A stretch of DNA of 64,000 nucleotides, taken from the NCBI GenBank assembly GCA_025055795.1, contig JANWVV010000004.1, forward strand, positions 1 to 64,000, read 5' to 3'. Positions within the stretch are counted from its first letter, which is position 1, and each line of letters opens with the position of its first letter. Position numbers and translations under genes: made by a program. The notes under the pieces are model-generated. The model did not search any database, was not told the origin of the DNA, and saw only the letters and a list, made by a program, of their open reading frames with translations. This DNA is from Gemmataceae bacterium (GTDB lineage: Bacteria > Planctomycetota > Planctomycetia > Gemmatales > Gemmataceae). Below are positions 1 to 64,000 of the stretch, in pieces.

Positions 1-427
1 CTTCAGCACTACCGGCAAGCAGGCGACCAAGGTACATACCACAACTTATGTCAGGCACTATTCGAAAATCGCACTCCCCATAGCGATTATCTCACAAGGC
101 CGTTTCTAAAACGACCTCCCATTGTCAACCAAATTCTGTCACATTACTACTAAAACAATGATAAATTTGATAATTCATCGCTCCCGTGCGCTTATGATCA
201 TTGTCTCGCTGATTTTCGTTTTCCGGAACGATTTTTTTACGGAATTCCCCTTGACGATTTCGTGTTTACTTGCAACCATAATAACTAGGTTCTGCCTCTT
301 CTCTGTTCCGGCCCCACCGTTCGGCGATGTACCTCATCAAAGGACGGTGGGGATATCATTTTTTGTCCATGACTATGAGAAGGAGCACCATCACCGCGTG
401 GTGCTTGACCACTCCAACCTGGCCAAA

Positions 428-1291
428 TTACTTGTCTTCTTTACTGTCGCGTGATTTCCAACCGAGCAGGACAACGCGTGGTCTGGGCAGCTTATCGCTG
501 GCCCGAACAACCAGTTCGTTTGTGTCGAGGCGTTTATCAATGTCGTCGTTTTTGAAATACGAAAGGAATTCCTCGGGTCCGAGCAGATCGTCGTAGCCGG
601 GAACACCGTAGTGCATGGGTAGGATGTACAGACGGGGTCGGAGCTGACGGACCACCTCCGCTGCTTGTTCGCCGTTAAGGGTGTAGATGCCACCAATGGG
701 AATCATGACAATGTCGACTGGCCCGATGGCCTTGCGTTGTTCGTCCGATAGTTCGTGTCCCAAATCACCTAGATGACAGACAACTAGGCCATCGGCTTCC
801 ACAATCCAAACGGAGTTTTTGCCGCGTTGCAGACCGTTGAGAGCATCGTGGAAGGTAGCCACGTTACGCAGGCGTACTGCACCACGTTTTTCGTCATACA
901 GCTTCCATTCCTGCCGGCCGGGACGGGGTTCGATAACACCCCGATATACATCGGCGTCCTTGGGAACCGGTTCAAAGATACCGATCTGGTCATGATCGTT
1001 GTGCGGATGGCTGATCAGAACAAAATCGACCGTGCGGGGACCGCGGCCAAACTGTGCAATGGCATGCGGGTCAATGGCGATCCGGATGCCCCGGCTAGTT
1101 ACCAGAGTGAAAAACGACTGACCGTGCCAACGGATGGTCAGAGGAGCTGCAGCCGCTTCCTGTTGTGTCATTGATGGAATTAGCCCCGGTGTCAGTACAG
1201 TCACGACGACCGCCAGCAGACTCGTCACAAAGGGGGCTATGGCGTATCGGCAGCACAGCGACGACATGGAAGCGATCTCCTGCTGAGACAT
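428..1291 (-). CDS. MBL-fold (UlaG-like) metal-dependent hydrolase with N-terminal signal/TM segment
   Basis: 287-aa ORF; HGQSFFTL, SHPHNDHDQ metal-binding motif, CHLGDLGH, MHYG motifs typical of UlaG-like metallo-beta-lactamase fold. Confidence 0.85.
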   Translation of the reverse strand: MSQQEIASMSSLCCRYAIAPFVTSLLAVVVTVLTPGLIPSMTQQEAAAAPLTIRWHGQSFFTLVTSRGIRIAIDPHAIAQFGRGPRTVDFVLISHPHNDHDQIGIFEPVPKDADVYRGVIEPRPGRQEWKLYDEKRGAVRLRNVATFHDALNGLQRGKNSVWIVEADGLVVCHLGDLGHELSDEQRKAIGPVDIVMIPIGGIYTLNGEQAAEVVRQLRPRLYILPMHYGVPGYDDLLGPEEFLSYFKNDDIDKRLDTNELVVRASDKLPRPRVVLLGWKSRDSKEDK

Positions 1292-1341
1292 GGAGTATTC
1301 GCCGGAAAGACCCCTGCATCTGTGGCACGATTATCAGGGGA

Positions 1342-2574
1342 TCAGGCCGACGGTGGGCGGTGCAGGCCCAAAAACCAGGGCATTAGGGTATGGCCGGGCT
1401 GGAACCGTAAAGGTGCGGCGGCCGCGGTTAGTTCGTCATAGCTGGTGGCGGCATCCGGTTGAATGCCTGTGCCGCAGGCGGCAAAGGGTACGGGTCCATG
1501 GGCATGGGCCCGTGTGTGTAACGTCGTGCGATGATCCGGTTCAACCAGGAGGCGATGGTACCCATAATGCGGCAGGGCCTCCAACAGAGGCCCGACGATG
1601 TGTTCGTCGATCCGCTCCAAGGCTTCGACCTTGGCCTCTGCCCGTCCCTCGTGTGAGGCTTCGTCGGGAGCCTCAATGTGGACACAGACCAGGTCAAACT
1701 GTCCCAGAGCCTCGACGGCGTATTTACCCTTATTGGCATAGTTGGTGTCGAGGTAGCCGGTGGCACCGGGGACGTCAATGCGGTGCCAGCCCAGCAATAC
1801 GCCCACACCGCGGACCAGATCCACGGCGGAAATGATCGCCCCCCGCGGTCCGTAACGTTCGGCAAAGGGCGTCAGGCGAGGGGCCTGCCCCTGACCCCAC
1901 AGCCAGATTTGCGTGGCCGGTTTGTGGCCTGTTTCCCGCCGCCGTTGGTTAACCGCTTGGGCTGCCAGGATCGGTTTGCTGGCTTCCATCAGCTCTACCA
2001 GCCAATCGCGTGCTGGACCGATAGGCAGATAATCGGCCACGGGCCGGTCCGGAATGTCATGGGGAGGCTGGGTCCGTGTCTGCTCCAGACCACTTTCAGG
2101 GCCACGGCCCCGCCATACCAATATGTGACGATATTGGACACCGGCATGAAACTCGATGACACCACCGGCTACTTCCCGACCGCCCAGAGAGGCTTGCAAC
2201 GCCTGGATCAGTTCACGGGCCTCTGCGGTGCTGATGTGCCCGGCGGTAAAATCCCGCATGTGCCCGTCGGGAACGTACACGAGATTACAGCGGATCGCCC
2301 AGTCGTGCGGACCCAAATGGATGCCCATAGCGGCGGCTTCCAGCGGCGCCCGCCCCGTGTATACCTCTAACGGATCGTAACCAAACAACGACAAGGTGGC
2401 TACATCCGAGGCCGGCGTCAGTGTGGCAGGAACATTATCGGCCAACCCGACGACCCCAAGCTGGGCTACGCGATCCATGTGCGGCGTCCGCGCCGCTTGC
2501 AACGGCGTGCGTCCCCCTAATTCCGCCACCGGCTCATCGGCACAACCATCCGGTATCACAATTGCGTACTTCAT
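1342..2574 (-). CDS. apgM: 2,3-bisphosphoglycerate-independent phosphoglycerate mutase, archaeal-type (ApgM)
   Basis: MKYAIVIPDGCADEPVAELGGRTPLQAARTPHMD, ASDVATLSLFGYDP, DEASHEG, EPDHRT motifs of ApgM/alkaline phosphatase superfamily. Confidence 0.9.
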   Translation of the reverse strand: MKYAIVIPDGCADEPVAELGGRTPLQAARTPHMDRVAQLGVVGLADNVPATLTPASDVATLSLFGYDPLEVYTGRAPLEAAAMGIHLGPHDWAIRCNLVYVPDGHMRDFTAGHISTAEARELIQALQASLGGREVAGGVIEFHAGVQYRHILVWRGRGPESGLEQTRTQPPHDIPDRPVADYLPIGPARDWLVELMEASKPILAAQAVNQRRRETGHKPATQIWLWGQGQAPRLTPFAERYGPRGAIISAVDLVRGVGVLLGWHRIDVPGATGYLDTNYANKGKYAVEALGQFDLVCVHIEAPDEASHEGRAEAKVEALERIDEHIVGPLLEALPHYGYHRLLVEPDHRTTLHTRAHAHGPVPFAACGTGIQPDAATSYDELTAAAAPLRFQPGHTLMPWFLGLHRPPSA

Positions 2575-2928
2575 GGTGACAAGCATAAGCGGTCCTTGCT
2601 GACCCTACAAGAGGCAGGAACGCCGTCCTCCAAAACTCTGACCGATACCCATGGGCGATCAAACTTTCCTCAGGCAGCTTGTTAACACTTCACCTCAATG
2701 AATCACGACCGCGTCACGAAGGAATTGACCCATCCGGATAAATCGACTAGCATAGGATTGGACATTTGGAGGAGCAGGCACCGATCACCGGCACTCCCGG
2801 AGATTCATAGCCAGTCCGCGCGGGGATGGTTGCGCCTGAATGGGCCAAACAGACCGCTTTTAGAACCTTCGCGAGCTCCGACGGGGGCCACCCAACATCG
2901 CTGCCTGCACAGCTTGAGGAGATGCATC

Positions 2929-3288
2929 ATGTATAAATTGATCGCTGGTCTGGTCGTGGCAGCAGGAGCTGTGGGAGCCGGAGTTTACGGCTGGTATGAA
3001 TACAACTGCACTTGGTGCGACGGCAACTGTCCCCTTGCGGCCTTGTTTTCAGCGGGACGAAGCTGCAATAGCAATCTTTCAGCCGAGGCCATAGCTCCCT
3101 CTCCCCCCTGCTGTGCCCTTCAGGTGGTCAACAAAACCAGTAGTTGCTGTGCCACCCCTTGCCCCGCCTGTGCCGTCGCTTGTGACGGCTGTCCTGTGTG
3201 CGAAACGGATTGCAGCGCGTGCTGCGATACCTCAACGATAGCGGCCGCGGGTGGACCGGCCATCGCCCTTAAAAAGACCGGCAAGTAG
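2929..3288 (+). CDS. Small cysteine-rich protein with N-terminal TM/signal segment (16 Cys in 119 aa)
   Basis: In-frame ATG at 2929 within ORF 2698-3288, preceded by AGGAG; MYKLIAGLVVAAGAVGAGVYG then CxxC and CC clusters. Confidence 0.65.
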   Translation: MYKLIAGLVVAAGAVGAGVYGWYEYNCTWCDGNCPLAALFSAGRSCNSNLSAEAIAPSPPCCALQVVNKTSSCCATPCPACAVACDGCPVCETDCSACCDTSTIAAAGGPAIALKKTGK

Positions 3289-3512
3289 GCCCCAGCCCAC
3301 CATAATGTTTCGATGCTTCCACCCTGTTTAACTAAGTAACGGTCGCTCTCAAGCGGATCCCCCAGCCGTTTAACTATTTTCTAACTAATTTGCAATACGC
3401 CGATCTGTACGAAGGGGAAACACACACGAGGGTGACTCGATCAGTTCAGGCGTCTCTGCCATGTGCCAAAGCTTCGCTCCTTGAACGCGTCTGATCGTCA
3501 ATCACCGTGGGG

Positions 3513-4355
3513 TCAAGTGGACCTGACAGATACGTCAGACTCCTGCCGCGTTTTGACGTAGATGGCTCGCCAGATACGACTGCCGCGGGCGCGGGCCTTC
3601 TTCTCGAAGTTGGTCTGGAGCTCCGGGGGCGTTGATTCATCGGGCCCGCGCTGCAACTGTTCAAAAACGCCGCTGTCGCTGATCATGGTGCACATGCTGT
3701 CGAAGTATTCCTCCACGTCCGTGGCTATGTGCAACCGACCGCCTGGCTGCAAGACACGGGCCACGTCCTGAACAAACCCAGGGGTAAACAAGCGACGCTT
3801 TTTGTGTCGAGCCTTCCACCACGGGTCTGGAAAGTAAACGTGCACCGCCTGGACACTAGCAGCCGGGATAAAGTAATGAAGCACCCAACGGGCATCGGCA
3901 CAGGTGGTCCGGACGTTACGGAGTTGCCGAATGGCACAACGAGTGGCCGTGTAAAGCTGATACTTCCGTACTACCTCGATGCCAAAGAAGTTGACGTCCG
4001 GCCGAAGTTGGGCCGAACTGACCAGGAACTGCCCCTTTCCGCTCCCCACTTCGATTTCCACCGGCTGCTCATTGCCAAATAACTGCGACCAATCAATCAA
4101 GGGGTAAACCATTGACTCGGGTAGACGCGCAACCGCTGTTGTGGGTCCGGCCTCGTCCCACCGCTGCTTAGCCGAAGCTGGGTGGTCCGTGGGAACCGAT
4201 GAGTCGGGGTTTTGGCTCAATTGGAGGGGACTGTCTTCGATCCGGCTCCAGCGTGGTATACGGATGGGCATCACCCACTCGTATGGTGCCAATTGTTCCA
4301 AGGGTAATCGGCGGGGCTTGCGCATGACTCGGCTGAATCCTCTCCTTGGCATCAA
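3513..4355 (-). CDS. trmB: tRNA (guanine-N7-)-methyltransferase
   Basis: EIEVGSGKGQFLV, FGIEVVRKY, VYFPDPWWKARHKKRRL, TDVEEYFDSM motifs of TrmB. Confidence 0.93.
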   Translation of the reverse strand: MMPRRGFSRVMRKPRRLPLEQLAPYEWVMPIRIPRWSRIEDSPLQLSQNPDSSVPTDHPASAKQRWDEAGPTTAVARLPESMVYPLIDWSQLFGNEQPVEIEVGSGKGQFLVSSAQLRPDVNFFGIEVVRKYQLYTATRCAIRQLRNVRTTCADARWVLHYFIPAASVQAVHVYFPDPWWKARHKKRRLFTPGFVQDVARVLQPGGRLHIATDVEEYFDSMCTMISDSGVFEQLQRGPDESTPPELQTNFEKKARARGSRIWRAIYVKTRQESDVSVRST

Positions 4356-4457
4356 CCCGTTTGGGCCAAGTCGTCCACTCTGAATTGTAAGTAATCTCGC
4401 AGCTTGAGGAGATAATGAGATGCACCCCTCTTCCGACGAAGTGTAGAGCTGATGGCC

Positions 4458-4739
4458 TCAGCCGGAAGTGTGCCGTTGCTGATGCCCCCATCGCATTACC
4501 AACGGAAGCAGGGTAAGGCGACCGGTAGTCGTGCCCAGGACACTCCCACCAACTGCTCCCGCCGCTGCGGCTAAAAGCCGGATCGCCTCTCCAGTCCCGC
4601 TGGCAAGCGTAGTGCCCACCCACGCTCCGATTGCTGCTCCAGCAATCGCTGTTACCAAAAATATCTCATCGACCACCCGTTCATACTGCTCTTCCGTGAT
4701 CGTCCTCAGGTGCATCGAGGCCATGGTGTTTGCCCTCAC
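4458..4739 (-). CDS. Small hypothetical membrane protein (Gly/Ala-rich)
   Basis: 93-aa ORF with hydrophobic Gly-rich segments (AIAGAAIGAWVGTTLASG, AAAAGAVGGSVLG). Confidence 0.45.
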   Translation of the reverse strand: MRANTMASMHLRTITEEQYERVVDEIFLVTAIAGAAIGAWVGTTLASGTGEAIRLLAAAAGAVGGSVLGTTTGRLTLLPLVMRWGHQQRHTSG

Positions 4740-5282
4740 CAGCTGTCCAGTCGATGGATGGGCCTAATTCTCTCAACTATCGAAATGACTCACCCCTGTT
4801 CCCCGAGTAAGGCGACAACAATCAAAATGGCCAGTTGGCTGTCCCAAAAAGCACTTTCGCCTCTTATTCATCAAATCTTTACTAATTCTACATAATTATC
4901 TTACACCCGAACAAGCGCTGCTTGCGGAAAATTCAGCCACAACGACTTGAGTTCTACGGTGCACGTCCACTATTTATGAAGATTTGGTGAATAAAAAATG
5001 ATACTTTTGATCATGAAAGCCACAGACCAGGAATAAGCGTCTGTTAACGTAGCAGCGCTTAGGCAAGAACAAAAATAGATTCCGGAGAGGGATTTCTATC
5101 GGGGGCATCGTACATACCGGGTCTTCTGCGGCTAGGCTGTTGGCGGGATATAATGCGGTTGACGAGAAAGTTCCCAGGTTTTCAAATGGAGGGAAGCGGA
5201 TCCGGCGTATACGGCTGATGGGTGCTGGTCCGGTGTCTGGACTGAGAGGGAGCGTAAGGCGTTCAGAGCGAGGGAGCATCAG

Positions 5283-7937
5283 GTGGATAACGTCATGGGA
5301 TTACTGAGGAACAGCAGGCGAAGCGGGATAGTGACGGCGATTCTCTTAACGCTGCTGGCCGTGGGTCGAGCGGCAGCGGTACAGATTCCGGAAGATCCAC
5401 GGGGTCCGGGCAAACCCTATCTGGTCGCGGTCGGGGTAGGCACCTTCAGCGACCCAGCCATTCAGCCACGGCCGACCGCCGAAGCGGATGCCAAAGCCTT
5501 GCACGCTCTGCTCCGGGACCCCAAGGTACTCGGGATTGCCCCGGAACGGGCCGTCCTGCTGACCTCCCCTGAGGCTACCCGCGAACGGATTGTACAGGCC
5601 ATCGAACGCGGTCTGAATGCTACTGCCTCGGGCGACCTGCTCATTGTGGCTTTCTTCGGCCGCGGTGCCGCCATCGGTGACAAACCCTGCTTCCTGACGG
5701 CCGATACCCGCTTCAAAGACCGGGCCAAAACAGCGTTAACCGTGGTCGATCTGGAACCGGTCTTCAAAAAAATCAAAAACCAGAAGCTCCTGGTACTAAT
5801 GGACGTTTCCTACCGCGGTTTCGAGGCCAGTGGGGAAAAAGTGGTCGAGCCCAACGTCGGCGATTATCTCAAACTGGTCTTTGAAGATGCGGAACGGGAA
5901 GACAACTCTCTGCCCCCGGAGCGGACGGTCATCTTCGGCAACCCACCATTCCGTGAGCCCCTGACCCAGGGCGACCATGGACTGTTTTACAACGTGCTGG
6001 CGGCCGGCCTGACCGGTAAAGCCGACGAAAAACCGTACCACCAAGGGTACGAGCCGGACGGTCTGGTGACCATTCAGGAACTGGCCGCTTATCTGGAAAA
6101 AGAAATTCCCAACGCCGCTCGGGTCGTGGGTAAAACAGCCAAGGAAAAGGAATTGCAGCCCTACCTGTTGGGACATCAAAGCAGTCATTACTGGGTCAGC
6201 TTCCATGCTCCGGTGCAGGCAGCCGTGCAGAGACGTTTGGAAGCATTGGAGGCGCTGGTACGCAAAGGGGAAGTACCCAGCAGTGCCGCTGCAGAGGGGC
6301 GTCCGCTGTTGTTCCGCATGCCTCGGCTCAAATGGCAGCAGGAGCTGCGTAAGGCCTATCAGAACCTGGTCGATGGCAAGGCCCGGTGGGACGAAGTCGA
6401 GTTGATCCGCAAGTCGCTGAAGGCCTCGCTGATCCTTCCCCGCGAAGAAGCCGAAAGCTACGCCCATAAGGTAACCGCCTGGGTCCAGGAGATAAGTAGT
6501 CGTTACATCAAGCCGGTGTCGCCGGGCGAATTGACCGCAGCGGCCATTCGCGGCCTGTATAACCGGGCAGAGGAACCGTTGCCTGCCGATCTGGAAGAGG
6601 CTCTGAAAAATGCTAAGGAGCTTCGCCGGGAACAACGCTTGGAGCTGCTCACCGAGGCTCGCCTCCGCTTGGGCCGGCGTGAGGACCTGGAAGGGGACAA
6701 AGCCGTCGATCTGTCCTTGACGATGGCCTCGGCCAGCCTCAATGATCGCTATACCACTTACACGGATCGCGAAAGCGTCCTGCGGATGCAAAGTCAGTTG
6801 CGGGGTCGGTTCCCCGGCGTCGGTATCCAGATCCGCCGCGATGCGGTCCGCGATGGCCTGCTTGTCGCCACCCCTATCAAAGGCAGTCCGGCCCACAAGG
6901 CAGGTATCCAAGCCGGCGACCTGATTACCGAAATCCGCCTGGAAGTCGACAAAACCGGCAAACCGCTCAAGCCGGACGAACCCCGCATCTTTTCTACCAA
7001 GGGCATGAAAACAGAAGAAGCGGTTAATTTAATCTTGGGCGCACCGGGAACGCCTGTCACCCTGGTGGTCCAGCGAGAAGGACACGACCAACCCCTGGAA
7101 TTCCGCATCAACCGCAACTTCGTCCTGGTAGAAACTGTCCACGGCGTCCAACGCAACGGCAATGCCGACTGGACCTTCTACCTCGATGAACGTTACAAAA
7201 TCGCCTACATCAATCTCAGTCAGTTCATCTCCGTCGATCTGGACGATGATGGTGAAGAAGAGTTTGGGACCTTTACCGATCTGAAAAAGGCAATCAACGA
7301 ACTGAAAAAGCAAGGCCTTAATGGCCTTATATTGGACCTGCGTGATAACCCAGGGGGGTATCTGTCGTCCGCGGTCAAGATTTGCGAAATGTTCGTGGGC
7401 AAAGAAACGATAGTGACCGTACGGCCTCGAGTAGGCCGCACACGCGAGTACCGTGGCCGTAGCGAGGGCGACAAAAGCTTCCCCATTGTGGTGCTGGTCA
7501 ACCGCAACAGCGCCAGTGCTAGCGAAATTGTAGCCGCCTGCCTGCAGGATCATGGCCGAGCCACCATTGTCGGCGAGCGTACCTATGGCAAAGGCAGCGT
7601 TCAGGACGTGGTCCCCTTCCGCCCCACTGGCGGCGAACTCAAATATACCATCGCACGGTACTATCCCCCCAGTGGTCGTAACATCGACAAGCTGGCCACC
7701 GAACAGGACCCGTCGATCAAAGAGTGGGGTGTCAGTCCGGATGACGGCTTCGAAGTCAAGTTCAACCCGGACGAACTGAATAACTGGTACGAGTACGTTC
7801 AGGATCTGCATGTGATTCCGCCGCCAGGGAAAACGCCCCCCCGCGTCGACCCGTCCAAGGATCGGCAGTTGCAGACCGCTCTGAACCATCTGCGAGAATT
7901 GATCCGGGCAGTGGGCAAGGCACCAGTCGATCGCTGA
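5283..7937 (+). CDS. S41-family C-terminal processing peptidase with PDZ domain and N-terminal caspase-like (C14-fold) domain
   Basis: PDZ GVGIQIRRDAVRDGLLVATPIKGSPAHKAGIQAGDLITEI; S41 NRNSASASEIVAACLQDHGRATIVGERTYGKGSVQ; N-terminal YLVAVGVGTFSD..AEADAKALHALL..LLIVAFFGRGA..LLVLMDVSYRG resembles a caspase p20 fold. Confidence 0.88.
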   Translation: MDNVMGLLRNSRRSGIVTAILLTLLAVGRAAAVQIPEDPRGPGKPYLVAVGVGTFSDPAIQPRPTAEADAKALHALLRDPKVLGIAPERAVLLTSPEATRERIVQAIERGLNATASGDLLIVAFFGRGAAIGDKPCFLTADTRFKDRAKTALTVVDLEPVFKKIKNQKLLVLMDVSYRGFEASGEKVVEPNVGDYLKLVFEDAEREDNSLPPERTVIFGNPPFREPLTQGDHGLFYNVLAAGLTGKADEKPYHQGYEPDGLVTIQELAAYLEKEIPNAARVVGKTAKEKELQPYLLGHQSSHYWVSFHAPVQAAVQRRLEALEALVRKGEVPSSAAAEGRPLLFRMPRLKWQQELRKAYQNLVDGKARWDEVELIRKSLKASLILPREEAESYAHKVTAWVQEISSRYIKPVSPGELTAAAIRGLYNRAEEPLPADLEEALKNAKELRREQRLELLTEARLRLGRREDLEGDKAVDLSLTMASASLNDRYTTYTDRESVLRMQSQLRGRFPGVGIQIRRDAVRDGLLVATPIKGSPAHKAGIQAGDLITEIRLEVDKTGKPLKPDEPRIFSTKGMKTEEAVNLILGAPGTPVTLVVQREGHDQPLEFRINRNFVLVETVHGVQRNGNADWTFYLDERYKIAYINLSQFISVDLDDDGEEEFGTFTDLKKAINELKKQGLNGLILDLRDNPGGYLSSAVKICEMFVGKETIVTVRPRVGRTREYRGRSEGDKSFPIVVLVNRNSASASEIVAACLQDHGRATIVGERTYGKGSVQDVVPFRPTGGELKYTIARYYPPSGRNIDKLATEQDPSIKEWGVSPDDGFEVKFNPDELNNWYEYVQDLHVIPPPGKTPPRVDPSKDRQLQTALNHLRELIRAVGKAPVDR

Positions 7938-8068
7938 ATGGCAATTGCCGATTCGCTCCCGGATGAGGGGTCACATCAGGTCACATAGGCTGTTCAAGGC
8001 TACCGCGGGGTAGCGTCCATCTTGTTGGTTTGTGGCTAATGCCACTCGTTCCGCAGAGGGGGATAGTC

Positions 8069-9091
8069 ATGGGTGGAGTTACAGTTGACGGGACCCGCCG
8101 GGAGTTTTTGCAGGAAGGTCTCGGGGCCGCGGCCGTTTTGGGACTAGGCTCGCTATTGGAGGCTCAAGAGCAACGTCCCGGCGAGGGCTTACCTACCCGT
8201 CCCCTGGGGCGGACAGGTGTGCGGGTCTCCATCCTCTGTCTAGGTGGCTGGCACATCGGGGACATTCGCGACAAAAAAGAGGCCATCCGCATCATGCATG
8301 CCGCCCTGGACGAGGGAATCAACTTCTTCGACAACTGCTGGGACTACCATGACGGTGGTAGCGAGGAAGTCATGGGGGAGGCCCTGGCTGCCGATAACGG
8401 TAAATGGCGTCGTCGCTGCTTCCTGATGACCAAAGTTTGCGCCCGCGATGCCAAGGGAGTCCGGACCCAGGTGGAACAAAGCCTGCGACGCCTACGCACC
8501 GACGTCATCGATCTGCTGCAGATGCATGAAATCAATTGGGATAATGACCCAGAATGGGTGGTCGAGCAAGGTGGCCTGGCTGAGCTATTACAATTACAGA
8601 AGGAAGGCAAGGTTCGCTTCGTTGGGTTCACAGGGCATAAATCACCGCACATCCATTTGAAAATGCTGACGGTCCATCGTTGGGACACGGTGCAGATGCC
8701 GATTAACGTCTGTGACCATTTCTACCGCAGCTTTGTCCATGAGGTGATACCAGCTGCCCGGCAAGCAGGGATAGGAGTGATTGGAATGAAGACGCTCGGG
8801 GGTGGCCGCACCGAGGGCAAAATCGTAGCGGCCGGCGTCGCGACGGTCGAAGAGTGCCTGCGCTACGCCCTCTCCCAGGAGGTGGCCTCGGTCGTCAGCG
8901 GTATTACTTCCATGGACATTCTCAGAAAGAACGTAGCCATTGCCCGCAACTTCCATCCACTAGTCGGTGAGGAACTGCAACGCCTGTTGGCCCGGGTCAA
9001 ACCCCATGCCGGTGATGGACGCCACGAACGATTCAAATCGACCATCGACTTCGATGGCCCCTACCACCGCAAGCAGCATGGCTTTGAGTGA
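8069..9091 (+). CDS. Aldo/keto reductase with Tat-like twin-arginine leader
   Basis: TRREFLQEGLGAAAVLGLGSLL leader; RPLGRTGVRVSILCLGGWHIGD, FFDNCWDYHDGGSEEVMGEAL, DLLQMHEINW motifs of AKR. Confidence 0.9.
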   Translation: MGGVTVDGTRREFLQEGLGAAAVLGLGSLLEAQEQRPGEGLPTRPLGRTGVRVSILCLGGWHIGDIRDKKEAIRIMHAALDEGINFFDNCWDYHDGGSEEVMGEALAADNGKWRRRCFLMTKVCARDAKGVRTQVEQSLRRLRTDVIDLLQMHEINWDNDPEWVVEQGGLAELLQLQKEGKVRFVGFTGHKSPHIHLKMLTVHRWDTVQMPINVCDHFYRSFVHEVIPAARQAGIGVIGMKTLGGGRTEGKIVAAGVATVEECLRYALSQEVASVVSGITSMDILRKNVAIARNFHPLVGEELQRLLARVKPHAGDGRHERFKSTIDFDGPYHRKQHGFE

Positions 9092-9283
9092 TCCCTTTGA
9101 GGAACAATAGCTTTCCGCGCGAATCAGTTGATGGAACACCCGTACCAGTTAACCCGGCCTTGCCAGCGGCAAGGTGAAGGTAGCGGGCGGGTGCCCCAGC
9201 ATCACCAACAATCACCACATCAAACCTCTAAGTACCGTACTTAGACCGAGGCGACCTTCGGCCACAAGATCGGAGCATAAGCC

Positions 9284-10213
9284 ATGAAAAGTAGCATGGG
9301 TGTAACCGCAGTAGGGATCATCGTATCCTTGGCGGTCGTGATGCCCCCGGCATCCCAGCCTTGTAGAGGCAGCGCAGGGGAACGGCCAGTATGGCCGTTA
9401 TGGCCCGGTAATCCTCCAGATGAACCCAGCAAGGTCGGGCCCGAACGTTACGTAACGGGCAAGGGAGCAGAAGCGGACATCAAGCGGCTGACCGACGTAG
9501 GAGTGCCCACTTTGACGCTTTATCCACCGCCGGAGGGCAAAAGAACAGGCACAGCGGTGATTGTGGCTCCCGGCGGCGGATACAACATCCTGGCCATTGA
9601 GCACGAAGGAACGCAGGTGTGCGAATGGCTCAATACCCTTGGGATTACAGCGGCCCTGTTGAAGTATCGGGTGCCCCGCCGGCCAGGACAGACGCCGGAC
9701 AATCGGGCTATGATCCAGGATGCTCAACGGGCGGTCTCCCTGTTGCGCAGCCGGGCCGCGGAATGGGCGATTGACCCGCAGCGGATCGGCATGATCGGCT
9801 TCTCGGCCGGGGGCCACCTAACGGCCTGGGTGTGTTTGACCAACCAGCGATATTACCAGCCGGGAGATGAACATGATCGGGCTTCTCCCCGCCCGGATTT
9901 TGCCTTGCTGATTTACCCGGCCTGGCTGGTCGACAAGGAAGGACGACTCAAGCCTGAATTTACTCCAGATAAAACGAGTCCGCCGATGTTTTTTGTTCAT
10001 TCCTCCGACGATCCCATTAGTAGCGAAAGTAGCGTCGCGTTGTATCTGGCATTGAAAAAGCATGGGGTTACCGCGGAGTTGCACGTTTATGCCCATGGGG
10101 GCCATGGCTACGGCATGCGGAAAGTACCTTATCCGTGTGCGAGCTGGCCGCAACGGGCTGCCGACTGGCTCCAGGCCCAGGGTTACCTGACGACGTCGTC
10201 GGCCAAGCGCTGA
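9284..10213 (+). CDS. Alpha/beta hydrolase (BD-FAE-like acetyl esterase)
   Basis: VIVAPGGGYNILAIEHEG, IGMIGFSAGGHLTAWV nucleophile elbow, FVHSSDDP, HGGHGYGM. Confidence 0.88.
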   Translation: MKSSMGVTAVGIIVSLAVVMPPASQPCRGSAGERPVWPLWPGNPPDEPSKVGPERYVTGKGAEADIKRLTDVGVPTLTLYPPPEGKRTGTAVIVAPGGGYNILAIEHEGTQVCEWLNTLGITAALLKYRVPRRPGQTPDNRAMIQDAQRAVSLLRSRAAEWAIDPQRIGMIGFSAGGHLTAWVCLTNQRYYQPGDEHDRASPRPDFALLIYPAWLVDKEGRLKPEFTPDKTSPPMFFVHSSDDPISSESSVALYLALKKHGVTAELHVYAHGGHGYGMRKVPYPCASWPQRAADWLQAQGYLTTSSAKR

Positions 10214-10226
10214 GTGGGAGACAGCA

Positions 10227-10943
10227 ATGCCCTGGCAAGCCCTAGCCAGCGACTACGATGGCACCCTGGCACATGAGGGGATGGTGGCTCCTGAAACCTG
10301 GGCCGCTCTGGAGGCGGCCCGACGAGCCGGCCTGCGACTGTTTCTGGTCACCGGTCGTATCCTTCCCGAATTGCTCCAGGTATGCGACCGCTTGGAATTA
10401 TTCGAACACGTGGTCGTCGAAAACGGGGCTATGTTGTATAACCCCCGTACAGGGCAGCAGCAGGTACTGGCGGAGCCACCCCCGCCCGGATTTATCACGG
10501 CCCTGCAACAGGCAGGGGTAGCACCCCTGATCAGCGGTGCCGTGATCGTGGCTACTTTCCAGCCTCATCAGCACACGGTGCGTCAAATCATCGCCTCGCA
10601 CCGCCTGCCGTGGGAAGTCATTATGAATAAGGACGCTGTAATGGCACTGCCCCGCGGGGTCGACAAAGCCTTCGGTTTACGCCATCTGCTAGCACAACTG
10701 GGCATACCGCCTACAGAGGTTATCGGCGTGGGTGATGCCGAAAACGATCTGACGTTTCTGCAGGCATGTGGCTATCGGGTTGCCGTCGCCAATGCTCTGC
10801 CCGAAGTGCACGCTCTGGCCGATTGGACAGCCCCCGCCCCGCGGGGTCAGGGCGTGGTGCAACTACTTGAGCGCTGGCGGCAGGGTTCGTTGCCGAGTTG
10901 CAATCCCCCCGCGCGGGTCTCGGGGCCTCCGGGCGTTAGCTAG
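10227..10943 (+). CDS. HAD-superfamily hydrolase (Cof-like)
   Basis: SDYDGTL motif I, VTGR motif II, GVGDAENDLTFL motif IV. Confidence 0.9.
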   Translation: MPWQALASDYDGTLAHEGMVAPETWAALEAARRAGLRLFLVTGRILPELLQVCDRLELFEHVVVENGAMLYNPRTGQQQVLAEPPPPGFITALQQAGVAPLISGAVIVATFQPHQHTVRQIIASHRLPWEVIMNKDAVMALPRGVDKAFGLRHLLAQLGIPPTEVIGVGDAENDLTFLQACGYRVAVANALPEVHALADWTAPAPRGQGVVQLLERWRQGSLPSCNPPARVSGPPGVS

Positions 10944-11034
10944 CATCGGTCCCCCTTCGACTGGTGCTCCCCCTGGACCAACTTTTGCGTGGATGTGAAA
11001 CAAAAGGTCCAGACTCGAACCGCCTCGGGGTGTA

Positions 11035-11304
11035 TCAACCGATCGCGGTGCATTCCGGATCGGCCGGCAGAATGTTAACCCGGCGGCCACCTTGATCAAA
11101 ATAAACCGTACCGTCGGTCAGGGCAAACAAAGTATCATTGCGTGCCCGGCGGACATAACGCCCCGGATGAAATTTCGTCCCCAACTGCGTGACTAGAATG
11201 CTTCCCGTCGTGACAAACTGGCCACCAAACACCTTCACGCACCGTCGTTTCGAGAGCGAATCCCGACCGTTTTTGACCGAACCTTGACCTTTCTTATGAG
11301 CCAT
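11035..11304 (-). CDS. rpmA: 50S ribosomal protein bL27
   Basis: [48 protein letters not shown]. Confidence 0.96.
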
Positions 11305-11763
11305 TGCCCATTCTCCTTCCTCTCAACCAGGATGATTACTCATGGCACCTGTGGCAACCTACCTTGTCGTCCGTTCCGTCCTACTAAGTAGAAATCAGTG
11401 GGCCGGTCAGACGCATCACCACTTCGAACAATCCACCGTTGGTGCCGTCACCTTTGCTTCCTGGAACGCGCTATCAGATGCAATAGTCATATTCTAGAGA
11501 TAGCGGCCTTATTGACAATTGGTTGGGGCCCAACGTCCGTGATCCTATTTGTTGCAAAACGATGCCCACCTGATTGGAAATGGAATTTGCTGTGATTAGA
11601 GAAAATAGGTCAATCTGATTCCCTATAGGGGGATACATCGCCGGACCGAGGACTAGAGGTAGTATCTGGACGGTATATCCTTTCGCACCGCAGATGCTGG
11701 TTCGTCCGACTTCGCCTGGGGATCTGATGATTGCCACTGGACCGTTGACGAGGGACTCAGTGC

Positions 11764-12477
11764 ATGCGTGTTCTGGTAACAGCCGGTAACACCCAAGTAC
11801 CGATCGATCAAGTTCGGGTTATTACCAGTGTGTTTACTGGGCGGACGGGAGCAGCCATCGCGGTGGAAGGGTATCTGCGTGGGCATCAAGTAACGTTATT
11901 GACATCGCATCCGGAAGTGGTGGTGGCTCCCTCGGGTTTCCCGGCTGATCCTTCCCGCTGGTCTGTGTGTACCTACCGCACCTTCGATGAGCTGGAAGGG
12001 TGTATTTCCAACCTTGTTCGTCAGGGAAGCTTCGACGCTATCATTCATGCTGCGGCGGTGAGCGATTATCGCATCAGCGGCGTTTATCTCCCGTCTGCTG
12101 ATGGCTCGAGGCAAGAGATATCAGCAAGTAAAATACCTAGCACCTATCCTGAGCTGTGGCTGCGGCTAACACCAACTCCTAAACTGGTGGATCGTTTCCG
12201 TCGCGACTGGGGCTATCAGGGATTGCTGGTCAAGTTCAAGTTGGAAGCCGATCGTGGGGATACGGAACTGCTGGCCATTGCGGAACAATCGCGTTTGCAC
12301 TCCCGCGCGGACCTGCTGGTGGCCAACCGTCTGGAAGATAGAGGGCAGTGGGCCTGGTTGGGCCCCTTACAGGGTGGATACCAGCGGGTAGAACGCTCGG
12401 CCCTGCCCCGATCCCTCTGGCAAGCGGTGGAAGAGCTTTTTATTAGCCACTCCTCCAACCCACCTCATCAGGGCTGA
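11764..12477 (+). CDS. CoaB-type phosphopantothenate-cysteine ligase / DNA-pantothenate metabolism flavoprotein C-terminal domain protein
   Basis: MRVLVTAGNTQVPIDQVRVITSVFTGRTGAAIAVEGYLRGHQVTLLTSH; IIHAAAVSDYR; KLVDRFRRDWGYQGLLVKFKLEAD; LLVANRLED. Confidence 0.85.
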   Translation: MRVLVTAGNTQVPIDQVRVITSVFTGRTGAAIAVEGYLRGHQVTLLTSHPEVVVAPSGFPADPSRWSVCTYRTFDELEGCISNLVRQGSFDAIIHAAAVSDYRISGVYLPSADGSRQEISASKIPSTYPELWLRLTPTPKLVDRFRRDWGYQGLLVKFKLEADRGDTELLAIAEQSRLHSRADLLVANRLEDRGQWAWLGPLQGGYQRVERSALPRSLWQAVEELFISHSSNPPHQG

Positions 12478-13428
12478 GCAGATCTGCGGGCCCCTGCATC
12501 CTCGAAAAGTTCGCGAGGTCTCTGTTAGTTTTCTATTACCGATTTACTCGGGATCAGTTGGATCTGTCGTTTGCCATTGTCCGAGAAGCTTTTTCCAACT
12601 CGTCTAATCCCCGGGTGTTTACGAACCGCAGGATGGACAGGACCACGGGTGTCAGAAGGAAGCAGCAACCGTGATAGTGCACGCTCTATCCTCAGCCAAA
12701 GTCACTCGGCGCAAGGGTTATCCCATCTTTAACAAGGGTAGTAACGACGGTTGCATGTCAAACCTTCTGTGCCAGCCTGCTTGCACTAGCGCCGTTTGCG
12801 TGGGACAACTATGCTGGCTGAAAAGCTCAGAAGTTTCCTTTGTTGGACTTACAGTTGGGGTTGCCGAGCACCCGTCGGCTGCTTGCACCATGGAACCGTG
12901 ATACGAACCGGGTTGGCACAGCAATAGGAAAGATTAGTGGTCGTAAACCCGGGTAGCTTGATTAGGATCAGGATGGGATAATGGCGGATTTAAGGCTGGG
13001 ACTAGTACGCGTGAACCGAGCCGCAATGCATAGGGTGACGATGGGGGAAAACCAAACGGGACCGGAAGTGCAAACTCTGCGGCCACGGACAACTTGGCAG
13101 CCGTGCAATTGCTCGGTTTTAAATCAAGCGTCATCGCTGCTGTTGGCTCTTGAGTCTGATCACCCCGACAGCGACTTTCCCTGCCCACCGGGCATGGCGC
13201 GGTCCGTCTCCTGGGCAACGTCCGAGCAACGCATGTTGCAGGACAACGGAGCTACTCAACGGGGGATAGCTGGAGTAAAAACAATGCGGCATGCTGCCGC
13301 AGACGACGATACACAGGCGTAGAATGAGATGCTGGGCGGGTCAGAAACGTGTGACAATGGCCCGCCGGCCGCTCAACCCGATAATCACAGCGATCAAATC
13401 AGGCGTAGGGTGGGGAGGAATCAGGCCT

Positions 13429-13803
13429 ATGATCGATCCGGCAGTCCATCAGTTGCAGCACCGGCAGCGGGTCTTAGCTATTTTGGCGGCGCTGGAAGCG
13501 GCGGCCTCCCCACCACCTCCACCGTCCCGCCCAGGAAAGACAAATACCCCAGCAGGTGGACAGCCGCTCTCTGCTATTGCGTCGTCGACTCCTCAACTAT
13601 CACCGCCTGCCGCAGCGTGGCTGCCCCCTCCCCTATCCGCCTGTCATGCTGAGGCCCCCGGACCGGATGGCATTCGCCACGGCTTGGTGGCCCGTGTTCG
13701 GGCGGCCATTGCCGCAGGTTACTACGATGACCCCGCTATCTGGCTGGCGGCCGAAACCGCACTCCTCGACGCCATCACCCAGCCACCTTCCTCCCAACGC
13801 TGA
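13429..13803 (+). CDS. FlgM-like (anti-sigma-28) small protein with Pro-rich linker
   Basis: ATG at 13429 after GGGGAGGA; C-terminal GLVARVRAAIAAGYYDDPAIWLAAETALLDAI resembles the FlgM C-terminal helix region. Confidence 0.55.
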   Translation: MIDPAVHQLQHRQRVLAILAALEAAASPPPPPSRPGKTNTPAGGQPLSAIASSTPQLSPPAAAWLPPPLSACHAEAPGPDGIRHGLVARVRAAIAAGYYDDPAIWLAAETALLDAITQPPSSQR

Positions 13804-13946
13804 AATTAATTCCGAATTCGCGGCCTCCCTTCCACTGATTCGCTACTGACCCTCACTAACCACAACTTTTTATTGATCTGCATCGTTAATCCACACTTTG
13901 CATCAATTATTCTAGCGAAATTTTATAATCGACCTCTCTGTCTGTC

Positions 13947-13975
13947 TTGACACAATTAATTAGCACTCCTAAGTA
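13947..13975 (+). promoter_or_regulatory. Putative sigma70-type promoter upstream of the protoglobin gene
   Basis: TTGACA at 13947-13952, 17-nt spacer, TAAGTA at 13970-13975. Confidence 0.5.
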
Positions 13976-13983
13976 TATACTTA
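13970..13983. promoter_or_regulatory. Perfect 14-bp palindrome TAAGTATATACTTA, candidate operator
   Basis: Sequence equals its own reverse complement; overlaps putative -10; lies upstream of protoglobin and MarR-family genes. Confidence 0.55.
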
Positions 13984-14065
13984 ACCTCAACGGGTTGGTT
14001 GCCTCAGAAAGCAAGGCGGGGTTTTTCCCAGCATTGGTCCTGACAAACGGCCGAAAGGAGGGATC

Positions 14066-14668
14066 ATGAGTAGTACGTTGCCTGCGATCCCGGGTTACAG
14101 TTATGGTCAGCCGGATGTTCCTTTCTCACCACTGTCGTTGACCGAACTGGAGCAACTGAAACAAGCAGTTCTGTGGACATCCGAGGACGAAAAGTATTTA
14201 CGGCAGGCTGGCGCGGTGCTAGCCGATCAGGTCGACGCCATCCTGGACTTGTGGTACGGGTTTGTAGCGGCCCATCCACATCTGTTGCGGTATTTTGCAG
14301 ATCACCAGGGCCAGCCCATTCCGCAGTATCTGGAGGCGGTACGCCGCCGTTTCGGCCAGTGGATCCTGGATACTTGTCTTCGGCCCCACGACCAGGACTG
14401 GCTGAACTACCAGTATGAAATCGGCTTGCGGCATCATCGCACCCGGAAGAATCGCACGGATCAGGTGACCACCTCGGCCACGGCGGTGGTGCCATTGCGG
14501 TACCTGGTAGCCTTCATTGTGCCAATCACCGTAACCATTCGGGATTTTCTGGCTCGGAAAGGGCATTCTGCGGACGAAGTCGATAAAATGTATCATGCCT
14601 GGTTCAAAGCGGTAACGCTCCAGGTAGCCTTGTGGTGTCAGCCGTACGTTTTCCCGGGGGACTATTGA
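14066..14668 (+). CDS. Protoglobin-domain (globin-coupled-sensor-like) haem protein
   Basis: PGYSYG..LSLTELEQLKQAVLWTSEDEKYLRQAGAVLADQVDAILDLWYGFVAAHPHLLRYF, EIGLRHHRTRKN match single-domain protoglobins. Confidence 0.85.
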   Translation: MSSTLPAIPGYSYGQPDVPFSPLSLTELEQLKQAVLWTSEDEKYLRQAGAVLADQVDAILDLWYGFVAAHPHLLRYFADHQGQPIPQYLEAVRRRFGQWILDTCLRPHDQDWLNYQYEIGLRHHRTRKNRTDQVTTSATAVVPLRYLVAFIVPITVTIRDFLARKGHSADEVDKMYHAWFKAVTLQVALWCQPYVFPGDY

Positions 14669-14773
14669 GCCATTCGGGTCTCCTAGGCATTGTCTGCGCC
14701 CCCATCGTCTGCACTTGCGAAAGGGAAGCAGACGGTTGGAGTCAGCGACCGACACGTCAACGGGGGTTGATGA

Positions 14774-15424
14774 TTGGAGCGTGCAGTCTTTGATGAAGCG
14801 GCATTACAGACGGATGTAGATGCCAAGATTACCGCGGCTCTCGAGCGTCTGGCCGTGGCCATGCACAAAAGTTTATGGGAGGCGGCGTATGCCGAGGATC
14901 TGACCGCGACGCAGGCCCAATTCCTCACCTATCTCGCCAGCATGGGCAATACAGCGGTTTCCATGTCCGACCTGGCCCATCGCTTTGGCCTGAGTCTGGC
15001 CACTGTCAGTGAAGCGGTCCGGGCTTTGGTAACCAAGGGCCTACTAGAGCAGCGGCGTAGCGCTAACGACGGTCGCGTCCGCGAGGTCCGTCTGACCATG
15101 CAAGGCCGTCGCCGCGTCAAAGCTTTGCTGCACTGGGCCGATGCCATTCGAGACCAGGTGGCTGCCTTGGCTCCCCAGGCCAAGGGGCTGCTTCTGGACT
15201 CGTTGCTCGAGTTGATCGCTCGTTTGCAACAGGCTGGCTTGATCAGCCTGACCCGTCAATGCCAGACCTGTTTGTATTTCCAACCTCATCGGCACACCGA
15301 CCCGACCGCCCCCCACCATTGCGGCCTGATGAATCAACCCCTACCCTTGACGGAGTTGCGAATCCACTGCCCCGATCACCAGACTCGTCCACCTGCCCCA
15401 TCCCCCTCGGCCCCATCTCCATGA
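14774..15424 (+). CDS. MarR-family transcriptional regulator with C-terminal Cys/His-rich tail
   Basis: wHTH LTATQAQFLTYLASMGNTAVSMSDLAHRFGLSLATVSEAVRALVTKGLLEQRRSANDGRVREVRLT; tail CQTCLYFQPHRH..HHCGLMN..LRIHCPDH. Confidence 0.88.
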   Translation: MERAVFDEAALQTDVDAKITAALERLAVAMHKSLWEAAYAEDLTATQAQFLTYLASMGNTAVSMSDLAHRFGLSLATVSEAVRALVTKGLLEQRRSANDGRVREVRLTMQGRRRVKALLHWADAIRDQVAALAPQAKGLLLDSLLELIARLQQAGLISLTRQCQTCLYFQPHRHTDPTAPHHCGLMNQPLPLTELRIHCPDHQTRPPAPSPSAPSP

Positions 15425-15711
15425 ACTTCGCAAAGCTTTCGCATCCACCCACACCGGCCATGCGTGATTGAAATCAGCCTATTGTTGAAAAAATTTTGAC
15501 CATTGTCAGGGGATTGTGTGACCCCTTCCGGACTCTTGAAGAATCATAAAAACTTCCGGTCGGGCAAGATTCTGGCAGGCAACGAGCTTTTCCTTTGTCA
15601 GCCAGGGTGCATAATGCATAGCAAGCAAGTGGAGATGTTGCACTATCCTTCGCCGGGGGAGTATGACCTATGCCCGCCTGTTTTTTTGAAAGATGTAATA
15701 TCACCGTGGTG

Positions 15712-16968
15712 ATGAGGTGGTGGCAGTGGTGGACACTGTTACCAGTATTGTCAGTCGGTGTCATAACCGGTGCAGCCGGAATTGAATCTGCTTCGGTCCC
15801 GCCGCACAAAATTACCTGGAAGAAGATAGTTCTCGACCGCAAGTTCCGCGCGGAAGGGGTGGCCATTGCTGACGTCAACCGGGATGGCAAACTGGATGTT
15901 CTCAACGGTGAGTACTGGTACGAAGCGCCCGATTGGATCCCCCATGAGATGCGGCCACCGGTCGATTTCAAAGACGGCCTGAATAACTACAGCCGGGTGT
16001 TCGCTTGTTGGAGCGAAGACCTGAACAACGATGGCTACCCGGATCTGATCGTCATCGATTTCCCTGGCACCCCCTGCTACTGGCTAGAAAATCCTAAAGG
16101 GCAGGCCCGAGTTAACGGTCAGCCCGCCCATTGGAAACAACACCTCATCTGGCACTCGGCCTGTAACGAAACTCCTCAATATGTTGATTTGTTTGGCACC
16201 GGCCGCCGTGTGCTAGTGATGGGCTGGCAACCGAAAGGCAAGGAAAACGCCAACGAGGGCCAGATGGCCTATTTCACCCCCGACCCGAACGATCCTTATG
16301 CCCTGTGGTTGATGCACCCGATCAGTCCGCCTAGTACGCCGGGTAAGCCGGTTCCTGGCACTTTCCGCTACAGCCATGGCCTAGGCATCGGAGATGTCAA
16401 TGGTGACGGCCGCCTGGACGTTATCTGCACCGGTGGCTGGTGGGAGCAACCGGAAAAACCCGATGGCAAAACACCCTGGCCGTTCCACCCTGCCCCCTTC
16501 GGCGAGCCTTGCGCCGACATGTTTGCCCTGGACATTAACGGCGACGGCCTTAACGACATCCTGAGCACGTCTGCCCATAAATTCGGCATCTGGTGGCATC
16601 AGCAACGGCGTGACCCGAAAACGGCTGCTATCTCCTGGACCACCCACACCCTCTTCGGCATGCTTGTTTCGGAAACCCACGCTGCCCACCTGACCGACAT
16701 CGACGGCGACGGCCTGCCCGATCTGGTCACCGGCAAACGCTGGTGGTCCCATGGCCGCAGCGAACCGGGATCCTCCTGGAACGCTGCCATCTACTGGTTC
16801 AAAGCTCAACGACACCCCGATAAAGTCATCAGCTTCCACCCCTACCTTATCGACGACGACTCGGGCATCGGCACCCAATTCGTTGTCTCCGATCTTAACG
16901 GCGACGGCCTCAAAGACGTCATCACTTCCAACAAAAAGGGTGTATTCGTTATTCTGCAACAACGATGA
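15712..16968 (+). CDS. FG-GAP/VCBS-repeat secreted protein
   Basis: Repeated DVNxDGxLDV / DINGDGLND / DIDGDGLPDL / DLNGDGLKDV calcium-loop motifs; N-terminal signal segment. Confidence 0.85.
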   Translation: MRWWQWWTLLPVLSVGVITGAAGIESASVPPHKITWKKIVLDRKFRAEGVAIADVNRDGKLDVLNGEYWYEAPDWIPHEMRPPVDFKDGLNNYSRVFACWSEDLNNDGYPDLIVIDFPGTPCYWLENPKGQARVNGQPAHWKQHLIWHSACNETPQYVDLFGTGRRVLVMGWQPKGKENANEGQMAYFTPDPNDPYALWLMHPISPPSTPGKPVPGTFRYSHGLGIGDVNGDGRLDVICTGGWWEQPEKPDGKTPWPFHPAPFGEPCADMFALDINGDGLNDILSTSAHKFGIWWHQQRRDPKTAAISWTTHTLFGMLVSETHAAHLTDIDGDGLPDLVTGKRWWSHGRSEPGSSWNAAIYWFKAQRHPDKVISFHPYLIDDDSGIGTQFVVSDLNGDGLKDVITSNKKGVFVILQQR

Positions 16969-17096
16969 AATAAGAATTGGTTCGTTACAAAATAGCTAGG
17001 CTCCTTGTACCGTCTGCGTTACCGCGGGACGGCACATTGTTTGCTTTCGCCAAGCCGTTGCTCGACTTTGGGTATGCTAGAAAGGTAAAACCGCCC

Positions 17097-18596
17097 ATGA
17101 GAAAAGACCATATCGTTTTTTTCTTTCTCGCCTGCGGCTTTTACTTTGTGGCGATGTATCCCTATACTATGGGATTTCGACGTTTTTATTTTGGTGATAG
17201 CGCCTGGCCTTACACCGTGGAATTGCTCTTGCAGGAGGGCAAAATCCCCACAGTCGACTTCGCCTATTTTTATGGTTTACCCGTCCTGATTTTTAACAAA
17301 TTCTGGTTTGCCCTGTTTGGCATGACCCCTTGGGCATTGCTGTACCTCTACATCGCCGGCATTGTGGTTTCGATGATCGGTGTCGTTCGGATTGTCACGG
17401 CATTGCAACTGGATCGACTGGGTAGTTTTATTGTAGTCGTAGCAGGACCCGTTATTGTAAATGCCGGGCACCTGTTATTAACCCCGGTGCACATTCTAGA
17501 GCCGTTGCTTCTCATCCATGCCTTAGCGGCACAATTGTATGGTCGTTATGCTTTATCCCTTCTGCTGGTCACCATCGCGGCCTTTGTCAAACCATCACTG
17601 GCTTACGTGTATGGCTTATTACTGGTTTTCCAGATAGTCACGGGCTGGTTGCCGCATGGTACCCCACCTTTATCTGAACGGCTCCGTTGGTTGCTACCTG
17701 CTGCGGGGGCTGCGGCGTTTCTCTCGGTGGCAACAATCGCCTGGTTTGGTTGGCAACCCTTCCTAGCCACACAGATACCCTGGAACGCCGGTAAGGCGTA
17801 TGCCGATTTTGGTCACGGCTTTTTTTACGGCGTGGGCCGCAACTTGTGGTGGCCTCAACCTTGGAAACCCGCCCATTACTTTTTCACCATTGCGGGTGCC
17901 TGGCTTATAGCCACTGTGGTATTGCTTCTGGGCATGCTCGTTAGCGTGCGTCACTGGCACACGCCTGTCGGACGCTATGTTCTGACTTGCGGGATTCTTC
18001 ATTGCATCTTTGTGTGCTTCCTCTTCGGCAATGAATGGTCCTGGATTTACTACCCGTACCTGCTTTTCATACCTGCCGCTGCCATATTGGATCGGGGGAT
18101 CAAAAGAGAAATAAGACCAATCTATTCCTCAACGATTATGTTGTCTCTTATTATTATCGGATTCTTACTGTTTTCTGTAATTCTACGTGGATCTATTGAT
18201 GCAGTAGATTTATGGGCAAATTGCCATCGTAATTCACAAACCAACAATATGTACGCCTGTAAAGATGAAAAACAAGCCTGGGCGGAGGTGATGGAGTTAG
18301 CCAAAAGCCAAAAGGTGTTTGTACTCAACCGTACTAGTGCCGTGCATTGGTTTTCACCACCCGTGAATGGACCACGGGTTTGGGTGCTGATCCGTTCCAT
18401 CGCAGCTCCCGGTGAGATCGAACGGATTCAGGAACAGATAGCAGCAGCCAATGTAATTGTCCGACCCCGTTGGCACGACAATCACCTGTTTGACTGGCCC
18501 GAATTTGCGCCACTATTGCAAGATTTCCGTCTGTGGCGTGAATATAACCTGTTAGACATTTACCGACGGATAAACCCTGACCCTAGCAATAAATAA
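17097..18596 (+). CDS. Polytopic membrane protein, glycosyltransferase-like, function unknown
   Basis: Multiple hydrophobic segments from MRKDHIVFFFLACGFYFVAMYPYTMGFRRFYFGDSAWPYTVELLLQEGKIPTVDFAYFYGLPVL; early acidic loop resembling GT-C family topology. Confidence 0.6.
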   Translation: MRKDHIVFFFLACGFYFVAMYPYTMGFRRFYFGDSAWPYTVELLLQEGKIPTVDFAYFYGLPVLIFNKFWFALFGMTPWALLYLYIAGIVVSMIGVVRIVTALQLDRLGSFIVVVAGPVIVNAGHLLLTPVHILEPLLLIHALAAQLYGRYALSLLLVTIAAFVKPSLAYVYGLLLVFQIVTGWLPHGTPPLSERLRWLLPAAGAAAFLSVATIAWFGWQPFLATQIPWNAGKAYADFGHGFFYGVGRNLWWPQPWKPAHYFFTIAGAWLIATVVLLLGMLVSVRHWHTPVGRYVLTCGILHCIFVCFLFGNEWSWIYYPYLLFIPAAAILDRGIKREIRPIYSSTIMLSLIIIGFLLFSVILRGSIDAVDLWANCHRNSQTNNMYACKDEKQAWAEVMELAKSQKVFVLNRTSAVHWFSPPVNGPRVWVLIRSIAAPGEIERIQEQIAAANVIVRPRWHDNHLFDWPEFAPLLQDFRLWREYNLLDIYRRINPDPSNK

Positions 18597-18833
18597 CCCA
18601 CGATCTCATTTGCACTCGGATCGCTACCAAAAGCAGACAAACAGGTTTAGCAGGAATCCAATGACTTTGTCGCATCAGGATTTCTCGTTTCCAGCTAGGA
18701 AGATGCGATAAAACGGCTGTTAGTGTTTGGGTCTCCGGATAATTAGGCAGGAATTGAACCCGCCGGGCGAAATCCGTAGCATCATTCTCAGATCGATCAA
18801 GAATCTTATGGAATAGCGGAGCCAGGTAGAGCA

Positions 18834-19340
18834 ATGCGGCACATTTTGTCCGCGTTAGTGCAGAACAAACCGGGGGTACTCGCCCATATCGCCAGCATGC
18901 TGGCATCGCGAGGCTTCAACATCGATAGCCTGGCGGTCGGCGAAACCGAGCATCACGACCTGTCGCGCATGACCTTCGTGGTGCACGGGGATGACGCCGT
19001 GCTCGATCAGGTCCGCAAGCAACTGGACAAGATCGTCACCGTTGTCCGTGTTGATGACATCAGCTCCGAGAATTACGTTGAACGGGACCTGATGCTGATC
19101 AAGGTCAACTGTCCGGCCGAAAAGCGTCCCGAGGTTTTTCTGATTGCCGAGACATTCCGAGGACGGGTGGTCGACATCCAGCATAGCAATGTGATCATTG
19201 AGGTAAGCGGCACGGAAGCAAAGGTGGAGGCGTTTATCGAACTGATGCGTCCATACGGGATTCTGGAGTTAGCCCGCACCGGCCGGATCGCTCTGGTCCG
19301 TGGCGAGCCAAAACCCCAGGTGGCCGAGGAAGGAACATGA
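18834..19340 (+). CDS. ilvN: Acetolactate synthase small (regulatory) subunit
   Basis: MRHILSALVQNKPGVLAHIASMLASRGFNIDSLAVGETEHHDLSRMTFVV ACT domain, ELARTGRIALVRG. Confidence 0.94.
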   Translation: MRHILSALVQNKPGVLAHIASMLASRGFNIDSLAVGETEHHDLSRMTFVVHGDDAVLDQVRKQLDKIVTVVRVDDISSENYVERDLMLIKVNCPAEKRPEVFLIAETFRGRVVDIQHSNVIIEVSGTEAKVEAFIELMRPYGILELARTGRIALVRGEPKPQVAEEGT

Positions 19341-19660
19341 CCAGTCTGCCGGAAAAAATACTCCTGCCGACCCGTCATTTGCCGTCCGCACTGGCCGAGA
19401 CACTGGCTCAGTTGCAGGCGGGCGACCGCATCCGTATTACCCAACATCTGCGGGTGGGCAAACGCCGCTGGCAGGCCACCGTCGAGGGAACATTCCGGGA
19501 GCTGAGCTACCTGGAAACCGGTATTACCACCGACCGGCTGGTAGACGACGACATCGTGGTTCCCGTGGTGCGATTCGTTAAAGATAATGGCGAACTGAGC
19601 AGCATAACCCTGGACGAAAACACCCAGATCGAGCGACTGAAACCGGCCATTAACAAGTAG
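19337..19660 (+). CDS. Hypothetical protein, start overlaps ilvN stop (ATGA)
   Basis: 107-aa ORF with 4-nt ATGA overlap with ilvN. Confidence 0.7.
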   Translation: MTSLPEKILLPTRHLPSALAETLAQLQAGDRIRITQHLRVGKRRWQATVEGTFRELSYLETGITTDRLVDDDIVVPVVRFVKDNGELSSITLDENTQIERLKPAINK

Positions 19661-19671
19661 AACTGGTCGTT

Positions 19672-20121
19672 TCAGTCGTCATGTCCCCAGATGCAGACTT
19701 CGAAACCGAGCAGGTCGACGTCTTCGCTGTCTTTGGTGTAGTCGCCGGGACCGCTATAATCGATGGTCAGGCGGATGTATGCCCAGAAGCAGGCCCGCAT
19801 CCCGTGCATATCGTAGCCTGCTGCATCCACGTCGGCTTCCAGCATCCAGCGCCAACGGCGACGTTCTTCACGGGTGGCATCAGCCGCTTCCTCCTGCCAG
19901 CCCTTGAGGACGCGAGCAATAACGTGGAGCACCTGCCGCCAGGTCCGTTGTTCCTGGATGTGCGCTCGCCATTCGTGCGACTGTTGTTCGACGGTGATTC
20001 CCGGCACGGTACGCAGGGCATCGAACAATTTATGCTCCAGCAGCGAGCACCGCCACGGGGAGCGTAAATAGACGGTCACTCCCGGACTGTCCAGCGTCAA
20101 ACCGTAAAACTCCACCCGCAT
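19672..20121 (-). CDS. Hypothetical protein downstream of pckA
   Basis: 149-aa ORF on same strand, 56 nt after pckA stop; no recognised domain. Confidence 0.65.
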   Translation of the reverse strand: MRVEFYGLTLDSPGVTVYLRSPWRCSLLEHKLFDALRTVPGITVEQQSHEWRAHIQEQRTWRQVLHVIARVLKGWQEEAADATREERRRWRWMLEADVDAAGYDMHGMRACFWAYIRLTIDYSGPGDYTKDSEDVDLLGFEVCIWGHDD

Positions 20122-20177
20122 AGCTAAGGATCCTCGTGCAAGCCGGCGGTTGGACTGAGGCAGGCGGGTCAGGTGCG

Positions 20178-21746
20178 TCAGAACCGGAAGCGTCGTTCCT
20201 CCGCGACAAAGCGGGCCGCCAAAGAAGCAGCGGCTTTATCATAGGCAGCGGGGTCGGACCAGGTATCCCGAGGTCGAAACAGCCAGGAAGGTACACCAGG
20301 ACATTCACGGGGCACCGCCAGGCCAAAGTGTGGTTCCGTCTCGTAAGCAACGGCATCCAGGTCACCTTGTAAAGCAGCCGCGAGCATCTTGCGTGTCCAG
20401 GTCAGGGGAATCCGTTGTCCTGTTCCGAAGGGGCCACCGGACCAGCCGGTGTTGAGCAGCCAGACAGCCGGCCGGTGTTGCTCCAGCCGTTGCCGCAGCA
20501 TCTGGGCATATACCTGAGGGGGTCTTGGCAAAAAAGGTTGGGCAAAACAGGTACTAAACTCCGGCGTCGGCTCGTGCACCCCTGTTTCTGTCCCGGCTAC
20601 TTTGGCCGTGTAGCCGCAGAGAAAATACCGGATCGCTTGTTCCGGATCCAAGCGGGCCAGCGGAGGTAACACTCCGAACGCGTCACAGGTCAGAAAAATG
20701 ATGTGCCGCGGGTGGCTCCCCTGCCCGCTGGGTTCGTAATGAGGGATATAATGCAGCGGATATGCCGCACGCGTGTTTTCGGTTATCCGCTCATCGCTGA
20801 AATCCGGCTGGCGTGAGTACGGATCAACCGGTATGTTTTCCAGTACGCTGCCGAATCGCAACGCATTCCAGATCTGCGGTTCGCCATCGGCCGACAGATG
20901 GATAGTCTTGGCGTAGCATCCCCCTTCGAAGTTGAATATCCCCTGGTCGCTCCAGCCGTGTTCGTCATCGCCGATCAGCCGGCGGGTGCCATCGGCACTC
21001 AGCGTCGTTTTTCCCGTGCCCGACAGGCCGAAAAACAGAGCCACGTCACCGTTTCCTCCCACATTGGCGGCACAATGCATAGGAAAAACGCCTTGCTCGG
21101 GCAGCAGGAAATTCAAGACGGTGAAGATGGCCTTTTTGATTTCGCCGGCATAATGGGTACCGCCGACCAGCACCCGCCGTTGTTCGAAGTTAAGGACAAT
21201 GCAGGCGTCGCTGCGGGTACCATCGCGGACCGGATCGGCATGGAAATCGGCTGCATGCCATACTGTCCAGTCCGGTGTGAAACCCTGCAGCTCTTCCCGG
21301 GCAGGACGCAAAAACAATGCCCGGGCAAATAGACTGTGCCAGGCCTTTTCGGTCACCACCCGCAGACGCAAGCGGTAACGTGGATCGGCACCGGCATAAC
21401 CATCGAATACGTACAGGTCCCGTCCGCGAAAATGCTGCCGGAAACGTTCCAACAGACGGTTGAACAATTCGGGTTCCATGGACTGATTGGCCGACCAGTC
21501 GACACTGGCCGCGGTCCGGCTGTCCCGGACGATGTACTTATCCTTGGGGGAACGTCCCGTGCGTGGACCAGTGTAGGCGGAAAAGGCACCATTTTCTGTC
21601 AGGACCCCCTCCCGACGCCGCACCGCGTGTTCGACCAACACCGCCGACGTCAGGTGAGCAAATACCTGTCCCGGTTGGGGAATCTCGAGCACCGTTGCAT
21701 CGAACGGCGGCGTCGCTGCCAGGATGCGTTCAGATTCGAGGTTCAT
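20178..21746 (-). CDS. pckA: Phosphoenolpyruvate carboxykinase (ATP)
   Basis: GLSGTGKTTLSADGTRRLIGDDEHGWSDQGIFNFEGGCYAK P-loop and kinase motifs; GRSPKDKYIV. Confidence 0.95.
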   Translation of the reverse strand: MNLESERILAATPPFDATVLEIPQPGQVFAHLTSAVLVEHAVRRREGVLTENGAFSAYTGPRTGRSPKDKYIVRDSRTAASVDWSANQSMEPELFNRLLERFRQHFRGRDLYVFDGYAGADPRYRLRLRVVTEKAWHSLFARALFLRPAREELQGFTPDWTVWHAADFHADPVRDGTRSDACIVLNFEQRRVLVGGTHYAGEIKKAIFTVLNFLLPEQGVFPMHCAANVGGNGDVALFFGLSGTGKTTLSADGTRRLIGDDEHGWSDQGIFNFEGGCYAKTIHLSADGEPQIWNALRFGSVLENIPVDPYSRQPDFSDERITENTRAAYPLHYIPHYEPSGQGSHPRHIIFLTCDAFGVLPPLARLDPEQAIRYFLCGYTAKVAGTETGVHEPTPEFSTCFAQPFLPRPPQVYAQMLRQRLEQHRPAVWLLNTGWSGGPFGTGQRIPLTWTRKMLAAALQGDLDAVAYETEPHFGLAVPRECPGVPSWLFRPRDTWSDPAAYDKAAASLAARFVAEERRFRF

Positions 21747-22000
21747 AAGACATGCCTCTCCCCGGTTCAACGTCCCCGAGGGCTTCTATGCCGACCACCA
21801 AGGGCCACCGTGCTGCCGCCGTTACGGGGATAGGATTGTTTATTATAGCCGCGGCCTACCGCCGCTCCTACCGGATCGGCATCCCTTGGCCGTTTACTGC
21901 TGATGCTGATAAGCTCTATCACGTCAGCAAGGCGGTCAAGCGGCCCCGACACGGGTCCCGGACACTACCCCTGGCCTGCTCACGGCTGTGAGGATGAACC

Positions 22001-23188
22001 ATGCAGGATTTTCATGAATGGCACCTGGCCAGCGGCTACCGCTATGCGGGTATTGCCAGCGGCCTGCGTCAGGAACCGAATCGCCGCGACCTGGCCGTTA
22101 TCATCAGTGATCGGCCAGCGGCCGCTGCAGGCGTTTTTACTACCAATCGTGTGTGTGCCGCGCCGGTGCGGGTCTGTCGCGAGCGATTACCCTCGACCCA
22201 GATCCGGGCGATTGTGGTCTGCTCGGGCAACGCAAATGCCTGTACCGGCCCGCAAGGTCTGGCCGACGCCCGACGCATGACCGCCGTGGTGGCCCAGACA
22301 CTTGGCTGCCGCGAAGAACAAGTGCTAGTGGCCTCTACGGGCGTCATTGGCCGACCCTTGCCGATGCTCGTGCTGGAGGCCGCGATTCCCCTGGCCGTTC
22401 AACAGGCGATTGCTGGGGCCGATGCCCTCCGCCAGGCCGCCCAGGCCATTCTGACGACCGACACCGGCATCAAAATTGCTACACGCTGTCACCCACGCTT
22501 TACGGTCACAGCTCTGGCCAAAGGAGCGGCCATGATCGGACCAAATATGGCTACCATGCTGGCCTTTGTTCTGACGGATGCCGCCGTGTCGCTCCCTGAT
22601 CTGCGACAGACCTTGCATCTGGCCGTCGAGCCCAGCTTCCATTGCATCTCCGTGGATGGACACACCAGCACCAACGATACCGTCCTGCTGCTGGCCAACG
22701 GCACCGGTGAGCCGCTCCAAGGAGCGGACCTGGCTGCCTATCAGGAGGCGGTAACCGGTGTCTGCCTGGAACTGGCCCGCAAGATAGCCCGGGATGGCGA
22801 AGGAGCCGAACACTTCATCACCATCGACGTGGAAGGGTGCCGGAACGACGCCGAGGCCCGTCGCATTGCCCAAGCGATCGCCGAAAGCCCTCTGGTCAAA
22901 ACGGCCATTTTTGGACACGACCCCAATTGGGGCCGGATTGTCTCGGCCGCCGGCTACGCCGGTGTCGACTTCGCCGAAGAAAATCTCTCGCTATGGCTGG
23001 GCGACATGCTCTTGTATCGCCACGGGGCACCTGCCCCCTTCGACGCCGCAGCCGCCTCAGCGTACCTGAAACACAATCGTGACGTGCACATCCGCCTGCA
23101 CTTCGACCTCGGTCCGGGGCGATGCACCTTCTACACCTGTGACTTGACCACCGAATACGTCCGACTGAACGCGGAATATACAACGTAA
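22001..23188 (+). CDS. argJ: Bifunctional glutamate N-acetyltransferase / amino-acid acetyltransferase
   Basis: GAAMIGPNMATMLAFVLTDAA autocleavage site, DGHTSTNDTVLLLANG, FGHDPNWGRIVSAAGYAG. Confidence 0.95.
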   Translation: MQDFHEWHLASGYRYAGIASGLRQEPNRRDLAVIISDRPAAAAGVFTTNRVCAAPVRVCRERLPSTQIRAIVVCSGNANACTGPQGLADARRMTAVVAQTLGCREEQVLVASTGVIGRPLPMLVLEAAIPLAVQQAIAGADALRQAAQAILTTDTGIKIATRCHPRFTVTALAKGAAMIGPNMATMLAFVLTDAAVSLPDLRQTLHLAVEPSFHCISVDGHTSTNDTVLLLANGTGEPLQGADLAAYQEAVTGVCLELARKIARDGEGAEHFITIDVEGCRNDAEARRIAQAIAESPLVKTAIFGHDPNWGRIVSAAGYAGVDFAEENLSLWLGDMLLYRHGAPAPFDAAAASAYLKHNRDVHIRLHFDLGPGRCTFYTCDLTTEYVRLNAEYTT

Positions 23189-23291
23189 GCGCCGGTCTAT
23201 TGACCGTTCGGCACGTCTTGAGGGCGTCTATCCAAACTTGGAGACGGTCTTGACATTGGCATACGCCTGTGCCTGTTGCGGGAACCTGCCC

Positions 23292-24311
23292 ATGGTGCCC
23301 CTGGAGCAATCATACCTGTTGCAGTTACACCGCTTGGGACGGGATTACGGTGCCATAACGGCATTGAACGATATCACGCTGAGCGTACCACCGGGACGGA
23401 TCGGTCTGCTTGGTCCCAACGGGGCAGGCAAATCGACTCTACTGAAGATTCTGCTGGGACTGCTTCCGCCATCGCGGGGCAGTGGCCGATTTCTGGACAT
23501 CGACCTGAACGCTCCTGCCCGGCAACGGCGGCTTCTGCGCCGCCTGGTCGGCTTCATGCCCGAGGCTGATGCCCTGATACCCGGCTTGTCTGGTGTGGAA
23601 TACGTGGCGTTTGCCGGACAATTGTGTGGCCTGTCCCGTCGGCAGGCCCTCCGGCGGGCCCATGAGATCCTTTACTTGCTGGAACTGGACGAGGTCCGCT
23701 ATCGCCGCGTCGAAGAGTATTCTACCGGCATGCGTCAGCGAATCAAACTAGCCCAGGCCCTGGTACACGATCCAGTGGTACTGCTGCTGGACGAACCAAC
23801 CTCCGGCCTGGACCCCGCCGGCCGCGACGCGATGCTCCTTTTGCTGGACCGCCTGACAACCGAACAGCGCAAATCAGTTATTCTGTCTACCCACCTACTG
23901 GCGGATGTCGAACGGTTGTGCGATCATGTCGTGATCCTGGCCGCCGGACAGGTACGGGCCTGTGGCCCCACTCCGGCATTGAAAGATCCCCGCGGCAACC
24001 GCTTCCGCCTGGACCTGCTGGGACCAACTGAAGACTTCCTGGAACAACTCCGTCAACATCAGGTCGTTATCTTGGAGCGGCCTCTAGTCGGGGAAAGCTG
24101 GCGGGTACTGGTACCTTCACACTGGCCAACCGCACGCTTTTTCGCCCTGGCCGCGCAAACCAACGTGGTCATCCGACGCCTGCTTCCGGATGAAGAAACG
24201 CTCGAAGAACTGTTCCTCCGTTTGTTGAGTCCCCATAATGACACAAAACCGGCGGCCAACGCCCCTGTTGTTGGATACTTTGCCGATACCCCGGCTCATG
24301 ACGGCTCCTGA
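23292..24311 (+). CDS. ABC transporter ATP-binding protein
   Basis: GPNGAGKSTLLKILLG Walker A, YSTGMRQRIKLAQAL signature, LLLDEPTSGLDP Walker B. Confidence 0.93.
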   Translation: MVPLEQSYLLQLHRLGRDYGAITALNDITLSVPPGRIGLLGPNGAGKSTLLKILLGLLPPSRGSGRFLDIDLNAPARQRRLLRRLVGFMPEADALIPGLSGVEYVAFAGQLCGLSRRQALRRAHEILYLLELDEVRYRRVEEYSTGMRQRIKLAQALVHDPVVLLLDEPTSGLDPAGRDAMLLLLDRLTTEQRKSVILSTHLLADVERLCDHVVILAAGQVRACGPTPALKDPRGNRFRLDLLGPTEDFLEQLRQHQVVILERPLVGESWRVLVPSHWPTARFFALAAQTNVVIRRLLPDEETLEELFLRLLSPHNDTKPAANAPVVGYFADTPAHDGS

Positions 24312-25236
24312 GCGTCAGTTACTGCACTACCGCCCCTGGCACCAACAGCCCCAAAGCTGGATCGCTATCCCCTGGGCCATTGCCCGTCTGGCTTTGCTCC
24401 TTATTTTCCGTTTGCGGATCTTCTGGCTGTTATTAGCCCTTGCGGCACTCAGTTTCTTTTTCTTCTTCTATGCCCAGTACCTGCTGGTCTGGATCAGTCA
24501 GCATCTGGCCGGTGAAACCGTCCGGATCGCGGGAATTCCTTTCCAGGCAGCCAACCTTTTCCGCTTCCTTGACCGCCTGGCCCTCAATGGATCCGCCCAA
24601 ACCTTTGCTAATTTCATCTGGTTCCAGGGATATATCCTGGTTATTTTGCTGGCCTTCAGCGGCTCCCTGTTGTTTGGCAACGATCTGGTCCACGGCTCCC
24701 TTACTTTTTACCTGGCCAAGCCTATCACATTGAGCCAATACCTGCTGGGGAAGTGCCTGGCAATTGCTCTGTTAGTTCTGCTAATTACCTTGGTTCCTTC
24801 GTTCATTTTGTGGCTTGAGGCAGGGTTGCTGTACGACTGGCGTACGTATTACTGGGACAACCTTCATCTGTTGGTCGGGATGGCGGGCTATTGTGCGTGC
24901 CTTACGCTGACGCTTAGTCTGCTGACAGCGGCGGCCGGCTTACTGCTCCGCCGTACGGTGCCGCTGGTTCTGGTCTGGATGGGGCTGTTTGTCCTGCTGC
25001 GGATGATGGCTAACTGGTTGACTTACGCCAGTCAGGATCCCTGCTGGCGGCTGCTCGACTTATGGAACAATCTCTATCTGTGCGGCTTGTGGTGCCTGGA
25101 CGTCGACCATGCCACTGTTCGTCCCCTGCCACAACCTGATTTTCTCAGCGCCTTCATGGCCAATACGGGTGTGATAGTTACCTGTCTTCTGGTAGCTGGT
25201 AGACAAATGGCTACGGTCACAAACAGTAACATGTGA
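24298..25236 (+). CDS. ABC-2-type transporter permease
   Basis: Multiple TM segments; SGSLLFGNDLVHGSLTFYLAKPITLSQYLLGKCLAIALLVL typical ABC-2 permease; start overlaps upstream ATPase stop. Confidence 0.8.
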   Translation: MTAPERQLLHYRPWHQQPQSWIAIPWAIARLALLLIFRLRIFWLLLALAALSFFFFFYAQYLLVWISQHLAGETVRIAGIPFQAANLFRFLDRLALNGSAQTFANFIWFQGYILVILLAFSGSLLFGNDLVHGSLTFYLAKPITLSQYLLGKCLAIALLVLLITLVPSFILWLEAGLLYDWRTYYWDNLHLLVGMAGYCACLTLTLSLLTAAAGLLLRRTVPLVLVWMGLFVLLRMMANWLTYASQDPCWRLLDLWNNLYLCGLWCLDVDHATVRPLPQPDFLSAFMANTGVIVTCLLVAGRQMATVTNSNM

Positions 25237-25251
25237 ATTTCGTGTGACGCG

Positions 25252-26265
25252 ATGGACGGCATGGCCCCGGACTTTCCGCTGTTACGGTTCGAGGAGGTAT
25301 CCAAATGGTATGGGCCGGTGCTGGCCCTCAATCAGGTTTGCTGGGAATTCAGCGGGGGGATTGTAGGGCTGGTTGGGGCCAATGGGGCAGGGAAATCGAC
25401 GTTTTTACGTCTGGCCGCGGGGCAGATCCGTCCCACCTTGGGGTCGGTCACGGTCGCCGGGCGAGAGGCTTGGGATTGGCGCAGCCGCCGGCTGATCGGC
25501 TATTGTCCTGCTGCGGACGCGTTTTTCTATGATCTGACTGGTCGAGAATTTGTATATGTCATGGCACGTTTGTGTGGCTTTTCGGCTCGTCAGGCCCACA
25601 AGGCCACGGCCGCCGTCCTGGAACGCCTCCACATGACCACTTTTGCCCACCGACCCATCTATGGGTATTCCCGGGGCATGCGGCAGAAGGTCAAACTGGC
25701 GCAGGCCCTGGTGCACCAACCACCGCTACTGATCCTGGACGAACCGTTGGCCGGTATCGATCCGTTGGGGCGTCATGAGTTGATCCAGCTTTTCCGGGAA
25801 TTGCATCAGCAGGGGCACGCACTGCTCATTTCCAGTCACGAATTGGAGGCGTTAGAGCAACTGACCGACTCGGTGCTGATCCTAAGTCAGGGGCGGGTAG
25901 CCGCCGCGGGTACCATCCGGGACATACGGGCGCAGTTGCAGGCCTGGCCGATTACGGTCCGCATCGATGTGGACGCTCCGCGGCAATTAGCCCGCCATCT
26001 AATCGAATGGTCCGAGGTACTGGCTATCGAGTGGCCGGCGGCCGCATCCCCTCAGCATTTCCCGAGCAGTTCCCCTTTCACCACGGATACTTTGCTAGTG
26101 CGGATCTGCAACCCCGCCGTCTTTTTCACACGTCTGACGCAATTGCTAGCTCAGGGGCATTGGAACGTCCGCCATCTGGAACCTCTCGACGAGTCGGCCC
26201 ATGCCCTCCTCGGCTACTTAATTTCAGGCGATATGTTTTCCTCCAAAATGGTAAATGGCTTGTAA
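25252..26265 (+). CDS. ABC transporter ATP-binding protein
   Basis: GANGAGKSTFLRLAAG, YSRGMRQKVKLAQALVHQPPLLILDEPLAGIDPLGR. Confidence 0.93.
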   Translation: MDGMAPDFPLLRFEEVSKWYGPVLALNQVCWEFSGGIVGLVGANGAGKSTFLRLAAGQIRPTLGSVTVAGREAWDWRSRRLIGYCPAADAFFYDLTGREFVYVMARLCGFSARQAHKATAAVLERLHMTTFAHRPIYGYSRGMRQKVKLAQALVHQPPLLILDEPLAGIDPLGRHELIQLFRELHQQGHALLISSHELEALEQLTDSVLILSQGRVAAAGTIRDIRAQLQAWPITVRIDVDAPRQLARHLIEWSEVLAIEWPAAASPQHFPSSSPFTTDTLLVRICNPAVFFTRLTQLLAQGHWNVRHLEPLDESAHALLGYLISGDMFSSKMVNGL

Positions 26266-26969
26266 AAATGTCTACTACTCACATTTTTATCCATCCATAC
26301 TCGAATGGAGTTGTAAAGTTCTTTGTTTAGCTTGCTGATTTCTGCGTAGTCCAACTCTGCAGGCACCCACAGTTTTGTCTCCAGATCTTGTTCAAGACAA
26401 ATGATACCATGTACTGGTTGCCCTGATTGATTATATTTCACAAAGAATATTATCTTGTCTTGAAAGTCATGCTTCTTCGATATTGTAAATGTCCGCCACT
26501 TTTCTTCCAGTAATTTACTTCGTCTTAATCTGTACAGCTCTTTGAGCGCTATATCATCACCCTTGTATTCCATTTTCCTAATAGATTCGACCGCTGCTTT
26601 TGGACTAGTAAAGTCATAGTGATTTAGTCGCTTAGTAGAATATAGATTAGTAGAATATAGAGATACAATAATTATGGCTATTATCGAAAGAATACATGCG
26701 AATATAGAAAGAGATACCTGGATATAATACATACGAGGCAATCGTATCATCTCATTAGTCGTTTGTTCAACCATGTCCACACCAAGTTCGCAAGAGCTAT
26801 TAGAAAAAAGGTTTCGGATTTTGCTAGCTGGAACCCACTCGCTCATACCCTCTTTCCAGACTAGATCAGTAGGTAATAGCTGCCCATCGTCAGCCAATTT
26901 CTTTAGTTCCGTGGAGGACACCGGCCCAGCCTGCACGCCTTTATGGGCATAGTACCACTTCTTCGTCAT
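26214..26969 (-). CDS. GYF_2 (DUF4339)-domain membrane protein
   Basis: WYYAHKGVQAGPVSSTELKKLADDGQLLPTDLVWKEGMSEWVPASKI; one central TM helix; convergent 52-nt overlap with upstream ABC gene. Confidence 0.8.
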   Translation of the reverse strand: MTKKWYYAHKGVQAGPVSSTELKKLADDGQLLPTDLVWKEGMSEWVPASKIRNLFSNSSCELGVDMVEQTTNEMIRLPRMYYIQVSLSIFACILSIIAIIIVSLYSTNLYSTKRLNHYDFTSPKAAVESIRKMEYKGDDIALKELYRLRRSKLLEEKWRTFTISKKHDFQDKIIFFVKYNQSGQPVHGIICLEQDLETKLWVPAELDYAEISKLNKELYNSIRVWMDKNVSSRHFYKPFTILEENISPEIK

Positions 26970-27675
26970 ATGTATCTCCTCGTTATACCAAATCCAACTG
27001 ATCGTTTTGGCAAGTTTATGATAAAATTATAGCTACTAACAATGCCAGTACGCAAGGTAATCTGACATCGAAAACAAGCCGAATAATCCGAGCAGTAAGT
27101 TATAACGTACTTTAACATAAACATAGTTTATAATTGCATCCGAGGAGGCCTTTGGAATCATAGCAATCGGCGAACGGCATCGCCGTGATTTTTTTCGGGC
27201 CAGCACGTAATCCTCCGGCAGAAAACAACCCCTCCAGCAACATGGTGCAGTATCCTGAAAAAACAGGACGTCCGGCATCTGGTATGGCGTTGCGGAACGG
27301 GTATCAATGCCAATTTTGGTGGATTAACCGCGTCATCAACCATCGAACCGAGGGCTGTTTATTTGCCGGAACGAGGGTTGCCCTTCACCTAGGGAGCCTT
27401 CAAGAATCGTCGGACCTGCTCGTGGAAACGAGCAATCACAGACAAACACCCGCAAATAATGAAAAAATACATTTATGATGATACCATAATTATCGCTCGT
27501 TTTGAGCCAAGAGCTGAAAAAAGGCTGGAAATGGCCGATTTTTCTTTTATCACCTCAATTTTACTGATGTCAGATCATTAAATTGTTCATATTGAGATTG
27601 ACACAACAGTTTTGAGGGTTTAACACTAAATTCGGGCGATACCACAGAGGTGTGACAACGAGGAGGAAAACGCCC

Positions 27676-28497
27676 ATGACTGCCCGTAGCCGATCGTTGC
27701 TGTCGGCCTGTATGGCCGTCGCCGTGTTGTGGCCGTCGGTTAGCCACGCGGCTCCCGTCACCATCTTTCCCACCCCCACGACAGGGTATACGACTACGTT
27801 CACCGGATCTACAATCAGCACTTCTCCTATCCCAGGCTACCCGGGATGGTATTATTGGGGACGAGGGAATGCCACAGTGGGTATCACAGACACTTACCCC
27901 CGCAGCGGCACCGGCTCGTTCTACCTCCAAGGGGTAAATGGTGCTTCACAAGGAGGCGTTGGGTTTGGTACAGGATCCGTGTTGGCTCCGCTGAGTAGTT
28001 TCGTGAGTGCATCTTATGATTGGTATCGCGACAGTACGAGTACAAATCCTGCCGTTCAGGCCCCTGCGTTTGCACTACTCCTAGACTTCGATGGTGATCT
28101 ATCGACAACAAGTGATCAAGGACGCTTCTTAGTGTATGAACCCGTCTACAATGGCACCCCCATTGCACCCACAAATACGTGGCAAACAGAGAACATTACA
28201 ACTTCTAGCATCTTCTGGAGTTCTTATGACTTTGGGCATGGCTACGTAAACGTAGGTCAATGGTTAAATAAGTATCCGAATGCTTTGATACTAGGTGTCG
28301 CAGCGTACTTCGGTAGTGGCTGGAACGGTCAGTTTCGTGGTGCGGTGGACAATTTGACTTGGCAGTTTAGCAATCAACAAGCAGGCCCGTTTAATTTTGA
28401 AGTCGAGGTGCCGGAGCCGGCGTCGCTGGCGGCCCTAGGCGTTGCCCTGGCTGGCGTCGGTCTGGCCTACCGGCGACGTCTCCGCCGGGATTGCTGA
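27676..28497 (+). CDS. PEP-CTERM sorting-domain secreted protein
   Basis: N-terminal signal MTARSRSLLSACMAVAVLWPSVSHA; C-terminal VPEPASLAALGVALAGVGLAYRRRLRRDC. Confidence 0.88.
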   Translation: MTARSRSLLSACMAVAVLWPSVSHAAPVTIFPTPTTGYTTTFTGSTISTSPIPGYPGWYYWGRGNATVGITDTYPRSGTGSFYLQGVNGASQGGVGFGTGSVLAPLSSFVSASYDWYRDSTSTNPAVQAPAFALLLDFDGDLSTTSDQGRFLVYEPVYNGTPIAPTNTWQTENITTSSIFWSSYDFGHGYVNVGQWLNKYPNALILGVAAYFGSGWNGQFRGAVDNLTWQFSNQQAGPFNFEVEVPEPASLAALGVALAGVGLAYRRRLRRDC

Positions 28498-29076
28498 GTT
28501 CTTTGCACAAACTCTCCCCTTTTCCGCGCTAGCAATCCCCTCCCCGTCCAAGGTGGGAGGCGTCCGGAGAGCATAAGGCTCGTCATTGCCCCAAACCAAA
28601 CACCGCAAGTTGGTATCGCCCAAGGGCCTTATCCTCCGGCGCTTCCCGCCTTGTAGAGATTTTTGCTATACCTCGAAGGCCTCGAATTACCCTCGCGGAT
28701 AAAACCAAAACCGCTTGCGGACAAGTTGTCTTAGGATTCGATGGTGCTTTTTCTATCGCCTCTCATTCTAGTCCCCGGACTTTTTTACACTTTGTCAAAA
28801 ACGTTTTCGATACTTTTCAGGAAAGTCACGGAACCGGCCCTATACCTAGAAAAGTGCATAACCGTTGCGTGACACCACCGCCTGAAGACGGAAATTTGAG
28901 GCAATGTGCCACCACATGGCGGTTTCCTGCCGTCGGAGCGGTTGGTAATTGAAACCGTAGAGGGAGTGTCGCACCCAGAGGAATTTTTTCGGATTGCTCA
29001 AACGCTGAAAAAGCCTGGGCGATTAAGTCAAAGGGGGCAGCCGTTGTCCGCAGCACCGACGTATCCGGAGGCGAGC

Positions 29077-30042
29077 ATGGAGGCCCGGGGGCCACGACCG
29101 TACTGGGGTGGTATGGGCCGGGCGTGGCTATATCTGGTAGGTTTCGTCTGCTGGGGGCAGTTACGCCGGAGTAGCGTGAGTTTGTGGACAGCCGCTGCGG
29201 TGACGGGGGTCGTGGTGATCTGGGTGGCACTAGAAACCCATGCCGGCCGATGGGAACTCCGGCAGCGGCGCATGGTTCGGAACGGTCCGCGCTACGGTCA
29301 GTTCTGGCAATGTGCAGTTTATGAGCATTTGGCTTTGACCACCGGGTCGACTGCTGGACCCACGGGGGCGGCGGTGGCGGCAGTATGCCTGGGTGTTGCC
29401 CCGGCCCTGCAGGCCCCGCTGGTTCAACAGCGTTGGGGATTTATGAACTTCTCCATCTGGGTGATCCATGGTGTCTATCTGGGTTTTCTACTTCCTGTTT
29501 TAACACTGGCGTGCGTGCACACGTTTGTGGACGCAGAGAATGAGGCCTGGGTATGGATATGGTCGCGTCCTTTACCCCGTAGCGGTTTGTACTTGGCCCA
29601 GTGGCTGGGGACGCTCCCCTGGTCGGTGGCGGTAACGTTAGGTTCGCTCGGCGGGTTGGCCCTGGCCGGTGGCACTTTTGGACATCTGGCTTGGCAGTTG
29701 TACCTGTGGCCAGCCCTGATAGGCACATTGGCATTTACGGCGTTGTTTCACGTCATCCATGTCTTTTTCCGCCGGCCGGTGGTGATCGGCCTAGTATACG
29801 TATTTTTCTTTGAGTATTTGATTGGCAGTTTGCCGGGCAGTTTGAAGCAGCTGAGTCTGACGTTTCACACCCGAAGTCTGATGTATAATAGTGCGCAGAT
29901 AGCGGGATATCCGGTGGAGATGCTACCATTGACGGACCCGTCGTCGCCGGTAGTGGCATGGTGGGTGTTGGGAGGCGCAACGGTGGCATTGTTATGCGGC
30001 GGTGCATGGTTGTACCGCCGGTGGGAACGTTGGCCGACGTAG
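29077..30042 (+). CDS. ABC-2-type transporter permease / polytopic membrane protein
   Basis: In-frame Met at 29077; several TM segments; EAWVWIWSRPLPRSGLYLAQWLGTLPWSVAVTLGSL. Confidence 0.7.
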   Translation: MEARGPRPYWGGMGRAWLYLVGFVCWGQLRRSSVSLWTAAAVTGVVVIWVALETHAGRWELRQRRMVRNGPRYGQFWQCAVYEHLALTTGSTAGPTGAAVAAVCLGVAPALQAPLVQQRWGFMNFSIWVIHGVYLGFLLPVLTLACVHTFVDAENEAWVWIWSRPLPRSGLYLAQWLGTLPWSVAVTLGSLGGLALAGGTFGHLAWQLYLWPALIGTLAFTALFHVIHVFFRRPVVIGLVYVFFFEYLIGSLPGSLKQLSLTFHTRSLMYNSAQIAGYPVEMLPLTDPSSPVVAWWVLGGATVALLCGGAWLYRRWERWPT

Positions 30043-30116
30043 ACAGTCCTGAGTAAGTGTGTGCCCAGCAGCGGCCCGTCTGGCAGGCAAAGGGGCTGGC
30101 AGAGCGAGGAGCGATA

Positions 30117-30848
30117 ATGGTACCGCTGACCGAGCCGGGGTTTGCCCCTGAGGTTCCCGTGCATGGGTATCGGGGCGAGTCTGCCGCATCGGCCCGGCCC
30201 GCGATCCGTCCCGGGGGCCTGACCCTGGCCATCAGCCGGGAAGTAGGGGCCCGCGGTGGTACCATTGCCCGTAAAGTCGGCGAATTGCTCGCCTGGCAGG
30301 TCTTTGACCACGAAAGTATCGATTACCTGTTGCAGCAGGAGACGGCCCGAGCCCAACTGGAAGCGGAACTGCAACCCCAGGCGCAGGAGTGGTTGCAGCA
30401 GCAACGACGGGAATATGCCCATCACCGCTGGTTGGTAGCAGAGACCGGGGCTCTGGCCGATCTATTGCTGGTGATTGCAGCCCGTGGCGAAGCGGTGATC
30501 GTCGGCCGTGCTGCCGGTTTCCTGTTGCCCGCCTGCAGCACGTTACACGTGCGGATCGTCGCCCCGCTGGCCGACCGAGTAGCCTGGATGGCCCAGCTAC
30601 TCCGACTGCCCCACTCCGAAGCGGAACGGGAGGTCTTGGCACGGGAGAGCCGACGGAATCGCTTTCTGGAGAAAGTTGCCGGCGTCCAGGCTAGCGACGT
30701 GCATAACTACGATGCCGTGCTCAATTCTAGCCGGCTGGGCGTGGAAGCCACTGCCCAAATCCTGGGCTGGATGGTCCGCACCCGGGAAGCGACCAAGGCG
30801 GGAGAGCCCTCCGAAACGGGCGACAGCGGGCTGTGGGAACGGTCATGA
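30117..30848 (+). CDS. Cytidylate kinase-like family protein
   Basis: LAISREVGARGGTIARKVGELLAWQVFDHESIDYLLQ; VIVGRAAGFLLP; Cytidylate_kin2 pattern; GAGGAG before ATG. Confidence 0.8.
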   Translation: MVPLTEPGFAPEVPVHGYRGESAASARPAIRPGGLTLAISREVGARGGTIARKVGELLAWQVFDHESIDYLLQQETARAQLEAELQPQAQEWLQQQRREYAHHRWLVAETGALADLLLVIAARGEAVIVGRAAGFLLPACSTLHVRIVAPLADRVAWMAQLLRLPHSEAEREVLARESRRNRFLEKVAGVQASDVHNYDAVLNSSRLGVEATAQILGWMVRTREATKAGEPSETGDSGLWERS

Positions 30849-31603
30849 CGAGCAGCCCCTGGGAGCAGTGGCAGCAGGTGCGAGCCACCGTGCAGCCACA
30901 AGTGGCCGTCGTGCTCGGCTCCGGGTTGGGACACCTCCCCCTCCACTACCGGGAAGCAGCCCGCGTGGCCTATGCCGAAATACCCGAACTGACCCGCGGC
31001 ACGGTCCCCGGCCATACCTCATGCCTGTCCGTCGGCTGGTACCAAGACCGACCCCTCATCCTCGCCTTGGGACGCCTGCACCTGTACGAAGGCCTGAGCC
31101 TGAACCAGGCCACTGCTTTAATACGCCGACTGGCAGAGCAGAAAATTCAACGTATCATTTTAACGAACGCCGCCGGCAGCCTCCACCCATCCTTGACACC
31201 CGGCAGTATCCTATCCATTTGTGCACATTACCAATTGGTAGGAACCGACGGTTGGCGTAGTCTGGCTCGGTGCCAGCCAGTGCGGGAGGTGTATGCCCAG
31301 GATCTTTATGAGCGTCTCCGGACTGTTCCTCAGGGGATTTACGCCGCCGTGACGGGACCATGCTATGAAACACCAGCCGAGGTGCAGGCGCTAGTCCGTT
31401 GCGGCGTCGCCGCCGTCGGTATGTCCACCGCTTGGGAGGCCGAAGAAGCTCAACGACTGGGACTGGAAGTGGTTGCCCTGAGTTGCCTGACTAACTACGC
31501 AACGGGCATTGCCGGCTCCGTTCCCCACCATGCGGAAGTCCTTCAAACGTCCCAACAAGCCCACGGCCGAATGTGGCAACTAATAGCAAGTTTACTAGAA
31601 TAG
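30833..31603 (+). CDS. Purine-nucleoside phosphorylase (PNP/MTAP family)
   Basis: VAVVLGSGLG, GRLHLYEG, ILTNAAGSL, GPCYETPAEV, AVGMSTAWE motifs. Confidence 0.92.
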   Translation: MGTVMTSSPWEQWQQVRATVQPQVAVVLGSGLGHLPLHYREAARVAYAEIPELTRGTVPGHTSCLSVGWYQDRPLILALGRLHLYEGLSLNQATALIRRLAEQKIQRIILTNAAGSLHPSLTPGSILSICAHYQLVGTDGWRSLARCQPVREVYAQDLYERLRTVPQGIYAAVTGPCYETPAEVQALVRCGVAAVGMSTAWEAEEAQRLGLEVVALSCLTNYATGIAGSVPHHAEVLQTSQQAHGRMWQLIASLLE

Positions 31604-31662
31604 CACTCTCGCTTTTAAGAAATCATTTTATTATCAGAATCATATTATTTTATTTTTGCTCC

Positions 31663-31692
31663 TTGCACTCAGACAGCTCTTAGGAGTATAAT
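31663..31692 (+). promoter_or_regulatory. Putative sigma70 promoter upstream of NikL-like gene
   Basis: TTGCAC 31663-31668, 18-nt spacer, TATAAT 31687-31692, in AT-rich intergenic region. Confidence 0.45.
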
Positions 31693-31786
31693 GTTCATAT
31701 GATTTTATTTTCATATATAATCCTTATCAGATGTACGTTTGCTTTTTCGGGTTGGGTAATTCTGGACAATGAGTGAGGAGGAGTTG

Positions 31787-31814
31787 GTATGATAATTACG
31801 TCCATTTATCATAC
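31787..31814. promoter_or_regulatory. Candidate NikR operator GTATGA-N16-TCATAC (perfect inverted repeat GGTATGATAA/TTATCATACC)
   Basis: Exact match to the E. coli NikR consensus GTATGA-N16-TCATAC, 16 bp upstream of ATG 31831. Confidence 0.65.
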
Positions 31815-31830
31815 CTGAGGTTTTACTCGC

Positions 31831-32403
31831 ATGTTGGGGAGATGGATCCGTTGCGGAGGATGGGTCTTGGCGGGATTGTTACTGCCTGCGGGTCCGGTGC
31901 TGGCTCATGCTCTGGAGGCCGTAGTTCGCGTCATGGCCGACCAGATTGTAATCGAGGCAGGCTACGACGATGAAACGCCCGCAGAACAGGCACGCGTGGT
32001 CGTGTGGGACGAGCAGGGGCAAGTGGTGGCCGAAGGACGGACCGATGCGCGTGGTTTGTGCCGGTTGCCCCGGCCGGCTGCCGGTCGCTACCGCCTGGAA
32101 GTGACCGCAGTGGGTCACCGGACTACCGTCGATTTCGAGGTAGCTGAACAACCGGGCGAACACCGGAGCTGGCGGCCCGATCGCCGCCTGGGACTACTGC
32201 TCGGCCTGGCGGGACTGCTGGCTCTCAGCGGGTTGGCCTGGTGGCACTCGTACCGCCGACGCAGACGCCTCCTGCAGCAGCACTCGTTACAGACAACTAT
32301 GGCCATCCCTCCTGCAAGTTCACCCGAAAAACCTCCCCTCGTGTCGGCACCAGCAATGGAGGGAAAAGTAGCGGAAAAGCCGACTGATCAACCGCACCCA
32401 TGA
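31831..32403 (+). CDS. NikL/CbiL-like periplasmic nickel/cobalt uptake accessory protein (signal peptide, Ig-like domain, C-terminal TM)
   Basis: Signal peptide ending AHALEAVVRV; ARVVVWDEQGQVVAEGRTDARGLCRLPRPAAGRYRLEVTAVGHRTTVDFEV; C-terminal TM LGLLLGLAGLLALSGLAWW; layout resembles NikL/CbiL. Confidence 0.65.
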   Translation: MLGRWIRCGGWVLAGLLLPAGPVLAHALEAVVRVMADQIVIEAGYDDETPAEQARVVVWDEQGQVVAEGRTDARGLCRLPRPAAGRYRLEVTAVGHRTTVDFEVAEQPGEHRSWRPDRRLGLLLGLAGLLALSGLAWWHSYRRRRRLLQQHSLQTTMAIPPASSPEKPPLVSAPAMEGKVAEKPTDQPHP

Positions 32404-32529
32404 GCGTTCCGGCGATTGGGCGTGTGGATCAACAAGGTCCTAGGAGAGCTGTTATAACCGGTGCCTTCAAGCATGGTCGAGGCGGGACACCGTCGCCCAA
32501 ACGGCATGGGCGGTCGAGCCAGGAAACGG

Positions 32530-33180
32530 TCAGGTGGCAGCGGAGCGTGCAGCGTCGATGAAGCGTCGGACTTTGTCGAGGTCTTTGCGTCCCGGCTGCC
32601 ATTCGACGCCACTGGCCACGTCGACTCCCCAGGGGCGGAGACGGCGTATCGCTTCGCCGACATTGTCGGGCGTCAGGCCACCAGCCAGGATCCACGGCAC
32701 GGATAGCTGCAGGTTTTCGAGCAATTCCCAAGGGGCGGCCTGGCCGGTCCCCCCCCATTGACCGGGGACGAAGGCATCCAGGAGCACCGCCGCTGGCAGC
32801 CGGCTGTTTTGCTGCGCCGCGGCCAGATAGCTTTCCAAAGCGGTAATGTCGGCGGCCTCGCGGATGCGGAAGGCCGGAATATGGGCGAAGGGGAAGGCGT
32901 CCTCCCGCAAAGGTGGATCGTGATAGGTCTGCACAGCCCGCAGCCCCAATTGGTAGGCGATGGCACAGACCTGTCGCATCGGCACCCCAACAAACACCCC
33001 GACCGGTGCCACAAACGGCGGTAGCACCCGTAGCAGAGCCGCTGCTTGAGCAAAAGGAACATAACGGGGAGATGCAGCGTAAAAATTCAGGCCAATTGCA
33101 TCGGCCCCCAGTTCGGCGATGGCCCGCGCCTCCTCAGGATCAGTTACACCGCAGATTTTGATGCGGATGGTCGAACCCAT
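32530..33180 (-). CDS. trpF: Phosphoribosylanthranilate isomerase
   Basis: IKICGVTDPEEARAIAELGADAIGLNFYAASPRYV; VLLDAF; PWILAGGLTPDNVGEAI; GVDVASGVE. Confidence 0.95.
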   Translation of the reverse strand: MGSTIRIKICGVTDPEEARAIAELGADAIGLNFYAASPRYVPFAQAAALLRVLPPFVAPVGVFVGVPMRQVCAIAYQLGLRAVQTYHDPPLREDAFPFAHIPAFRIREAADITALESYLAAAQQNSRLPAAVLLDAFVPGQWGGTGQAAPWELLENLQLSVPWILAGGLTPDNVGEAIRRLRPWGVDVASGVEWQPGRKDLDKVRRFIDAARSAAT

Positions 33181-33350
33181 GAATCACCCATGCCCTATAA
33201 GAAAAGCAGTTGTGCTGCAGCGAGCATCTTCCCTCGGCCACCGGTCGGGGCGGCGTCGAGCCTGGACCGAGCGATACCAGGGATCTGCCGGAGCAGAAAT
33301 ACTGACTGCTCGCCTGGATCGGGGCTTATTTTACCCCTTTTCAGAGGGCT

Positions 33351-34289
33351 CTAGCCCCAGCGTTGCTGAGCCAAGGCAATCGCTCCGTGGACGACGACTT
33401 CTTCGCCTAGCTGGGCAGGAACCAGATCCGTCAGGCCCTTGAAAGGCCTGAAGGCCCGGGCCTCCAGGCGCTGACGCAATGGCTGGAACAAGCGTTCTTC
33501 ACCTAATAACGACACACCGCCCCCGATGACGATCCGGCGGGGACACAAAAGGCGAATAACGACGTCCAACGCGTAAGCCAGGGCATCGAGGGCATTCTCG
33601 AAGACAGCCTGGCTCAAGGGATCCCCTTGAGCAGCGGCTTCCGCCACGTGCCGACCGGTCAGTTGCTCCCAATCACCGGCGACCATACTGGTCAGCAGGG
33701 AGGGTTCACCCCGTTGTAACCGTTGCCGGGCCTGGCGGGCCAGTCCCCAGCCGGAAGCCACCTCTTCCAGCTCTTCCCCTTGAGCGTTAACCGGAATGTG
33801 TCCGATTTCGGCTGCCCCCTGTCCGACACCGCGGTAAATCTGGCCATTAATAATCAGGCCGCCGCCGATACCGCTACCGATGGTTACATAAAACAGCGGC
33901 GATAAACCACGTCCAGCGCCATAGCGGGCCTCTGCTAGACCGGCGACGTCGGCATCGTTGCACAGAACCGTCGGCAGACCGTGCAACAGCTCGCTGACCC
34001 AAGCTGCCAACGGAAAACCGTCCCAACCGGCAATCTGATGGGATTTGATCACTGTCTGGGTAGCATCATCGGTGGGACCACCAAACCCAATCCCTGCAGC
34101 CTGTAACTGGGCGATAGGGATACCTGCCTGAGTCAACAACGAAGGGATGGCCTGTTGCAGTTGCTGACGGATCCCTTGGCTGCCCGCTGCGGGGATTACC
34201 GTACCCCGCCACAAAGCCCGCAGCCGTCCATCGCCCTCGCCCAGGCCCACCTGAAGTTTCGTGCCCCCGATTTCTATGCCCAAGTACAT
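33351..34289 (-). CDS. ROK-family sugar kinase / transcriptional-regulator-like protein
   Basis: MYLGIEIGGTKLQVGLGEGDG, GFGGPTDDA, VLCNDADVAGLAEARYGAGRG, YVTIGSGIGGGLIINGQIYRG. Confidence 0.9.
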   Translation of the reverse strand: MYLGIEIGGTKLQVGLGEGDGRLRALWRGTVIPAAGSQGIRQQLQQAIPSLLTQAGIPIAQLQAAGIGFGGPTDDATQTVIKSHQIAGWDGFPLAAWVSELLHGLPTVLCNDADVAGLAEARYGAGRGLSPLFYVTIGSGIGGGLIINGQIYRGVGQGAAEIGHIPVNAQGEELEEVASGWGLARQARQRLQRGEPSLLTSMVAGDWEQLTGRHVAEAAAQGDPLSQAVFENALDALAYALDVVIRLLCPRRIVIGGGVSLLGEERLFQPLRQRLEARAFRPFKGLTDLVPAQLGEEVVVHGAIALAQQRWG

Positions 34290-34478
34290 GACCGTGGAAA
34301 ACCCCCTCCTCGCCTACGTTGGCCCACTGCCGGGTTACTGATTCCTGTGCTTTAGCCCGCGCTGGATTTCACCATAGCCTGTCTTGAATGCCTGAGATAA
34401 TAGCTAGTTTGAAATAGACAACGTCCCTTCATCGAATATCCAGGACCGCCCAGCATCCTTTGGCCGTTCGCTGGGGTT

Positions 34479-35117
34479 TCACGAGGGCGTCTCCGCCCGA
34501 ATTCTATTAATCGCCGCGGGAAGCGGATTGGCGTTCGCTTTTGTTTTTTGAGGAGTGCGGTCAGGTAGCCCTGCCAGACGGGCTTCGTACTGAAGCAGCC
34601 AGCGTTTGCGGGCTTGTCCCCAACGATAACCACCCAGAGAGCCATCGGTACGGACAACACGATGGCACGGAATGATCAACGCCAGGGGGTTTGCAGCACA
34701 CGCCTGGGCGACCGCCCGAACCGCCTGGGGCTGTCCCAGCCGACATGCCACCGTGGCGTAACTGCACACCTGGCCCCGCGGAATCTCCCGCAAGAGCTGC
34801 CACACCCGTAGCTGAAAGGGTGTTCCTCGTACATCTAACGGTAAAGGGAAGTCGCCTTGCAACTGTTGTACCCACTGGTACATGGCGTGCCGCCAGGTAA
34901 CTAGGCCCGCGTCGTCTGCAATCCAACCGATTGTTTGCCAGGGCCTGGAGCGGCCACGAATCAGTTGGGATGGTTCGGTCGCTAGGGAAACTACGGCCAA
35001 TCCCAGCTCAGAAATGCCCAGCAAAAGTGGGGTTTGTTCCCACTCAAGCCGGGTATAGCGTAACCGTGTGGGGGGCAGGCACCGGGAGGCAACCATTCCG
35101 GGCGTTAGCGGGCTCAT
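34479..35117 (-). CDS. ogt: Methylated-DNA-[protein]-cysteine S-methyltransferase
   Basis: GTPFQLRVWQLLREIPRGQVCSYATVACRLG..RAVAQACAANPLALIIPCHRVVRTDGSLGGYRWG active-site PCHRV. Confidence 0.93.
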   Translation of the reverse strand: MSPLTPGMVASRCLPPTRLRYTRLEWEQTPLLLGISELGLAVVSLATEPSQLIRGRSRPWQTIGWIADDAGLVTWRHAMYQWVQQLQGDFPLPLDVRGTPFQLRVWQLLREIPRGQVCSYATVACRLGQPQAVRAVAQACAANPLALIIPCHRVVRTDGSLGGYRWGQARKRWLLQYEARLAGLPDRTPQKTKANANPLPAAINRIRAETPS

Positions 35118-36820
35118 TTCTTGTCATCCGCCGGCTTTTTATCGTCCTTGGCAGGCTCCTTCGCGGGCGGGGCCTGGATCCAGGGTGCCGGCCAGATCGG
35201 ACGGGGTTGAACATACTTAGAAGCCTTGTCCCGCAGACAGAGCAACAAGCCATTGTGAGTCGCCAGATACAGGCGATCAGAGACGGTGTTTACCACGTTG
35301 TGGTCGTAATCCAACAACGGAAGGCTGGCGAGCGGACGGGCTCGGCCACTCACAATATCCGTGGCACGCCCCGCGTCGAAAATATAAAGATTGCCGAGCT
35401 TGTCGCGGGCATATACGAATTCCTCGTTAGCGCCAATGATGATGTTAATGCTGGGGTCGCTCCGCCAGCGTTCCTGGCCTGTGCGGCGATCCAGACAAAT
35501 GATGCCCGTTTCGTCTCCGGAAGCGTAAACGTAGCGTGGGGTGACATAGGGCGAGTGATTGTGCGCCCCGGAAACAGGTGTTCGCCAGAGCAGGTCAACA
35601 CCGCTGTCTGTGCTACCGCGCTGGCCACTGACTGCAAGCAAGGTGTTGCGTAAAGGAAGGTAGATAACATCCTCGGCTTGAACGGGGGCAGCAGTAAACG
35701 GTTCGGTCAGAGAATCGTATAGTTCCACGGTGCGGTCTTTTTTGTTTAAAGCGTAAGTATACCGAGGCAAGCCAAAGATCCACACCCGCTGCGGGGTCAA
35801 CAAAGGGGGAAATTCCACCCGGCCACGCAAGCCGTATTCCCAGCGGACCGCCGGCCGGATCGGTTGCGGTCGAAGGTCAATCAAGGCCAATGCTGCCGCT
35901 ACCGAGGGTGGGATGGTTCCGATCGAAGGAGTGCTCTGGAGGTATTTGTTCGCTTCGTTACGCAACTGGTAGGGTTGTCGTAACGAAGGCAAAACATTCA
36001 AAGACGGGGTATAGTTCTCGTTGGACAGGGTGTAAGGTGGTGTGATCCGCGGTAATGGCGAAAGCGAAGGGGTCCGGCTGCCGGTATAACCGCCCGTCGG
36101 TTCGGCTCCCGGCGGAACCTGCGGCCGAAGCAACGGGATCTCCTGCTCGATGTTGTAACTCCTCATACTACCGGGGGCGTATCGCTGCATCAGTTCGTTC
36201 AAGGGCTTTTGATTTTCCTCCTTGATCCCTTGCCGCTGCAGGTCACTGGTTCCTTTACGCTGCTGATCGGGCACCGCGATCGGCTGAATCAGGTTGTACA
36301 CAGTGATGCGGTGGGCCGCGCTGCTACCGCTACGCAGACCTAAAATGCAATAGACTCCAGTATTATCCGCTGCCAGGCCGGCACTCGGTTCACTACCCAA
36401 GTCGACTTCAAACTCAACCACCCCCGAGTATCGATGAAAAGTGTACAACCGGGTAACGTGAGTGACATAAACGAATCGACTATTAGCTGCGGCGGGGTGG
36501 GTAACGGCATATTCGCCATTGCCGAGCTGTTTTTGCCATTGGATCCGTCCCGTATGCACGTCGATAGCAAACAACAAACCCGTCCGCGTCTGTACAAACA
36601 ACTGATCGTCAATGGTCTGGACCTGCATGATCCGGTCCCGATTCACCTCGATGGGCAGTTGTATCGCCCACTCCTGCCGGAGATTTAACCGATCGAGGGC
36701 TTCTGCAGAGGGGAGTAACGCCCGCCCTGCTACGGCGTTGCGTGCCGACGCCTCATTGGTCCCGAGTACCACACCCAACAGGCTGCCCCATAACCCTATG
36801 GCCGTTATCACCCGGACCAT
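35114..36820 (-). CDS. PQQ-like beta-propeller repeat protein, secreted
   Basis: Blade motifs LFAIDVHTGRIQWQKQLG, GIICLDRRTGQERWRSD, LYIFDAGRATDIVSG; signal segment; Pro/Ser-rich linker in the middle. Confidence 0.85.
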   Translation of the reverse strand: MVRVITAIGLWGSLLGVVLGTNEASARNAVAGRALLPSAEALDRLNLRQEWAIQLPIEVNRDRIMQVQTIDDQLFVQTRTGLLFAIDVHTGRIQWQKQLGNGEYAVTHPAAANSRFVYVTHVTRLYTFHRYSGVVEFEVDLGSEPSAGLAADNTGVYCILGLRSGSSAAHRITVYNLIQPIAVPDQQRKGTSDLQRQGIKEENQKPLNELMQRYAPGSMRSYNIEQEIPLLRPQVPPGAEPTGGYTGSRTPSLSPLPRITPPYTLSNENYTPSLNVLPSLRQPYQLRNEANKYLQSTPSIGTIPPSVAAALALIDLRPQPIRPAVRWEYGLRGRVEFPPLLTPQRVWIFGLPRYTYALNKKDRTVELYDSLTEPFTAAPVQAEDVIYLPLRNTLLAVSGQRGSTDSGVDLLWRTPVSGAHNHSPYVTPRYVYASGDETGIICLDRRTGQERWRSDPSINIIIGANEEFVYARDKLGNLYIFDAGRATDIVSGRARPLASLPLLDYDHNVVNTVSDRLYLATHNGLLLCLRDKASKYVQPRPIWPAPWIQAPPAKEPAKDDKKPADDKK

Positions 36821-37083
36821 CTTTTAGCTCTCCGCTCACGCATCTCGGCGGCCAACTATTCCGCGGCTTCTATCTCCAGTAGTTTACATTAACCAGGCCA
36901 CAACTTACCCCTGTTCGCTACCCCAAATCTGTCTGTGATGCCTGGATCGAGCAACGCCCTTGGCCAGTACACCCCGACCTCACTTCTGCCATACCCGGAT
37001 CCCTCCGACGCTCGGCCAGGATCACCTGCCGCTAGGCATTCGTATCTGCTGGGTCCATGTCGCCCATTTTCATCTCTCTGAGT

Positions 37084-37180
37084 TGCATTGGAACCGGCTG
37101 CCACTTGCTTGTGTTCAAGCATAATCATCCGTTGATGATTGGGGAATCAAAAAAGGATGAGCGAGCCGGTTCCAAGCAAG
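37084..37180. repeat. Structured inverted-repeat element, arms TTGC(A)TTGGAACCGGCT / AGCCGGTTCCAAGCAA with inner hairpin
   Basis: Perfect 12-bp arms 37088-37099 and 37164-37175, extended with a 1-nt bulge; inner AATCATC-CGTT-GATGATT hairpin 37123-37140. Confidence 0.6.
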
Positions 37181-37474
37181 AGTGATACTGCTGGCCACTC
37201 TGTCTGTGGCAGTTGTGGCGATGGTGTCGAAGTTGACGAATTAGGACAACGGTTCGAGTAATCTTGGCAATATGTGGGTATTTACATCAAATTACGAGCG
37301 GTATTCGTAATAGCTAACTCGGAGCGATCGAGGTGACGATCCCAGTTACCGATTACTTTTACCTGTCGATGGTCAGGTTGGTAAAGCGGTCCGGCAGTTC
37401 CTAAAATTGTTGCTATGACGGTAAAGTTGCAGAGAATGGAGGATTAGGCCACCCAGGCAAAAGGGGTAGGAAGG

Positions 37475-38347
37475 TTGATGCGTCGTGATCTGAAAGGACG
37501 GATTGTTCTGGTAACGGGGGCGTCGCGGGGAATTGGGCGGCGTGTAGCAACATTATTGGCTCGCCGGGGCTGTCGACTAGCACTGACGGCCCGCTCGGCC
37601 GATGAACTAGCTCAGACGGCCCAGCAATGTCAGCAACTGGCAATTAGCTACGGCTTTGGGGGAGAAGTGCTGTTTGTAACGGGGGACCTGACACTCGCCA
37701 CGGACCGGGAACGGATAGTAGCGGAAGCCATTTTGCGTTATGGCGGTCTGGACGTATTGATCAACGCCGCCGGTGTGTGCAGTTTCGGGGAGTTCAGCAC
37801 TTCGACACCGGAGATCCTCCGGCGGGTGATGGAGGTCAACTTTTTCGCCGCCGTCGAGATGGTCCGGTTAGCGCACCCCTATTTGGCCTATAGCGCGTGT
37901 CAGGGGGCGCAAGTGGGCTGGCGTCCGGCCGTTGTGAATGTGGCCAGCATTTGTGGCCGGTGGGGCATTCCCTCGATGTCGGAGCATTGTGCCAGCAAAC
38001 ATGCCCTGGTGGGCTGGAGTGAGGCCATCCGGGCCGAATTTGTCCGCTATGGCATCGACGTATTGTTGGTACTGCCGGGTTTGGTCCGGAGTGATGACCT
38101 GCAACGTCACCTGTTGCGTAACGAGGGGAAGATTTATCTGGATTTCGCGGGAGCCCCACCCCCTGAGCAAGTGGCCCGGGACGTGCTGCGTGCTCTGCGT
38201 ACCAGACGCCGGGAACTGGCCAGTGGTTGGGTGTCGTGGGGGGTGTGGTGGTCGCGCCGGTTGTTTCCGCGGGCCGTCCGCTTCTTCATGCAGCGGAAAG
38301 TCTGGCGGTTCGCCCGGCGGGAACGACTACTTTCCCGGACATCATAA
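37475..38347 (+). CDS. SDR-family NAD(P)-dependent oxidoreductase
   Basis: VLVTGASRGIGRRVATLLARRG; DVLINAAGVCSFGEFSTSTPEIL; VNVASICGRWGIPSMSEHCASKHAL. Confidence 0.92.
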   Translation: MMRRDLKGRIVLVTGASRGIGRRVATLLARRGCRLALTARSADELAQTAQQCQQLAISYGFGGEVLFVTGDLTLATDRERIVAEAILRYGGLDVLINAAGVCSFGEFSTSTPEILRRVMEVNFFAAVEMVRLAHPYLAYSACQGAQVGWRPAVVNVASICGRWGIPSMSEHCASKHALVGWSEAIRAEFVRYGIDVLLVLPGLVRSDDLQRHLLRNEGKIYLDFAGAPPPEQVARDVLRALRTRRRELASGWVSWGVWWSRRLFPRAVRFFMQRKVWRFARRERLLSRTS

Positions 38348-38693
38348 CTACTTTCCCGCACATTGTATTCACCGGGCACTGGACCAACGGATCAGTCCCG
38401 CTTCCTGGTCCGCTCGGCCGAACCCGGCAGCCGGGTCCGTACGGCCGCAACCCAGGAATCCGGCCTTGCAACGCCCCGCGATTCCAGCGACAATCGACCC
38501 TCCACCTTCCCAAGGTGAGCAATGCATGCAAGAAGATCAGGCCAAGAGAATACCTCTTAGCAGGGAAACGAACAAGGGCTCGGGGAATACATTAACCGCG
38601 GGGAACGAAGCTCGGATAAGGTTGCAGGAAGAACGATTGCCGGCTCAGGAGGTACATGCAGGATCCGTTAAACATTGCTGAGGATATCCGCTG

Positions 38694-40796
38694 ATGTGTG
38701 GAATTGCCGGGATGATGGATTTGCAGGGAGAACGGACACCGCCACCGGAGGTGGTCCCGCGCATGGCCCAAGCCTTGGCTCACCGCGGACCGGATGACGA
38801 CGGATTCTACATGGCTCCCGGTATCCACCTGGCCAATCGCCGTTTATCGATCTTTGGTCTGGACGATGGTCGGCAGCCGCTCAGTAATGAGGACGGGACA
38901 GTTTGGACCGTTTTCAACGGCGAGCTGTACGATTACCCCCATTTGCGTCCCCTGTTGGAGCAAAAAGGTCACGTTTTCCGGACCCATACCGACACGGAAT
39001 TGCTACCGCACTTATGGGAGCAGTACGGTCTGGACATGTTGCAACATGTCCGGGGTCAGTTCGCGTTCTGCATTTACGACCAGCGTCAGCGGCAAGTACT
39101 ATTGGCTCGCGACCGAGCGGGGATCTGCCCCCTGTATTACACCGTGATCCACCATGACGGCACCGACTGGTTACTATTTGCCTCCGAGATTAAAGCCCTA
39201 CTAGCCAGCGGTTTGGTATCCCGTCAGCCCGACTGGCAAGGGCTAAACCACATATTCACCTTTTTCGCCATGCCCGGGCCGACGACGGTCTTTGCGGGCA
39301 TCCGCTGCCTGGTGCCCGGACATTACTTGCATCTGCGGCTAGGTTCGACAGCCGGTACACCTGCTGTGGTGCGCCAGCAATCGTATTGGCAAGTGCGTTA
39401 TCCGGATTGGGGAGAGGAAATTCGGGATTTCGACCGCCCCCAGCAGGTGGTCGACCGCTTCGAAGCGGTGTTGTTACAAGGCGTGCAGCGGCGGTTGCAG
39501 CATGCCGATGTGCCTGTGGTGGCCTATTTGTCCGGCGGGGTGGATTCCAGCCTGATCGTAGCCTTGGCTAACAAGGTGCTGGGCCGGCCGATCCCCACCT
39601 TCACTGTGGCCGTCCAGGCCCCTGGCCTTAACGAAACCACGGAAGCTCTCCACACCGCCCGCCAGTTGGGTTGCGAGCCGCTTATCGTCAATTGCGGCCA
39701 CGAAGAACTCCGAGCCGGCTACCCGGAACTGATTGCCGCTGCAGAGTTTCCGGTTATCGACACCTCCTGCCTGGGCCTGATGCATCTAGCCCGCTCGGTG
39801 CATGAACATGGTTACAAAGTGGTCTTGACGGGAGAAGGGGCCGATGAATGGCTGGCGGGGTATCCCTGGTTCAAAATCCACCGCTTGACTGGTTGGCTGG
39901 ATCGCGTGCCGGGACTGCCTCTGGGTTATCTGTTACGCTCCGGCTTGCTGTGGCTGCGTGGGGAGCCCCGATTCCCCTACGCGACCTACCGCGACACGCA
40001 AAAGCAGATGGGCGGCCCCAACGGCTGGTTCGACCTTTATGGCATCATGAGTCTGAACAAGCTGCGTTTTTTCAGTGGGGCGGTGCGGCAATACGTGTTA
40101 GAGCATTCGGCTCTGGAAGACCTGGAACTGCCCACGGACCTGCACCGCTGGCATCCGTTCCACCGGCAGATGTACTTTGGTGCCCGTATCATGCTGCCCG
40201 GCCATCTGCTGGCCAGCAAAGGGGACCGGATTGCCATGCATTCCTCAGTCGAGGGACGCTACGCCTTCCTCGACGAGGACGTCATCGCCTGCATGGCAGC
40301 ATTGCATCCGCGCTGGAAGTTGCGTGGTCTGCTACGGGACAAATATGTGGAGCGGCTGGTCGCTCGCCGCTGGCTGCCGCCGGAGATCGCCTGGCGCCGC
40401 AAACACATGTTCCGGGCCCCTATGGATTCCTGGGCCCAAATGGGGACTTACCGCTGGATCGATCAGGTACTGTCGCCAGAGTCGCTATCGCGGACCGGCT
40501 TGTTCGACGCCCAGGCCGTGGCCCAAGCCCGCCAACGGTTGCAACAGCCTGGCCGCGGCTGGCTGCGGACCAGCCTGGAAATGGGACTGACGGCCGTGAC
40601 CGCGACCCAACTGTGGTATCACCTGTACATAAGCGGTGACCTGTGCGACCTGCCCCATTGCCTGGACGGCTCCACCCGCGCCATTCAGCAATGGGTCCAG
40701 CACAATGGCGGTCAGCCCCGCTGGCAGCGTCCTTTGGCCAATGGGCCGGTCAACCCCTCTGCCCATAGGACCACCACCGCGGCGGCCGGAAGGTGA
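38694..40796 (+). CDS. asnB: Asparagine synthase (glutamine-hydrolysing)
   Basis: MCGIAGMMD Ntn nucleophile Cys2, AHRGPDDDG, FNGELYDY, YLSGGVDSSLIVALA PP-loop, LTGEGADEWLAGY. Confidence 0.94.
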   Translation: MCGIAGMMDLQGERTPPPEVVPRMAQALAHRGPDDDGFYMAPGIHLANRRLSIFGLDDGRQPLSNEDGTVWTVFNGELYDYPHLRPLLEQKGHVFRTHTDTELLPHLWEQYGLDMLQHVRGQFAFCIYDQRQRQVLLARDRAGICPLYYTVIHHDGTDWLLFASEIKALLASGLVSRQPDWQGLNHIFTFFAMPGPTTVFAGIRCLVPGHYLHLRLGSTAGTPAVVRQQSYWQVRYPDWGEEIRDFDRPQQVVDRFEAVLLQGVQRRLQHADVPVVAYLSGGVDSSLIVALANKVLGRPIPTFTVAVQAPGLNETTEALHTARQLGCEPLIVNCGHEELRAGYPELIAAAEFPVIDTSCLGLMHLARSVHEHGYKVVLTGEGADEWLAGYPWFKIHRLTGWLDRVPGLPLGYLLRSGLLWLRGEPRFPYATYRDTQKQMGGPNGWFDLYGIMSLNKLRFFSGAVRQYVLEHSALEDLELPTDLHRWHPFHRQMYFGARIMLPGHLLASKGDRIAMHSSVEGRYAFLDEDVIACMAALHPRWKLRGLLRDKYVERLVARRWLPPEIAWRRKHMFRAPMDSWAQMGTYRWIDQVLSPESLSRTGLFDAQAVAQARQRLQQPGRGWLRTSLEMGLTAVTATQLWYHLYISGDLCDLPHCLDGSTRAIQQWVQHNGGQPRWQRPLANGPVNPSAHRTTTAAAGR

Positions 40797-40805
40797 CGGA
40801 CGAGT

Positions 40806-41936
40806 ATGCTTTACGCATTGCTAATGCTCTGGCACGAACGCGCCCGCTACGCCGCTGGCGTGCTGGCCGTTACCTTCTCGGCCGTGCTGATCGCCCTGCA
40901 GGTCGGCTTGTTGCTAGGACTGTTCAAAATTACGTCCATTCCTATCGACTATACCTCCGCTGACATCTGGATCGGTTCTACAGCGGTGCCCAGCGTCGAC
41001 CTGGGCAAACCTATCCCCAAAAACTTTGTCAGTCGCCTGGCCGGTCTGCCCGGTGTCTCCATGCCCGAGATGTACATTGCCAATTTCGCCAACTTTACCA
41101 AGCCAACCGGCGGCACCGAACTGTGTTTTGTCCTAGGTAGCCTTCTGGATCCGGAAGCCGCCGGCGCTTTGACTCTACTGACACCAGAACAACGCGACGC
41201 CCTGACCATGCCGTATGCGATTATCGTGGACGAATCGGACGTCAAACGTTTGGGTCTGGACACAGACCGCAGTCAAAAACCCAAGATTAATGGCAAGGAA
41301 GTGACGGTCGTGGGCACGGTCCGTGGTCTCAAAAGTCTGGCCGCTCCGTGGGTTTTCTGTTCTTTGTATACCGCTCGTCAGCTTCTAGGTCCGCTGTTGC
41401 CTCCAGATCATGTGACCTACCTGCTGGCCCGGTGCGAATCGCCTCAGCGGGCCCGGGAGGTAGTGGCCTACCTGCGAGAACGTTACGCCGACGACATGAC
41501 CGCCTACACCGCCGAGGAATTTTCCTTTGGTTCCCGCTGGTACTGGCTGACCCGCACCAAGGCGGGCCTGGCCATCGGTTATGCCGCCTTTTTGGGCCTG
41601 ATCGTCGGTATGGTCATCACGGCCCAAACACTCTACTCCGCCACAGTGGCCAACGCCCGCGAATTTGCCATCCTGCTAGCACTGGGTGTGCCACGCTGGC
41701 GCCTCGCCCTGCTAGTAGTCACGCAGGCTTTCTGGATTGGTGTCATCGGTATTGCCTTGGCCTATCCGGTATGTCTGGGGCTGAAATATCTGGCCCTGCA
41801 ATTTGCTACCGACGTTGACCTCCGCTGGCAGATCCTGGCCGGCACGGCCACCCTGACCATCGGCATGGCCTTACTAGCAGGCCTGTTTGCCCTGCGGAGT
41901 GTGCAGCAAATTGAACCAATGTCCTTGTTGCGTTGA
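40806..41936 (+). CDS. DevC-like ABC transporter permease (FtsX/MacB fold)
   Basis: N-terminal TM then large extracytoplasmic domain; ARYAAGVLAVTFSAVLIALQVGLLLGLF; C-terminal ATVANAREFAILLALGVPRWRLALLV. Confidence 0.87.
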   Translation: MLYALLMLWHERARYAAGVLAVTFSAVLIALQVGLLLGLFKITSIPIDYTSADIWIGSTAVPSVDLGKPIPKNFVSRLAGLPGVSMPEMYIANFANFTKPTGGTELCFVLGSLLDPEAAGALTLLTPEQRDALTMPYAIIVDESDVKRLGLDTDRSQKPKINGKEVTVVGTVRGLKSLAAPWVFCSLYTARQLLGPLLPPDHVTYLLARCESPQRAREVVAYLRERYADDMTAYTAEEFSFGSRWYWLTRTKAGLAIGYAAFLGLIVGMVITAQTLYSATVANAREFAILLALGVPRWRLALLVVTQAFWIGVIGIALAYPVCLGLKYLALQFATDVDLRWQILAGTATLTIGMALLAGLFALRSVQQIEPMSLLR

Positions 41937-42283
41937 ATAAGGGCGGTAATCTCCCCATCCAAGGGGTAACGGCCCGCCTACCCCAGGTATCAAAATCAAC
42001 AGGAAAATATACCCTATAGTGCCCAAGGCAATATTCGAACAAACCAGCCCATGACGCCCATGACGTCGCCATAACGCTGAAGCATCATGGAACAGTTGAG
42101 GCTTTAACTCAAGTAATCAGGCACCGACGAGGGTAATTTGAGTGAGCAAACCGCTGCCACAAGCCAACTGAGACGATTGTGAGAGGGCAGGGCGTGGACC
42201 ATGAACAAGGCTGGCCGAAAGTAACCGCTACTGGGATCAAACAGTTGTCGATCAAAACAACTACGCTGGGAATGGTAAGCGGT

Positions 42284-42997
42284 ATGGGCAACGGGACAAA
42301 GACAGCGGTGCTGCGCGGTGTGCGACTAGTCAAGACCTATGGGGACGGCGACAGTCGCCGCGTCGTACTCCACGAATGCACTCTGGAGCTGTATCCTGGT
42401 CAGGTGGTACTGCTGATGGGTCCGAGCGGCTCCGGCAAATCGACTCTGCTGGCGATTTTGTCAGGGCTGCTTGAGCCGGACGAAGGACAGGTTCTGGTCG
42501 ATGACGAAGGACAGTTGCGTGATTTGTGGCAGATGGCCCCGGCTGAACGCGACCGGTATCGCCGGCGCCACACCGGGTTCGTCTTTCAGGGTTACAATCT
42601 GTTGCCGGCGTTGACGGCCCGTCAGCAATTGGAGATTGTTTTGCACTGGTGTGGCGATTATCGCGACTCGCGACGCCGGGTGGACGAACTGTTGGAACGC
42701 CTGGGTTTGCAGCAGTTACAGGGGAAAAAACCTGCGCAGCTATCGGGTGGCGAAAAACAACGCATTGCCATCGCCCGTGCCCTGGTGAAAAATCCGGCCT
42801 TCGTGTTTGCCGACGAACCGACCTCGGCACTGGACTGGGAAAACGGCCAGCGTGTCATGGAGTTGTTACGCCTGGCCGCTCACGAACGCCAGGCAGCCGT
42901 ACTGGTAGTTTCCCACGACCAGCGTCTGCTGCCGTACGTAGACGTGCATTACCATCTGGAAGATGGGTATCTGGAGGAACGCGGCCTGCCCGCCTGA
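42284..42997 (+). CDS. DevA/LolD-like ABC transporter ATP-binding protein
   Basis: GPSGSGKSTLLAILSGLLEPDEG, AQLSGGEKQRIAIARALVKNPAFVFADEPTSALD. Confidence 0.93.
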   Translation: MGNGTKTAVLRGVRLVKTYGDGDSRRVVLHECTLELYPGQVVLLMGPSGSGKSTLLAILSGLLEPDEGQVLVDDEGQLRDLWQMAPAERDRYRRRHTGFVFQGYNLLPALTARQQLEIVLHWCGDYRDSRRRVDELLERLGLQQLQGKKPAQLSGGEKQRIAIARALVKNPAFVFADEPTSALDWENGQRVMELLRLAAHERQAAVLVVSHDQRLLPYVDVHYHLEDGYLEERGLPA

Positions 42998-43073
42998 GCG
43001 TTTGATTGATCGGGGAATGCTGCTGGCCGCTACGATACCCTCCAGAATGCTCCACCGAAGAGGAGGTTGCCCT

Positions 43074-44213
43074 ATGCTGCTACGCTCCCGGCTGCGACCT
43101 GCCATGCTGGTGCTTGGCGTACTGCTGCTGGCTCTCAGCCTCTTCGGCGCCAAAGCCTTGACTCACGGTCCCCATGACTCCTCGGCGGCACAACGCTTTT
43201 CGACCGGCACGGTCCGCCCCACAGGGCTGATCGTGCTGGGAACCGTCGATACGGATCCGCCGCCAGTGGCCTATGGTCTGCCCCCGGTACTGCAATCCGG
43301 CACGATCGCCGAAGTCTACGTCAAGGAACAGCAGAGCGTGCGGGCCGGCGATCGCCTCTATTCCTTCGACACCTCTCTATTGCAGCGTGATCTGGACATC
43401 GCCCGCGCCGAACTGGAAGTGGCTAATACCCGGCTCGACGAAGCCAAGGCCGCCGCCGAACAGCATGCCAAAAGCGTGGCCATCATGGAAAAAGTGGTCG
43501 CCGGTGCCGAAGACAAAGTCCGAATCCAGTCGCGTCTGTACAACCTGATCCGTGACAATCTGGAAAACTTCTGGCGTAATCAGGCCCAACCCAAACTCAG
43601 CGAAGAAGAAATCCGCAAAAAGTTGCAGGACGACGATAAACTGTTCGAAGCCAACAGCAAATACCTGATTGCCCTCAACGAATTGGGAGTCGAACAAGCC
43701 CGCCTGGCCCAGCTACGTTCCGTGGATCCCCAGGTCAAGGTCCGGCAAGCCCTGGCAGCGGTCAAGCGGGTGGAAGCCGAACTGGCCAAGGCCCAGACGG
43801 CCATTGACCTGTGTACCATTCGGGCTCGCTCCGCGGGCACTGTCGAACGCATCACCATCAGTCCGGGCACCACCATGGGCATCAGCACCCGCGAGCCCGC
43901 TTTGTGGCTGATCCCTGATGGCAAACGCATTATTCGCGCCGAAGTCGAAGCCGATTTTGCCCACCGAGTAACACCGGAGCTGATCGGCAAACCGGTTACT
44001 ATCTACGACAACACCGACCCGCGGCTAACCTACACGGGCGTACTGCGACGCATCAGCGGCACTTTCCTGCCCAAACGCTCCACAGGCGAAAGCCTACTCA
44101 ACCATAACGACACACGCGTGCTGGAAGCCGTCATCGAGGTGGATGATCCAGCACCAGTGGGTAAGCCCCCTTTGCGCGTCGGCCAGCGTGTCCGGGTGTC
44201 ATTAGGACAGTAA
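43074..44213 (+). CDS. HlyD/DevB-like periplasmic adaptor (membrane fusion) protein
   Basis: ATG after AGGAGG; signal/TM; GTIAEVYVKEQQSVRAGDRLYSFD lipoyl half, coiled-coil, CTIRARSAGTVERITISPGTT. Confidence 0.87.
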   Translation: MLLRSRLRPAMLVLGVLLLALSLFGAKALTHGPHDSSAAQRFSTGTVRPTGLIVLGTVDTDPPPVAYGLPPVLQSGTIAEVYVKEQQSVRAGDRLYSFDTSLLQRDLDIARAELEVANTRLDEAKAAAEQHAKSVAIMEKVVAGAEDKVRIQSRLYNLIRDNLENFWRNQAQPKLSEEEIRKKLQDDDKLFEANSKYLIALNELGVEQARLAQLRSVDPQVKVRQALAAVKRVEAELAKAQTAIDLCTIRARSAGTVERITISPGTTMGISTREPALWLIPDGKRIIRAEVEADFAHRVTPELIGKPVTIYDNTDPRLTYTGVLRRISGTFLPKRSTGESLLNHNDTRVLEAVIEVDDPAPVGKPPLRVGQRVRVSLGQ

Positions 44214-44466
44214 ATACGACTATGTTCAGACCTGGCAAAACCCTCCTGATCCGTTTCAGGATGGTGCTGATGTTCTGCGGAAAGCCAAGGCACATCCCGG
44301 TACAAGGCCCTGACACACCAACGGTGGCCAGCATTGTTCGGGCTGATCGTTGTGGGCCAATCACGGGCCGAACCAGCAGGCAAACGACGTGACCAAACTC
44401 CACGCGTAGCGAACACGGTCCACCAGGCACGAAAGGTGGACTTATAGCCTGTGGGGATCGGCTCTG

Positions 44467-47400
44467 TCAGGCAGTCGGTGCAGGCCATTGCAAGACAGCA
44501 AAAAGGGCATGTGCCGCGGTGGTGACATTGGCCCCGGGCTGCCCACGCAGGGCCTGATGTAATTCGTCGACAGCGTAACCGATATAAAAAGCTTCCAGCA
44601 GTACCCGCCACTGGAGAGTGGTCGCGGGAACCAGCAAGGTCGTACCAACTGTCTGACGGTAGGCGCGCACAAGCCACGCGGTCAGCCATTGCTGCCAGTA
44701 GTCGCACCAGGGTTGCAGGCGCTGACGATCATCGGGGCGGATAGCCGCCGGTCCTCCGCCCTGTCCATTACAGCCATCAAATGCGGTATGCACCGCTTGA
44801 TGGAAGGAGTAGAGCAAACGGGCCACGTCCCGCAGCACCGATCGCTTGATGCGACGGTCGCTGATGGTCCGTTGGGGGTTTCCCTCGAAGTCGATGAAGA
44901 CAAAATCCTTGCCGGTGTAGAGGATCTGACCGAGATGGAGGTCGCCATGACAGCGGTACCGCTGGAGTTGCAGCGGGGTGGTCGCCACCAGTTGCAGGCG
45001 TTCCAGTAAGGCGTTCTGGGCGGCCAGAACCTGCTGGAGGAGAGGACGCTCCGCTTCAGGGACGTTGGCCGGTGGACGTTGCAGCAACTGGAACAACCGG
45101 CGGGCCTCCGTCCGCAGCGACTGGTACACCGAGCGTTGATATAGGGGCGTATACGGTTCCGGGCGGAAGGCTGGGTCATCGGTTTCGCTGGCCAGGACCA
45201 GATGGAGTTGGGCCACCCGTTGACCCAGCAAGCGGACCGAATCGAGGAACGGCCCCACACCCTCCATCAGCCAGGCGGGGAGTTCCGCTTCTTCGGACAG
45301 TTCGACCACGGGCCGAATCAGCACGGGGGGCGTCTGTACTGCCACCCCCGAGGTAAGCACCCAATCCAGGTACTGGCCCACGGCGCTAAGGACATGCTGC
45401 CAGGCCGTCCCCTGGTTGGGAACACAGGCGTGCAGCACGGCCAGCGTGAGCGGTTCACTTTTGGGCCGGCGATACTCCAGCGCCCCCAGCAGGGGTGGTG
45501 CATGGGCAAAGCCTCGCTCCATCAAGAAGCGTCCGACCTCCCATTCCGGGTGGGTCCCCTCGTCCAGGCGACGGAAAACCTTCAGGAAGGCCCGTTCGCC
45601 GTATTGCACCACGGTGTTGTGCTGGTCGGCCCGGCTCTGCACCGGCCCCGGTGGTTCCATCGGCCAGCTTTCTGCTACCGGCAGACGCAGCCCGGTCAGT
45701 CGACCCGAGCCGCCAGGTATGCTTTGTTGCTGCTGAATCAGTCGCCATAACGTAGCCGTAAAAATTGGATCCCACAGAGCATCGTAAACGACCGCTTGTT
45801 CGTCCCCTTTCAGGACGGCCACCACGGCATGGGGCAAATCGTCTAGTACCTGTTGCATGGCTGGACCAACAGCTATGCTCAAAGGTAACAGATACTGTTC
45901 CGGTTCACCCTCCAGATAGCGGACCTCGATAACACAGCCGAAGACCGTATGCTCATCAACAGTGACACTGACGACATCCAGGATGACGGCTTCACTGATC
46001 GACCGCTGCTGACCGGTGAACCAGCGACGCTGAGTCAGAAAATCGGGGAGGATGGTTTCCAGGGCCTGGCGTTGACGGCTGCGGATGAATCGTTCCCAGT
46101 TACCCCGCACAGCAATTTCGGGAAACCGGCGCGGCAGGCTGCTCAATCCCAGGGTGGCCGGTCGCCGCGGCTGCAAGGCGAACCAGACAAAGCCGTGGGG
46201 ACCCAGCATCACCGGATAAGGGTTTTTGCTGATAACAGGGAACTCCACCCGGCCGAACATCTCTACCGGCACCAGCCCGGCATACGCCTCCAGGTGCAAC
46301 TCCGTGTGCTGGGTGAACCGCGACAAATTGGCCACTACCAGAATGGTTTCTTCGCCATATCGCCGGATGAACGCCAGTATTTTCGGGTTTTCCGGGAACA
46401 GAAACTCCATGCTGCCCCGGCCAAACGCCTTGTGACGCTTGCGCAGATCGATGATCCGCTTCATCCACCACAATAGCGAGTTGGGATTGTTCTGCTGGGC
46501 CTCGACGTTGACGGCTTCGTAGTGATACTCCGGATCAATAATGACCGGCAGATACAGTTTTTGCGGATTGGCCCTACTGAAGCCGGCATTGCGATCACTG
46601 CTCCACTGCATCGGCGTGCGGACCGAGTTGCGATCGCCCAGGTAGATGTTGTCGCCCATGCCAATTTCATCGCCGTAGTAGAGCACCGGCGTACCAGGCA
46701 ACGATAAAAGCAGCCCGACCATCAGCTCGATGCGTCGGCGGTTATTACCCAGCAAGGGAGCCAGACGCCGGCGGATCCCCAGGTTGATGCGGGCTTGAGC
46801 GTCGCGGGCATATGCCCGGTACATATAATCCCGCTCTTCATCCGTGACCATTTCCAGAGTCAGCTCGTCATGATTGCGCAAAAAAAGACACCACTGGCAG
46901 GTTTCCGGAATGGGAGGGGTCTGCTGCAGAATGTCGACAATCGGGAAGCGATCCTCCGTACGGATGGCCATGAACATGCGGGGCATCAGGGGAAAATGGA
47001 AGGCCGTGTGGCATTCGTCACCGGTGCCGAAGTAGGCTACCGCATCCTCGGGCCACTGGTTGGCTTCTGCTAGAAACATCTTGTTGCGGAACTTGCTATC
47101 AACATGCTTGCGTAAGGCTTTCAGGAAAGCATGAGTCTCCGGCAGGTTCTCGCAACTGGTCCCTTCCCGCTCATACAGATAGGGAATGGCGTCCAAACGC
47201 ATGCCATCGACCCCCAACTCGAACCAAAAGTCCACAATCGGGAAGATAGCCTCCCATACAGCGGGATTGTCATAATTGAGGTCGGGCTGATGCGAGTAGA
47301 ACCGGTGCCAGTAATAGGCTTTGGCCACTGGGTCGTAGGCCCAGTTGGAGGTTTCGAAGTCCTTGAAGATGATCCGCGCTTCTTTGTATTTTTCGGGAGT

Positions 47401-47814
47401 GTCACTCCAGACGTAGAAATCGCGTTCGACGCTGCCTTTCGGAGCGCGACGGGCACGCTGGAACCACGGATGCTGGTCGGAGGTATGATTGATCACTAGT
47501 TCCGTGATCACTCGGATGCCCCGACGGTGGGCTTCCCGGAGCAAGTCCTTGAAGTCGTCCAACGTACCATACATCGGGTGCACGCCCAGGTAGTCCGAAA
47601 TATCGTAACCGTCGTCCTTGAGGGGTGAAGGGTAAAAAGGCAACAGCCACAAAGCGTTGATTCCCAGATCCTGCAGATAGTCCAGCTTTTCGATCATACC
47701 GCGGAAATCGCCCACACCGTCGCCAACCGAATCGCGGAAGGCTTTGACGGGGGCTTCGTAGATGATCGCATCTTTGTACCACAGGGGATCGTCCGGCAGT
47801 GAAGTATCAGGCAC
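44467..47814 (-). CDS. treS: Trehalose synthase (maltose alpha-D-glucosyltransferase) fused to maltokinase
   Basis: GH13 motifs DLGINALWLLPFYPSPLKDDGYDISDY, ELVINHTSDQHPWFQ, GVDGMRLDAIPYL; C-terminal kinase YRCHGDLHLGQILYTGKDFVFIDFEGNPQRTISDRRIKRSVLRDVARLL; likely GTG start near 47814. Confidence 0.93.
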   Translation of the reverse strand: MPDTSLPDDPLWYKDAIIYEAPVKAFRDSVGDGVGDFRGMIEKLDYLQDLGINALWLLPFYPSPLKDDGYDISDYLGVHPMYGTLDDFKDLLREAHRRGIRVITELVINHTSDQHPWFQRARRAPKGSVERDFYVWSDTPEKYKEARIIFKDFETSNWAYDPVAKAYYWHRFYSHQPDLNYDNPAVWEAIFPIVDFWFELGVDGMRLDAIPYLYEREGTSCENLPETHAFLKALRKHVDSKFRNKMFLAEANQWPEDAVAYFGTGDECHTAFHFPLMPRMFMAIRTEDRFPIVDILQQTPPIPETCQWCLFLRNHDELTLEMVTDEERDYMYRAYARDAQARINLGIRRRLAPLLGNNRRRIELMVGLLLSLPGTPVLYYGDEIGMGDNIYLGDRNSVRTPMQWSSDRNAGFSRANPQKLYLPVIIDPEYHYEAVNVEAQQNNPNSLLWWMKRIIDLRKRHKAFGRGSMEFLFPENPKILAFIRRYGEETILVVANLSRFTQHTELHLEAYAGLVPVEMFGRVEFPVISKNPYPVMLGPHGFVWFALQPRRPATLGLSSLPRRFPEIAVRGNWERFIRSRQRQALETILPDFLTQRRWFTGQQRSISEAVILDVVSVTVDEHTVFGCVIEVRYLEGEPEQYLLPLSIAVGPAMQQVLDDLPHAVVAVLKGDEQAVVYDALWDPIFTATLWRLIQQQQSIPGGSGRLTGLRLPVAESWPMEPPGPVQSRADQHNTVVQYGERAFLKVFRRLDEGTHPEWEVGRFLMERGFAHAPPLLGALEYRRPKSEPLTLAVLHACVPNQGTAWQHVLSAVGQYLDWVLTSGVAVQTPPVLIRPVVELSEEAELPAWLMEGVGPFLDSVRLLGQRVAQLHLVLASETDDPAFRPEPYTPLYQRSVYQSLRTEARRLFQLLQRPPANVPEAERPLLQQVLAAQNALLERLQLVATTPLQLQRYRCHGDLHLGQILYTGKDFVFIDFEGNPQRTISDRRIKRSVLRDVARLLYSFHQAVHTAFDGCNGQGGGPAAIRPDDRQRLQPWCDYWQQWLTAWLVRAYRQTVGTTLLVPATTLQWRVLLEAFYIGYAVDELHQALRGQPGANVTTAAHALFAVLQWPAPTA

Positions 47815-48111
47815 GGCTATCCTCGCCAGGCAATGAGATGGTACCCGAATGCATCCATTTTCCTCTGTGAAAGCGTCATACACGACTCGACAGCGATGGC
47901 AAGAAGCCCGGTGGCTGGCATTTCCCGATTTGCTGATCACGGCACGAGGTGGTCACACAGGCCATTGGGTGCTGGCGATGCCGCTGCGGCCATGGCCCAG
48001 AAGTTTTCGCAAACGACCCGAAATGGATGGTGCACGCGGCCTCTGCCAGTGTGGTGCCGTCGACCTGGCCGGTTCCATCGATGGGCGCCCCGTGGCGATT
48101 GACATCCCCAT

Positions 48112-49044
48112 CTACCACAAGCGGCTGAGCAATACGACGATGAGGGCGAACAGCACCATGTAAAGAGCCAAGCGCAAGGTTTCATCGGGTGTGCGGCGAT
48201 GGAGCAACCGATGCAAGGCGACTCGATCGCCACTTTCGACAGCAATTTGCAGATTCAGTTCGTAGCTCCCCGTGGGATAATCCCGGACTGCTTCTTCGCT
48301 GAGCAGGTCGCAGGGGCGTTTCTGGGGTGGCGCGGGCATTTCGCGGTCAAGGACAACGGGAGGTACTACGCGAAAGTGGAAGGGCAGGTCGTTACTGAAC
48401 ACGAAGGTGGCAGGCCAGAGTTGTCCGCGGCTGCGTTCTGGCAGCAAGCGCCACAGGCTGCGGACCAGGTTTTCCGCGGGGGTGTCCCGGCCGATGACGA
48501 CACGATTGCCATCCACCAGGGCCTGCACGGCCCCCAGCAACAGGGGGCCATCACCGTGGCGCAGGATGGCATCAAGCTCTTCCAGGGTCCGCTCGGGCAG
48601 TGGTTGTGCCGGCCAGGTCAACGCAGGGAGCGACCCCTTGCACTGCCAGTCGGCCACAAAGCGGTCGGCAATGAGAAACGGATCGCCAAGCAGACGGTAC
48701 AATTGGCGCTCCAACAGCAGGAAATGGAAGCCCAGTTGGGCGCCGACGCCAGGCAGATCCGTCACACGCACCACAGCAACTTGACGCGAACCGAAGGGAC
48801 AGGCGAAATGGGCCAAGGGACACAAAACACCTCGCGGACGTTCACCAAAAAGTACTGCTATCCGCTCCGCCTCGGCCGTATCAAAGGCGGACGAAGCGGC
48901 CTGTACCCGCACGCCACGGCTGTCGGCCACTAACAGTCCCTGTTCGATGTGCAAAGGTACGTTCATACCGTTGGTCAGGCCAGGCTCTTTTTTTCGTTCC
49001 GCATCCTGATCTGGTCGATCCAGCAACTGTTGCCTGGTGGGCAT
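48112..49044 (-). CDS. Hypothetical protein with C-terminal TM helix
   Basis: 310-aa ORF; C-terminal LALYMVLFALIVVLLSRLW. Confidence 0.65.
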   Translation of the reverse strand: MPTRQQLLDRPDQDAERKKEPGLTNGMNVPLHIEQGLLVADSRGVRVQAASSAFDTAEAERIAVLFGERPRGVLCPLAHFACPFGSRQVAVVRVTDLPGVGAQLGFHFLLLERQLYRLLGDPFLIADRFVADWQCKGSLPALTWPAQPLPERTLEELDAILRHGDGPLLLGAVQALVDGNRVVIGRDTPAENLVRSLWRLLPERSRGQLWPATFVFSNDLPFHFRVVPPVVLDREMPAPPQKRPCDLLSEEAVRDYPTGSYELNLQIAVESGDRVALHRLLHRRTPDETLRLALYMVLFALIVVLLSRLW

Positions 49045-49107
49045 CCGCAGACCTTACACTCGGAAAGATTAGTAACCTGTCAGTCGCTTGGGGGCGAGGG
49101 GACAGTT

Positions 49108-50259
49108 TCAGGGGTGGCGTTGCCAGGCTGGCGACCCGGAAGCAGGCAGGAATTCCTGCAGGGTTACCACCCGGTGTTCGGTGGCGGCTGTATAAACGGC
49201 CGTGCACAAAGCGAGCGTTTCCAGATTGTCCTGCCCGGAAATCTCGGGCTCCGTTCCTTTCTCCAGGGCAACGAGCAACTGGGCCATAGTCCCAATGAAC
49301 GCTTCGGGGAACCAGGCTTCGGACCAACGAGGCCGGAACCAGTAGTTCCCTTGTCGGCGGCTGCAGAACTCCAGCGTACTTGGCTTGTGGGCCGGATATT
49401 CGGGCCAGCCGATCGTGCCCTGGGCGAGCCCGTCGGTGCCTTCGAGACGCCAGCGGATGGCATGGTCGGGGGCCACCCCTTCTTTGGGTCCAGGTCCTGC
49501 CCATACATCGTCCCAGGCCGCGGCCCGTACGCCGGAGGCATACTCTAGAATGTACAGATTGATACCGTCGCGGTGAGGGAAACGAGTACGCGGGTCCGGA
49601 CGCGTCGAAGCCAGGATGCGTTCCGGTGTACCTAGCCAGAAACGGAAGGTGTCCAAGTGATGAATGCTCATAATGAAAGTGGACAGGCTGGGTAATCCTT
49701 GGGCCCAGGGCATCCAGTGCGGGACGGCTCGCATCTCGATGGTGGCCAGGACCACCTCCCCCAGCCAACCCCGCTGGAGCAGGTCCTTGGCTGCTCGTAC
49801 CGACTGGTCGTAACGCATGTTCTGATTGACCGCCAGGGCGACACCAGCCTCGCTACAGCGCTGGACCAGGTCGCGAGCATCGTCGAGGTTGAGGGCCAAG
49901 GGCTTCTGAGCCAGGATACCCCGCAGGCGTCCCCGACCTTCGGCCACAGCGGCCCGGATGATCGCCGGTTGTACGTCCGGGGGCACCGCAATGTCCAAGA
50001 CCTCTAACCGGGCGTCCTGGAGCAGATCTGCAATGCTGTCGTGCACCGTGGGGATGCCAAACTGCTGGGCCAGGGCTGCGGCTGTCTCCCGACGCCGTGA
50101 AGTAATGGCCAGCGGCTGCCAGCCCGCCTGACGATAGGCCGGCAGGTGACAATCACGCATGATGAAACCGGCCCCGATACAACCTATCCGCCAGTCCTTC
50201 CGCTGTGGCAGTTCAGGCTGATAACGGAGGAGCAATTCCGGGCACAACGGTTCGGTCAT
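49108..50259 (-). CDS. Gfo/Idh/MocA-family oxidoreductase
   Basis: IGCIGAGFIMRDCHLPAYRQAGW Rossmann motif; LDIAVPPDVQPAII; AQKPLALNLDDARDLV. Confidence 0.92.
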   Translation of the reverse strand: MTEPLCPELLLRYQPELPQRKDWRIGCIGAGFIMRDCHLPAYRQAGWQPLAITSRRRETAAALAQQFGIPTVHDSIADLLQDARLEVLDIAVPPDVQPAIIRAAVAEGRGRLRGILAQKPLALNLDDARDLVQRCSEAGVALAVNQNMRYDQSVRAAKDLLQRGWLGEVVLATIEMRAVPHWMPWAQGLPSLSTFIMSIHHLDTFRFWLGTPERILASTRPDPRTRFPHRDGINLYILEYASGVRAAAWDDVWAGPGPKEGVAPDHAIRWRLEGTDGLAQGTIGWPEYPAHKPSTLEFCSRRQGNYWFRPRWSEAWFPEAFIGTMAQLLVALEKGTEPEISGQDNLETLALCTAVYTAATEHRVVTLQEFLPASGSPAWQRHP

Positions 50260-50324
50260 GGAGGACTCCTGCGGTAGGGAAGTAGCGGCATGGCAGAGGT
50301 GCTGGTACGGCCCCCATTGTTCCT

Positions 50325-51263
50325 TTAAGAGGCGGTCGCCAGCACACGCAGTTCCTTCGGTAGCGGAAAGCTGACGTGCTCCTCCCGCACGGTCCGGCTC
50401 TCAACCTGGGCCCCAAAATGGGCCTGTAAATACGCTACACAGTCCTGGACATTTTCCTCCGGAGCGCTGGCCCCAGCCGTAATCAATACGGTGTCTTGCG
50501 GACGGAACCATTCGGTCTGTAATTCCGTCACCCGGTCAATCAGATAAGCCGGTTTGCCCAGTGAACGTGCCAGCTCGGCCAGCCGCTGACTATTGGAACT
50601 GTTCTGACTACCCAGTACCAAGACCACGTCCGCTTCCCGGGCCAATTCCCGCACCGCTTCCTGGCGGTTCTGAGTGGCATAGCAAATGTCGTCCTTGTTG
50701 GGGCCGACAATGTGGGGGTAGCGTCGCTTCAAGGCATCGATGATTACCTTGGCTTCATCCACACTCAGGGTTGTCTGGGTTAGATAGGCCAACTTGGTCT
50801 GGGGTGGAAAAGGCAGCGCCTCGACGTCGGCTACATCTTCGACCAGTATCATATGTTCCGGAGCTTCCCCCATGGTGCCCACTACTTCGTCGTGCCCGGC
50901 GTGGCCGATCAGGATAATCGTGTACCCCTCGCGGGCAAAGCGGACCGCCTCCATGTGCACCTTGGTGACCAACGGACAGGTCGCATCGATGGCAAACAAG
51001 CGGCGTGCCTGGGCCAATCGCCGGATCGCGGGCGACACCCCATGGGCACTGAATAGCAGTACCGAGCCTTCCGGTACCTCCATCAGATCGTCAACGAATA
51101 CCACTCCCCGTGCCCGGAACCGCTCCACGATCGGCCGGTTATGAACAATCTCATGATAAACGTAAATGGGCGGCCCAAACCGCTCTAACGCCTCCTCCAA
51201 CGAGGCGATCGCCATATTGACCCCAGCGCAAAAACCCCGTGGATTAGCCAGTATGATCTTCAT
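50325..51263 (-). CDS. ispH: 4-hydroxy-3-methylbut-2-enyl diphosphate reductase
   Basis: MKIILANPRGFCAGVNMAI, VYHEIVHNRPIVE, FSAHGVSPAIR, DATCPLVTKVH, GSQNSSNSQRL. Confidence 0.96.
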   Translation of the reverse strand: MKIILANPRGFCAGVNMAIASLEEALERFGPPIYVYHEIVHNRPIVERFRARGVVFVDDLMEVPEGSVLLFSAHGVSPAIRRLAQARRLFAIDATCPLVTKVHMEAVRFAREGYTIILIGHAGHDEVVGTMGEAPEHMILVEDVADVEALPFPPQTKLAYLTQTTLSVDEAKVIIDALKRRYPHIVGPNKDDICYATQNRQEAVRELAREADVVLVLGSQNSSNSQRLAELARSLGKPAYLIDRVTELQTEWFRPQDTVLITAGASAPEENVQDCVAYLQAHFGAQVESRTVREEHVSFPLPKELRVLATAS

Positions 51264-51364
51264 CGTCGCATTCCCCTGCGTCTATGCTGTGACCAAGTCC
51301 GTTTCCATTGCCAACCGCCTGACGACCTCCAGTAACCGCTCTCTGAATTTAACCGCAAAGTACC

Positions 51365-51392
51365 TGTGGGGTTAGTACAACTAACCCCCACA
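51365..51392. terminator. Strong hairpin TGTGGGGTTAG-TACAA-CTAACCCCCACA between the DUF6370-like gene and ispH; possible terminator or attenuator
   Basis: 11/12-nt arms with one bulged C; 5-nt loop; no clear U-tract on either strand. Confidence 0.4.
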
Positions 51393-51607
51393 AACCTCAC
51401 ATTCCTGCTTAGTAATGGGTTGCGGCGTGACGCGACCTGATCCTGATAAATGCACAGGAATAAGACAAAAAAGTCGGCGGGGGCCGAACGGTGCCCCCTA
51501 ACCTCAGTTCTTCTGCACAAATGCCGCTGTCCGGAATGTTTTTGCAGCTCTGATAGCAACGCGGCTGTGGGCCAAATCTTCTACACGAGCTGACCGGCCT
51601 TCGAGTT

Positions 51608-51937
51608 CTACTTCTGCACCTCTACCTTGGGAGCTTCGATATACAGCTTTTTGTCCTTCTCCACCACCTTACCGGTAACCGTGGCGGGTTTGTCCTCGGT
51701 GCACACCGAGCCATGATACGGTTCCCTGCCCCCTTTGTCGACCAAATAATACTTGATCTCCTTGCCATCCTCCTTGACTATTAACGCGTGACCGCAGGTC
51801 TTGGTCTCCTTCAAGGCACATTTGGTACAGGTGAGAGTACCTTTGAGTGTCTTGGTCTCGGCCTTATCATCCGCCCAAGCCTGATTCAAACCAACTAGAC
51901 CAGTAAGCAGCAATCCCATCACCACCAGACGCAACAT
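51608..51937 (-). CDS. DUF6370-like small secreted protein
   Basis: Signal peptide; TLKGTLTCTKCALKETKTCGHALIVKEDGKEIKYYLVDKG. Confidence 0.75.
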   Translation of the reverse strand: MLRLVVMGLLLTGLVGLNQAWADDKAETKTLKGTLTCTKCALKETKTCGHALIVKEDGKEIKYYLVDKGGREPYHGSVCTEDKPATVTGKVVEKDKKLYIEAPKVEVQK

Positions 51938-52512
51938 TGGCTAGCCTCCGGTTCGCTCATGACAACGACATCGCCGGTTCACCGGTCACATCCCGGCTCC
52001 CTTCTTGCAACCTTTTTTATAAACAAAGCCCAGCAACAACGCAAACATTTTCCCTCTGGCAGCAGTATCGATACCTGGAGCACGCAGGACCCCGCCTTGG
52101 CAGAATAATCGAATTTTGATTGAATCATCTTGCCTTAGGACGAAGAAGCACAAGCCGGGCTGCTCCCACTCCATTCGTTTTTCTATGTCCTTATCCACCC
52201 TTGGTATTGTGACCGAAAACTCCTTTTTACTACCCGAAGGTTAACTCACAGTTGCAAGCGAAGGGATTTATGCCGCCTATCAACAATGCTGTCACTTGTC
52301 TACGGCCTATTGGCATCTTGAGCCGAGGGCGGGAAATTTTTAGCGTATATTCCGGTTGTCAAGCACCCCGCATGCCTACAATGCGATAGGTAGGTTACAA
52401 AAATCGGCCCGGGGCTTCCGCCTCTGGCCAGTCCACGGACTGCATCTGCAAGCTAAAGGCAGAAGCCGGCCGGTTCGTCAGCCTGCCCAACCCCACGGGA
52501 CGAACTCCAGCA

Positions 52513-53925
52513 ATGAGCACTCAGCGACCAGCTACGCTGCAGCAATTACGCAACAGCGGTTGGCGATCCAGAAGTGTCAAACAAGAATTGCGGGACAATT
52601 TCATCCGGGCTTTACAAAGCGGAGAGCCGCTGTTCCCGGGGATTATCGGCTACGATGAGACGGTGATCCCCGAGATCAGCATAGCGATTCTCGCCGGGCA
52701 TGACATGCTTTTTTTGGGTGAAAAAGGACAGGCCAAAAGCCGACTGATGCGCTCATTAGTCCGTTTTCTGGACGAGGCCATACCTTATCTGGATATTCCC
52801 GGATGTCCGGTTCACGAGGATCCGTACGCACCTATCACGCGTGCCGGCAAGGAACTGCTGCGTAGCCAACCGGAGGACCAGATACCTATTGCCTGGTGGC
52901 CCCGGCAACAGCGTTACGCCGAGCGATTGGCCCCTGGCACGAAATTTGCTGATATCATCGGAGAAATCGACCCGGCCAAGCTCGCCTTGGGCACCAGCAT
53001 GTCGGCGGAGGAAGCCTTGCACTTCGGCCTGATCCCTCGCATGCATCGCGGCATTTTTGCCATGAACGAAGTGCCCGAACTCGATGAGCTGATCCAAGTG
53101 GGTTTATTCAATATCCTGGAAGAACGCGACGTGCAGATCCGCGGCTATCCGATTCAGTTCGACATCGATGTCCTGGTGCTTTTTTCAGCCAATCCGACGA
53201 CATATAATCGCTCGGGCAAGGTCATCCCACAACTGAAAGACCGTATCGGCGCGATCATTCAGACGCACTATCCGCTGGACCGGGCCACCGGCATCGAGAT
53301 CATGGAGCAGGAGGCCGACCTGGACCTGGGAGGTGAATATCCGGTTGTCGTACCTTATTTCATGAAGGAGATCGTTGAGCAGATCAGCATCTCGGCCCGC
53401 AAATCGAAATATGTGGACCAGGCCAGTGGGGTCAGCGCCCGTTTCAGCATTGCCAACTACCGGACGATGGTGGCTTCCGCTCGCCGCCGGGGCATTCTGC
53501 TGGGGGAAAAGCCCGCCGTACCCCGGATCAGCGATCTTGGGCATCTGCCGGCCTCCGCCCTTGGCAAACTGGAACTGGATCTGATGGGCGCCCACCAGAT
53601 GAACGAAAAGCAGGTACTGGAAGCGATCATTGCCGATGCCATCCGCATCGTGTTCGAAGAGTACGTGGAAAAGCACGGCCTGGAGGAGATCGCCGAGGTC
53701 TTCAGCAAAGGAGTGAAGATCGAGGTGGGAGACATGCTGCCCAGTGCTGAATATGCTCGGCGGCTCAAACGTGTGCCCAAAGCCTGGGAGAAGGCCTTCG
53801 AAGTCAACGCGGGTGAATCTGACGCCATGCGGGCCAGTTGCGTCGAGTTTATTCTGGCCGGCCTGTACGTCACCGATCGGATCAGCCGCTCTACCCGCCA
53901 CGGCCGCATCACTTATGAAATCTGA
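52513..53925 (+). CDS. ChlI/MoxR-like AAA+ ATPase
   Basis: [20 protein letters not shown] Walker [57 protein letters not shown]. Confidence 0.88.
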
Positions 53926-54067
53926 TCCGATCTCGTCGCGATCCGAGCAAGACCGATGGGGTTGCTGGTGATGCCGGGCCGCCTCCGGCTGAACCCCCGA
54001 CCAGAGACCTGCCAAGTGCCCGGAGAGCACCTGCCCAAGCAACGGTAACCAAGGAGGATCAACTTCG

Positions 54068-55777
54068 ATGGACTCTACCAGCAAGCGAGCCCCAGGCGGG
54101 ATTATTCATACCTATCAGAAGTATGACCCGGTGCGTTTCCCGTCCCCCACTGCCCCGCCAGCGGAACTCGTCACGCCTCTCTACGAACACCTGCTGCAGT
54201 TCGGGGACGCCGAGGAGTTTACCGAAGAACAACTGGCCAAGGCCGTCCGCTTGGATGCCTCACAAATTGCGGGTCTGGGGCCAAGCCTGGAAGCGTTGCG
54301 GCAGATTCTGCTGGAGCGGAAGCGGAAGATCCTGCAGACCTACGAGACGCGTCGGGTGCGGCATCTGGCCGACCAGGCTTTCCGGGAGGCCGTCCGTAAG
54401 GCCGCACCGCCCCCCCGCTACGAGACAGCTTTCCGCCGGGCCATCCGCGACGAACAGATCTACGACCTGGAAATGCTCTACTTCCGCCTAGGACGCGACA
54501 CCGACCCGTTTGCCCGGCAATTGACCCAACTGATCGCCCTGCTGGGCGAAAAGTATCAGGTCGAGGAGCTGGCTGCTAAATACGAATTTACCGGTCGCAC
54601 CCCGATGGACGTCCCCAAGGCCTTGGCCGTCAAGGAAGAGCTGGAAGAAATCGATCGCCTGCTGCGCAAACTGGAAGAGGCTAAAAAAAACGCCCAACTA
54701 GCAATCATCGATCTGGAAGAATTGCGCAAGTTTGCCGAGCCAGGGGACCTGGAGCAACTGTCGGCCCTCCAGCAACGGATCCAGGATTACCTGCGGGAAC
54801 TGGCGGAGCAACAAGGGCTGGAGTACGACGGCAAAGGGCGGTACCGCCTCACGCCCAAGGCCCTGCGACTTTTTCAGTCCAAGGTGTTGTCCCACATTTT
54901 CGGTCAGTTACAAGCGTCGAAAACGGGTCGCCATCCCCAGGCGGTAGAAGGTGACGGTGCGGTGGAATCGCCACGGACCAAGCCGTACGAATTCGGAGAT
55001 GCCGTGGCCCACATGGACATCCCGGCCAGTATGATCAACGCGCTGCTGCGGGACGGACCTGGAATACCAGTGCGTCTGCGTCCGGACGACCTGGTCATCC
55101 ACCGTACCCGAGTCACCCCCAAGGTGGCCACCTGCGTGCTGCTGGATATGTCCGGCTCCATGCGTTACGACCAGCAGTATATCAACGTTAAGCGTATGGG
55201 TCTGGCCCTGGAAGGATTGATCCGCTCGGAATACCCCGGTGATTACCTGCAATTCATCGAAATGTACACGTTTGCCCAACCCCGGCATCCCTCAGACATC
55301 CCGCGTCTGATGCCTAAACCGGTAACCATTTTCCATCCGGTGGTCCGCCTGAAAGTTGACATGAGCAATCCGGAGGTAAGCGAACTGTTAATTCCTCAGC
55401 ACTTCACCAACATTCAGCACGGTTTGCAGACGGCCCGCCGGCTCCTGGCGGTCCAGGATACGCCCAACCGTCAGATCGCCTTGATCACCGATGGCCTGCC
55501 CACTGCCCATTTCGAGGGGAGCACCCTGTACATGCTCTATCCACCCGATCCCCGTACTGAAGAAGCCACCTTACGGGAAGCCCTGCTGTGCGCCCGCGAA
55601 GGGATCACTATCAACATTTTCCTGCTTTCCACCTGGAACCAGTCCGAGGACGACGTTCGTTTTGCCTATCGATTGGCCCAGGCGACGCGAGGTCGGGTCA
55701 TCTTTGCCGCCGGTAGGGAGCTGGACCGCTACGTCATCTGGGACTACCTGCAGCGACGCCGCTGGCTGGTCACCTGA
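54068..55777 (+). CDS. VWA-domain protein, partner of upstream AAA+ ATPase
   Basis: ATCVLLDMSGSMRYDQQYINVKRMGLALEGLI MIDAS DxSxS; long helical N-terminal region. Confidence 0.88.
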   Translation: MDSTSKRAPGGIIHTYQKYDPVRFPSPTAPPAELVTPLYEHLLQFGDAEEFTEEQLAKAVRLDASQIAGLGPSLEALRQILLERKRKILQTYETRRVRHLADQAFREAVRKAAPPPRYETAFRRAIRDEQIYDLEMLYFRLGRDTDPFARQLTQLIALLGEKYQVEELAAKYEFTGRTPMDVPKALAVKEELEEIDRLLRKLEEAKKNAQLAIIDLEELRKFAEPGDLEQLSALQQRIQDYLRELAEQQGLEYDGKGRYRLTPKALRLFQSKVLSHIFGQLQASKTGRHPQAVEGDGAVESPRTKPYEFGDAVAHMDIPASMINALLRDGPGIPVRLRPDDLVIHRTRVTPKVATCVLLDMSGSMRYDQQYINVKRMGLALEGLIRSEYPGDYLQFIEMYTFAQPRHPSDIPRLMPKPVTIFHPVVRLKVDMSNPEVSELLIPQHFTNIQHGLQTARRLLAVQDTPNRQIALITDGLPTAHFEGSTLYMLYPPDPRTEEATLREALLCAREGITINIFLLSTWNQSEDDVRFAYRLAQATRGRVIFAAGRELDRYVIWDYLQRRRWLVT

Positions 55778-55926
55778 AAAGCTTGACTGAACCGTATTAG
55801 CAAAATCCTCCTGGCACTTGCCCAGCCTCCACCAAAAAAACAATGGTTGCAACCCCTCGCTTGCAGGAATAACCCGAAGTATTCATAACTACTTGCAGCT
55901 AGCGGTTGAACAGGTCCCTTTGCTCC

Positions 55927-57414
55927 CTAATTGGCTAATGCCTTGCGGGAGCGTTCGGCTTCCTGGGCAATGGCCTCGCGGTCATCGAAGGCGTCCAGAG
56001 CAAGAATTTCCTCGTCGATGTGGACCTCGCGACTACGGGGTGCATAGTCGGGTCCCAGCACGTCCAGCACCGTGGGGTGGACCTGCGGCCGCTCCGGCGA
56101 AAAGAAATAACCGTGCACCTCCAGGGCTTCTACCCGATATTCGGGATACTGCATCAGTAATTCATGCAATTGACGCAACCGATAGTGGGGCACGGTGCAG
56201 TACATGTGGTGCGGCAAGTGATAGTCCTGACCCATGGGGAAAACGGCAAAGCGGATGGCCGGGGCCACGAAAAAGGAACGGGTGTTGTTGATCCAGCCGC
56301 GGCCTCCATTCCCGTGCTGCACAATCTGCCGCAAAATCATGAAAAAGGCGAAGGAAGTAAACAGGGGTACCACCCACAACAACAGAAAGTAGCCGACGAA
56401 CGGCCGGTCAGTTGCTTGAGTAGCCGCAGTGACCGTTGTCAGCATTATGGTGATAACGCCGACGCGGGCCATGGACGTGTACCGCGGATGAATAACAGGA
56501 CGCAAGCGGCTGCGATGGAACTGCTGCTCGGGCAACTTCCAGAAGATGAAGCAAACAGCCAGCCACAACCCGAGCGGTACGGCCAGATAAAGGGCCAAGG
56601 GGGCACCGGTCCAGTATAGTCCAGCCAGAGCACCAACCAGTAACAGCAAATAGATCACGCCGACACGGACAGCTCCCTTGGACGGTTTGTGCCCCGGCAG
56701 CAAGTAGGGCGATTTGTCGGTCCCCGTGGCATTGAACTGGGCCCGAACCCGCATGAAGCGGATCAGACGAGGAGGCCACAACTGCCGCAACAAGGCCCAT
56801 AACGCCTGTCGCTTACTCAGGGGAAATGGTAACCAGTGACCGCTGGCCCGGAGCTGAGCCACGTCCGGGTCTCGCTCCGGATCGTTCACAAACTGATGAT
56901 GAGCTAAATGTTGCAAACGATAATGATACAGGCTGGCAAAAATCGGGAACATGCAGAACAGATCAGAAACCCAATCGTTAAGGTAGCGGTTACGAAACAG
57001 AATGTAGTGGGAACCTTCATGAGCCAGGCCCGTCAGCTGATGTTGGCCCGCCCCCACCAGGATAATGGCCAGGACGGCCACCGGTACGTTCCACCCCCAC
57101 GACAACCCCCACTCCGCCCGCTGCTCGAAAAACCAGATTGCACCGCCAATAACGACAGCCAGGTAGACCCAGGTACGGACAAGATAGTACCAGTTAGTCC
57201 AGTTGTCTGTCTGGCGTAGTTCCTGCAAGCGTTGTTTGAAGTCCGGGTCGGATAACTGCGGTGCAGCGACGGAGGTCATTGTTTTTTCTTCGGCAGTGGC
57301 CATGCAGGGGGCAGGGGCAGGCGTAGTTATGTCAGCCGCCGGTATGGCTTTTTTCTCAGATGATGCCAGGGCTTTTACCTTCTCTGGCGTAGCAGGCATG
57401 GTATGAGACGACAT
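55927..57414 (-). CDS. Membrane fatty acid desaturase
   Basis: His-box motifs HEGSHY, HLAHHQFVND, DYHLPHHMY; several TM helices. Confidence 0.9.
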   Translation of the reverse strand: MSSHTMPATPEKVKALASSEKKAIPAADITTPAPAPCMATAEEKTMTSVAAPQLSDPDFKQRLQELRQTDNWTNWYYLVRTWVYLAVVIGGAIWFFEQRAEWGLSWGWNVPVAVLAIILVGAGQHQLTGLAHEGSHYILFRNRYLNDWVSDLFCMFPIFASLYHYRLQHLAHHQFVNDPERDPDVAQLRASGHWLPFPLSKRQALWALLRQLWPPRLIRFMRVRAQFNATGTDKSPYLLPGHKPSKGAVRVGVIYLLLLVGALAGLYWTGAPLALYLAVPLGLWLAVCFIFWKLPEQQFHRSRLRPVIHPRYTSMARVGVITIMLTTVTAATQATDRPFVGYFLLLWVVPLFTSFAFFMILRQIVQHGNGGRGWINNTRSFFVAPAIRFAVFPMGQDYHLPHHMYCTVPHYRLRQLHELLMQYPEYRVEALEVHGYFFSPERPQVHPTVLDVLGPDYAPRSREVHIDEEILALDAFDDREAIAQEAERSRKALAN

Positions 57415-58254
57415 TCATGAGCCTCCAGAGCTGAACAGCGCCGGGGTGGAACGATTGGAACGATACAGGGCCCGGATCCGACGGCCGATCAACCAGTCAG
57501 TCAGACGCGGAAAAAAACGATGGAACCACAACAACTGTCGGGCTTCCCGGCCGATGACCACCTCCCGACGATTGGCACAAATGGCGGCAACGATCCGCCT
57601 AGCCAGGTACTCCGGCGTCATACCCTGATCAAAGCGGATTTCCGCACGCCCTTCTTTCCGCAGCAGGTGCTGATCCAAGCCGCTGTTGGTCAATCCAGGG
57701 ACGATGGTAATCACGTCGACGTCGAAGCGGGCGAATTCCCCCCGCCAGGCTTCGGACATCCCCACCAAGGCGCACTTGCTAGCGGAATACTCGCTCCAGG
57801 CGGGCATGCCGCGGCGACCGCACATCGAGGTAACGTTGACTACGGCCGGCTGGTCGCCCCGTTGTAAGTAAGGCAGGGCCAGACGGGTTAATTCCACCGG
57901 GGCAAAAAAGTTGACCTCCATAACCTGACGCAAGATCTCCGGCGTAGACGTATCGAAGTGCCCCCAACTGCCGATACCGGCGTTGTTGATCAGTAGATCG
58001 AGCCCCCCAAGTTGGGCGATGGTTTGCTCGAGCAACTGGCGGCGTTGCAGCGGATCGGTCAGGTCAGCCGGATAGTAATGGGCATCGACGCCCCGTGCTT
58101 GCAAGGGCTGGACTACTTCTATCAGGGCGGCGGACCGCCGACCCGTCAGCATCAGGCGACATCCCGCCTCCGCCAGAGCATTGGCCAACGCCCGCCCAAT
58201 CCCACCGCTAGCCCCCGTCAACAGACAGCGCTTACCTCGCAGCTCCCGCCGCAT
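57415..58254 (-). CDS. SDR-family oxidoreductase, paralogue of 37475-38347
   Basis: CLLTGASGGIGRALANALAEAG; LLINNAGIGSWGHFDTSTPEILRQVMEVNFFAPVELTRLALPYL; VNVTSMCGRRGMPAWSEYSASKCAL. Confidence 0.92.
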   Translation of the reverse strand: MRRELRGKRCLLTGASGGIGRALANALAEAGCRLMLTGRRSAALIEVVQPLQARGVDAHYYPADLTDPLQRRQLLEQTIAQLGGLDLLINNAGIGSWGHFDTSTPEILRQVMEVNFFAPVELTRLALPYLQRGDQPAVVNVTSMCGRRGMPAWSEYSASKCALVGMSEAWRGEFARFDVDVITIVPGLTNSGLDQHLLRKEGRAEIRFDQGMTPEYLARRIVAAICANRREVVIGREARQLLWFHRFFPRLTDWLIGRRIRALYRSNRSTPALFSSGGS

Positions 58255-58928
58255 TTAGTTACACTCCCCGCCTTGGCGGGTCACAGCAGACCCGCTAGAA
58301 GTTTTGCCCCTCCCCTCAAAGCTCACAGGCCTGCAAGTTGCGGCTGCCGTCGCAAAGGTGTCAGAGCCAGCCGCCGGAATGCTGCACGCCCATGTTATTT
58401 TATCCAGAATCACCAGCTTGCGCAGAATCAAGCATTATTCTGCGAACAAAATCCTTTCGAGCATTCATACCCACCCTGCAAGCAGCACAACTATCGCAAC
58501 CGGTCTACACTAACGTGTTCAAAGAATATGCAAAAGACCTTTGCGGTCTCTAATGTCGATAGTCGGATTGGTCTTCCCTGAGCGTCGCCGGGTAGCTTAG
58601 GATAGGCTCGCTCAGCAGGAATTGTGATGGGGGGACGACTAGGCTTTTTTTTCCAGTACCACCCTATGACCGTAATGGAGAAGCGGACTCCCCGCAAGGG
58701 GATCGGCTTGGCAGAGTCGTCAGAGCTGATAGACAGGCCCCATTCGCCAAAGAAATACTCAGCTGTCGGGTCCAAACCAGCCTGCAGGAGCGATGGTACC
58801 CCCACTTAGATTGCTCCAGCCGTTCGGACCCATAGGAGATCGTGGCTAGATCTTACGGGAACAAACAAGTAAGTTCAACAAAACGATAACAACCGCTCGT
58901 TGGTCACGTTTTGGTGGCATAGCTAGGG

Positions 58929-60203
58929 ATGGCATCGATGCATTGGCTGCTCATCGGTTACATGTTTTTGTTCGTGGACCGGCCGTTTGAAGTCTGGCCG
59001 TGGCTGGGCGACATTCATCTGGAACGGTTGTACATGCTTTTTACTCTGGCCGTCTGGCTGGTCTATCCAGGCAAGCGATGGTTGCCTGATCCCCTGCACG
59101 TCGGAGTGGCCGCTCTGGCCCTGGCCGTGGTACTCTCCTGGTTACTCAGTCCGTGGAGCGAACGCGGACAGCCGGTCGTCGAAGACTGGTTCAAAATTGT
59201 GGTGTTTTTTGTCCTTCTGACCACGACGGTCCATACTGCTGCCGGTTTGCGGCGGCTGGTAGTCGGATTTGTGATCGTGTTGGGTTTGTATCAACTGCAT
59301 TCCTTGCGGGAGTATCTTGGGGGGCGGCATACCTACCGCATGGGGATTGCCCGGATGATAGGTGTCGACAGCACCATGGGCGACCCGAACTCCTTCGGGG
59401 CGACGCTGGTGGTGGCCCTGCCGCTGGCCTGGGCGGTATGGCAAAGCGGCTGGGGCGGACGTGGAGGGCGGCTGGCCCTCATGGGCTACGCGGCCTTGTC
59501 CGGTTTGTGTGTGCTACTGACCGGTTCGCGTTCTGCTCTGCTCGGCCTGCTGGCCTTTGCCAGTTGGTTTGTGTGGCGGAGCCGACGACGCTGGATTGTG
59601 GCTTTGAGCGCTATGGTTGTGGCACCCCTGGTGGGGCTGGCCCTGCCGGAGTCACTACAAAATCGTTTCCTGACAATTATCGATCCCAGCGTCGGCCCCC
59701 GAAATGCCCAAGAATCGGGCCAAGGACGCATCGAGGGCTTCTTCACTGGGCTGGATCTGTGGCAGGCTTACCCCTTGTGCGGAGTAGGTCCCGGAGCCTG
59801 GCGACCCGCTACCGGCAGCAAGCTGGAATCGCACAATCTTTACGGCCAACTGCTCGGCGAGTTGGGCACCGTCGGACTGGTTGCGTTCCTTGGTCTATTG
59901 GTTGCGTTTCGGGTCAATTGGCGACGTCTCCGGCGTCTCCGCCAGCAATTGCCCGAGGGGATCGATCCCTTTCCCTTCCTGGTGGCTCAGGCCACAGCCG
60001 TGGCAGTCGCTCTGTTACTGCTCTTGGGTATGTTTGGCCATAATCTATTCCGCTACAACTGGTTGTGGTACGCGGGGTTTCTGATCATCGCCCGCCACGT
60101 CGCCGAACGACAGGCCTATGCCTGGGAGCAATCGCTTGAGGAGGCGGCGGCTCTGACCCCTGAATGTGACACCCACTATCAAACCTCAACTGCTCCCGCC
60201 TGA
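58929..60203 (+). CDS. O-antigen ligase-family (Wzy/WaaL-like) membrane protein
   Basis: Polytopic; DSTMGDPNSFGATLVVALPLAWAV; SGLCVLLTGSRSALLGLLAF; AYPLCGVGPGAWRPATGSKLESHNLYGQLLGELGTVGLVAFL. Confidence 0.85.
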   Translation: MASMHWLLIGYMFLFVDRPFEVWPWLGDIHLERLYMLFTLAVWLVYPGKRWLPDPLHVGVAALALAVVLSWLLSPWSERGQPVVEDWFKIVVFFVLLTTTVHTAAGLRRLVVGFVIVLGLYQLHSLREYLGGRHTYRMGIARMIGVDSTMGDPNSFGATLVVALPLAWAVWQSGWGGRGGRLALMGYAALSGLCVLLTGSRSALLGLLAFASWFVWRSRRRWIVALSAMVVAPLVGLALPESLQNRFLTIIDPSVGPRNAQESGQGRIEGFFTGLDLWQAYPLCGVGPGAWRPATGSKLESHNLYGQLLGELGTVGLVAFLGLLVAFRVNWRRLRRLRQQLPEGIDPFPFLVAQATAVAVALLLLLGMFGHNLFRYNWLWYAGFLIIARHVAERQAYAWEQSLEEAAALTPECDTHYQTSTAPA

Positions 60204-60695
60204 CTATCAAATGGCCGGGCGTACTGAACAGCCAAGTCAATTAAATATTCAGAAATGATAAAAGTAATGAATCTGCAGACAGGTCGGACTCACGTCATTC
60301 TGATCTGCTAATTAATGGATCTACTCATACATGTGCGTGTTAGAACAACTTGTCTTGATTTGTCCGTGCTATCACAAGCCCGAAATCTATTGCCATCATC
60401 CAATGATCTACCGGTCATGTCTATTTTGTCACCCAAATAATGGCACGATGGCAGTACAGGTAGTTTCCTCAAAAAATGGAATCGATAGTACGTCATAAGG
60501 GTGTTTAATTACAAGTCGTTACGTTATGAGGTTTCGTGGGCTATCGGCAAATCTGATGAATTTTGCGAAGGGAATTCGAGAGAACAGGCAGACAGTTGGT
60601 CCCTTGCAAGATAGAGAGGTAAACGGAAGAATAAAGTAATGTTTTAAAAAGCAATACTTTAAAGTTAGAGGCAAGGACGGCAGGACATCAGGCCC

Positions 60696-62165
60696 GTGGG
60701 GCGGGATCGGAACGTTATGGTCCACGGAAAGCGGAGATGGTGGCTTGGCAACAGCGGATGGCTCCGCCGGTGCGGCACGGCAGTGGTACTGTTCGTAAGC
60801 CTGGTGGCCACCTTGAATCCATCTCCGGTCGGCGGAGTGGAGCCACCGCCTGACAATGGTGGGAAAAACTTTCCAGGCATATTCCTCGAACAGAAACTGG
60901 GGACAGGCGGGTACCAACTGGTGCCCTTGGTCCCCGGGGGCCGGGGCGAAGCAGAACATGAGATATGGGCCGCAGGCTTCGACGCCTTACAACTGCGCGA
61001 ACGTCTGCGGCAAAGCCTGATGGCATTGCCCGCAATGCCGTCACTGGATGAACGCTGGCAAAAGTTGATCCAGGAGGAACTACTACGGCTGGGTTTATCC
61101 ACACCCGAACAACAAGCTCGCTGGCTGGAAGCAATTCAACAGGACCCCCAACAGTGGAAACGCTTCCTGGAAAACATTCAACGCCGATTGGAACAAGGAA
61201 AGCCAGGGAATTTATCGCAGCCCGGTCACTCCAGCGATAACCCGCCGGGGATACGACCGCCCCATCGGCCTGTTGTGCCGCCGGAGATCATCCCTCCGGA
61301 TCTGGACCGTCGTCCCTCCTCTTGGCCGCCTGCCAATCGACCAATCACAAACAACCTGAACCAGCAGCAGCAATGGGAAGCCTTCCAGGAGCTGTGGGAG
61401 CGCTATGTGGGTCCGCTCGAGGCAACGCCAGAGCTCCGTGACCTGCTCTGGCAGACGGTGACTAACAGTGAAATCTGGAACATCAGGGATGCGTCGGGGC
61501 GGACTGTATGGGAGATCCTACGGCAGCGATTGGAGGAAGCCCACAACCGCCCTGAAGAGGGAACAACCACCGGTGAGGGGAACGAGACTTCCGGCCAAGC
61601 CGATGATGAACGTTCCCGCTGGAGCTGGCTGCGGCAATGGCGTTGGCCAAGGGTCGGATCGGTGGGTCGGTGGTGGCAGGAGTGGCGGCAAGGAGATACC
61701 AACCCCCGTAGTAGTCCGAGTCGATCTTTTTTTGGATTCGAAGGCTGGCCCGATATTGGCCGCTGGGGCTTTTGGCTATTGGTGATTGCCGTGCTTGGGA
61801 TGATCGCTCTGGCCGCATGGTTGCACCGGCGACCCCCTGGCGAGGGTCACAACTGGTCGTTCCGCAGTTATCGGGCGGGCTTGTCGTCAATCGATCCCCG
61901 CCAGGTGCAAACCCGCCAGGATCTGATCCGGGCGTTTGAGAGCCTCAGTCTGCAGCGGCTCGGCCCGGCCGCCCGGAGCTGGACCGCCGGCAGCATTGCC
62001 CAAGCATTACAGGCCGAGCGAACCGTATCTGCCGAGCAGATTCAGCAATTGGCCGGGTTATACGAGCTCGCCCGTTACGCGCCGCCGTCCGAGGATTGGC
62101 CCGCGCAGCGAACTTGTCTGGCACGCACCCTGTTGTGCCGCCTGGCAGGGGTGACACCGCCATGA
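60696..62165 (+). CDS. DUF4129-type membrane protein
   Basis: Signal segment, Pro/Gln-rich region, TM WLLVIAVLGMIALAAWLHRR, C-terminal DLIRAFESLSLQRLGPAARSWTAGSIAQAL; first gene of DUF4129-DUF4350-MoxR cluster. Confidence 0.75.
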   Translation: MGRDRNVMVHGKRRWWLGNSGWLRRCGTAVVLFVSLVATLNPSPVGGVEPPPDNGGKNFPGIFLEQKLGTGGYQLVPLVPGGRGEAEHEIWAAGFDALQLRERLRQSLMALPAMPSLDERWQKLIQEELLRLGLSTPEQQARWLEAIQQDPQQWKRFLENIQRRLEQGKPGNLSQPGHSSDNPPGIRPPHRPVVPPEIIPPDLDRRPSSWPPANRPITNNLNQQQQWEAFQELWERYVGPLEATPELRDLLWQTVTNSEIWNIRDASGRTVWEILRQRLEEAHNRPEEGTTTGEGNETSGQADDERSRWSWLRQWRWPRVGSVGRWWQEWRQGDTNPRSSPSRSFFGFEGWPDIGRWGFWLLVIAVLGMIALAAWLHRRPPGEGHNWSFRSYRAGLSSIDPRQVQTRQDLIRAFESLSLQRLGPAARSWTAGSIAQALQAERTVSAEQIQQLAGLYELARYAPPSEDWPAQRTCLARTLLCRLAGVTPP

Positions 62166-63721
62166 ACTACATAGCATGGTCACGCCCAGCCACGCAGCCG
62201 AACCATCGAGGGCTCATGACACCATTGGGCCATGCCCTGATGGTTTGCTTGTTTGTGGCCGGCAGTGGTACTACCGGACATGCTGCCGACGGAAGCGATC
62301 CCCCACGCCTCGCTCCCGTATTGGTCTCTCCCACCGGGATCGAACTGTGGTGCGCTTTTTTACATGCCCAAGGGTTACAAGTATCCACCACACCTTTTCG
62401 TAAGGACAACGCCCGTGAGGGGATTCTCATCCACCTCGGACACGATTTGCGATATCTGGAACAAGATGATCCCCGACGACAGGAACTGATCGAAACCTGG
62501 GCCGGGGACGGAGCCATCCTGATCGCCACGGACGGCGACTTGGAGCTGGCCGAATTGGGACTACAGTTTATCGCCGGTCCCGTTTATGGTCACGACATCA
62601 CCTTTCTGCACCGCAGTCGCAGTCTCTGTATCTACCTGGTACCGCAGGAGACAAACCAGTTCCTGGGCTGGGGGCAACTCCCGTGGGGGCAACGGCGCCG
62701 CGTTGCCTGTAACGTGAGCGGCTATTTACTGTGGCACCAGAACAGTCCGTGGCGACGTTTGGCCTCCTTTCCTCCCGGCTGCACCGCCCATCAGCGCCCT
62801 TTGCCCTCAGCCACCACCGCTTTCGCTTTGGCTCGCGTCCGATCCCTCAGAGTTAGTGGGACCACTGTTAGTTTTGCCCCTACCCTGGCCCTAGCTGATC
62901 ATAGCTTGTTCATCAACCAGATGTTGCTGGAACCAGGAACCGACAATTGGGACCTGGCCCTGGCTGTAGCCCTGTACCTGCGGGGCCAGCCGGCTCGCTC
63001 CTTATGTCGCCTGTACTACAACGGAACACTGGTCGAGTCGTTTGACCACTTGGAGCGGCTGGTGTCCCCCGCCCCAACGGTTCCGCCACCCCCTCGGGCG
63101 CCCCTCCCGAATCTATGGGCTGTCCAACGCGAACTGACCCAACTGGCCAACAATGCCCTGCAAATGGTGGAAGACCGGGACGTGCCCAACCAATTGTTCC
63201 TCGGGACGCCGGACCAACCCGAGAGTCAGGAGCACCGTTTCACTACATTACTAAAATTGTTGATAGTCGGAGCCCTGGCCGGTATGCTCTGGCTACTGTG
63301 GCAAACACTCAGGAACAATCGACTGGACGAAGCACCCACCCAATACAAGCCGAAGAAACACCGGGGTCTGGCGGGCCTGCTGCGACGCGCCTGGCAACGA
63401 CCCGTCACTGGCAGCGGCTGGGCAGAAGCGGTACGCCCGATTGTCCGGCAATTCTGGGCCGAGGCGGGCGTACGGGAACCAGTACCCGCCACTTTGCCGG
63501 CTGTGCTTTTCGCCCCTGAGGTCACCGAGGCCGAACACTGGCACCAGCAGTTACGCACGTTGTGGCAGTATGCCTTTGGCCCCCCTACCAGCAGTCTCAC
63601 ACCCACTGGATGGTCGCAATGGGAACCGCTGCTAGACCAACTGCAACAAGCTCGGCGGGCGGGATTGTGGCGACTGAATGGGACAGACCATGACCCAGCG
63701 ACGAGGATAACAACAGTATGA
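62162..63721 (+). CDS. DUF4350-type membrane protein
   Basis: Met at 62162 overlapping upstream stop; GIELWCAFLHAQGLQVSTTPF; TM LIVGALAGMLWLLWQTL. Confidence 0.72.
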   Translation: MNYIAWSRPATQPNHRGLMTPLGHALMVCLFVAGSGTTGHAADGSDPPRLAPVLVSPTGIELWCAFLHAQGLQVSTTPFRKDNAREGILIHLGHDLRYLEQDDPRRQELIETWAGDGAILIATDGDLELAELGLQFIAGPVYGHDITFLHRSRSLCIYLVPQETNQFLGWGQLPWGQRRRVACNVSGYLLWHQNSPWRRLASFPPGCTAHQRPLPSATTAFALARVRSLRVSGTTVSFAPTLALADHSLFINQMLLEPGTDNWDLALAVALYLRGQPARSLCRLYYNGTLVESFDHLERLVSPAPTVPPPPRAPLPNLWAVQRELTQLANNALQMVEDRDVPNQLFLGTPDQPESQEHRFTTLLKLLIVGALAGMLWLLWQTLRNNRLDEAPTQYKPKKHRGLAGLLRRAWQRPVTGSGWAEAVRPIVRQFWAEAGVREPVPATLPAVLFAPEVTEAEHWHQQLRTLWQYAFGPPTSSLTPTGWSQWEPLLDQLQQARRAGLWRLNGTDHDPATRITTV

Positions 63722-64000
63722 CAGCAATGCGTGGCAGCGGTTCGATCGGTTCCGACAATATTCGCTCGGCTGACGAACACCGATCTGAGATCCTGATACC
63801 TGGCCGATCTGCCGAGGGCTTGGACGGTCGGACCGGGGAAGCCCAGCGGACGGCTCGTGAGCTGGCCCAGCAAGCTCAGGAACTGCTGCGCCGGATGCAA
63901 ACGGAGGTAGGCCGGGTGGTGGTCGGAGTCGACACCGTCGTCCAGCAACTGCTCATCGCTCTGCTGGCGGGCGGTCACGTCCTACTGGAGGGGGTGCCCG
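63718..64000 (+). CDS. MoxR-family AAA+ ATPase, truncated by window end
   Basis: ATG overlapping previous stop (ATGA); RMQTEVGRVVVGVDTVVQQLLIALLAGGHVLLEGVP. Confidence 0.85.
   Translation, partial: MTAMRGSGSIGSDNIRSADEHRSEILIPGRSAEGLDGRTGEAQRTARELAQQAQELLRRMQTEVGRVVVGVDTVVQQLLIALLAGGHVLLEGVP

Follow-up and report, generated by a model that had tools for sequence, protein, structure and literature searches.

A predicted NikR operator upstream of a detached nikL-like gene in Gemmataceae

The role of NikL is still poorly understood, and the locus described here raises the question of whether a lone nikL-like gene of a planctomycete is controlled by nickel through the inverted repeat directly upstream of it. 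The window is the whole 64,000-nucleotide stretch of Gemmataceae DNA that was analyzed. Its source genome (G000) was studied through searches and selected stretches, and the site and its neighbors were then compared across the family. In the open-access literature, we found nothing on NikR in Planctomycetes or Gemmata, and a 2009 survey of Ni/Co transporters lists none for the three Planctomycetes that it covered (PMC2667541).

The inverted repeat and the nikL-like gene

Positions 31787-31814 read GTATGATAATTACGTCCATTTATCATAC, an exact copy of GTATGA-N16-TCATAC with the 16-nt spacing, and the start ATG of the nikL-like gene at 31831 lies 16 nt downstream of the repeat. The first-pass annotation had reported an exact E. 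coli NikR consensus 16 bp before a gene, and sequence, coordinates, and spacing were all exact when re-read. The core can be written as GTATGAT-N14-ATCATAC, an inverted repeat of the published NikR signal type, which spans 27-28 bp in total. Read directly with its 10-bp perfect arms, the predicted NikR operator is GGTATGATAA-N10-TTATCATACC at 31786..31815, with no strand assigned. With at most one mismatch, GTATGA-N16-TCATAC was matched once in the window and 0.05 times in shuffles, and with at most three mismatches the window was at the level of chance (15 matches vs. 13.0). The exact form occurs as a single copy in the 4.41-Mb genome. At up to two mismatches, the genome gave 47 matches compared with 62 for a reversed-pattern control, and these 47 other candidates were dropped because they were fewer than those of the control. 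Matches with two or three mismatches thus do not exceed chance, and the exact site is the only one that is informative by itself. A motif-free palindrome search returned mostly GC-rich noise.

The gene behind the repeat (31831..32403, + strand; ORF and profile matches) encodes a 190-aa product with a signal peptide, a small CarboxypepD_reg-like domain, and one C-terminal transmembrane segment. The product matched Pfam PF13620 (CarboxypepD_reg) at 3e-7, below cut-off, and NCBIfam NF058648 (NikL family nickel/cobalt ECF transporter subunit) at 3.5e-17 over residues 15-110. Because its 63 bits fall short of the curated cut-off of 100 bits, we call the product NikL-like rather than a confirmed equivalog; two nikR-linked relatives scored 60 and 76 on the same model. 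A PDB search with the protein returned only a stretch of a collagen adhesion protein. As in the NikL family, the product combines an exported domain with a membrane segment, judged by inspection, and is linked to nickel genes in relatives. In six of these (G006, G007, G008, G057, G058, and G070), nikL is located near nikR. Together with the sub-cut-off NF058648 match, this linkage supports the earlier suggestion that the product resembles the NikL/CbiL accessory component.

By direct reading, the predicted signal peptide comprises residues 1-25 and ends in V-L-A (31831..31905, + strand). His26 (31906-31908) is the predicted first mature residue, and A25-H26 is invariant in an 11-sequence alignment. 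A His after A/S/G near the predicted signal-peptide end was found in 76/76 relatives by a script that sought such a His. It is plausible from these sequences that the mature N-terminal His acts as a metal ligand. The predicted transmembrane segment (32191..32253, + strand), hydrophobic in the alignment and assigned by inspection only, follows a conserved WRPD stretch and is itself followed by an Arg-rich stretch. A His directly after the predicted signal peptide was also observed in DUF4198-type proteins beside nikL in G070 and G006, reminiscent of N-terminal His metal sites. The upstream neighbor is a purine nucleoside phosphorylase-like gene (30833..31603, + strand, ATG at 30845; PF01048 1e-29), which lies outside the system. 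The order of purine nucleoside phosphorylase gene and nikL is the same in G075, a genome of the same genus.

NikR and the site in the family

The source genome encodes NikR at C188:8276-8887. The protein, a ribbon-helix-helix regulator with a Ni-binding domain, matched PF08753 at 3e-28, cleared two NCBIfam NikR equivalog cut-offs, and showed full-length similarity to solved NikR structures. The nikR homologue that the first-pass annotation had proposed to look for in the genome is thus present. The same annotation had seen neither nikR nor nikMNQO, which is true of the window and not of the genome, as nikR, cbiM, cbiQ, and cbiO are on other contigs. NikR was found in 59/98 Gemmataceae genomes, and the nickel-ligand pattern is present in all 59 NikRs examined, including that of the source genome. 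These proteins form two subfamilies that differ in the DNA-contact strand, RFSVSL in A and RISISL or RVSISL in B, and the two types were never found together in one of the 98 genomes. A His-rich C-terminal tail with at least four His was observed in 36/43 A-type NikRs (10 His in G070 and G079, for example) and was absent in 16 B-type proteins; the tail of the source-genome NikR is long, with only three His. From their composition, the His-rich tails could possibly act as a nickel buffer.

NikL-like proteins were found in 80/98 genomes of the family. A single-protein NikL search of the contig collection gave no match, and an alignment-based NikL search of it gave 21 named loci, many of them titled Gemmataceae and several being the same contigs. 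The motif GTRTKAY-N13/14-RTMAYAC, with at most one mismatch, was located at the nikL start in 20/76 Gemmataceae genomes, 14 of them perfect. Shuffled upstream regions gave 0.1 and 0.0 matches, and stretches downstream of nikL gave 0/74. This motif was defined in part from the loci at which it was then counted, and two pure forms of it had been published earlier as NikR signals, GTATGAT-N13/14-ATCATAC and GTGTTAC-N13/14-GTAACAC (PMC545781). As this published pair brackets the Gemmataceae motif, the motif fits a NikR signal. Relatives mostly have the 27-bp N13 form with the half-site GTRTKAY, so that the 28-bp form, like that of E. coli, is the variant here. The G075 orthologue, which likewise follows the purine nucleoside phosphorylase gene, has its ATG 15 nt downstream of GTATGAT-N13-ATCACAC. 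The site is therefore present at orthologous loci, as the first-pass annotation had asked to be checked. The E. coli form alone was rejected as a marker in the family, since by ORF reading six other Gemmataceae genomes (L040-L045) have exact GTATGA-N16-TCATAC in or beside unrelated genes. These exact copies indicate that the degenerate N13/14 form, and not the E. coli form, is the good family marker.

Searches of six complete genomes of 4.4-9.8 Mb (G000, G075, G016, G019, G023, and G090) gave one perfect match to the degenerate motif per genome, which was always the nikL site. As these genomes were picked for their known nikL sites, the information lies in the absence of a further perfect match. 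Twelve fixed bases in 4.4 Mb could conceivably arise by chance, and the repeat might then be a mere chance palindrome. However, it stands 16 nt before nikL, recurs at this position both within the genus and in further genera, and is the one perfect degenerate match per genome, so that a chance origin is extremely improbable.

The motif also precedes regulator and transporter genes. It was found before 17/43 A-type nikR genes (0.1 in shuffles) and before 0/16 B-type nikR genes. In G007 and G008, where nikR and nikL are divergent, it occupies the gap separating the two genes, and in G049 it precedes cbiQ of the cbiQO operon. In G070, a DUF4198 (NikK-like) gene is directly followed by nikL; nikR runs divergently from this pair, and the stretch separating them contains the motif in an outward-facing form. 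The source genome's own nikR has a poor NikR-like repeat with two mismatches about 520 nt upstream. In both genomes of the genus, a weak NikR-like repeat (L007:7730-7756 and L093:8301-8327) separates nikR from a divergently oriented prepilin-like gene.

The motif at nikL was present in 19/47 NikR-positive genomes vs. 1/28 NikR-negative genomes (Fisher p=3e-4, in a count that ignores shared ancestry). When the tie between NikR and the site was corrected on the NikL tree, about 3.5 concordant vs. 0.1 discordant independent pairs were obtained, which are too few to reach significance. No such site was found at nikL in 28/47 NikR-positive genomes, and in these the target may have moved or the motif drifted. 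Could a regulator other than NikR use the repeat? NikR binding at this site is a prediction from sequence, and one NikR-negative genome (G062) has a one-mismatch site at nikL. The fit to the published NikR signals, the position before many nikR genes, and the distribution over NikR-positive and NikR-negative genomes all argue for NikR, and we regard another regulator as very unlikely.

Promoter, RNA fold, and proposed control of nikL

A candidate sigma-70-like core promoter, TTGGTA-N17-TATCAT (31784..31812, + strand), overlaps the operator; it agrees with the consensus at 9 of 12 positions in a scan, and its placement is putative. The match is weak, as about one such site is expected in the region by chance. 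An alternative -10 element is TATGAT at 31788-31793, in the left half of the operator. In several B-type genomes, inspection by eye showed TTGCYA some 17 nt upstream of the left half. Since either TATGAT or TTGGTA-N17-TATCAT could be promoter elements, with placement provisional in each case, covering of the promoter is the likely mode of repression.

An inverted repeat in a leader may also act as RNA, and we considered whether it forms an attenuator or terminator hairpin in the nikL transcript. A 71-nt stretch containing the window copy can form a 10-bp stem with a folding energy of -19.4 kcal/mol. However, this fold only modestly surpasses shuffled sequences (z -1.6; 15/200 shuffles fold as well), and a sequence scan found no terminator-like site at the nikL leader. 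Pairing is also lost in relatives, where repeat pair 3 is A opposite C in 12/20 nikL sites, and the motif occurs upstream of nikR and cbiQ as well. The two halves are under different constraint: the left half is GTATGAT in 10/20 sites, and the right half is ATCATAC in the window site alone of the 20. The A-C at pair 3 and the asymmetry of the halves are what one expects of a DNA operator in which one position accepts A or G and the left half is under additional constraint, and not of an RNA stem. A hairpin function is thus highly improbable.

We therefore return to the reading of the repeat as a DNA operator. It is very likely, judging from the sequences, that the 28-bp repeat is the operator of the genome's NikR, which would overlap the putative nikL promoter and repress nikL under ample nickel. 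When cytoplasmic nickel is sufficient, Ni-NikR would bind the repeat and cover the nikL core promoter, and transcription would stop. When nickel is short, NikR would leave the operator and NikL would be made. NikL would then go to the cell envelope, where it may serve a Ni/Co ECF transporter as its accessory periplasmic/membrane component. As the sole perfect NikR site is located before nikL and the arrangement is kept in relatives, nickel probably shuts nikL off.

The scattered transporter and its cargo

The M, Q, and O components are all encoded in the source genome, cbiM on C201 and cbiQ on C190 with cbiO adjoining, so that nikL, nikR, cbiM, and cbiQO are spread over four contigs. In G075, nikL (C5), nikR (C13), and cbiQ (C2) are likewise on separate contigs. 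The M component stayed under the cut-offs of the NCBIfam CbiM models that it matched; the Q component passed the CbiQ cut-off. Two matches to DUF4198 (NikK) were obtained in the source genome, both below cut-off. The presumed partner parts encoded at the cbiM and cbiQO loci have no perfect site there, from which it follows that nickel would control uptake mainly via the accessory NikL. A stronger form of this proposal is that NikR controls nickel entry almost solely via NikL, that CbiM, CbiQ, and CbiO are made regardless, and that NikL directs a Co/Ni ECF transporter, shared by the two metals, toward nickel; we put this forward as a speculation that is rather unlikely to hold in full.

The cargo metal of the importer, nickel or cobalt, is uncertain. 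The nickel enzymes searched for were urease alpha and NiFe-hydrogenase, which gave no match in the source genome or in G075, and Ni-SOD, which gave no match either, with control genomes equally silent. Both genomes of the genus retain NikR, NikL, and the ECF parts alongside the lack of a urease alpha or NiFe-hydrogenase match. It is conceivable that the repeat is a NikR operator and that the importer moves cobalt for B12, NikR shutting a Co/Ni importer against excess nickel. This would agree with the enzyme searches and with the CbiM- and CbiQ-like components, and some NikKMLQO systems have been predicted to be cobalt importers (PMC2667541). On the other side, NikR is kept in 59/98 genomes, the NikL family is mainly tied to nickel systems in the literature, and nickel enzymes also include LarA, CODH, and glyoxalase, beyond the three searched for. 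Cobalt is accordingly possible as the cargo, but less likely than not.

The closest precedents are the NikR regulons of delta-proteobacteria. In Desulfovibrio, NikKMLQO systems have been described in which nikK and nikL stand apart, and a lone nikK there has its own NikR site (PMC545781). As in Desulfovibrio vulgaris, the predicted nickel ECF transporter has accessory genes of the K/L type, with nikK/nikL apart from nikMQO, and the signal is a 27-28-bp inverted repeat with N13/14, which there stands before the lone nikK (PMC545781). In contrast to D. vulgaris, whose nikMQO also has a NikR site, the sole perfect site here is at nikL, M and QO are encoded on separate contigs and lack a perfect site there, and none of the NikK matches passed the cut-off. 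The window copy is identical in sequence and spacing to the E. coli nikABCDE operator GTATGA-N16-TCATAC (PMC7055735). That operator, however, serves a peptide/nickel ABC transporter in another phylum, whereas the transporter here is of the ECF type and relatives mostly have N13 and mixed half-sites. Transporters with a NikL component are also known from Synechocystis, where nickel uptake by NikKLMQO was shown genetically (PMC5904137), and from Haemophilus influenzae NikLMQO, which is under NimR and not NikR (PMC7055735). The NikKLMQO genes of Synechocystis form one cluster (PMC5904137), while those of Gemmataceae are scattered and would be under NikR.

Given the Desulfovibrio and Synechocystis precedents, and as no work on planctomycete NikR was found, the window resembles a new form of a known regulon type. 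The known part is the NikR/NikKMLQO regulon, and the new part would be an operator on a detached accessory gene in a planctomycete family. These results offer a testable nickel regulon for Gemmataceae and point to NikL as the step through which nickel would control a scattered ECF transporter, with the predicted operator staying beside nikL despite the dispersal of the transporter genes.
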